From contig NZ_RHNP01000035.1 of assembly GCF_003950295.1 (NCBI RefSeq), positions 1 through 32,503 on the forward strand: a stretch of DNA of 32,503 bases, in the 5' to 3' direction. This document shows positions 1-32,503 of the stretch, piece by piece. The translations under genes were made by a program, and so were the position numbers. This DNA is from Loigolactobacillus iwatensis (lineage in GTDB: Bacteria > Bacillota > Bacilli > Lactobacillales > Lactobacillaceae). The notes under the pieces were generated by a model. The model made no database searches, had not been told where the DNA came from, and saw only the letters and a program-made list of their open reading frames with translations. Every line of letters starts with the position of its first letter. Within the stretch, counting starts at the first letter, position 1.

Positions 1-20
1 GCTCTTTTTCTGCACAAAAA

Positions 21-59
21 TCCTGTTAATAGTTTACCATTTGTAAACTATCAACAGGA
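21..59 (-). terminator. Stem-loop, leftward terminator-like
   Basis: The arms TCCTGTT/AACAGGA and TAGTTTAC/GTAAACTA form a long stem with a 5-nt loop and one 2x2 internal mismatch. Read on the minus strand it is followed by TTTTTG, so it resembles an intrinsic terminator for leftward transcripts. No leftward gene is visible between here and 405. A second hairpin (AAAGACTA/TAGTCTTT) lies at 75-101. Nothing else is recognisable in 61-240. Confidence 0.5.
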
Positions 60-244
60 AAAAGTATAGAGCCTAAAGACTATCAGCTTCAATTAGTCTT
101 TACTGCCACTTTTTATGGCCTAAAATCACATTTTCTTTAAAAATAACGCCGTTCGACCACACTAACAAGCATTAATTCATTCTACTCAGGCTCACCAAGA
201 TAATTAGGCCTGTTAAACCTACCTTTCGTGAAAAATTTATGGCA

Positions 245-268
245 TTCATTAATGAACTTCACTATACT
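245..268 (+). promoter_or_regulatory. Putative promoter and operator palindrome
   Basis: A perfect 12-bp palindrome TTCATTAATGAA (245-256) lies just upstream of a good -10 hexamer TATACT (263-268). No convincing -35 is seen, and the palindrome sits where one would be expected, so an activator or repressor site is possible. It would drive the small ORF at 303 and the permease at 406. Confidence 0.4.
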
Positions 269-302
269 CAATATAGAAAAAAGCTAAGGAGGAGTCGAAG
301 CA

Positions 303-389
303 ATGCTTGTCTACTTGTACCGCAAGAATAAGTCACCGGGTCAAATCAGTGCTCATTTATTAAACGACGCACAAAAAGATTTGAATTAA
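303..389 (+). CDS. Small ORF, 28 aa, upstream of APC permease
   Basis: A 28-codon ORF starts with ATG 8 nt after a very strong ribosome site (AAGGAGGAG, 286-294) and stops with TAA 16 nt before the permease ATG, which has its own site (CGGAGG). The peptide begins MLVYLYRKNK and ends DAQKDLN. It is polar, with no membrane segment or signal peptide. I do not recognise a family. It may be a small protein co-transcribed with the transporter or a translated leader that tunes it; no terminator-type hairpin separates the two, which argues against classical attenuation. The ribosome site is the main evidence that it is translated. Confidence 0.55.
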   Translation: MLVYLYRKNKSPGQISAHLLNDAQKDLN

Positions 390-405
390 CTCGGAGGATT
401 ATTTT

Positions 406-2040
406 ATGAAAGATGATGGATTAGAATTAGCGGGTAACCGCAATTTTATTAAGTGGCCAGTTGTTGCCCTTATGGATTTCGTAACCGTTATCGGTTTCGA
501 CGATATTATTTATAATTTTCAAAACCAGGGTCTTGGTGTTGTTACATCATGGATCGTTATGCTGTTTATTTACGTACTTCCCTACTCCTTAATGGTTGGC
601 CACTTGGGTTCGGTCTTCAGTCAAGAGGGTGGCGGTTTGACCTCGTGGGTTCGGGGAACGAGCGGTGACAAAGTTGGTTACTTCGCTGCTTGGTTTTATT
701 GGGTTGTTGGATTACCTTACATTGTCGACGTCGCCAATTCCGTGGTTGTTGCCTTTGGTTGGCTAATCAGCGGTAACGGTAACCTTGAAGAGTACATGTC
801 AAAAGCGATGTTTGGTATTTTAACCACTGCTATTTTTATTGGTTTTATTTTCTTTGAGCATTTATTCAAAAACAAATCACTGGAAATCATGAGTGTCATC
901 GGTGGTGGTGCAATGTTTCTTATGACGGTCCTATTTGTCGTTATGACCATCACTTCTTTGGTTAAAGGATTTCACATTGCCACCCAACCGTTCACGCTAA
1001 AAGCCTTCTTACCTAAAATTGATGGCCATTTTCTGACAACATTGGGCCTACTAATTTTTGCTATGAACGGTTCTGAGCTGGCCGCCCCTTACGTTACCGA
1101 TATGAAAAATCCACGCAAAGATTTCCCAAAGGCAATGATCATGATTGCAATCATGACTGCCTTTCTAACCGTTTTTGGTTCCTTTTCACTAGGCGTTTTC
1201 TTCAACGCGCACCACTTGCCTAATGACCTCAAAATGAACGGTTCCTATTACGCCTTTCTTGCTTTAGGCCGGCAATTTGGCTGGGGTAAGATTCTAATGT
1301 ACGTCTTTGCCGTCACCCAAGCAATTTATATGTGTGCCCAATTGGCTATCCTACTAGATGCTGGTACACGAGTCTTTCTTGGTGATATTAGCAAAAAATA
1401 CATGCCTAAGCAATTGTCTAAACTTAATGCAGATGGTCTCCCAATCAATGGTTACTGGATGACCACCGCAATTTGTGCCATCATTATGTTTCTTGGTGGC
1501 CTGCTCCCTCAAATCAATGATATTTTTAACTGGTTATTGAACCTTAACGGGATCGTATCGCCCTTTGCAACTTGCTTCTTATTCTGGGCCTTTATGATGG
1601 TTCGCCGGCACAGCGATCGCTACCCAACGCCAGCCTATACTTACATCAAAAATGATCACCTTGCTTTTATCGTTGGTGCTTGGATGTTTTTTATCACTTT
1701 CTTTGCTGCCGTGGCTGCGTTTTTCCCGACAGATGCGACGCCGGGAACAGCACTCTACGCCGATACCTTAATCATGAACGTCTTGGTCACACTGGGCCTA
1801 TGTGGGATTGGCCTAGTTATGCCCATCATTGCTCGTCGACAGCGTAATAATAATGGTGCTGCCTATACAATTGGTCAGTGGCTAATTATTTCACTCATTA
1901 TTATCATTGGTATCATAATTAGTTACGCGATCTCACGGGTTACCGGTGTTGCCCTATTACTCCGCTTACTCTACATTTTAATCGTTGATGCCCTATTAAT
2001 TTCCTGCCTCACTTTTGTTGGCAGAAAAAAACGCGCCTAA
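406..2040 (+). CDS. APC-superfamily amino acid permease or antiporter (544 aa)
   Basis: An integral membrane transporter with roughly 12-14 hydrophobic segments, belonging to the amino acid-polyamine-organocation superfamily. The N-terminal stretch (FVTVIGFDDIIYNFQNQG) and the internal signature (FAMNGSELAAPYVTDMKNPRKDFPKA, about residues 221-246) resemble the glutamate:GABA antiporter-like branch, in which proteins usually have 470-550 residues. Substrate cannot be read from sequence; amino acid uptake or amino acid/amine exchange is the likely role. It follows the 28-aa ORF at 303 and is probably co-transcribed with it. The start is fixed by CGGAGG 9 nt upstream. A bidirectional hairpin follows at 2065-2106, and a fragment resembling the local repeat end (CGTGTTTGGCAAAG) begins 2 nt after the stop. 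Confidence 0.85.
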   Translation: MKDDGLELAGNRNFIKWPVVALMDFVTVIGFDDIIYNFQNQGLGVVTSWIVMLFIYVLPYSLMVGHLGSVFSQEGGGLTSWVRGTSGDKVGYFAAWFYWVVGLPYIVDVANSVVVAFGWLISGNGNLEEYMSKAMFGILTTAIFIGFIFFEHLFKNKSLEIMSVIGGGAMFLMTVLFVVMTITSLVKGFHIATQPFTLKAFLPKIDGHFLTTLGLLIFAMNGSELAAPYVTDMKNPRKDFPKAMIMIAIMTAFLTVFGSFSLGVFFNAHHLPNDLKMNGSYYAFLALGRQFGWGKILMYVFAVTQAIYMCAQLAILLDAGTRVFLGDISKKYMPKQLSKLNADGLPINGYWMTTAICAIIMFLGGLLPQINDIFNWLLNLNGIVSPFATCFLFWAFMMVRRHSDRYPTPAYTYIKNDHLAFIVGAWMFFITFFAAVAAFFPTDATPGTALYADTLIMNVLVTLGLCGIGLVMPIIARRQRNNNGAAYTIGQWLIISLIIIIGIIISYAISRVTGVALLLRLLYILIVDALLISCLTFVGRKKRA

Positions 2041-2064
2041 ATCGTGTTTGGCAAAGATAACTAC

Positions 2065-2106
2065 ACAAAACAAAGGATCCGGCAATTGTCGGATCCTTTG
2101 TTTTGT
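2065..2106. terminator. Bidirectional terminator hairpin
   Basis: A 17-bp perfect stem (ACAAAACAAAGGATCCG and its complement) with an 8-nt loop lies between the convergent permease (+) and dhaM (-). A/T tracts within both arms give terminator character in both directions. Confidence 0.8.
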
Positions 2107-2133
2107 CTATCTTCTAATTATCATTCTCGTAAA

Positions 2134-2505
2134 TTAAGCCTTAACTTGTAACGCAAGTAACTGCTTGTCCAAACCAGCGCGGTCAACACCTGCTTGTAAG
2201 CCAACTGCGGCGGTATGTGCGCCTTCAACTAATGCGACATCATATAAATGAATTGGTTTGGTGCTAAAAGCACTGGCCAATTCTACATTACGTCGGGCGC
2301 TCCCAAAATCATAAAAGGCTAATAGCTCCGTTGCTTCATTCGTGTTTACCGCTAATTGAACTTGACTCATGCTAGTCCCAATTTGACCCATGCTATTACC
2401 ACCGGCAAACGTCACTGGCACACTTTTGGCAATATGCCGCAACAACCGCGCTAATCCCTCGGCCATTTCTGGTGTATGGGTGACAATAATAATCCCTAAA
2501 CTCAT
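2134..2505 (-). CDS. dhaM: PTS-dependent dihydroxyacetone kinase phosphotransferase subunit DhaM
   Basis: A 123-aa EIIA-mannose-type domain. In the family it takes a phosphoryl group from HPr on an active-site His and passes it to the ADP-bound DhaL subunit of dihydroxyacetone kinase. The sequence shows the N-terminal IVTHTPEMAEGL with the likely phosphorylated His10, a GG loop (residues 35-36) and IGTSM, in the DhaM order. Length matches single-domain DhaM of Firmicutes. Ribosome site GAGGTAAG precedes the ATG. No dhaK, dhaL or glycerol gene is in the window, so it is an orphan here and may act in regulation or with partners elsewhere. A cre-like site lies in its putative promoter. Confidence 0.85.
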   Translation of the reverse strand: MSLGIIIVTHTPEMAEGLARLLRHIAKSVPVTFAGGNSMGQIGTSMSQVQLAVNTNEATELLAFYDFGSARRNVELASAFSTKPIHLYDVALVEGAHTAAVGLQAGVDRAGLDKQLLALQVKA

Positions 2506-2594
2506 TTTTCTTACCTCGTCTTCAAATTGACTTCAATAGTCTAAGTATTACTGAGTCACTATCAAAATTCAACTATTTTCCCAATAAATCTGAA

Positions 2595-2625
2595 ATTATA
2601 GTAAAAGCGCTTTAAAAGTAATCAA
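2595..2625 (-). promoter_or_regulatory. Putative dhaM promoter with cre-like site
   Basis: On the minus strand, TTGATT (2620-2625) and TATAAT (2595-2600) are separated by 19 nt. The spacer holds the palindrome TAAAAGCGCTTTAA (2602-2615), which differs from the catabolite-responsive element TGAAARCGYTTTCA at two symmetrical positions. CcpA binding between -35 and -10 would repress dhaM on preferred sugars; this is inference. The rest of 2506-2810 shows nothing else recognisable. Confidence 0.45.
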
Positions 2626-2811
2626 ACTAATATTAGTCTATGCTACTTCAGACCTTTTTATAATTAATTGAGTACATGTTTAAAAAATGGCCTAACTGGA
2701 AAATTTGATTAAAATAATTTTCAATCTTGTTCGTGCTTAAAAATAGCTTTTACCGTCATTTTGATCTAACCACATTTCCAAAGCCAGTTAGTGAACACGC
2801 TTAATTTAAGC

Positions 2812-2840
2812 TTGGCCAGTTAATTAAAATATGGTATGAT
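2812..2840 (+). promoter_or_regulatory. Promoter of APC permease at 2884
   Basis: TTGGCC (2812-2817), a 17-nt spacer and TATGAT (2835-2840) preceded by TGG as an extended -10. A weak ribosome site (AAAGGGAG) lies about 13 nt before the ATG. Confidence 0.6.
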
Positions 2841-2883
2841 TGTCTCATTAAATTTTAATTAAAAAAGGGAGTTGGGGTTTTAA

Positions 2884-4224
2884 ATGCAACAGAAGGAGAA
2901 TGTTCAACTCAATCGTTCACTAGGCCTTTGGTCGGCACTAGCACTTGTTATTGGGACAGTTATTGGTTCAGGTATCTTTTTTAAACAAGCGAGTGTTCTA
3001 TCATTGGCCGGTTCCACAACCACAGCACTCTGGGCCTGGTTTCTCGGTGGCGTCATTACGCTAACGGCTGGGCTAACGATTGCCGAAATTGGTGCTCAAA
3101 TGCCGCATACAGGTGGCCTATACGTTTATATGGAAAAAATGTACGGCAAATTATGGGGCTTTCTTGCCGGTTGGATGCAAATTATCGTTTATGGTCCGGC
3201 CATGATTGCCTCCTTGGCCGCTTACCTAGCAATTCTATTAACTGATTTCTTCCACCTCAGCAGCAGTTTACGTATTCCGTTGGCTTTACTGGCAATCTTA
3301 TTTATTGGCCTAATTAACTTTCTATCAAATCGTTTTGGAGCAACGATTCAAATCTTAACCACTTTAGGTAAATTACTTCCGATTGCTGCTATTATTATTT
3401 TCGGTCTTTTATTTGGTGATCATGCCGCACTTAACCAAACAGTCACAACGGCAAGCAGCGGTTCCAACGGCAGTTTTGGTGTCGCCATCTTGGCAACTCT
3501 CTTTGCTTATGATGGTTGGATCTTAATTGCTAATATGGGTGGCGAAATTAAGAATCCAAAAAAAATGTTGCCGCGGGCCATTTCTTTTGGAATCATCTTA
3601 GTTCTTATCTGTTATATGCTAGTCACGCTGGGTGTTTTTCGGACAATGACCGCCCAACGTATCGTCAACCTTGGTCAAAATGCAACGCCCGCCTTTGCGG
3701 TAACGGCGTTTGGCGATATCGGCGGTAAATTACTCAATATTGGGGTCATTATTTCAATTTTAGGTTGTATGAACGGAAAAGTTATGACCTTTCCACGGAT
3801 CATGTACGCCATGGCAAAAAATCATGAAATTCCTTTTTCTAAAACCTTAAGTTACTTACACCCAAAAACTAGAGCACCATTATTCTCAACAACTGCAATT
3901 ATGTTAATTGCGGGAATTATGGTTATCTTTTTCAACCCTGATCGGCTATCCGAAATTTGTATTTTTACCGTTTACGTTTTTTACGTAATGGCCTTTGTTG
4001 GCCTCTTTCTATTGCGCCGACGTAATCCTAATCAAAAACGGGCGTTTAACGTGCCACTTTATCCATTAACTCCTATTGTCGCTATTGCCGGTGCCCTATT
4101 TGTTATTGTTAGTGAAATCCAATCGGATATTGTTGGCGTTGGGGTCTCATTTATCTTCGTTGTTATTGGTATTCCAATCTATTACTACGAAAAGGCGCAA
4201 GAACGCAAAGAACTGAAAAAGTAA
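2884..4224 (+). CDS. APC permease, LAT/SteT-like amino acid exchanger (446 aa)
   Basis: A membrane transporter of the L-amino-acid-transporter branch of the APC superfamily, of which Bacillus SteT (serine/threonine exchange) is the best-known member. Residues 15-32 carry the family signature around VIGTVIGSGIFFKQ, the unwound helix 1 that binds substrate. About 12 hydrophobic segments and 446 residues fit the family. LFAYDGWILIANMGGEIKNPKK (about residues 207-228) is the helix 6 region. Substrate is not determined; small neutral amino acids are plausible. It is monocistronic, with its own promoter at 2812-2840, and its end is followed after 7 nt by repeat copy R1 and then by a terminator. Confidence 0.85.
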   Translation: MQQKENVQLNRSLGLWSALALVIGTVIGSGIFFKQASVLSLAGSTTTALWAWFLGGVITLTAGLTIAEIGAQMPHTGGLYVYMEKMYGKLWGFLAGWMQIIVYGPAMIASLAAYLAILLTDFFHLSSSLRIPLALLAILFIGLINFLSNRFGATIQILTTLGKLLPIAAIIIFGLLFGDHAALNQTVTTASSGSNGSFGVAILATLFAYDGWILIANMGGEIKNPKKMLPRAISFGIILVLICYMLVTLGVFRTMTAQRIVNLGQNATPAFAVTAFGDIGGKLLNIGVIISILGCMNGKVMTFPRIMYAMAKNHEIPFSKTLSYLHPKTRAPLFSTTAIMLIAGIMVIFFNPDRLSEICIFTVYVFYVMAFVGLFLLRRRNPNQKRAFNVPLYPLTPIVAIAGALFVIVSEIQSDIVGVGVSFIFVVIGIPIYYYEKAQERKELKK

Positions 4225-4231
4225 CCTAGAG

Positions 4232-4366
4232 CGTGTTTGAAAAAGCGATCAGATTCTACTTCGCAATTACGGTTAGTTATTTGCAAAAATCTTAAATAAC
4301 TTATGATACTTCGAAATTCGCCAAGCTAAAACACGGCAGCCGCAGAAATCCCCTTTTCCAAACACG
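4232..4366 (-). repeat. Intergenic repeat family copy R1 (135 bp)
   Basis: Ends CGTGTTTGAAAAAGC and CCTTTTCCAAACACG are inverted repeats (13 of 15 paired). The right part (AAAACACGGCAGCCGCAG) matches the right part of R8 (23551-23810); the left part (AGATTCTACTTCGCAATTAC) matches the reverse complement of the right ends of R2 and R3. So it is a shortened copy in the R8 orientation. It begins 7 nt after the permease stop codon. Confidence 0.8.
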
Positions 4367-4403
4367 ACTAAGTTCCAAAACATTCGTTAAATTGACCAGG
4401 CAA

Positions 4404-4441
4404 AAATAACGGTTAAGCCTAAATTGGCCTAACCGTTATTT
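4404..4441. terminator. Bidirectional terminator hairpin
   Basis: The stem AATAACGGTTAAGCC / GGCCTAACCGTTATT has one wobble or mismatch, with A/T tracts on both sides. It lies between the convergent permease and glnP genes and reads as a terminator on both strands (TTATTTTTG on the minus strand). Confidence 0.8.
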
Positions 4442-4480
4442 ATTTTCCTAAATTCAATTGCCACTTAAATTAAATCTAAT

Positions 4481-5137
4481 TTAAGCACTTAATCGTTTCT
4501 CTAGTACCCGTGATAACAAGGATAACGCGTAGCAAACGATAAAGTACAAAACGGCTAAAGCTAAGAACATTGGCAAGACGTAATTAGAATTTTGTCCGTA
4601 GATAATCTGAGCGTGGTACATCAACTCCGGTAACATAATGATTGTTGCCAGTGAGGTATCCTTGATTAACGAAACAAACTGACTAACTAGCGGTGGAATC
4701 ATCTTTCTAATTGCTTGTGGTAAGATAATGTGCCACATTGCTTGAACATAGGTCATTCCGTTACTCCGAGCGGCCTCCATCTGTCCTGCATCGACGGCAA
4801 CAATCCCACTGCGGATGATCTCGGCGACCATTGCCGACTCAAACACCGTCATTGCTAAAATTGCAGCCGGAATAACTTCTGGCTTAAAGCCTAAATTGGG
4901 CAATCCAAAATAAGTGAAAAATAAGATCAATAGTAATGGCAAATTACGAATAATATCAATCACAAATCCAATAATTGCCGAGACGTATTTGATTTTAACA
5001 TAGCGTAAAATACCAAGTAACCCGCCAATAATGAAACTAAAAATAATTGAAAGTACTGAAACTTCTACTGTGACCCAGAGTCCCTCAAGAAGGTAGCGGA
5101 TATTGAGCCATGAATAAGCTTGGATAAAGTTATGCAT
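4481..5137 (-). CDS. glnP: Polar amino acid ABC transporter permease (second permease)
   Basis: A 218-aa inner-membrane permease of the His/Glu/Gln (HisMQ-type) ABC family. It has about five hydrophobic segments and the cytoplasmic EAA-loop signature, seen as MEAARSNGMTYVQAMWHIILPQA (residues 141-163), which docks onto the ATPase. It pairs with the neighbouring permease as a heterodimer. The order ATPase, binding protein, permease, permease equals Bacillus subtilis glnQHMP, so this is the GlnP position. Start fixed by GAAGGAGG 8-9 nt upstream. Exact substrate (Gln, Glu or Asp) is not determined. Confidence 0.85.
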   Translation of the reverse strand: MHNFIQAYSWLNIRYLLEGLWVTVEVSVLSIIFSFIIGGLLGILRYVKIKYVSAIIGFVIDIIRNLPLLLILFFTYFGLPNLGFKPEVIPAAILAMTVFESAMVAEIIRSGIVAVDAGQMEAARSNGMTYVQAMWHIILPQAIRKMIPPLVSQFVSLIKDTSLATIIMLPELMYHAQIIYGQNSNYVLPMFLALAVLYFIVCYALSLLSRVLEKRLSA

Positions 5138-5155
5138 TTACAATTCCTCCTTCAA

Positions 5156-5794
5156 CTAGGCCAACCGTTTTTCAAGATAACGCATGAAGTAACTTAACGG
5201 TAAAGTCAAAATTAAATACATTAAACCAACCGCCAAGTAAGTGTCCGATGTATTAAACGTCGTTGCTGCCACAACATTGCCTTGGTACATCAAATCAAAA
5301 CCAGCAACAAAGGCCAAAACAGACGAATTCTTCACTAAATTAATGAACTGATTGCCCAGCGGTGGAATCGTGATCTTAATTGCCTGCGGAAAAATAATCT
5401 GAACCATTGCCTGAGTGTAAGTAAGACCAGTTGAACGGGCAGCTTCCATCTGTCCAGTATCAACGGCCTCAATTCCAGCACGAACAGTTTCCGCAATAAA
5501 TGCCGATGTGTAAATTGTTAAGCCAATTGTACCGGCAGTAAATCCGTTTACTTTAGCAATAAACATGGGAATAACCACGTAAAAGAACATCGTAACAACC
5601 AACAATGGAATATTCCGAAAAACTTCAACGTAAACCCGGCCAATAAATTTAACCCAGCGATGCGAACTAATTTCCATAAAGGCAAAGAGTGTCCCTAAAA
5701 TCAAACTACCCACCAAAGCTAATAAACTTGAACCTAGGGTAGATAGTAAGCCTGACCATAATTCCGGCCAATAACGAACCAAAATATTAATCAT
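5156..5794 (-). CDS. glnM: Polar amino acid ABC transporter permease (first permease)
   Basis: A 212-aa membrane permease homologous to its downstream neighbour, with the same EAA-loop motif (MEAARSTGLTYTQAMVQIIFPQA). It corresponds by position to GlnM of B. subtilis glnQHMP. Its ATG lies 2 nt after the stop of the binding-protein gene, with a GAAGGGGG ribosome site inside that gene's end, so translation is probably coupled. The next permease starts 18 nt further on. Confidence 0.85.
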   Translation of the reverse strand: MINILVRYWPELWSGLLSTLGSSLLALVGSLILGTLFAFMEISSHRWVKFIGRVYVEVFRNIPLLVVTMFFYVVIPMFIAKVNGFTAGTIGLTIYTSAFIAETVRAGIEAVDTGQMEAARSTGLTYTQAMVQIIFPQAIKITIPPLGNQFINLVKNSSVLAFVAGFDLMYQGNVVAATTFNTSDTYLAVGLMYLILTLPLSYFMRYLEKRLA

Positions 5795-5796
5795 AC

Positions 5797-6624
5797 CTAA
5801 TTACCCCCTTCTTCAAAGCCTTGGACATTGCCGAACCATTTATTAACAATCTTCTGGTATTCACCAGTCTTTTTCATCTGCTTAACCGCAGCATTAACTT
5901 TGCGTAAAAATGGTTTTTGACCCTTGTTAACGGCAATACCGTATGGTTCCTTGGTAAAAGCACCACCAGCAACAACGTAATTGGGGTCTTCCACGGACAT
6001 CCCGTAAAGAATCCCGTTATCCGTTGTTAAAGCAACCCCTTGACCAGATTTCAACGCAGTGAAGGCCTGGGCGTAATCAGATAATTCTAAGATATTTGCT
6101 TTTGGTGCATACTTTCTAACGTTTTGAACTGAATTTGAACCCTGAACGCCTAAAATTTGGGCGCCCTTATAGTTTAAATCACGGATGTTCTTAATTGAAC
6201 TACCTTTTTTGACCAGAATGGCCTGACCAGCGTGAAAATATGGTTCCGAGAAATCGACGACCTTTGCACGATCTGGCGTAATTGTCATTGTCGCGATCAA
6301 GGCATCAACATTACCATTTTTCAGTAACGGAATCCGGGTGTTACTCGTTACCTGAACAAGCTTGGCCTTACCATTCTTGCCCAGAATTTGTTTAGTAATC
6401 GCCCTGGCCATATCAATATCAAAACCTTGAACTTTACCAGTTTTAATATTCATTAAACCAAATAAACGTGTATCTGCCTTAACGCCCCAAGTGATTGTGT
6501 TACTTTGGCGATCATTTGTTAACACGTCTTGTTGCGACAAACTCTTTTTACCGCACCCACTTAAAATTAAAACCAAACTAAACAGGAAGGCAACCGGTAA
6601 AAGATAACGGACAAACTTTTTCAT
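5797..6624 (-). CDS. glnH: Amino acid ABC transporter substrate-binding lipoprotein
   Basis: A 275-aa solute-binding protein of the SBP_bac_3 family. The N-terminus is a lipoprotein signal: KK at residues 2-3, a hydrophobic core, and lipobox LSGC with the lipidated Cys24. The mature part contains GFDIDMARAI, DALIATMTITPDRAKVVDFS and EPYGIAV, the usual landmarks of glutamine/glutamate-type binding proteins. It captures substrate outside the membrane and delivers it to the two permeases. Ribosome site AAGGAGG, spacing 9. It starts 14 nt after the ATPase gene ends. Confidence 0.88.
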   Translation of the reverse strand: MKKFVRYLLPVAFLFSLVLILSGCGKKSLSQQDVLTNDRQSNTITWGVKADTRLFGLMNIKTGKVQGFDIDMARAITKQILGKNGKAKLVQVTSNTRIPLLKNGNVDALIATMTITPDRAKVVDFSEPYFHAGQAILVKKGSSIKNIRDLNYKGAQILGVQGSNSVQNVRKYAPKANILELSDYAQAFTALKSGQGVALTTDNGILYGMSVEDPNYVVAGGAFTKEPYGIAVNKGQKPFLRKVNAAVKQMKKTGEYQKIVNKWFGNVQGFEEGGN

Positions 6625-6638
6625 TGTCCCTCGCCTCC

Positions 6639-7373
6639 TTAGTGGTTAATAATCTTGCTCAAGAACTGCCGTGCCCGTTCTTCTTTTGGATGAGCAAAGA
6701 AGGATTTAGTATCATCATCTTCCAAGACTTCACCATCCGCCATAAAGATCAGCCGGTTAGCAACTTCTTGCGCGAAGCCCATTTCGTGGGTAACGACAAC
6801 CATGGTCATCCCTTCATGGGCAACCTTTTTCATAACATCCAGCACGTCACCAATCATTTCTGGATCAAGCGCCGAAGTTGGTTCATCAAATAATAGCGCT
6901 TGTGGTTTCATCGCTAAGCTACGGGCAATCGCAACTCGCTGCTCTTGCCCACCCGACAACATACTTGGTAATGACTCGGCCTTATCAGCCAGTCCAACCA
7001 AATCGAGCAGATCCATGGCCTCTTTTTTACTCTGTTCCTCATTTTCTTTTAAAACTAGTCGCGGTCCTAAAGTAATATTTTCCAGTACGGATTTATTGGC
7101 GTAAAGGTTAAAGTGCTGAAAAACCATCCCGACATCCCGCCGAATCTTGTTCATGTTGGTCTTTTTATCTGCAATATCAAAATTATTAATCACTAATTTT
7201 CCTGAAGAAATTGTGTTTAATCCATTAATAGAGCGGAGCAATGTACTTTTGCCTGAACCTGATGGCCCGATAATCACGACAACCTCGCCTTTATCAATTG
7301 TAAGGTTGATGTTCTTTAGGGCGTGAAAATCACCAAAGTACTTTTCAACGTTGTGAAATTCAATCATTGACAT
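6639..7373 (-). CDS. glnQ: Amino acid ABC transporter ATP-binding protein
   Basis: A 244-aa ABC ATPase of the GlnQ/HisP type. Visible motifs are Walker A (GPSGSGKST), a Q-loop (GMVFQHFNLY), the signature (LSGGQEQRVAIARSLA; Q replaces the more usual Q/K position), Walker B (ALLFDEPTSALD) and the switch His (VVTHEM). It powers the importer formed with the three genes downstream. The reading frame stays open 13 codons further upstream, but the GGAGGG ribosome site sits 9 nt before the MSMIEF ATG at 7373, so I start there. First gene of the operon; no convincing promoter was found upstream. Confidence 0.88.
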   Translation of the reverse strand: MSMIEFHNVEKYFGDFHALKNINLTIDKGEVVVIIGPSGSGKSTLLRSINGLNTISSGKLVINNFDIADKKTNMNKIRRDVGMVFQHFNLYANKSVLENITLGPRLVLKENEEQSKKEAMDLLDLVGLADKAESLPSMLSGGQEQRVAIARSLAMKPQALLFDEPTSALDPEMIGDVLDVMKKVAHEGMTMVVVTHEMGFAQEVANRLIFMADGEVLEDDDTKSFFAHPKEERARQFLSKIINH

Positions 7374-7437
7374 AAAATTTTCCCTCCAAACTAAACTCAC
7401 TGAGCACGCCAAGTAAAATGCATTCTTCGGCTATAGG

Positions 7438-7733
7438 AAGTATTTGGAAAATACTTTCACTGGTACTTACCGACTAATTTAGCCGTAAACGTATTTGAAA
7501 AACTAGATTCTTGCGGTGACCGAGATAAAACTAGTCGTGAGTAATTATAGACTTTATAACTGTGCTCCTTGGCTTTTGCCACAAGAACGGCCATCGTTCG
7601 TAGCAGCAAGATCATCAACGATCTAGGCTGCAACTCGAACTTCGATTTATCCTAGTCCGATCGACGGCCTCAGCGAAGCCAATAATAAGCCACAATTGCA
7701 AAGTAGAATCTGAACGCTTTTCCAAACACTTCC
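7438..7733 (+). repeat. Composite repeat copy R2 (outer module plus long core)
   Basis: It begins with a short hairpin module (AAGTATTT/AAATACTT, 7438-7456) running through GACTAATTTAG to 7489. The core follows (7490-7730), from CGTATTTGAAAAAC to CGCTTTTCCAAACAC. The core carries the family motif CTAGTCCGATCGAC (7652-7665) inside a small stem, and shares most of its length with R3 (for example CTCCTTGGCTTTTGCCACAA). No coding potential is evident. Confidence 0.8.
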
Positions 7734-8095
7734 TAGATTCTAAGAATTCTTTGGACCAGAAAGTGATATCCTGACAGTACTCAAATAACAAGGCCCTAAC
7801 CTCTTTAAATATAGTTAAAGGCCAAAGTTACATTTCAATTTTAATTTATTTTTAATCTCAGCGCAAATTAAATTGGCTTACTTTAGTGTAATAATTGTCA
7901 TATTTAGGAAAAATGAGAAAAATCTTATTTTTTTAGAATTAAAGAAGCAGTGTTTTAGCATAATCAAGCGCTTAACTAATTGAATAGATATTTTTTATTA
8001 AAGTGCTACTAAATCAAATAACCTTCAATTAATTTAGCGCCGATTTTTTGTAAAAGATTTGCAAAGATGGAAGTGCAACACCCACCCATTTTAGC
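7734..8095. other. Non-coding AT-rich interval
   Basis: About 360 nt between repeat R2 and the hairpin at 8096. It is AT-rich with no plausible ORF. One sequence, TTAGCATAATCAAGCGCTTAAC (about 7953-7974), partly resembles a cre core, and TTAGCGTAATCAAGGAAGCG recurs in similar form at the hairpin below. I see no gene in it. Confidence 0.6.
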
Positions 8096-8145
8096 GTAAT
8101 CAAGGAAGCGGCCAGAACTTTCGCCCCAGCCGCTTCCTTGATTAC
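8096..8145 (-). terminator. Strong hairpin downstream of the D-hydroxyacid dehydrogenase
   Basis: A stem of about 17 bp (GTAATCAAGGAAGCGGC / GCCGCTTCCTTGATTAC) with a 16-nt loop, about 70 nt after the dehydrogenase stop. No long U-run follows on the minus strand, so it may protect the mRNA 3' end rather than be a full intrinsic terminator. Confidence 0.6.
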
Positions 8146-8212
8146 TTAATATTACGACGTACCCAATCTATCGCTTTGGCAAAATCATCTTGCTTGTTTC
8201 TTCAAATACTTC

Positions 8213-9202
8213 CTAGTCTACTGGATGTGTTGCCTGGCCGCCTTCGATAATTTTTTTAGCATCATCTAAACTAATATCGACCATATTTTGAACCGCAACG
8301 TTAGTGTAGAAACCAATATGAGGCGTTAAAATTACGTTGGGCATCTTCCGTAATTCAACAAACTGTTGATTTTTAATTGTTTTACCAGTTAAATCAAAGT
8401 TATTAAATTCTTGTTCACCTTCAATTGCGTCAATCGCAACCCCGGCCAACTGTTTTTCTTTTAAAGCGGTAACTAGAGCCTTTGTATCGATCACAGGTCC
8501 CCGGGAAGCATTAATCAAAACAGCGCTAGGCTTCATTAACTTAAATTCCGCTGTACTTAATAAATGCGTTGAACTAGGATTTAAATCTGGATGCAAATCA
8601 ACAACATCAGCCTTTTTTAACAGTGTTTCCTTATCAACGTAGGTCAAAATATCCTTTAAGTCATCGTTTTCAACCAAATCATTGGCCAACACTGTGGCAC
8701 CTAGAGCGTGAAATAATCGCGCAGCAGTGCCGCCAATTCGGCCAGCGCCAATAATACCGATTGTTAAGGTGTGAATTTCGTGGGCAATTAAGCCGCCCCA
8801 ACGAAAATCCTGGTGGGCGCCCCGAGCATCGAATAATTCTAGATTACGAATTAAGCGGAAAGTTTGAGCCAACGAGTATTCAGCAACAGAACGTGGTGAA
8901 TAAGCAGGAACATTGGTCACAATTAAATCATTAGCCTTGGCGGCCGGTAAATCAACCACATCGTAACCGGCACTACGTAAACCAAGTTGTTTAATGCCAT
9001 ATTCGTGTAACTTTTGGTAAACGACAGCACTGTCAATTGCCGCGTGCTGCACAATAACTACGCCATCATAACCTTGGGCTAAACCAACTGTTTGACTACT
9101 CATATCTTCCTGATTGGTGGCCACCGTGACTTGGTTTCGTTTGGCCCAAGCATTAATTGCGGGCATCTCATCGTCGCGAACACTGTACATTAATATTTTC
9201 AT
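8213..9202 (-). CDS. D-2-hydroxyacid dehydrogenase (D-lactate/D-HicDH type)
   Basis: A 329-aa NAD-dependent enzyme that reduces 2-keto acids to D-2-hydroxy acids in the cytoplasm. The sequence shows the Rossmann motif GAGRIG (residues 152-157), the substrate-binding/catalytic Arg234 (NASRGPVID), the acidic partner in DAIEGEQEF (about Glu263) and the catalytic His295 (TPHIGFYT). Length and LTPHIGFYT match the D-lactate/D-hydroxyisocaproate dehydrogenase group of lactobacilli. It follows the aminotransferase by 20 nt, which suggests that it reduces branched-chain or aromatic keto acids (for example phenylpyruvate to D-phenyllactate) as well as or instead of pyruvate; that specificity is inference. 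Its TAG stop lies within CTAGGAAGTATTTGAAG, resembling the end of the local repeat family. Confidence 0.87.
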   Translation of the reverse strand: MKILMYSVRDDEMPAINAWAKRNQVTVATNQEDMSSQTVGLAQGYDGVVIVQHAAIDSAVVYQKLHEYGIKQLGLRSAGYDVVDLPAAKANDLIVTNVPAYSPRSVAEYSLAQTFRLIRNLELFDARGAHQDFRWGGLIAHEIHTLTIGIIGAGRIGGTAARLFHALGATVLANDLVENDDLKDILTYVDKETLLKKADVVDLHPDLNPSSTHLLSTAEFKLMKPSAVLINASRGPVIDTKALVTALKEKQLAGVAIDAIEGEQEFNNFDLTGKTIKNQQFVELRKMPNVILTPHIGFYTNVAVQNMVDISLDDAKKIIEGGQATHPVD

Positions 9203-9222
9203 TATTATCTTCTCCTAATTTA

Positions 9223-10404
9223 CTATTTTTGTGCCAAATAATTTTTTAAGCGTTTAACGGCTTCTTTTAGGTCAGTCAAACTAGCCGCATAGCTAATTCG
9301 AACGTATCCTTCACCGCCGCCACCGAAGCTAGCACCAGGAATCAAGGCTACCTTGGCCTCCTGGGCTAATTCATAACAGCACTTAAAGCTATCCTGAGGC
9401 AAACTTACTGGAATCTTGGCAAACAGGTAAAAAGCCCCTTCAGGTTTAACGCACTCAAAGCCAATTGCCTGCAGCGCGCCGAATAAGTAATCACGGCGTT
9501 TCTCGTAAGCCTTTTTCATCTCCTGCCCATCATTTAAGCCATTTTTAAAAGCTTCCAAGGCCGCATCCTGTGCAACCGTAGTCGCGCTAGTGATCGCAAA
9601 TTGATGCACCTTACCAATTTCCTGAGCAATAGCTGCTGGTGCCGCCAAGACGCCTATCCGCCAGCCAGTCATCGCGTGGGATTTAGACACACCATTGAGT
9701 AAAATCGTTTGTTCCGGCAAAAGCTCGGCCATCGAAACATGCGGCTCTCCATAAGTTAACTCACTATAGATTTCATCGCATAATACGAAAACATTGTATT
9801 GCCGTAATACCTTAGCCAGCGCCTCCAAGTCCTTGCGGCGATAAGTTACACCCGTTGGATTGGTTGGGTAATTTAGTACGAGCACCTTGGCCCGGGGATG
9901 ATTTTTTAATGTTGTTGCTAATAGCTCAGGCGATAAAACAAAATGATTGGCCGATGTATCCATAAAGACTGGCACACCCTGGTTCACAGTTGTATCTGGT
10001 ATGTAAAGTGGAAAAATTGGTGTCGGAATTAATACCTCGTCACCTTTTGAAACAATCGTTGTTAGTGCCGAAAAAATGGCCTCAGTAGTCCCCGCCGTCA
10101 CCAAAATTTCGCTGGTTGGATCATAATGGACATTATATTTTGTTGCTAAGTAATTTGCCGCAGCCTGCCGAACCTCAATTTTACCTGCTGAATTAGTGTA
10201 ATGACTGTCATTTTGTTTAATGGCATTGATACCCGCGGCCTTAATGTGTTCAGGAGTCGTAAAGTCGGGCTCCCCTAACGTTAGCTTTAAGATTCCTGGA
10301 ATCTGCGAAATATCTTGGTTGAATTTTAAAATTGAAGAAGGCTTAACCGCTGCCACCTCCGGCTTTAATAATTTGACTAGTGCACTTAACTTATCTTCTT
10401 GCAT
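9223..10404 (-). CDS. Class I PLP aminotransferase, probably aromatic amino acid (AraT/PatA-like)
   Basis: A 393-aa fold-type I aminotransferase. Visible are NYPTNPTG (178-185), CDEIYSEL (209-216), the PLP-binding Lys241 in GVSKSHAMTGWRIG, and the C-terminal carboxylate-binding Arg in YVRISYA. This subgroup includes the aromatic aminotransferase AraT and PatA of lactic acid bacteria. It interconverts an amino acid and its keto acid with 2-oxoglutarate/glutamate. Aromatic specificity is supported by the leader peptide upstream (10566-10622) and by the D-hydroxyacid dehydrogenase downstream. The frame is open 8 codons further, but AGGAAGG sits 9 nt before MQEDK, so I start at 10404. Expression is probably controlled by the attenuator at 10444-10513. 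Confidence 0.85.
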   Translation of the reverse strand: MQEDKLSALVKLLKPEVAAVKPSSILKFNQDISQIPGILKLTLGEPDFTTPEHIKAAGINAIKQNDSHYTNSAGKIEVRQAAANYLATKYNVHYDPTSEILVTAGTTEAIFSALTTIVSKGDEVLIPTPIFPLYIPDTTVNQGVPVFMDTSANHFVLSPELLATTLKNHPRAKVLVLNYPTNPTGVTYRRKDLEALAKVLRQYNVFVLCDEIYSELTYGEPHVSMAELLPEQTILLNGVSKSHAMTGWRIGVLAAPAAIAQEIGKVHQFAITSATTVAQDAALEAFKNGLNDGQEMKKAYEKRRDYLFGALQAIGFECVKPEGAFYLFAKIPVSLPQDSFKCCYELAQEAKVALIPGASFGGGGEGYVRISYAASLTDLKEAVKRLKNYLAQK

Positions 10405-10443
10405 TTCAATCATCCTTCCTACTACCAAAATTTGTAATTAAAA

Positions 10444-10471
10444 AACCACAGCGACTAATTCCGCTGTGGTT
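10444..10471 (-). terminator. Attenuator: intrinsic terminator in the aminotransferase leader
   Basis: On the minus strand AACCACAGCG pairs with CGCTGTGGTT over 10 bp (8-nt loop) and is followed by a U-run, so transcription from 10680 would stop about 40 nt before the aminotransferase start. The upstream arm (10459-10468) can instead pair with 10502-10511; see the antiterminator entry. Confidence 0.8.
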
Positions 10472-10560
10472 GTTAATTGGCTAATTTATTAAGGTAGCCC
10501 ACACAGCGGAAGTTAATTCTGCACCATGTGGTCAAAACACGTTAAAACACTTCTGGCCGC
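10459..10560 (-). promoter_or_regulatory. Antiterminator and anti-antiterminator pairing region
   Basis: On the minus strand TTCCGCTGTG (10502-10511) is the exact complement of CACAGCGGAA (10459-10468), which is also the 5' arm of the terminator, so the two pairings exclude each other. A further segment just after the leader stop codon (GCGG at 10557-10560 and AAGT at 10549-10552) can pair with CCGC (10506-10509) and ACTT (10510-10513) and thereby occupy the antiterminator strand. A ribosome held on the leader peptide would mask 10549-10560, free 10502-10513 and favour read-through. The three-way arrangement is read directly; the direction of control is inference. Confidence 0.7.
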
Positions 10561-10565
10561 ATAGT

Positions 10566-10622
10566 CTACGCGAAATACCAAAAGTAAAAGTAGTTGTTTA
10601 ATTGTACATTGATTAGCTGCAT
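10566..10622 (-). CDS. Aromatic leader peptide (18 aa)
   Basis: An 18-codon ORF with sequence MQLINVQLNN-YFYFWYF-A: seven consecutive aromatic codons (Tyr, Phe, Tyr, Phe, Trp, Tyr, Phe) close to the stop. AAGGAG lies 8 nt before the ATG, and the ORF sits directly downstream of a strong promoter (10652-10680). The start lies about 23 nt after the expected transcription start. Too short for a functional protein, it has the features of an attenuation leader whose translation senses charged aromatic tRNAs. It is followed by mutually exclusive hairpins and by an aminotransferase gene, as expected for such control. Confidence 0.85.
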   Translation of the reverse strand: MQLINVQLNNYFYFWYFA

Positions 10623-10651
10623 ATTAAAAACTCCTTAAATTAACTATCTTG

Positions 10652-10680
10652 ATTTTAACCTTACTATCAGATTACGTCAA
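10652..10680 (-). promoter_or_regulatory. Promoter of leader peptide/aminotransferase unit
   Basis: Minus strand TTGACG (10675-10680), 17-nt spacer, TAAAAT (10652-10657). Both hexamers match the sigma-70 consensus at five of six positions. It lies 20 nt after the stop of the gene at 10700. Confidence 0.8.
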
Positions 10681-10699
10681 GTTAAACTTAAAATCAGCC

Positions 10700-11650
10700 T
10701 TAACGTTGATGTCGCGCCCGCCGACTGGGTGCCTGGGGCTCACGACTAGTTGGTTGCGTAACCGTCTGTGTTTGTGTTTGCGCCTGGGCCTGAGTTAACT
10801 TAGTCGGTTTTTCTTGAGGTGCATTTTTATCGCGGTAGGCGACTTGAACCGCAACACTATAGGGATTATTTCCTGCCATTACCCCTGAACGACCGGCAAC
10901 CTTATAGGGACCACCAGTCAAATAGGCATTGGCCAGCACAAGTTGGTACTGATTTTGCGCGTCTTGCACTTGCATAAGACCAATTGAGGTAATTTCGCCA
11001 ACGTTAAGACTATCAATTGCATTTTTACCAGCATAAATGTAAAGGTGTTCACCCTCTTGGCGCATTTCATAAAATGGTAATTGTGTCGCTTCACCAATGG
11101 CGTAAAATGGCTCTGGATTGGCATGAGCGTGGCGGTAAATCGCCTCATCTGAAAGTCCACCATAATTAAGACTAAGGTACCCACTGGCAACTAAGTTAGT
11201 GACCATCTCATTGATATTTTGCTGAGTTAATTCATCCACAGTTACCTTCGCTGGTAATAGTTTATCTTGATTAAAAAGACCTGCGGCTGGCATAACCCTT
11301 GTCCGTCCAGCCGTTGCATTCGATTTGCCACTGCCAAGCATTGGATCGTCACTGGCCGAGGCCGCCTTACCACCTAACATTTTTTCAATTTTAGGTGAAA
11401 TATCAAATTTAGCAGTTTTAGTTGTAAAGTAATAAATCACGTTTAAGGTTAAGAAATAGGCCAGAACAAAGAATAAGAGCATAAATAATAATCCCCGTCC
11501 CCAAACTTGCAGCCGTAAAAAGTGAAAAGCCAAATAGCCAATATAAATGTCACCTAAGATACCTAAAATGGTATAGACACGGTTTTTCAGCTTAACGTTC
11601 ATATTAAAAAAACCTAAGTAGTGATTAAGCATATCTAAAAGACTAAGCAC
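10700..11650 (-). CDS. Conserved lactobacillar membrane protein, unknown function (DUF6681-like)
   Basis: A 316-aa protein starting with GTG; AAAGGAGG lies 8 nt upstream and the next ATG is too far from it. The N-terminal third has two hydrophobic segments (about residues 25-45 and 52-75). A soluble part follows, with KFDISPKIEKMLGG, then a mixed region of about 150 residues, and a Gln/Thr-rich low-complexity tail ending in Arg-rich RRARHQR. It resembles a family found in lactobacilli that I recall as DUF6681; that name is from memory and not verified. It starts 21 nt after the Ser/Thr-rich exported protein, probably as one operon. A role at the cell envelope is plausible but not shown. Confidence 0.65.
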   Translation of the reverse strand: MLSLLDMLNHYLGFFNMNVKLKNRVYTILGILGDIYIGYLAFHFLRLQVWGRGLLFMLLFFVLAYFLTLNVIYYFTTKTAKFDISPKIEKMLGGKAASASDDPMLGSGKSNATAGRTRVMPAAGLFNQDKLLPAKVTVDELTQQNINEMVTNLVASGYLSLNYGGLSDEAIYRHAHANPEPFYAIGEATQLPFYEMRQEGEHLYIYAGKNAIDSLNVGEITSIGLMQVQDAQNQYQLVLANAYLTGGPYKVAGRSGVMAGNNPYSVAVQVAYRDKNAPQEKPTKLTQAQAQTQTQTVTQPTSREPQAPSRRARHQR

Positions 11651-11671
11651 AAATAATCCCTCCTTTCCAGA

Positions 11672-12172
11672 TTAATTCGCCGTTGTGGTTGTATCCTGCG
11701 TTGCTCCAGTGGTGCCTGTTCCGGTTTGATTTTGGGAAGTTGAATTTTGTGTGTCTTGCCCAGTTGTCGCCGAACTAGCAGTAGTTGGTGTACTCGAACT
11801 ACTAGCTGCTGTACTGCCCGTCGTTGAAGTATCACTGGCCGAACTAGCATCAGTGGTTGCAGCCCCACTAGTTTGATCAGTTGATGTTTGGTTAGCCTGA
11901 TCACTACTTGCGCTTGGCGTCGAAGTCGTCACACTACTGCTACTTTCAGCTGGTTCACTAGTAGATTCACTGGCCTTGCTGTCCCGTGAAGAAGACGCTG
12001 CTGAGTGACTACTTGATGACGTAGCGGCCGAGCTATCATTATTAGTTTTAGTTGTTGTCTGTTCCTGCTTGACTGGTGCAACTTTGTCAGCAACAACATT
12101 AGTCGCTGCTAGGCCAAGCACGATCGAAACAATCGCAAATGGCGTGATAAATGGCGGTGTCCGGTATGCCAT
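11672..12172 (-). CDS. Ser/Thr-rich exported or membrane-anchored protein
   Basis: A 166-aa protein. Residues 1-7 are followed by one hydrophobic segment (about 8-28, FITPFAIVSIVLGLAATNVV), then about 125 residues made almost only of Ser, Thr, Ala, Gln, Asn and Asp with no fold. No LPxTG motif is present. The N-terminal segment could be an uncleaved anchor with the low-complexity stalk outside. Such regions in lactobacilli can be glycosylated or span the wall; this is inference. The frame opens 20 codons earlier, but GAGGGGG lies 8 nt before MAYRTPP, so I start there. First gene of a pair with 10700-11650. Confidence 0.65.
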   Translation of the reverse strand: MAYRTPPFITPFAIVSIVLGLAATNVVADKVAPVKQEQTTTKTNNDSSAATSSSSHSAASSSRDSKASESTSEPAESSSSVTTSTPSASSDQANQTSTDQTSGAATTDASSASDTSTTGSTAASSSSTPTTASSATTGQDTQNSTSQNQTGTGTTGATQDTTTTAN

Positions 12173-12202
12173 TGTCAATTCCCCCTCATTTAATTTTATT
12201 AA

Positions 12203-12232
12203 ACCATATAAATGCATAGAAAGCTTGACCAA
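12203..12232 (-). promoter_or_regulatory. Candidate promoter of the exported-protein operon
   Basis: Minus strand TTGGTC (12227-12232), 18-nt spacer, TATGGT (12203-12208), 30 nt before the ATG. Moderate match only. Confidence 0.4.
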
Positions 12233-12346
12233 AAGCTAAAGAATTCATTAAAGAATGTGTGCTTTGCTAGTAAACAAAAAGAGGCCAGGCATAAAGTCTA
12301 ACTTCTACGTTTCAACATCATTATTATACCGCAATTTAACGACAGC

Positions 12347-12778
12347 CTACTTTAACTTTTGCTTACAAGTACCACATAGTCCGTAAAGCTCAAAGTTATG
12401 GCTGTCAATTTCACAGTCAGGAATCTGTTTTGAAAAGAAATCCAACGGGCACATGGCAAGCTCAATTACCTTACCGCAGTTTCGACAAATAAAATGATGG
12501 TGGTGGGGGTGCTCAAAATCACACTGATATTTGACAGTTGCCTGCTCACCACGATTGCGCTGTTCCACAATTCCAATCTCGGCAAAGGCTCTAATATTTC
12601 GGTAAATTGTATTATGACTCATACCTGGATATAAGGCGCGCATATGACCATCCACGGCTGTAACGTTAATGTAGCTGTGTTGAAACTGACTTAGATAAAG
12701 CAGCATATCCCGCCGCTGCTTAGTGACCTTATACCCATTTTGTTTCAATAAGGTTAACGCATTCCCCTTTACTTGCAT
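12347..12778 (-). CDS. Fur-family metalloregulator (Fur, Zur or PerR type)
   Basis: A 143-aa dimeric DNA-binding repressor of the ferric uptake regulator family. A winged-helix domain (residues 1-80) contains SHNTIYRNIRAFAEIGIV. The dimer domain has HPHHHHF (90-96) and two CxxC pairs (Cys98/Cys101 and Cys135/Cys138) that bind the structural zinc. The His-rich motif is common to Fur and Zur; the sensed metal or peroxide cannot be fixed from sequence. A Zur/Fur-like inverted repeat (12804-12824) overlaps its own promoter region, suggesting autoregulation. No metal transporter is adjacent. Confidence 0.85.
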   Translation of the reverse strand: MQVKGNALTLLKQNGYKVTKQRRDMLLYLSQFQHSYINVTAVDGHMRALYPGMSHNTIYRNIRAFAEIGIVEQRNRGEQATVKYQCDFEHPHHHHFICRNCGKVIELAMCPLDFFSKQIPDCEIDSHNFELYGLCGTCKQKLK

Positions 12779-12803
12779 AGGAAGCCCCTTTCACATCTAT
12801 AAT

Positions 12804-12824
12804 AAAACGTAATCATTATTATTT
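12804..12824 (-). promoter_or_regulatory. Zur/Fur-type operator overlapping the regulator's promoter
   Basis: The 21-mer matches the Bacillus Zur box AAATCGTAATNATTACGATTT at 17 of 20 defined positions; its left half (ACGTAAT) is Zur-like and its right half (ATTATTA) is nearer to Fur/PerR. It overlaps a possible minus-strand promoter (TTTAAA, 17 nt, TATTAT) 25-45 nt before the regulator's ATG. The rest of 12779-13030 shows nothing else recognisable. Confidence 0.55.
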
Positions 12825-13035
12825 AAAAATTATCTAACCAAGTCTAGCATAATTGTTCCGAGAAAAAAAGTTGGTTGATCAAGTCTTACACCACTAATAT
12901 TAATCCTTCCTCAGGCAAAAAACGGTTTATTAGATTGTTACTCTTTTCACTTGCATAACATTTTAAAAAGTCCTATGCTAAATGTAAGCAATTTCTTAAA
13001 ACAATTATAAACGCTAACAAAGATAAACAAAAAAC

Positions 13036-13112
13036 TTGTTCTTCTAAAAAAATGGTTGTATGATATTGCTATTACACATAAAAAATCAGTTAAACATTGT
13101 ACCTTAACTGAT
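13036..13112 (+). promoter_or_regulatory. Promoter and 5' hairpin of small ORF
   Basis: TTGTTC (13036-13041), 17-nt spacer, TATGAT (13059-13064). The short leader then forms a 9-bp stem ATCAGTTAA/TTAACTGAT (13085-13112) just before the AAGGAGG ribosome site, so folding might influence translation or mRNA stability. Confidence 0.6.
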
Positions 13113-13128
13113 CAAGGAGGCTTTAAAT

Positions 13129-13326
13129 ATGAAATTTGGAAACTTTTCAAATAGCTGGTACCGTATTTCTTTGGATACCGAGCAGCAGATTTTCTACGCA
13201 ACGAGTAAGCAACATCCTGAGCAAATCGCCAGTGGTATCACAATTGATGACGCAGTTCGTAAATTGACCGTTCAAACGCAACACATCGATTCCTTTAAGG
13301 GAAATAGTCGAAATCAAACTGCCTAA
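13129..13326 (+). CDS. Small hypothetical protein (65 aa)
   Basis: A 65-aa soluble protein (MKFGNFSNSWYRISLD...), with a good promoter, an AAGGAGG ribosome site 8 nt before the ATG and a terminator hairpin right after the stop, so it is very likely expressed. The sequence alternates short strands and a helix (ITIDDAVRKLTVQ) with no motif I recognise, signal or membrane segment. It is monocistronic between the Fur-family gene and the guanylate kinase-like gene, which run the other way. Confidence 0.7.
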   Translation: MKFGNFSNSWYRISLDTEQQIFYATSKQHPEQIASGITIDDAVRKLTVQTQHIDSFKGNSRNQTA

Positions 13327-13350
13327 GAGAAGCTCAAGGGCTTTCTCTTT
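13325..13350 (+). terminator. Terminator of small ORF
   Basis: AAGAGAAGC pairs with GCTTTCTCTT with one bulge and a short loop, ending in CTTTAT; it overlaps the stop codon. Confidence 0.6.
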
Positions 13351-13356
13351 ATACAT

Positions 13357-13599
13357 AAAACTTAGAAAGGCAGATTCCTGCGGTGACCGAGACGAACTTA
13401 GTCGCAAACAGTTATTGACTTTGTAATTGCGCTCCTTGGCTTTTGCCACAAGAATGGCCATCGTTCGTAGCAGCAAGATTATTAGCGGTTGAGACTGCGC
13501 CGCGGACTTCGGTTTATCCTAGTCCGATCGACAGCGTCAGTGAAGCTAGTAATAATCCTCAATTACGTAGTAGAATCTAAACACCTTTCCAAACACTTC
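13357..13599 (+). repeat. Repeat copy R3 (about 243 bp)
   Basis: Same orientation and internal layout as R2: GGCAGATTCCTGCGGTGACCGAGA-like left part, CTCCTTGGCTTTTGCCACAA, then CTAGTCCGATCGAC (13519-13532) and a right end CCTTTCCAAACACTTC. The left inverted end is degraded. The right end touches the TAA stop codon of the guanylate kinase-like gene at 13600. Confidence 0.8.
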
Positions 13600-14175
13600 T
13601 TAGTCAGCTACAACTTCTTGCTTGATTTGCGTCATCAAGTGATCAGTCTGTTGCTTAGCCTGCTGCCAATCGTCGTTAATAATGACGTGAGCAGCTTTTT
13701 TTAATGCCGTCGGAATAATTAAATCCCGCCGATACTCTTGACTTGCTAACCGTTGGGCGATCATCTTGGAACTGTCACCGCGCCGGCTCAAGCGCTGAAC
13801 GAGCACTTTTGGATCATCAACCATTAAATAAATTAAAACAACGCGCACTCCAAGTGTCTTAACGTAAGTTGCCGCACCCTTAGTATCTAAAACAATACTT
13901 GCAAAATCATTTTTCTGCCAGGCCTCAGCCAACCCCTCATGTGATGAGCCATAGCTATAATTAGCGTACGTCACCCGTTCGATAAAGTGTTTCGTTGCAA
14001 AAGTGGCCGGCGTTTCAAAATAATAGTCAACACCATTGGTTTCGCCGTGGCGTGCTGGTCGTGTCGTGTGCGTCACCACCCGTGGAATATTGTAAGCTTG
14101 GCTCAAATAATGACTCACCGTAGTTTTACCACTCCCGGTCGCCCCAGTAATCACAAATAATCGTTGTTCCGTCAT
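13600..14175 (-). CDS. Guanylate kinase-like protein (second gmk type)
   Basis: A 191-aa P-loop kinase. The P-loop is GATGSGKT (residues 10-17), followed by THTTRPARHGETNGVDYYF, which matches the GMP-binding region of guanylate kinase (TTR, then GE..GVDYYF). FIERV supplies the conserved Glu, YGSSHEG replaces the usual YGT, and VLDTKGA supplies the conserved Asp. It is somewhat shorter than the housekeeping enzyme (about 205 aa). Key residues seem intact, so GMP/dGMP phosphorylation is plausible. The context differs from the usual gmk-rpoZ locus, suggesting a paralogue. A possible promoter is TTGCAC (14231-14236)/TAAGAT (14208-14213). The stop codon abuts repeat R3. Confidence 0.75.
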   Translation of the reverse strand: MTEQRLFVITGATGSGKTTVSHYLSQAYNIPRVVTHTTRPARHGETNGVDYYFETPATFATKHFIERVTYANYSYGSSHEGLAEAWQKNDFASIVLDTKGAATYVKTLGVRVVLIYLMVDDPKVLVQRLSRRGDSSKMIAQRLASQEYRRDLIIPTALKKAAHVIINDDWQQAKQQTDHLMTQIKQEVVAD

Positions 14176-14253
14176 TTTCCGACTCCTTTAAATTTGCTAA
14201 TAACCCTATCTTAACGGTAACAAAAAAAGAGTGCAATGAATTTTGCTATAAGA

Positions 14254-14325
14254 ACGTTTAAAAAAGACGCTCAGTTTTTACCCTGCAGTTGCGAAGTAGA
14301 ATCTGTCTGCTTTTGCGAACACTCT
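14254..14325. repeat. Degenerate repeat copy R4 (about 70 bp)
   Basis: CGTTTAAAAAAGACGCTCAG at the left resembles the family's left end, and GTTGCGAAGTAGAATCTG followed by GCTTTTGCGAACAC resembles the right end of R2 and R3. The long interior is missing. Confidence 0.55.
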
Positions 14326-14338
14326 CCAACTGAACACA

Positions 14339-14378
14339 AAAAAGGCCGCGCCAAAATAAATCTTGGCGCGGTCCTTTA
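14339..14378 (-). terminator. Terminator of gdhA-pdxK-ECF S operon
   Basis: The stem AAAGG-CGCGCCAA / TTGGCGCG-CCTTT has small bulges and is followed on the minus strand by TTTTTTTG, downstream of the S-component gene. Confidence 0.8.
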
Positions 14379-14415
14379 TAATTCTTATTTGAATGACGGA
14401 AAAATTGTTCGTCGA

Positions 14416-14970
14416 TTAGCCCATTCTATTTCCAGTCGCTCTAAACGCCCCACGTAATAAATAATACAGTATGGGCACAATAATCGCCGTTGAAATAGAA
14501 TTAATAACCGTTGCTGGCAGACTAAAGAAAGCTGAAACTACAGCAACTTTAAAAAGTGTCCCCGCCATTAAGGCTTCAACGATTGAAACTAAATAAGACG
14601 TAAAAATCTTAGTGACACCTGCTACAATCCCAATTGTGACAATGTGACTTGTCCGATCATCAAATTTAAATAGCCGATAAGTTGTGTGGACAACTAAAGC
14701 AATGACTAAGACTTCTAAAACGGTTAGCCACGAGGTCGCCGCGTAACCATTTAACAGATCAAAGCCACCCAACCCAACTGCACCAGCAATTGCACCATTA
14801 CGCGCACCTAGAAATAAAATGGCCAGTACTGTTAGTGCATTTCCAAAATGAATAAACGGGCGGCCAACCAGTGCCGGAACCGGAATTCGTAAAACGGAGA
14901 TTCCAATAAAAATGATCGCGGCAAATAGGCCAGTAAAAATAACTGCTCGTAATGAGTTTTTCTGTCGCAT
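14416..14970 (-). CDS. ECF transporter S component, probably vitamin B6 related
   Basis: A 184-aa integral membrane protein with about six hydrophobic segments, of the energy-coupling-factor S-component superfamily. These proteins bind a vitamin and are driven by shared EcfAAT modules encoded elsewhere. Typical features are a cationic N-terminus and HFGNALTVLAILFLGARNGAIAGAVGLGGFDLL. It lies 4 nt after the pyridoxal kinase gene, so pyridoxine or a related precursor is the likely substrate (PdxU-like), by context only; hydroxymethylpyrimidine is an alternative. The frame is open 12 codons upstream, but AAGAGGAG sits 7 nt before MRQKNSL, so I start at 14970. Confidence 0.75.
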   Translation of the reverse strand: MRQKNSLRAVIFTGLFAAIIFIGISVLRIPVPALVGRPFIHFGNALTVLAILFLGARNGAIAGAVGLGGFDLLNGYAATSWLTVLEVLVIALVVHTTYRLFKFDDRTSHIVTIGIVAGVTKIFTSYLVSIVEALMAGTLFKVAVVSAFFSLPATVINSISTAIIVPILYYLLRGAFRATGNRMG

Positions 14971-14974
14971 CTGC

Positions 14975-15829
14975 TTACTCCTCTTGTCTTTTTTGTACGG
15001 TTTCAATCAATTCAGCAAGCCCCGCCGCATAATTAACACCGTAACGAACGTCGCTTCCTGCTACCTGCGTTCGCTTGATTGCTCCTGTAACAAATTTTAG
15101 AGCAACTTCAGTGGCCGTTTGTAGTGCTAGCCCACGTAGTACACCACCAAATAATACACTAGCAAAAATATCGCCGGTACCAAAGTAATGACCGTCTAAA
15201 CGCTTTTGTTGATAACTCCACGTTAATGAGCCCTCGGCACCGATGATACCAATTGTACCATCAATCAGCGGTACACCGGTAATAACAGCTGCCGGAATAC
15301 TGAAAACTTCAGTTAACTTTTGAGCTAGTGTCTTAGCGGTTGCAAGGTCACAAGGTGCTGTACTAACATTTTCGCCTAAAAGTAATTGTGCTTCGGTTAA
15401 ATTTGGTGTTAATAAATCGGCCTGTTTCGCTAAGTGGCGCATTTGTTCAACGTATTTTAGTGTAAAACCACTGTAGAGCTGCCCTTGATCGGCCATCACC
15501 GGATCAACTAAGACCTTGGCCTGTTCCGTTTTTAAATCGGCTAGGTGCCGCAAGATAACCTGTAGTGGCTCGGCACCTAAATAACCAAAATAAAGCGCAG
15601 AAAATTTTAGGCCTAGACTTTGCCAGTGTTCAATAATTTTTGGCATTTCGGCCGCCAAATCAAGGTAGCTTGGCGTTCCCAAGCCGCCAGTATGCGTTGA
15701 TAATAACGCAGTTGGCAATAAACAAGGATTGAAATCAAGTGCGGCAAAAAGCGGTAATGATGCACACAGCGAAACTTGACCAACACAAGAAAGATCTTCA
15801 CTGATTAAAATCTTTTGCTGCTCAACCAT
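14975..15829 (-). CDS. pdxK: Pyridoxal/pyridoxine kinase, ribokinase superfamily
   Basis: A 284-aa cytoplasmic kinase making pyridoxal 5'-phosphate from pyridoxal or pyridoxine. Family landmarks are STHTGGLG (about residues 44-51), FGYLGAEPLQV, VLVDPVMAD, LLTPNLTEAQLLLG and the C-terminal GTGDIFASVLFGG with the catalytic Asp. It fits PdxK/PdxY better than ThiD because of the STHTG and YFGYLG motifs. It begins 3 nt after the gdhA stop, with a weak AAGGAA site inside the end of gdhA, and is followed at 4 nt by the ECF S component. PLP serves the aminotransferases that consume the product of GDH. Confidence 0.85.
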   Translation of the reverse strand: MVEQQKILISEDLSCVGQVSLCASLPLFAALDFNPCLLPTALLSTHTGGLGTPSYLDLAAEMPKIIEHWQSLGLKFSALYFGYLGAEPLQVILRHLADLKTEQAKVLVDPVMADQGQLYSGFTLKYVEQMRHLAKQADLLTPNLTEAQLLLGENVSTAPCDLATAKTLAQKLTEVFSIPAAVITGVPLIDGTIGIIGAEGSLTWSYQQKRLDGHYFGTGDIFASVLFGGVLRGLALQTATEVALKFVTGAIKRTQVAGSDVRYGVNYAAGLAELIETVQKRQEE

Positions 15830-15832
15830 TGA

Positions 15833-17614
<1,782 letters not shown>

Positions 17615-17652
17615 AGAGTGCGATAAAAGCTAACATGCTTTTATTGCACTCT
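17615..17652 (-). terminator. Terminator of eno
   Basis: A 15-bp stem GAGTGCGATAAAAGC / GCTTTTATTGCACTC (one G-U) with a 6-nt loop, followed on the minus strand by a run of seven or more T, 11 nt after the eno stop. Confidence 0.9.
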
Positions 17653-17663
17653 CATTTTAAAAA

Positions 17664-18953
17664 TTAGTCAGCGTCAACGTCATTTGGAAATTGAGCAACG
17701 GATGCTTGACCATTTAATTCTTCTTCAATGCGTAATAATTCGTTGTACTTAGCAATACGTTCTGAACGAGCCATAGCGCCGGCCTTTAATTGGCCACCAG
17801 ATACGGCAACGGCAAAGTCAGCAACAAATGGATCTTCAGTTTCACCTGAACGATGTGAAATCATTGTTGTGTAGCCGTTCTTCTTAGCCAAGCGAATTGC
17901 TTCAATCGTTTCTGAAACTGAACCAATTTGGTTTAATTTGATTAAGATTGAGTTAGCAACGCCGGCCTTGATACCCTTACGGAAAATTGAAGGGTTTGTA
18001 ACGAAGATATCGTCACCAACCAATTGTACTTGGTCGCCAAAGTCTTTTGTGAACTTAGCAAAGTTTTCCCAATCTTCTTCTGAGAATGGGTCTTCCATTG
18101 AGATGATTGCTGGGAATTTCTTCTTCAAATCTTTATAGTAGTTAGCCATTTCGTCAGCGTTAAAGCTGTGGCCTTCGAAGTTATACTTCTTAGCATCTTT
18201 ATCATAAAATTCTGATGAAGCAGCATCTAAAGCAATACCGATATCAACGCCTGGTTTGTAACCAGCTTGTTCGATAGCTTTATAAAGCATTTCAACAGCT
18301 TCAGTTGTTGACTTCATATCAGGAGCAAAACCACCCTCGTCGCCAAGTCCTGTTTGGAAACCAGCATCTTCCAAAACCTTTTTCAAAGTATGGTAAGTGT
18401 TAGCAATCTTTTCAAGACCATCACGGAAGCTTGTCTTCTTAAGAGGTGTAATCATGAATTCTTGGAAATCAATACCATTGTCAGCATGAGCACCACCGTT
18501 GATAACGTTATGGAACGTTTGTGGTAATTCAATGTTAACTCCGCCTAAATAACGGTATAATGGTGTGCCTAATGCATTAGCAGCAGCACGTGCAGTTGCC
18601 ATTGATACGCCTAAAATAGCGTTGGCACCTAAACGGGCTTTGTTTGGTGTGCCATCAAGATCGATCATAATTTGATCAATTTCAGCTTGGTTAAAAGGTG
18701 AAACGCCCTTCAAAGCATCGTTGATTTCTGTGTTAACGTTGTTGACTGCTTTGCTAACACCCTTACCTTCAACACGATTGCCACCGTCACGTAATTCAGT
18801 TGCTTCAAGTTCACCTGTTGAGGCACCTGATGGAACTGATGCGCGACCTAATGTACCATCTGTTAAGATAACGTCAGCTTCGACAGTTGGGTTACCACGA
18901 GAATCAAAAACTTCACGAGCTTTAACACTTTCAATTACTGCTGATTTAGCCAT
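17664..18953 (-). CDS. eno: Enolase
   Basis: A 429-aa glycolytic enzyme converting 2-phosphoglycerate to phosphoenolpyruvate. Visible are GASTGELEATELRD near the N-terminus, GDEGGFAPD with the catalytic Glu, IKLNQIGSVSE with the catalytic Lys and MISHRSGETEDPFVADFAVA. Length is standard. AAGGAGG lies 10 nt before the ATG. It has its own promoter (19038-19066), separated from aroA by a hairpin, and its own terminator, so it is probably monocistronic. It makes phosphoenolpyruvate, one of the two inputs of the shikimate pathway genes upstream. It lies apart from other glycolytic genes in this window. Confidence 0.97.
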   Translation of the reverse strand: MAKSAVIESVKAREVFDSRGNPTVEADVILTDGTLGRASVPSGASTGELEATELRDGGNRVEGKGVSKAVNNVNTEINDALKGVSPFNQAEIDQIMIDLDGTPNKARLGANAILGVSMATARAAANALGTPLYRYLGGVNIELPQTFHNVINGGAHADNGIDFQEFMITPLKKTSFRDGLEKIANTYHTLKKVLEDAGFQTGLGDEGGFAPDMKSTTEAVEMLYKAIEQAGYKPGVDIGIALDAASSEFYDKDAKKYNFEGHSFNADEMANYYKDLKKKFPAIISMEDPFSEEDWENFAKFTKDFGDQVQLVGDDIFVTNPSIFRKGIKAGVANSILIKLNQIGSVSETIEAIRLAKKNGYTTMISHRSGETEDPFVADFAVAVSGGQLKAGAMARSERIAKYNELLRIEEELNGQASVAQFPNDVDAD

Positions 18954-19037
18954 AAAATTGTTTCCTCCTTAAAAGAACGTTGCGTATGTAAGTAACGTCA
19001 AAAGCAGACGTTGCCCCACCACATAATTTCACTTAAT

Positions 19038-19066
19038 ATGTTAGCACCTTATATTTTGATTGACAA
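19038..19066 (-). promoter_or_regulatory. Promoter of eno
   Basis: Minus strand TTGTCA (19061-19066), 17-nt spacer, TAACAT (19038-19043), about 85 nt before the ATG. Confidence 0.7.
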
Positions 19067-19070
19067 CTTT

Positions 19071-19110
19071 GGAAAGCGCTTTTTTAAAAATAACTTTAAA
19101 AAGCGCTTCC
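19071..19110 (-). terminator. Hairpin after aroA
   Basis: The arms GGAAGCGCTTTTTAAA and TTTAAAAAAGCGCTTTCC pair with one or two slips around a loop of about 7 nt. It lies 6 nt after the aroA stop and just before the eno promoter. No U-run follows, so it terminates weakly or stabilises the 3' end. Each arm also resembles a cre half (AAAGCGCTTT), so a CcpA role near eno cannot be excluded. Confidence 0.55.
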
Positions 19111-19116
19111 TAACCC

Positions 19117-20409
19117 CTAGTTAAGTAGGTTTGTTAAATCGGTAAAAAAGGCCGGATACGAAACATTAATCGCCTCAGCAGCATTTAAGGTTAGATGGCT
19201 TTGACTGATTAAAGCGGCGACGGCCAACATCAAACCGATGCGGTGGTCACCATGACTATCAAGTTGATCACTGGTAACAGCCTTCAAAGGTGTTGGTCCG
19301 GTAATCACCATCCCATCAGGCTGTTCTTCAATCTGGGCACCTAGCTTGCGGAGTTCGGCCGTCACTGTGGCAATCCGATCAGTCTCCTTAACCCGTAGTT
19401 CTGCGGCGTCCTTAATGACGGTTGTTCCCTGGGCCTGAGTTGCAGCCAACGCAATTAACGGAATTTCATCAATAACATTGGGAATTTCTGCACCGCCCAC
19501 TTCAGTTGCCTTAAGTGAGCTAGTGGACACAATTAAATCACCGCTAACTTCAAAGTCGGAATCAATATTTTCGACGCGAATATCCGCACCCATACGGCTA
19601 AGAACGTCCAAAAATCCTGTTCGTGTTCCGTTTAAACCAACTTGTTTTAGACGTATTTCACTGTTAGAAACTAATGTTGCCGCCAAAATAAAGAAGGCGG
19701 CCGACGACATATCACCGGGAACACGGAAAGATTGCGCCTTTAACTGCGGTTGTGGTGGCACCGTTAAGGTTAGCCCCGTAATATCTACCTGCCCACCAAA
19801 TTTACGTAGCATTCTTTCTGTATGGTCACGAGTCTGCGCCAACTCAGTTAAATGGGATGGTTCATCAGCCTGCATGGCCGCAAACATTAAGGCACTTTTA
19901 ACCTGAGCACTAGCTACCGGGATCGTTTCGTTCAAAGCAGTCAACTTGTGATTACTTCGAATCGTTAATGGTAAATAATTTTCGTCTGTTGCTGTAATTG
20001 TCGCACCCATTTTTTGTAAGGGCGCAATCACCCGCTGCATTGGTCGCTTGCTTAAAGAAGCATCGCCACTAAACGTTATTGGAAATGACTGTTTACTTAA
20101 CAATCCCATTAAGAGACGTGTGGACGTTCCTGAGTTTCCCAGATCAATTGCCTGTTTGGCCGGTGTAAAGCCATTGAAACCGACACCTTCAATCGTTACT
20201 GAATCAGTGGTGCGTTGAATTTTAACGCCAAGTGCTTGTAAGGCACTAATTGTGTGTAAACAGTCGTCGGAAAAAAGAAAATGACTAATTTTGCTGGTTC
20301 CTTGAGCGATCGCACCAAACATAACACTGCGGTGGGAAATACTTTTGTCACCGGGAATCATTAATTCACCCTGTAAATGCGTGGCAGCCGTTACTAATTC
20401 TTTTTGCAT
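19117..20409 (-). CDS. aroA: 3-phosphoshikimate 1-carboxyvinyltransferase (EPSP synthase)
   Basis: A 430-aa cytoplasmic enzyme joining phosphoenolpyruvate to shikimate 3-phosphate, sixth step of the shikimate pathway. Signatures seen: GDKSISHRSVMFGAIAQG (residues 19-36), LGNSGTSTRLLMGLL (about 90-104) and HGDHRIGLMLAVA near the C-terminus. Length is normal. Ribosome site GAGGAG. It follows aroC by 15 nt, probably in one transcript. No other shikimate gene is in the window. Confidence 0.95.
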   Translation of the reverse strand: MQKELVTAATHLQGELMIPGDKSISHRSVMFGAIAQGTSKISHFLFSDDCLHTISALQALGVKIQRTTDSVTIEGVGFNGFTPAKQAIDLGNSGTSTRLLMGLLSKQSFPITFSGDASLSKRPMQRVIAPLQKMGATITATDENYLPLTIRSNHKLTALNETIPVASAQVKSALMFAAMQADEPSHLTELAQTRDHTERMLRKFGGQVDITGLTLTVPPQPQLKAQSFRVPGDMSSAAFFILAATLVSNSEIRLKQVGLNGTRTGFLDVLSRMGADIRVENIDSDFEVSGDLIVSTSSLKATEVGGAEIPNVIDEIPLIALAATQAQGTTVIKDAAELRVKETDRIATVTAELRKLGAQIEEQPDGMVITGPTPLKAVTSDQLDSHGDHRIGLMLAVAALISQSHLTLNAAEAINVSYPAFFTDLTNLLN

Positions 20410-20424
20410 ATTTTTACTCCTCGT

Positions 20425-21600
20425 CTAGTACTGCGCTAGTTCGTCATGGTAAGCCTTAACCTGCGTTTGCAAACGCGGTAAGGCATCCGCATCAAACTTA
20501 GCCAAGACAGCCTGTGCTAGCGTAATAGCTACCATGGCCTCAGCCACAACTGCAGCAGCAGGCACCGCCGTCGTATCCGAACGCTCAACGTTAGCAACAT
20601 ACGCCTCTTTGGTATGGATATCGACACTACGCAATGGCTTATATAACGTTGGAATCGGCTTCATGACCCCTTTGATGACTAACGGCATGCCATTAGTCAT
20701 CCCCCCTTCAAAGCCACCAAGATGATCACTGCCGCGGTAAAAGCCTTTAGTTTCGCTATAAAAGATTTCATCCATATCCTGACTCCCAGGATGATCCGCC
20801 AAACTAAAGCCATCCCCAAACTCAACCCCTTTAAAAGCATTGATACTAATAATTGCTTGGGCCAATTTAGCGTCAAGTTTCGTATTGGCACTGACATAAC
20901 TACCAAGACCAACCGGTAAACCAGTGGCAAGCACTTCAACAACACCGCCTAATGTGTCACCGGCTTTTTTTGTTTGATCAATTAGGCTGTGCATTTCAGT
21001 GGCAGCGGCCGCGTCGTAAGTACGGACATCACTAGCATTAGTCACCGCCGCTAGTTCTTTCAAATTACCAATTTGGGGTAACTGAGTTAAATCGGCTTTT
21101 ACCGTTCCTAATTGCTGCACAAAACCTAATACCTCGACACCGATTGCTTGAAGTAATTGTTTGCAGAGACTACCAACCGCAACCCGCATCGTTGTTTCCC
21201 GCGCACTGGAACGTTCCAAAACGTTCCGCAAGTCCTCATGCTGATATTTTTCACCACCGACCAAATCGGCGTGTCCTGGACGAGGTTTGGTTACTTGCCG
21301 AACTGAATTGGCCGCCGTTGCTTCGGCCGTGGGACTCATAATCTCATCCCAATGAGCATAGTCGCGGTTAGTCACCTGAAGTGTAATTGGTGAACCCAAG
21401 GTTTTTTGATGACGAATGCCGGCTGTAATCTGAACCTGATCAGACTCAATCTTCATTCGATTTCCACGACCATAACCTTGCTGCCGCCGTTTTAAATCAG
21501 CATTAATTTGTTCCACTGAAACCATTAGGCCGGCGGGAATTCCCTCAATAATTGCCGTTAGTTGTGGACCGTGTGATTCACCTGCTGTTGTGTAGTGCAT
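20425..21600 (-). CDS. aroC: Chorismate synthase
   Basis: A 391-aa FMN-dependent enzyme (called aroF in Bacillus) making chorismate from EPSP. Signatures seen: GESHGPQLTAIIEGIPAG (about residues 7-24), RRQQGYGRGNRMKIESD (about 38-54), GGEKYQHEDLRNVLERSSARETT and DHPGSQDMDEIFY. Length fits the family. Ribosome site AAAGGTGG 7 nt before the ATG. It precedes aroA by 15 nt. A candidate promoter lies at 21633-21661. I found no T-box or aromatic leader peptide in its upstream region, unlike the aminotransferase. Confidence 0.95.
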   Translation of the reverse strand: MHYTTAGESHGPQLTAIIEGIPAGLMVSVEQINADLKRRQQGYGRGNRMKIESDQVQITAGIRHQKTLGSPITLQVTNRDYAHWDEIMSPTAEATAANSVRQVTKPRPGHADLVGGEKYQHEDLRNVLERSSARETTMRVAVGSLCKQLLQAIGVEVLGFVQQLGTVKADLTQLPQIGNLKELAAVTNASDVRTYDAAAATEMHSLIDQTKKAGDTLGGVVEVLATGLPVGLGSYVSANTKLDAKLAQAIISINAFKGVEFGDGFSLADHPGSQDMDEIFYSETKGFYRGSDHLGGFEGGMTNGMPLVIKGVMKPIPTLYKPLRSVDIHTKEAYVANVERSDTTAVPAAAVVAEAMVAITLAQAVLAKFDADALPRLQTQVKAYHDELAQY

Positions 21601-21632
21601 CTGATTGCCACCTTTCTCATCTTAAACTCATT

Positions 21633-21661
21633 TTTATTGCTATTAGCTTAGCATAAGTCAA
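21633..21661 (-). promoter_or_regulatory. Candidate promoter of aroC-aroA
   Basis: Minus strand TTGACT (21656-21661), 17-nt spacer, AATAAA (21633-21638). Good -35, poor -10. Confidence 0.4.
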
Positions 21662-22110
21662 CGACCTTGTGGAAATTAATTGACGAATGCTCCAAGATTG
21701 AACATTGATTGTTTTTCAAACTAGCCTGCCAAAAATACAAATCCTTTGCTGGCCATTTAACAACATTCTGGTGAAGGATTCAATCTGTTTACTTAAGACT
21801 CGGCCGGCTCGCCTACTTGATTTGACAATTCAGGTTTAGGTTGTGTTTAAAAAATACCCTTATTAGCATTCTCCTGACTAATTTAGTGGAAACGTATTTG
21901 AAAATTAAGTAACCGATTTCTTTACTAATTTGTTAGTCTTTATTCATAGTTTCTTCACAACCTTTCTCTATCATTAATAGTGTTAAAGGATTTGGTTGAC
22001 TGACGTCTTAAAATTAATTGCTTCGCGCCTTTTTAGTGCTTGAAGGCTCTAAAAAGTATAAAAATTGATTTACGTCCTTAAAGGAGCATCCGAATATAAA
22101 TTGTAGATAA
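21662..22110. other. Non-coding interval with an isolated outer repeat module
   Basis: About 450 nt with no plausible gene. It holds outer-module copy R6 (21842-21904), and GTTTTTCAAACTAGC at about 21711, resembling a repeat end. The remainder is AT-rich and shows nothing I recognise. Confidence 0.55.
21842..21904 (+). repeat. Isolated outer module copy R6
   Basis: GTGTTTAAAAAATACCCTTATT, then CTCCTGACTAATTTAGTGGAAACGTATTTGAAAA. This is the outer module seen next to R2, R9 and R12, here without a recognisable long core. Confidence 0.55.
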
Positions 22111-22146
22111 AAAATGGCATCAGGATTTTTATCCTGATGCCATTTT
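22111..22146. terminator. Perfect 16-bp hairpin
   Basis: AAAATGGCATCAGGAT and its complement around a TTTT loop, with six T following on the minus strand. It probably ends the leftward transcript that starts at the DUF975 gene and runs through repeats R7b and R7a. Confidence 0.8.
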
Positions 22147-22213
22147 ATACGCCTAATTTTGCGAGGCGGCCGTTTAACAGATAAAGTGCTTGCTTAGGCC
22201 AATTTCGTGTAAA

Positions 22214-22466
22214 CGTGTTTGAAAAAGCAGATTTCTGCGGTTGCCATGTTTCAACTTGGCGGTTTTCGCCATAGTTGAATGGACAACGGATAAAGCATCA
22301 AAATTATTAGCGTACTTAGCTAATAATTCTCAGTTGCGGAATAGTAGCTACAGAAGTCGCTTTAGCTGTTTCACAGCAAAAGTGCCTTCTTAGGCTGCAA
22401 CTCGGACTTCGGTTTATCCTAGTCCGATCGACATCGTTAGTAATCCTCAAAATCTAGGCGCTTCTT
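22214..22466 (+). repeat. Repeat copy R7a (tandem unit 1)
   Basis: It begins CGTGTTTGAAAAAGCAG and contains a series of small hairpins (TTCAACT..AGTTGAA with GGCG/CGCC; ATTATTAGC/GCTAATAAT; GCTTTAGCTG/CAGCAAAAGTGC) and CTAGTCCGATCGAC (22419-22432). It is nearly identical to R7b but carries an extra 44-bp cassette at 22397-22440. Its right end (CGCTTCTTACC) only partly matches the left end. Confidence 0.85.
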
Positions 22467-22476
22467 ACCTGCAGCA

Positions 22477-22697
22477 AACGTGGCCCAAGAAGCAGATTTC
22501 TGCGGTTGCCATATTTCAACTTGGCGATTTTCGCCTTAGTTGAATGGACAACGGATGAAACATCAAAATTATTAGCGTACTTAGCTAATAATTCTCAGTT
22601 GCGGAATAGTAGCTACAGAAGTCGCTTTAGCTGTTTCACAGCAAAAGTGCCTTCTTAGGCTAATCCTCAAAATCTAGGCGCTTCTTGGGCCACTCTC
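22477..22697 (+). repeat. Repeat copy R7b (tandem unit 2) with altered inverted ends
   Basis: Five substitutions in about 200 bp separate it from R7a, apart from the missing 44-bp cassette. Its ends are GTGGCCCAAGAAGC (22480-22493) and GCTTCTTGGGCCAC (22680-22693), a perfect 14-bp inverted repeat that differs from the family's GTGTTTGAAAAAGC at five positions on each side. It ends 5 nt before the stop codon of the DUF975 gene. Confidence 0.85.
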
Positions 22698-22702
22698 TTT
22701 TC

Positions 22703-23443
22703 TTAATGTTCAATCACTTTTGGTTCTGTCTTTATTTGTTCATCACGTGCGCGTTTTAATTCATCGTAGTAACCCGCGTAAGTTGCGTTTTTATAGGGGT
22801 TCAGCCAAAGGAAACCAATTCCAAAGGTGATTACCGACAAGATGTCCCAACCTAAGAAGCTTAGTTGAAGCACAAAATAATCAATTTTATGGCCGTACAT
22901 CAGCGCTCTGCTCTCAGTAATACTGCCTAAGAAACTAACCGGTGCATCACCCGATACATCTCGGCGATCCTTATAAACAAAGTAACTTTGCTTATAAGCA
23001 TAGGATTTAACAATACCAGGGATAATGAATAGGATTGACCATAACCAAACGTAAATCATTTGGATAAAGAACAGACCAATGGTCCCCCAAAAATAGGGTT
23101 GTGAGAAAACTTGGAAGGCATCCCTAAGTGGATGAACTTCATAATCACGATTACGTACCCAATCTAAGAAAGTATACTGAATTCCCACTAAGAAGACTGT
23201 TGAAACAATGCTACCAATCATATTACCGCCATTATTGCCTCCATTAGTTGAATAGTCGGCAGCATGACTAATTGATTCCTTAACATCATTGAAGTTAAAG
23301 CCCATCCAGCCCAATGCCACAATAAATGCAGCAATCAGCACTAATTGAATAATCGTTGGAATTAAATTCAATAAAATGCCCTGAAGCCAGTTTCCGCGCA
23401 ATAAATCCTTGGACTGTTTCTTTAACTCACGTCTTGTTTTCAC
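22703..23443 (-). CDS. DUF975 family integral membrane protein
   Basis: A 246-aa membrane protein starting with GTG (GAGGTAA upstream). The N-terminal MKTRRELKKQSKDLLRGNW is typical of the DUF975 family of Firmicutes, followed by about five to six hydrophobic segments, the loop DWVRNRDYEVHPLRDAFQVF, and SILFIIPGIVKSYAYKQSYFVYKD. Family function is unknown; roles in the envelope have been suggested from context only. It is monocistronic, its 3' end touching repeat R7b, with repeat R8 in its upstream region. Confidence 0.8.
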   Translation of the reverse strand: MKTRRELKKQSKDLLRGNWLQGILLNLIPTIIQLVLIAAFIVALGWMGFNFNDVKESISHAADYSTNGGNNGGNMIGSIVSTVFLVGIQYTFLDWVRNRDYEVHPLRDAFQVFSQPYFWGTIGLFFIQMIYVWLWSILFIIPGIVKSYAYKQSYFVYKDRRDVSGDAPVSFLGSITESRALMYGHKIDYFVLQLSFLGWDILSVITFGIGFLWLNPYKNATYAGYYDELKRARDEQIKTEPKVIEH

Positions 23444-23550
23444 ACTATTTACCTCGTTTCTAAATTCAAATTATTTCTAAGTTTTGCACCCCAACTCATA
23501 ATAGCTAATTATAACTGTTTTAAGTAGGTAAAGGCAAAAAAGCTGCCAGA

Positions 23551-23810
23551 GTGTTTGAAAAAGTGGTAGATTCTGAGGATTACTAACGATGTCGATCGGA
23601 CTAGGATAAACCGAAGTCCGAGTCACAGCCTAGACAGACGAATTACCTTTGAAAAAGGTGATTTAGCTGTTGTAGCTACTATTCCGCAATTGAAGATTAT
23701 TAGCAAAAACACGCTAATAATCCTGATGCTTCATCCGTTGTCCATTCAACTACGGCGAAAAGCGCCAAGTTAAAACATGGCAACCGCAGGAATCTGCTTT
23801 TTCAAACACG
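23551..23810 (-). repeat. Repeat copy R8 (260 bp, near full length, inverted relative to R7)
   Basis: Ends GTGTTTGAAAAAG and CTTTTTCAAACAC are perfect inverted repeats. Reverse-complemented, it follows R7a in order: GGTTGCCATGTTTTAACTTGG, the small hairpins, CTAGTCCGATCGAC (here GTCGATCGGACTAG, 23591-23604), then TAATCCTCAGAATCTA. It lies between the divergent DUF975 and permease genes. An A-run of about a dozen lies downstream (from 23837). Confidence 0.85.
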
Positions 23811-23920
23811 TTTATACTACATAATCAAAAATCACAAAAAAAAAAAACTGCCAAAAACCACCTAATTTAATAAAGCACTATCATTCGTAAAATTAAAGTC
23901 AACTGAGTGTTTTAATTTTC

Positions 23921-23949
23921 TTTTCATAAACTAGTGGCTATGCTAAGAT
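23921..23949 (+). promoter_or_regulatory. Promoter of APC permease at 24003
   Basis: TTTTCA (23921-23926), 17-nt spacer ending in TGC (extended -10), TAAGAT (23944-23949). Confidence 0.55.
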
Positions 23950-24002
23950 TATAGACATTAAGCCTTAATTTATTCGGTTGTTTGGTGAAGGAGTGAAGTT
24001 TT

Positions 24003-25388
24003 ATGTCAGTTTGGGACAAAATGTTAAAAAAACAGAGTCTCGATAAGTATTTGGCTAAAGATAAACAGTTTGTTAAATCAATGAATGCTTTCGATCTAAT
24101 GTCCTTAGGGATTGGGGCGGTTATTGGTACTGGTATTTTTATCTTGCCAGGAACAGTTGCCGCTTTGAAAGCTGGTCCGGCCATCGTATTGTCATTTGTT
24201 GTCGCCGCCATCGTCTGTTCAATTGCCGCTATGTGTTACGCTGAATTTTCCTCGGCCATGCCCATTGCTGGTTCAGCCTATTCTTACGGGAACGTTGTTT
24301 TTGGCGAATTTACTGGTTGGGTTTTGGGCTGGGCGCTTATCCTTGAGTACATGTTGGCGGTAGCTGCTGTATCCACTGGTTTTTCGGCTTACCTCTCCTC
24401 ATTTTTACAGGGTTTTGGTTTAGAAATTCCCAAAATATTTAGTGGCCCCTTTGATCCGGCCCACGGAACTTACCTCAATCTTTTTGCCGTTTTAATCGTT
24501 TGGCTAATCACTTGGATGCTTAGCCACGGGATGAAGGAATCTGTTCGGATCAATAACGTAATGGTCATCGTCAAAATAACGATCATTGTCATTTTCTTAC
24601 TTGTCGGCGCCTTCTACGTTAAACCGGCTAATTGGCACCCCTTCTTACCATTCGGCGTTAAGGGCATCTTTAAAGGTGCCTCAACTGTCTTTTTTGCCTA
24701 TTTAGGCTTTGATGCCGTTTCGTCTTCTGCCGCCGAGGTCAAAAATCCCCAGCGTAATATGCCGATTGGTATCATTGGAACACTAATTGTGGCGACAATC
24801 TTATACATTTTAGTTTCCGCCGTTTTAACTGGTATGGTGTCTTATAAAGACTTAAACGTTGCTAACCCAGTGACCTACGCCCTGCAAAAAGTTGGGCAAA
24901 ATTGGGTTGCCGGGATCATTTCAATCGGTGCCCTGGCCGGTATGTTTACCATGATGATCACTATGATTTACAGCAGTTCACGCCTGGTATATTCAATTGG
25001 CCGTGATGGTTTACTGCCAAAGTTTTTAGGCCAACTACAAAGTAAAACGCATTTACCTCAGCACAGTTTGATTCTGGTGACGATCATTATTTCTATCTTA
25101 GGTGGCCTAATTCCACTAGATGAATTAACCAACTTAGTTAACATTGGTACTTTGATTGCCTTTACCTTCATTTCCATCGGCATTATTCCGTTACGCCGCC
25201 ATAAGGAAATCAAAAACACTGGCTTTAAAGTTCCTTTGTCACCCGTTCTACCAATTATTTCCGCAATCTTTTGTATTGGGTTAATGGCTATCTTACCTGC
25301 CGAAACCTGGATTGCCTCATTGATTTGGTTCGCCATTGGCCTACTCATTTACTTTACTTACGGCATCCACCACGAAAATATTTCTTAG
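24003..25388 (+). CDS. APC permease, cationic amino acid transporter-like (YfnA type)
   Basis: A 461-aa membrane transporter with about 12 hydrophobic segments. The N-terminus (MLKKQSLDKYLAKDKQFVKSMN, then FDLMSLGIGAVIGTGIFILPG) is characteristic of the CAT branch of the APC superfamily found across Firmicutes. Also seen are YAEFSSAMPIAGSAYSYGNVVFGEF (helix 3 region) and FFAYLGFDAVSSSAAEVKNPQRNMP (helix 6 region). Substrate is not determined from sequence. AAGGAG lies 10-11 nt before the ATG. It is monocistronic; its TAG stop is followed after 19 nt by repeat R9. Confidence 0.88.
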   Translation: MSVWDKMLKKQSLDKYLAKDKQFVKSMNAFDLMSLGIGAVIGTGIFILPGTVAALKAGPAIVLSFVVAAIVCSIAAMCYAEFSSAMPIAGSAYSYGNVVFGEFTGWVLGWALILEYMLAVAAVSTGFSAYLSSFLQGFGLEIPKIFSGPFDPAHGTYLNLFAVLIVWLITWMLSHGMKESVRINNVMVIVKITIIVIFLLVGAFYVKPANWHPFLPFGVKGIFKGASTVFFAYLGFDAVSSSAAEVKNPQRNMPIGIIGTLIVATILYILVSAVLTGMVSYKDLNVANPVTYALQKVGQNWVAGIISIGALAGMFTMMITMIYSSSRLVYSIGRDGLLPKFLGQLQSKTHLPQHSLILVTIIISILGGLIPLDELTNLVNIGTLIAFTFISIGIIPLRRHKEIKNTGFKVPLSPVLPIISAIFCIGLMAILPAETWIASLIWFAIGLLIYFTYGIHHENIS

Positions 25389-25407
25389 TCTGAAAAAGTG
25401 GCTAGGA

Positions 25408-25562
25408 GTGTTTGAAAAAGTACCCAGGTTCCGAGCATTAGTTGACGAATTATCTGTGAAACAGATGATTTGGCGATCGTAACTAAGCACAGGAATCTGC
25501 TTTTTCAAACACGTTTCCACTAAATTAGTCCGGAAAATACTAGTGAGAGTATTTTCTAAATT
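25408..25562 (-). repeat. Composite repeat copy R9 (short core plus outer module)
   Basis: Core 25408-25513, ends GTGTTTGAAAAAG and CTTTTTCAAACAC (13-bp perfect inverted repeat), about 106 bp. The outer module follows (GTTTCCACTAAATTAGTC, then the hairpin GGAAAATACT / AGTATTTTC) to 25562. Orientation as R8. A further right-end fragment (ATTTTCAAACACG) lies at about 25704-25716. Confidence 0.75.
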
Positions 25563-25721
25563 TGAACTAAATTCCGAAGGCAGCACTTGAATTTGGCGAT
25601 CTTTGTCCCATTTCAAGTTCTCCAGACCATAACAAAGTATCCTTAAATTAGCGAGTAATTCATTAAGACCATTTTTGTACGCGTAACTAATTACGGAAAA
25701 TCGATTTTCAAACACGTTATC

Positions 25722-25772
25722 AAAAAAATAAGGTTGCTAGCAAAATTAATTCTGCCGCAACCCTATTTTTTT
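25722..25772 (-). terminator. Terminator of tyrS
   Basis: The stem AAAAAATA-GGTTGC / GCAACC-TATTTTTT has one mismatch and a loop of about 19 nt, followed by T on the minus strand, 15 nt after the tyrS stop. Confidence 0.8.
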
Positions 25773-25787
25773 CGCCAACTTATTGAA

Positions 25788-27044
25788 CTATTTCACGCGT
25801 GCTAAGAAATAACGTTTCTTACCCCGGCGAACAATCACAAAACGGCCATCAAAGGCAGCCGCTGGATCAACAGTGAATTCCAGATCACGAATTCGATCAC
25901 CATTAATTGTAATGGCACCATTAGTAACGTCTTCCCGGGCCTGACGCTTAGATTTTTCAATCTCCGTATCAACTAAAAACTGCACAACATTATTTGGTTC
26001 AGTTGAAATCGTCATCGAGGGCACGTCGGCAAAACCTTGTTCGATTTCTGCCGCAGTTAAATCTTTTAAATCCCCAGAGAAAAGCGCTGCAGAAATATGT
26101 TCGGCCTGCTTAACGGCCGCCTCACTGTGCACAAATTTGGTAACTTCTTGTGCTAAACGACGCTGGGCCTCGCGCTTTTCTGGCTGCGTTTTAACCTTTT
26201 CAGCCAAGGCAGCAATTTCTTCTTGTGACAAGAAAGTAAAGTATTTCAAATATTTAATAACATCACGATCATCTTGATTTAACCAGAATTGATAAAATTC
26301 ATAAGGTGACGTCTTTTCTGGATCAAGCCAAACTGCCCCACCAGCGGTCTTTCCAAATTTAGTTCCATCAGCCTTTAACATCAGTGGAATTGTTAACGCG
26401 AAGGCCTTTGCGTCAGCACCTTCTTGCTTATGAATTAAATCAATTCCGGCCGTAATGTTTCCCCACTGATCGGCGCCACCAATTTGTAACTGGACGTCTT
26501 CATGCCGGTATAGGTGCAAAAAATCAATTGACTGTAAAATCTGGTAAGTAAATTCAGTAAACGAAATACCAACCTCTAAACGGCTGGCCACAACCTCTTT
26601 ATTTAACATTGTATTCACGTTAAATAATTTACCGTAATCACGTAGAAAATCTAATAAAGAAAGTTTGGATAACCAATCATAGTTATTAACAATCCGAAAA
26701 TTGTCCGTACCAAATAATTTCTCCATTTGCGCGGATAAATGATCCTGATTGTGTTGAACTTGAGTCATCGATTGCAAAACACGTTCCGAATTTTTACCTG
26801 ATGGATCACCAATTGCGCCGGTGCCCCCACCAATCACAATCACTGGATGGTGGCCAGCTAGTTGAAATCGTTTCAACATCATGAACGGAATCAAGTGTCC
26901 AATATGTAAGCTATCGCCGGTTGGATCAACGCCACAGTATAAACCAATCTGTTTTTCACTCGTTAATTCGCGCAACCCAGCTTCATCCGTCGTTTGGTTA
27001 ACGGCGCCCCGCCATTTAAGTTCGTCAATAATATTCTCCGTCAT
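25788..27044 (-). CDS. tyrS: Tyrosyl-tRNA synthetase
   Basis: A 418-aa class I aminoacyl-tRNA synthetase charging tRNA-Tyr. Visible are HIGHLIPF (HIGH motif), the QIGGADQWGN tyrosine/tRNA region, TKFGKTAGGAVWLD (KFGKT motif) and a C-terminal S4-type RNA-binding domain (NGAITINGDRIRDL...RRGKKRYFLARVK). Standard length. The frame is open 15 codons upstream, but GGAGG sits 7 nt before MTENIID, so I start at 27044. It is monocistronic and controlled by the T-box immediately upstream. Confidence 0.97.
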   Translation of the reverse strand: MTENIIDELKWRGAVNQTTDEAGLRELTSEKQIGLYCGVDPTGDSLHIGHLIPFMMLKRFQLAGHHPVIVIGGGTGAIGDPSGKNSERVLQSMTQVQHNQDHLSAQMEKLFGTDNFRIVNNYDWLSKLSLLDFLRDYGKLFNVNTMLNKEVVASRLEVGISFTEFTYQILQSIDFLHLYRHEDVQLQIGGADQWGNITAGIDLIHKQEGADAKAFALTIPLMLKADGTKFGKTAGGAVWLDPEKTSPYEFYQFWLNQDDRDVIKYLKYFTFLSQEEIAALAEKVKTQPEKREAQRRLAQEVTKFVHSEAAVKQAEHISAALFSGDLKDLTAAEIEQGFADVPSMTISTEPNNVVQFLVDTEIEKSKRQAREDVTNGAITINGDRIRDLEFTVDPAAAFDGRFVIVRRGKKRYFLARVK

Positions 27045-27087
27045 TTTATAACCTCCGTTAATCCTGTTTAAAATTATCATAACTAAC

Positions 27088-27318
27088 AAAAAAAGTCCCC
27101 GACCAAGTCAAAAACTTGATCAGGGACGAAATTTTTCCGCGTTACCACCCAAAGTTATAGCTACTGCTATCACTCGCCTCATTTTTATCGAAATGACCCG
27201 TGACATTCGTGTAAAAAGTGTAATTTGCAGTGTAACATCGGTTAGTTTTCAGCCACCACTAACTTTCTGAACGGTTGGTTACGCCACTACTGTACTTTTT
27301 GTGTCCGTTATGAAATTA
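27088..27318 (-). ncRNA. T-box riboswitch (Tyr) upstream of tyrS
   Basis: On the minus strand the T-box core GGGTGGTAACGCGG (27137-27150) precedes a terminator (27095-27127; GTCCCTGATCAAGT with ACTTGGTCGGGGAC, then seven T). A long Stem I region lies upstream, where AAAAAGT pairs with ACTTTTT; next to it, on the 3' side of the loop, is UAC (27220-27222), a Tyr specifier codon followed by A. Uncharged tRNA-Tyr would stabilise the antiterminator and allow tyrS expression. Confidence 0.9.
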
Positions 27319-27323
27319 AGTTT

Positions 27324-27352
27324 ACTATAACTTACACCGTGGTGCCTGTCAA
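27324..27352 (-). promoter_or_regulatory. Promoter of tyrS T-box transcript
   Basis: Minus strand TTGACA (27347-27352), 17-nt spacer, TATAGT (27324-27329): a near-consensus sigma-70 promoter. Confidence 0.88.
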
Positions 27353-27460
27353 GCCGGCGCTCAGAACGCATTAATCAATTAGTCAGTCCTTTTTAATGGC
27401 CATAAACAATATTCACCCAATTAGGTTAAGGACACTAATCGGCCATCTTTTTAAACATTC

Positions 27461-28036
27461 CTACTTCAAGTAAAATTTCAAGTTAGGCTGCTTGTTAAGC
27501 TGAATCGCCGCTTTAATCCAGAGAAAGCCTAAACTATCTAAAAGTGGGCTATCCTGCAATGACAATGCTTGGGGCGCAAAGCCCATTTGCTTAGCCAAAT
27601 CCGTTACTTGTTTTACTGCAGCTTGATCGTCGCCGGCAAAGAATTGAACGCTGCCTTCTGGCTTAATCATGTTGGCAGAGCCTGTTTGGTTAAAGCCCTT
27701 AACAACTGCTGTATCTGGTAAAGTTTCTTGAAGTAACTGAGTTTGTGACTTCCCAGCGAAAGTTTTAGGGCCAGAAAAGTCACTGGTAATGGCGTTAGTC
27801 ACATCTACCAAAATCTTACCCTTCAAATCGGCCTTTAACTGTTTAGCCAAATCAAGCACTGTCTGACCAGGCACCGTTAAGATTAGTAAATCAGCATCCT
27901 TAGCCACAGCAGCATTGGTCTGGTAGTCAGCTGTTGCCTTTCTTGAACCAAGCAATGGGGTATAGCCATTCGCCGTTAAATTCTCTTTTAAAGCCGTGCC
28001 AACTTGGCCACTAGCTCCTAAAATTCCAATTTTCAT
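27461..28036 (-). CDS. NADP-binding oxidoreductase (F420-dependent NADP reductase-like)
   Basis: A 191-aa protein with an N-terminal dinucleotide-binding motif (GILGASGQVGTALKENL, residues 3-19), GSRKA at the end of beta-2 (Arg suggests NADP) and the segments ILVDVTNAI and VVKGFNQTGSANM. This matches the small NADP oxidoreductase family often annotated as NADPH-dependent F420 reductase-like; lactobacilli lack F420, so the true electron partner is unknown. It has a strong AAGGAGG site and stands alone. Confidence 0.7.
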   Translation of the reverse strand: MKIGILGASGQVGTALKENLTANGYTPLLGSRKATADYQTNAAVAKDADLLILTVPGQTVLDLAKQLKADLKGKILVDVTNAITSDFSGPKTFAGKSQTQLLQETLPDTAVVKGFNQTGSANMIKPEGSVQFFAGDDQAAVKQVTDLAKQMGFAPQALSLQDSPLLDSLGFLWIKAAIQLNKQPNLKFYLK

Positions 28037-28155
28037 AATCGGCCTCCTTAAAACTTTTAAATCGACTTCATTTTACTACAAATTGATTTTACTAGTACCA
28101 ATTTTTACTTACTCGTTTTTCAATTCATTTTATCTAGAGATAGATTTTAAAGAAA

Positions 28156-28488
28156 CTAATTCTTATTAGGGCGGCATTTGTACCAACCTAAGCCGATTGC
28201 AATAAGCACAAGACCGCCGCCTAACCAAATTAGATAATTTTCTTGTTGCGATTGCGTTCGCGGCAGACGTTCGACTGCTAGGTTCCTTATTTCAGAACGA
28301 TTTGGTTTACTGACCAAATGCGGTCTCTTCGTGTCCAGCGACTGGGAGGCCAGCTCAACTTGACCAGAATTACCGTTGCCCTCTGTTTTCGTTGCCCCAA
28401 ACACGGGTGATTGTAGCATCATCCCGACACCGGCCACCATCAAGCAGTTAAGCATTAAATATAACCACTTTTTATTGTGGACACTCAT
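28156..28488 (-). CDS. Short surface protein with sortase-type C-terminus (LPRTQ)
   Basis: A 110-aa protein. Residues 1-32 form a signal peptide (NKKW, hydrophobic core, likely cleavage after VFGA). A short polar region of about 42 residues follows, then LPRTQ (75-79), a hydrophobic segment (about 84-102) and a positively charged tail (KCRPNKN). That is the layout of sortase-anchored proteins, with LPxTQ in place of LPxTG. The exposed part is too short to be an enzyme. GAGGGGG precedes the ATG. Alternatively it is a bitopic membrane protein; no sortase gene is nearby. Confidence 0.65.
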   Translation of the reverse strand: MSVHNKKWLYLMLNCLMVAGVGMMLQSPVFGATKTEGNGNSGQVELASQSLDTKRPHLVSKPNRSEIRNLAVERLPRTQSQQENYLIWLGGGLVLIAIGLGWYKCRPNKN

Positions 28489-28579
28489 TATTAGTCCCCC
28501 TCACTAGTACACCTAACCTTGTTTACAACCGTTATTAGTCAAAATTGTAATTAAAGAATGCAGAATTTTACTGACAATT

Positions 28580-29041
28580 TTAAACTAACCTTTCCCCAAT
28601 TAACGTTAGACCCATTTCACAAGTTTGTGCTAAAACATGCTTTGCCTCACCTTCAAAATAGTACTTCTTTGCTATTTGTAAATTGGGACCAACAAGACCA
28701 ATACAAACAGTTCCCGCCGGCTCACCAGCGAGTGCTTCTGGACCAGCAGCACCCGTAAAAGAAATCGCGTAGTCCGTCGCGGCCAGATCTTGGGCCTTAA
28801 TTGCCATTTGTTGCGCAACCTCATTACTAACAACCCCATACTGCCGAATCAGTTTCGGCGCCACGCCCAGCAATTGCGTTTTTGATTCGCTTGAATAAGT
28901 GATAAAGCCCCCAGGATAAACATCACTGGCCGCTTCAGTCGCCGCCAATTGAGTTTGAAATTGACCACCAGTTAAGCTTTCGGCCGCCGTTAAAGTTAAT
29001 CCTCGTTCTGCTAAAAGTTGTGTTAATTCGGAAAATTCCAT
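28580..29041 (-). CDS. pncC: CinA C-terminal domain protein (nicotinamide-nucleotide amidohydrolase)
   Basis: A 153-aa stand-alone CinA C-terminal (PncC-type) domain. Motifs seen are LTAAESLTGGQFQTQLA (about residues 17-33), GGFITYSSESKTQLLGV, YGVVSNEVAQQMA and SFTGAAGPEALAGEPAGTVCIGL, all typical. Members deamidate nicotinamide mononucleotide to nicotinate mononucleotide in NAD salvage. It lacks the N-terminal molybdopterin-binding-like domain of full CinA, as is common for short forms. Ribosome site GAGGTG. The full-length competence gene cinA is probably elsewhere. Confidence 0.85.
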   Translation of the reverse strand: MEFSELTQLLAERGLTLTAAESLTGGQFQTQLAATEAASDVYPGGFITYSSESKTQLLGVAPKLIRQYGVVSNEVAQQMAIKAQDLAATDYAISFTGAAGPEALAGEPAGTVCIGLVGPNLQIAKKYYFEGEAKHVLAQTCEMGLTLIGERLV

Positions 29042-29498
29042 TTATACACCTCATTTTCAAAAGAACGTTCAAAAATACGAGCAACTATTACCACGTGTCT
29101 TTTTCCAACAAACTATCAATTAGTTTTTATGCAATCCTACTTTTTTTCAGCATAGCAAATAACATCGGCCAACAAAACGAATAAACATACTAAAGTATAT
29201 AAATTGCTTTCACCAACGTTGCTATATTAAAGTGACAGTATGATTAATAGCTGGGTAATGTAACTTGGCCTTAATTCTAGAAATATGATTCTGTTTAGGC
29301 CGTGGAAAATATTTTTAACAGTATCTCACTAGCTGATTTAATGGAAATGTGCTTGAAAATTACCTTTGCGCGTATTTCCTGACTAATTTGGTGTAAATCT
29401 CTGCCAGCTCAACCTTTAAAACAATGAAATATTCATTCTCTAAAAATAAAATTTTACCGTTACAGCCAGCAAGCCCTAACCCCCAAGGAGGTACAAAA
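29042..29498. other. Non-coding region with a degraded outer repeat module
   Basis: About 450 nt between divergent genes. The stretch 29310-29400 (CTCACTAGCTGATTTAATGGAAATGTGCTTGAAAA and CCTGACTAATTTGGTGTAAA) resembles the outer repeat module. GCTATATT and AGTATGAT near 29220-29250 may be promoter parts, but no clear -35/-10 pair was found. No gene is seen. Confidence 0.45.
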
Positions 29499-29771
29499 AT
29501 GACAAAATTTGATGAAGAAAAACACCTCGAAGAACACTTTGAAACCGAAACAAATCGTAGTGGCGCCCACGACAGCAATATGAGCTATGATGAGCAGAAC
29601 GAAAATCCAATGGAAAAACCCGAAGTCACACCAGAACAAGTCCCTGATGCCACTGAAACGATGAATTTCAATAAAACGGACCCACATAATAACGAGGCCG
29701 CGGATCAACGTCGGCAAAACGACACCAGTGTTTACTTGGCGGATAAGCAACCTAAGGATGAGGACAAGTAG
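29499..29771 (+). CDS. Small acidic hydrophilic protein (90 aa)
   Basis: A 90-aa protein very rich in Glu, Asp, Asn and Gln, with no hydrophobic core, likely unstructured (MTKFDEEKHLEEHFETETNR...). AAGGAGG lies 8 nt before the ATG at 29499. The frame is open 25 codons upstream but without a ribosome site. Family not recognised. It precedes the TIM-barrel gene by 28 nt, probably in the same transcript. Confidence 0.7.
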   Translation: MTKFDEEKHLEEHFETETNRSGAHDSNMSYDEQNENPMEKPEVTPEQVPDATETMNFNKTDPHNNEAADQRRQNDTSVYLADKQPKDEDK

Positions 29772-29799
29772 CGAACAATTACGAAGGAAGTGATGAGCG

Positions 29800-30489
29800 T
29801 TGAATCAAAAGGCACCGGAAATTGTGACGGAATTACGGCAAAATATTGTGCGCATGCCAGAAATTATTCACCAAGCCAGCGGTATTATCATTTTGGGCAA
29901 ACGAATTCGTTCGATCATTTTTTCTACTGATATGGCAATCATTAAAAATACCAACGCCGACGCTGTCATTGCCGTCTATCCCTTCACGCCCCACCCGGCG
30001 ATCATGCAAGGAATCAGCATGGTGGCGGACATCCCCGTTTTTGCCGGTGTTGGCGGTGGTCTGACTCATGGTCAACGCTCGGTGAACATTAGTCTGTTTG
30101 CCGAAAGCCTTGGTAGTATTGGCGTGGTCATCAATGCACCGACACCGATTGAAACAATTAAGGCGGTCAATCAAGTCGTTGACATCCCACTTATTTTAAC
30201 GGTAGTTACTGAACAAACTGATCTAAAACCACGTTTGGCCGCAGGTGTCGATATTGTCAATATTTCTGGCGGTAAAAATACAACCAGTATTGTGCGGCAA
30301 GTACGACGAAATTACCCTGAATTACCGATTATTGCCACTGGGGGTAAATCTGATGAAACCATTGAAGAAGTCATTGCAGCAGGAGCCAACGCCGTCACCT
30401 ACACGCCACCAACTAATGGTGAACTTTTCAGTAAGAAAATGGCTCTTTATCGTAAACAAGAAATCGAAAGAACCAAAAATAACCCTTAG
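29800..30489 (+). CDS. TIM-barrel protein of unassigned function
   Basis: A 229-aa protein with a beta/alpha barrel pattern: repeated short hydrophobic strands (IIILG, AVIAVYPF, PVFAGVGGG, IGVVINA, LILTVV, DIVNISGG, PIIATGG, ANAVTYTPP). The two Gly-rich turns IATGGKSDETIEEVIAAGANAV near the C-terminus resemble the phosphate-binding site of barrel enzymes such as IMPDH-like, ThiG-like or NanE-like proteins. No catalytic set is recognised. Start is TTG with AAGGAAG upstream; the nearby ATG at 29793 is out of frame. Second gene after the small acidic protein, followed by a terminator. Confidence 0.65.
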   Translation: MNQKAPEIVTELRQNIVRMPEIIHQASGIIILGKRIRSIIFSTDMAIIKNTNADAVIAVYPFTPHPAIMQGISMVADIPVFAGVGGGLTHGQRSVNISLFAESLGSIGVVINAPTPIETIKAVNQVVDIPLILTVVTEQTDLKPRLAAGVDIVNISGGKNTTSIVRQVRRNYPELPIIATGGKSDETIEEVIAAGANAVTYTPPTNGELFSKKMALYRKQEIERTKNNP

Positions 30490-30533
30490 CTGATAAAGTT
30501 AACCACCCATTACTGACGCGCTAGCAATTAAAA

Positions 30534-30583
30534 AAGGGACCCCCATAATTGGTAATCAAATTCACCAATTACAGGGGTCCCTT
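30534..30583. terminator. Terminator after TIM-barrel gene
   Basis: The long stem AAGGGACCCC / GGGGTCCCTT extends with AATTGGT / ACCAATT around a 10-nt loop. T-rich on the plus strand after the stem, and A-rich before it (T on minus), so it may act both ways. Confidence 0.8.
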
Positions 30584-30688
30584 ATTTGACTAATGTACTA
30601 TAACCGCATTTGAAAGGCCATACTATTCGCTGCACTAACGAGTCGGAAAATTTAACCGTTTCAAAATATTTTGCTTACGGTTTAGGTA

Positions 30689-30790
30689 GTGTTTGGAAAA
30701 GCGGTTAGTTACAACAAATAAATTTGCTTTTTCAAACACGTTTACACGGAATTTGCCAGAGAGAAAGGAGTTAAGGTATTTTCTAAACAC
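30689..30790 (-). repeat. Composite repeat copy R12 (minimal core plus outer module)
   Basis: Minimal core 30689-30740 (52 bp): GTGTTTGGAAAAGC and GCTTTTTCAAACAC (13 of 14 paired) around 24 nt. The outer module follows (CGTTTACACGGAATTTGCC, then GTATTTTCTAAACAC) to 30790. The rest of 30584-30867 has no gene; GCATTTGAAAGGCC at 30606 may be another end fragment. Confidence 0.7.
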
Positions 30791-30867
30791 ACCACTAGTC
30801 TAATCAGTAGTAAATAAGTTCAAGTAACAGTCGCTACGTTTCAGCGACTGGCTACCAATTAATGCAC

Positions 30868-32286
30868 CTACTTCAATTTCAAGATTCGTTCCAGCATTGC
30901 CATACCAGCTGTCAAATCCTCATGCTGAAAATGATTGGCGCGAATTCGTTTTGGATCACCGCCGTGGTAATATTCGTACATGAGTTGTCGTTGACCAAAG
31001 GCAGCACTACTAACGTCAAAAGCCAAATTCAATAATTTAGCCCGATCTTCGGCCCCAATTTTTTCTGACGTATAGGCCTGCCGTAAAATCGTGGCGTTAT
31101 CCCCGCTGAATTCCCTAAAATCAGGAATGGCCACCATTGAGCCTGCTGCTAAATGTTGAATAACCTGCAAGGCCTTTTCATACATTTTCGGTAAACTGTC
31201 CCGGACCGCGGTTAGGGCTTGTTCACTAGGGGCAAAGATCCCTTGCTCATCCAGTTGACCATTCAATTCCGAATTAACGATAGTCCCCTTGATTAACTCA
31301 AGATTCGAGGTTAATTCACCTAATTGTTCGGCGACCCCTAAATAGTCGGCTAACCCTAAGGCCTTGGCCACCCGAATTGCCAGACTAGTTACAAATTCTA
31401 ACTTAGTAACGCCGCGAACCTCATCTTGGTGCGCAGTGTGGATGAACATCCCCGATTCAACGAAGAAACGGTTGGACATAGCATAATCGTTATAAACAAA
31501 AACGTCCGTCCACGGAATAAAGGCGTGATCAAATAAAACGTAAGCGTCAATTTCATCAAAGGCGTTACTCAAGGGATAATCATTTTCACTATAGCCAGGA
31601 TGATTAAGCGGCTTACGGCAAACGATCTTAGCCCCGGATAAATTAAGCGGCGCAGCAAAGGCAAGGCCATAGCTGGTATCACCGGCGTCCAACAATAATT
31701 CTGGTGGATTGAAGACTAATAATTCGTCCGCAATTGGTGCTAGCGTATTTACCATTTTGGCTCCAGAAACGTAGATTCCCTTTTCATCATGATCAACTGT
31801 ATGGACACCTGCGTAACCCTTTGGAATCGCATTTAACGCCTTGCTGCGATCAAGCTGTGGGTTTTGCAAAGCGTGGGAAACAAAAATATCTCCCTTTTTA
31901 ATTCGCTCGGCGTAGCGTTTAGCGTTTGCCGCAAAATCAGCATATTTACTTTTACCAAGAAAATCGGCCTTCTCACCTAAAACAGCTAAACCGCTGGCAA
32001 TAAAGTCTGGCGTCCGACCTAACATTCCGTACGATGCTTGGGCAATCTCCGTATACACTGCCCGCTTCTTCTGCAAATCAGTCGCACTGCGCGGTGTCAT
32101 AAAGGCAGTCGCAAAAGTTTGCCCGTCTTCTTGGTAAGTATGCAATTTTGGATTAGTGCGTTGTAAATCATAATAAGTATTAACAACGGCTAGCGTTTTT
32201 TGAAAAATTGGTACCTCGGCTACGTTAACCAATGCGCCATCAAAGTAGACGGCGCGCCCATCGTTTAGATCCGTAATCGAACTCAT
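30868..32286 (-). CDS. 4-hydroxyphenylacetate 3-monooxygenase oxygenase component family (HpaB-like)
   Basis: A 472-aa FAD-dependent monooxygenase of the HpaB/4-hydroxybutyryl-CoA dehydratase-like acyl-CoA-dehydrogenase fold. Visible are DGRAVYFDGALVNV near the N-terminus, LQNPQLDRSKALN, GIYVSGAKMVNTLAPIADELLVF, and a C-terminal SEKIGAEDRAKLLNLAFDVSSAAFGQRQLMYEYYHGGDPKR, typical of the family. HpaB uses reduced FAD from a partner reductase (HpaC) to ortho-hydroxylate phenols. No reductase, transporter or ring-cleavage gene is next to it, so substrate and pathway are open. GGGAG lies about 9 nt before the ATG. Monocistronic within the window. Confidence 0.8.
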   Translation of the reverse strand: MSSITDLNDGRAVYFDGALVNVAEVPIFQKTLAVVNTYYDLQRTNPKLHTYQEDGQTFATAFMTPRSATDLQKKRAVYTEIAQASYGMLGRTPDFIASGLAVLGEKADFLGKSKYADFAANAKRYAERIKKGDIFVSHALQNPQLDRSKALNAIPKGYAGVHTVDHDEKGIYVSGAKMVNTLAPIADELLVFNPPELLLDAGDTSYGLAFAAPLNLSGAKIVCRKPLNHPGYSENDYPLSNAFDEIDAYVLFDHAFIPWTDVFVYNDYAMSNRFFVESGMFIHTAHQDEVRGVTKLEFVTSLAIRVAKALGLADYLGVAEQLGELTSNLELIKGTIVNSELNGQLDEQGIFAPSEQALTAVRDSLPKMYEKALQVIQHLAAGSMVAIPDFREFSGDNATILRQAYTSEKIGAEDRAKLLNLAFDVSSAAFGQRQLMYEYYHGGDPKRIRANHFQHEDLTAGMAMLERILKLK

Positions 32287-32341
32287 CTTAAAAATCTCCC
32301 AACATTTTTATTTACTCGGTAATGCAAAAATTGATTAGATT

Positions 32342-32353
32342 AGAACGTGTTCT
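32342..32353 (-). promoter_or_regulatory. Operator-like inverted repeat upstream of HpaB-like gene
   Basis: AGAACGTGTTCT has 5-bp arms around a 2-nt centre, 56 nt before the ATG. No convincing promoter hexamers were found in 32287-32448. Confidence 0.3.
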
Positions 32354-32448
32354 GCCAAACAAAACAGCTTCAATCCTAATTAACAACCAAATTTTTCGTT
32401 ACACCTCACAAAACCAATAATACACGACAAAACAATCTAAGATTAGTT

Positions 32449-32498
32449 CCGGTAAGAACTGGTGAGTTTTCCAGTTCTTACCGGATTTTTCTTTTTGT
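32449..32498 (+). terminator. Strong rightward terminator near window end
   Basis: A perfect 14-bp stem CCGGTAAGAACTGG / CCAGTTCTTACCGG with an 8-nt loop, followed by ATTTTTCTTTTT on the plus strand. No rightward gene is visible upstream after 30489, so it ends either an unseen small transcript or a leader of a gene beyond the window. Confidence 0.8.
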
Positions 32499-32503
32499 CC
32501 GTT

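Follow-up and report, generated by a model that had tools for sequence, protein, structure and literature searches.

A candidate aromatic leader-peptide attenuator conserved upstream of an aminotransferase/D-2-hydroxyacid dehydrogenase operon in the Lactobacillaceae

Introduction

The question raised by this locus is whether a short ORF that reads a run of aromatic codons upstream of an aminotransferase gene of Loigolactobacillus iwatensis controls the genes behind it through the position of the translating ribosome. Ribosome-mediated attenuation is classical in enterobacteria, where it is known from the his, leu, pheA, and trp leaders, and for the amino-acid genes of Lactobacillales the usual explanation of control is by T-boxes and regulators. 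The initial annotation of the 32,503-nucleotide stretch of DNA analysed here (the window) had proposed ribosome-mediated attenuation, and this reading is strongly supported by comparative evidence, i.e., a conserved ORF and covarying, mutually exclusive helices. The leader is very probably a transcription attenuator through which the ribosome responds to a shortage of aromatic aminoacyl-tRNA. The candidate attenuator is conserved across 15 genera of the window's family and is also found in Sporolactobacillus.

The leader and its signals in the window

The predicted features, with the evidence for each in brackets, are the following, where P1 is the hairpin formed by s2 and s3.

10652..10680, minus strand: sigma-70-like promoter TTGACG-17-TAAAAT (10/12 consensus matches)
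10631..10636, minus strand: Shine-Dalgarno sequence AAGGAG serving the leader ORF (sequence)
10566..10622, minus strand: leader ORF MQLINVQLNNYFYFWYFA, 18 codons and stop TAG (same leader class in 92/118 orthologous loci)
10572..10592, minus strand: aromatic codon run TAC TTT TAC TTT TGG TAT TTC, the predicted stall codons (sequence)
10578..10584, minus strand: s0, codon segment CTTTTGG, partner s0' (covariation)
10557..10565, minus strand: s1, ACTATGCGG, directly 3' of the stop, partner s2 with one mismatch and one G-U (covariation and window fold)
10550..10556, minus strand: s0', CCAGAAG, partner of the aromatic codons (covariation and window fold)
10517..10531, minus strand: s2, CCACATGGTGCAGAA, partner of s1, or of s3 as the left arm of P1 (covariation and window fold)
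10499..10511, minus strand: s3, TTCCGCTGTGTGG, right arm of P1 and antiterminator strand (covariation and window fold)
10459..10470, minus strand: s4, ACCACAGCGGAA, 5' arm of the terminator and antiterminator partner (covariation and window fold)
10440..10454, minus strand: s5, 3' arm of the terminator and T-run (sequence, covariation, and terminator search)

The promoter, the ORF with its AAGGAG and the run YFYFWYF had been annotated initially and are present as described. The coding part of the ORF spans 10622-10569, the stop TAG lies at 10568-10566, and the peptide ends in Y-F-Y-F-W-Y-F-A; a Shine-Dalgarno-like motif is also flagged before the leaders of most relatives. The promoter-like site is the best among nine between 8000 and 12500, but since shuffles also average 9.0 sites, a number that is not exceeded here, it proves nothing alone. 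The 214-nt leader gives a fold that beats all 200 dinucleotide shuffles (z -4.68), and its terminator hairpin has 11 pairs (6 G-C) with a run of six T at the end, two inside the stem. It had also been claimed that CACAGCGGAA (10468-10459) can pair with either TTCCGCTGTG (10511-10502) or the 3' arm of the terminator (10453-10444); this complementarity was confirmed, and the T-run is present.

Families for the Phe, Trp, and His leaders of proteobacteria exist in Rfam, and a scan of the window found none of them at cut-off and none listed up to E 5. The same scan gave a sole T-box match (RF00230) in the window at 27119-27306 (minus strand), i.e., at the T-box noted initially before tyrS, although at 86 bits against a cut-off of 93, and none at the aromatic leader. 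A metabolite riboswitch, a T-box, and the known Rfam leaders were rejected as candidates: besides the scan of the window, 10 loci were scanned and no Rfam family reached its cut-off in them, and a scan of 20 loci (E up to 1) returned seven weak matches, all below cut-off, one of them to RF04312 at 30.9 bits (L138).

Proposed mechanism

The leader would be transcribed and then translated. Under a shortage of Phe-tRNA or Tyr-tRNA, and perhaps of Trp-tRNA, the ribosome is predicted to stall on the aromatic codons, where it would mask s0 and block s0:s0'. With s0 masked, s1 would be free to pair with s2 and s3 would be released; the released s3 would form the antiterminator with s4, and RNA polymerase would read into the aminotransferase/D-2-hydroxyacid dehydrogenase operon. 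With ample charged tRNA the ribosome would instead be found at the stop codon and mask s1, so that s2:s3 and then s4:s5 form and transcription terminates. Without translation, s0:s0' would close around s1, making termination the default. We infer translation of the leader, stalling on uncharged tRNA, the direction of the response, and the substrates of the enzymes.

Distribution of the leader

Orthologous loci were defined by an aminotransferase match at E 1e-140 or better, which was found in 114 of 397 sampled genomes of the family and gave 118 loci; genera are labelled g1, g3, etc., g1 being the genus of the window. The aromatic leader ORF is present in 92 of these loci, representing 14 genera (88 by rule and 4 picked out manually among the listed ORFs), with the core [FY]YFW[FY]F and with MSLPLNSLKSRTSFYFWYFR, MQTIRVTQVNSRFYFWFFQY, and MHKQIGLTQQLNTFYYFWFFHKCL as examples. 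The search of related genomes suggested in the initial annotation thus recovered the aromatic run and the paired segments, with compensatory changes in the stems, rather than orthologous leaders that lack them. A lenient search, for which there was no control, found a T-run hairpin separating leader and gene in 89/92 (median -21.1, weakest -3.6 kcal/mol), and the distance from leader stop to the start of the gene match was 117-405 nt in 20 representatives. As the leader is kept in 92/118 loci and the covariation score described below was unreached by 500 shuffles per helix, chance can be excluded and the leader is evidently not a chance ORF.

No leader was found in the remaining 26 loci (six in g27, five in g3, four each in g10 and g15, three in g22, two in g5, and one each in g12 and g21). 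Three of the five in g3 are second copies, a leader being present at the other copy of the same genome, the g12 case is also a second copy, and the g21 locus (L027) is counted as unread since its contig begins 148 nt upstream of the gene. No Rfam family reached cut-off in the 20 leaderless loci scanned.

Among the last 13 residues, Phe occurs in 92/92 leaders, Tyr in 91/92, and Trp in 82/92. The sensor is therefore best described as Phe/Tyr, with Trp apparently dispensable (absent in 10/92), and the initial view that all three aromatic amino acids are read holds for Phe and Tyr, whereas Trp is optional.

The best 80 named loci, which overlap with the family genomes, were scanned over 650 nt upstream under a stricter rule. 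Twenty-two passed, and 17 of these are of this leader class, from Loigolactobacillus, Agrilactobacillus, Secundilactobacillus, Lactiplantibacillus, Lentilactobacillus, Liquorilactobacillus, Pediococcus, Bombilactobacillus, Weissella (two), Sporolactobacillus (three), and one uncultured Lactobacillus bin; the others are a doubtful case in Periweissella, three Bifidobacterium loci with a different aromatic leader, and a chance-like ORF in Streptococcus suis (L287). The other 58 named loci had no leader under the stricter rule, which misses some real ones, e.g., the L136 leader that lacks a recognised Shine-Dalgarno sequence. The different leader of the Bifidobacterium orthologues, MQGTRFTYWWHGFDL, was seen in 3/3 loci, with no U-run terminator by eye.

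In a search beyond the operon the pattern TWYTWYTTYTGGTWYTTY matched in at least 201 of 397 genomes. Thirty pattern loci among the matches listed comprised three leaders with the aminotransferase, two other ORFs (L057, 33 aa from TTG and 42 nt before an rpoB-looking gene, and L065, 60 aa), and 25 loci without an in-frame start codon. Twenty further chosen pattern loci included five leaders, all by eye before an aminotransferase of the same family, two longer ORFs, and 12 loci without a start codon; two of the five leaders belong to one additional genus, which brings the family genera to 15 in total. At L199 an 8-aa ORF, MPFYFWYF, lies 48 nt before a CoA-transferase-like gene with no clear Shine-Dalgarno sequence or terminator by eye, and is probably a chance match.

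Covarying helices

Ten of the 14 genera are represented in alignment A1, with 52 of their 53 leaders (one identical row was dropped); the 39 leaders of g16, g23, g31, and g38 are outside it. The mutually exclusive pairings of the hairpin scheme put forward initially were confirmed in A1, but the cascade has five helices, each exclusive with the one after it. These are s0:s0' between codons and post-stop segment (97.3% of 412 cells paired, 4/8 pairs double-changed), s1:s2 between the stop region and P1-left (94.1%, 5/9), s2:s3 or P1 (94.8%, 5/11), s3:s4 or the antiterminator (86.8%, 5/8), and s4:s5 or the terminator (89.4%, 13/14). When the partner was slid by 1-3 columns pairing fell to 17.8-59.4%, a comparison which favours the true helices because they were written from a single row (L085). 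The covariation score was reached by 0/500 shuffles for each of the five helices; with related rows, and with helices drawn from a single one of them, the double-change and shuffle counts are not probabilities, and the relatedness makes the shuffle counts overstate independence.

The helix s0:s0' joins the Tyr-Phe-Trp codons (CUUUUGG) with CCAGAAG or CCAAAAG after the stop, and s1:s2 joins UGAUCUGUG at the stop with CACAGAUCA. These two helices have no strand in common, and their joint formation would give a pseudoknot because s0:s0' loops out s1. Compensation within the codon helix extends to changes of the encoded residue: in g3 a change from Trp TGG to Arg CGG is met by CCG instead of CCA, and Leu TTG is met by CAA in L101 and Tyr TAT by ATA in L158. 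The exclusion of the terminator by the antiterminator is supported by covariation over the 52 rows and 10 genera.

Folding as a function of ribosome position

To follow the ribosome along the leader, the transcript to s5 was folded with the RNA before the front edge of the ribosome (first base of the A-site codon + 13 nt) removed. This was done for 47 of the 52 rows of A1; L095, L100, L138, L155, and L163 were left out for poor alignment. The mean probability of the antiterminator s3:s4 was 0.87-0.90 with the A site 8-5 codons before the stop, i.e., approximately at the aromatic run, as compared to 0.41 at the stop codon and 0.50 without a ribosome, and with the post-stop segment shuffled it was 0.30-0.39 at all ribosome positions. 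The stall-minus-stop difference averaged 0.48 and was >0.1 in 31 rows and < -0.1 in none; in the shuffled control (averages of five shuffles) the mean was 0.02, yet 14/47 rows exceeded 0.1. A sweep free of alignment, over 89 leaders with terminators, gave a smaller mean difference of 0.117 vs. 0.019 for the shuffled sequences, with 32 leaders >0.1 and 8 < -0.1, and no effect in g1, the genus of the window, g31, or g38. For free s3 before s4 is made, the corresponding numbers among the 89 leaders were 21 and 6.

In the window itself, with a transcript that stopped short of s5, s1:s2 reached 0.82-1.00 for A-site positions at codons -8 to -3 and for no others, whereas at equilibrium s3:s4 was at 1.0 at every ribosome position without s5 and at most 0.06 with s5. 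Folding of the alternative structures, the check called for initially, thus agreed with the prediction as far as the position dependence of s1:s2 is concerned but not in the choice of the antiterminator at equilibrium. Because the equilibrium probability of the antiterminator ignores ribosome position, any switching in the window would have to be kinetic. With a stalled ribosome and before s4 is made, the s1/s0' region of the window pairs with s3 through several G-U pairs; the fourth segment annotated initially just after the leader stop (10560-10549, ATGCGGCCAGAA) exists and can in this way occupy the antiterminator strand, but in the aligned relatives the partners of this region are the aromatic codons (through CCAGAAG) and P1-left. 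The mechanism appears well supported for the genera with short leaders, where dependence on ribosome position was computed, and for the window by homology of parts, not energy.

Likeness to the RF04312 trpB motif

According to the accessible text of its discovery paper, RF04312 (SRC-39-1) is a strong riboswitch candidate with >900 representatives, which mostly precede an uncharacterised ABC transporter and in some cases trpB, and the authors keep a protein factor or classical attenuation possible (Narunsky et al., 2024; PMC11109978). The window leader scored 28.1 bits against the RF04312 cut-off of 59 and is not counted as a member; of 20 relatives scanned, one matched weakly (30.9 bits). The match in the window falls exactly on P1 and the terminator. 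A search for RF04312 gave matches at E 0.001 in 15 of 299 class-level genomes, with 8 over cut-off, and in 211 of 395 order-level genomes, with 59 over cut-off, and 42 loci were studied, which are mostly the best-scoring of the matches listed and no random sample.

In 40 of the 42 loci an ATG ORF follows a leniently defined Shine-Dalgarno sequence and stops 10-30 nt before the motif. In each of these ORFs the last twelve residues include two or more F/Y/W/H, and in 37 they include Trp, mostly in a WQNWRR-like context. The same rule applied to 840 shuffles of the upstream sequence gave 43 ORFs, of which 3 had Trp and 22 had two F/Y/W/H, and applied to 336 other positions it gave 17 (5 with Trp, 5 with two F/Y/W/H). 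The two loci without a leader by this rule are L218, where TTGGCAAAGCTGGCACAG is visible but has no start under the ORF rule, and L179, which scores below cut-off, lies before a lactonase gene, and is probably a false RF04312 match.

The gene behind the motif was taken as the first ORF of 110 codons or more, which was present for 40/42 loci but not within the stretch for L166 and L170. Thirty-two of the 40 proteins scored over the cut-off for TrpX and three (L206, L213, L216) over that for TrpB, and all but the one at L218 follow Trp leaders. TrpX is the substrate-binding protein of a tryptophan ABC transporter. Leaders with YYFSYF or FYFSYF (L176, L178) precede TrpX-like proteins under the cut-off (384.2 and 269.4 vs. 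390), and a leader with HHHH (L173) precedes a HisZ-like protein (218.3 vs. a cut-off of 271.65). At L202 a Trp leader stands before a group II intron reverse transcriptase.

Alignment A2 comprises 41 of the 42 loci, L179 being omitted. A helix between the stop region and P1-left, outside the Rfam model, is paired in 95.9% of cells with 31 double-change cells (0/500 shuffles), although its number of double-changed pairs (4) was equalled by 88/500; the antiterminator has modest support (81.4% paired, score reached by 5/500). RF04312 is thus like the window leader in that the right shoulder of P1 forms the antiterminator and is followed by the terminator, in the helix between stop region and P1-left, and in the leader ORF upstream. 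It is unlike the window leader in that its leaders are mostly Trp leaders (37/42) and stand before trpX (32/40 proteins over cut-off). The window's genome has such an RF04312-type leader too, MKTSNRQKLNRQFWQSQH (L174), before TrpX (439.9 bits).

From this likeness it seems rather likely that the window leader and RF04312 are branches of one family of attenuators in Bacilli that swaps specificity between Trp, Phe/Tyr/Trp, Tyr/Phe, and His codon runs, in which case RF04312 would be a leader-peptide attenuator. The recurrence of [QKE]LN in both leader sets above shuffled peptides hints at common descent, which, resting on QLN and the weak cross-match, is less certain than the mechanistic likeness. 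It is tempting to speculate that the 'ligand' of RF04312 is the stalled ribosome, which would make an orphan riboswitch candidate directly testable, and that a single RNA chassis whose leaders appear to swap Trp, Tyr/Phe, and His specificities would provide a natural series for the study of attenuator evolution.

Relation to known systems

The enterobacterial his, leu, pheA, and trp attenuators resemble the present leader in the codon run near the leader stop, the chain of exclusive hairpins, and the intrinsic terminator, and that of his also in its multi-tier cascade. Unlike in these systems, the run is here a mixed one of Phe/Tyr(/Trp), and the stop-region segment has no strand in common with the codon helix, which closes around it. 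A T-box (RF00230) would likewise sense tRNA charging, but no T-box matches at the aromatic leader.

In Firmicutes, a leucine-rich attenuator peptide before ilv-leu of S. aureus is backed by mutants, and branched-chain leaders have been predicted in Lactococcus lactis and Streptococcus, i.e., in Lactobacillales, as far as the accessible text of that report and the work cited in it go (PMC5794164). The ilv-leu case is a Firmicutes example of leader-peptide attenuation of amino-acid genes, but concerns branched-chain amino acids and has an unrelated leader. His leaders are predicted in Bacillus, Peptostreptococcaceae, and Erysipelotrichales, and Lactobacillales have T-boxes instead, according to the parts available of two further reports (PMC9413887; PMC2965389); these leaders share the codon leader, antiterminator, and terminator with the present one but serve histidine genes. 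In S. suis, trpX is preceded by a T-box, as stated in the accessible part of another article (PMC9382623).

Nothing on this aromatic leader or on an RF04312 leader peptide was found among the titles and abstract openings covered, which were of mostly non-subscription literature, supplements apart, and in the same literature the trpB motif, SRC-39-1, or RF04312 appeared in the discovery paper only. Aromatic regulation in low-GC Gram-positive bacteria was reportedly treated by Panina et al. in 2003. We rate as new the mixed aromatic run, the codon helix enclosing the stop segment, the five tiers, and the apparent specificity swaps, leader-peptide attenuation itself being known.

The downstream operon

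Two genes lie behind the leader:

9223..10428, minus strand: class I/II aminotransferase, ORF from TTG 10428 (profile and PDB matches)
8213..9202, minus strand: D-2-hydroxyacid dehydrogenase, second gene of the operon (profile and PDB matches)

Judged by eye, ATG 10404, with AGGAAGG upstream, is a likelier start of the aminotransferase than TTG 10428. The best NCBIfam models fall under their cut-offs, with PRK07309 at 562.8 vs. 576 bits for the aminotransferase and PRK08605 at 286 vs. 356 for the dehydrogenase. The best PDB match of the aminotransferase is 4my5 and the second is 1dju, deposited as an aromatic aminotransferase, and those of the dehydrogenase include D-lactate and D-2-hydroxyisocaproate dehydrogenases. 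The aminotransferase is 97% identical in one genus mate of the window. The dehydrogenase is the next gene in 30/30 of the best-matching loci, which belong to five genera (g1, g13, g16, g21, and g38), and was within the sequence stretch at 2/5 further loci.

Prephenate dehydratase (PF00800) is matched in 40 of the 397 family genomes and in 30 of the 92 leader genomes. Since this leaves 62/92 leader genomes without a match, the initial label of the aminotransferase as biosynthetic is unsafe, although the window's own genome is matched for both prephenate dehydratase and prephenate dehydrogenase. We infer that salvage of aryl-pyruvate or aryl-lactate is at least as plausible for the operon as biosynthesis, because genomes seemingly unable to turn prephenate into phenylpyruvate would here induce the operon on Phe/Tyr shortage. 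A possible, if tentative, form of this is a starvation-induced operon in which the dehydrogenase oxidises aryl-lactates and the aminotransferase re-aminates the arylpyruvates to Phe or Tyr; this concerns function only and would leave the attenuator mechanism unchanged. It would reconcile the lack of a prephenate dehydratase match in the 62 genomes with a type of control that is yet that of supply genes, and fits the dehydrogenase being directly next in the 30 loci. On the other hand, D-2-hydroxyacid dehydrogenases of lactobacilli usually work towards the hydroxy acid, and both substrates and direction are here predicted ones. Aryl-lactates such as phenyllactate are of interest for food preservation and gut signalling; the products of the operon could make or reuse them, under a control predicted to follow Phe/Tyr supply.

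Alternatives to the proposed sensing of tRNA charging

Ribosomes can also be arrested by the nascent peptide, as in TnaC- and Erm-type leaders, and the present leader could in principle respond in this way to a free amino acid or drug in the exit tunnel and not to tRNA charging. [QKE]LN precedes the run in 49/92 aromatic leaders, whose sequences are related, and occurs in 12/39 Trp or Tyr/Phe leaders at RF04312 loci, both more often than in shuffled peptides, for which 1000 shuffles averaged 2.0 and 1.3 with maxima of 8 and 6, respectively, and the Trp leaders have one to three Trp codons only. However, [QKE][LMV]N is wholly absent from the leaders of g38, g12, g16, g8, and g17, and since the residues of the run interchange (F/Y/W/R/L), a codon load fits better than a fixed arrest peptide, which makes arrest by the peptide improbable.

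It is decidedly more doubtful still that the leader RNA is a metabolite riboswitch or a protein-binding attenuator in which the ORF is incidental. The hairpins and terminator are strongly conserved, as this would require, and RF04312, which is similar, stands in the literature as a strong riboswitch candidate (PMC11109978), but the strongest conservation is that of the peptide, in frame after a Shine-Dalgarno sequence, and the codons and the stop region are themselves paired strands. Moreover, the leader codons fit the gene in RF04312 loci, in that trpX or trpB follows Trp codons, a hisZ-like gene follows four His codons, and the two TrpX-like proteins that score under the TrpX cut-off follow the two Tyr/Phe leaders.

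Sensing of tRNA charging through attenuation is also to be preferred to translation-transcription coupling or reinitiation, by which the leader ORF would merely boost translation of the operon without control of termination and which has the least chance of all: leader genes can raise expression, according to the part available of one report (PMC4833913), but a terminator-like hairpin separates leader and gene in 89/92, the leader stop lies 117-405 nt from the start of the gene match in the 20 representatives, and the antiterminator covaries.

Genes around the operon

Downstream of the minus-strand aminotransferase/D-2-hydroxyacid dehydrogenase operon, after a gap of 800 nt, lie amino-acid ABC transporter genes, in which a family search identified an ATPase and a binding protein and two permeases were recognised by eye. 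On the other side, a DUF6681 protein is encoded immediately upstream of the promoter-like site of the aromatic leader, and the window also holds a Ser/Thr/Ala-rich ORF of 186 aa without a Pfam match.

4481-7412, minus strand, amino-acid ABC transporter genes
10700-11650, minus strand, DUF6681 protein
11672-12232, minus strand, 186-aa ORF rich in Ser/Thr/Ala

Elsewhere in the window tyrS is preceded by a T-box (27119-27306, minus strand), which scores 86 bits, slightly below the Rfam cut-off of 93.

Other leaders

Five leaders of one genus of the family, g31 (loci L121, L128, L132, L134, and L136), have Tyr in place of Trp and read YYYFYFF or FYYFYFF. The aminotransferase family of the window also occurs in three Bifidobacterium genomes (L243, L245, and L246; 55-57% identity), where a different aromatic leader, MQGTRFTYWWHGFDL, identical in all three, lies 176-179 nt upstream of the aminotransferase; no U-run terminator was seen there by eye.

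RNAs resembling the Rfam trpB motif (RF04312; cut-off 59 bits), a published riboswitch candidate, were found at further loci. The top-scoring match (L202, genome G051; 86.6 bits) has a leader that reads Trp, and the first long downstream ORF read encodes a group II intron reverse transcriptase. At L173 (G427) the RNA scores 54.5 bits, below the cut-off, with a leader containing four His codons upstream of it and a hisZ-like gene downstream. The window's own genome carries an RF04312-like leader at L174 (G000:C4:42110-42208; 48.2 bits), with the leader ORF MKTSNRQKLNRQFWQSQH followed by the gene for TrpX, a tryptophan transporter substrate-binding protein.

Finally, an 8-residue ORF, MPFYFWYF, lies 48 nt upstream of a CoA-transferase-like gene (L199, G256), perhaps as a chance occurrence.
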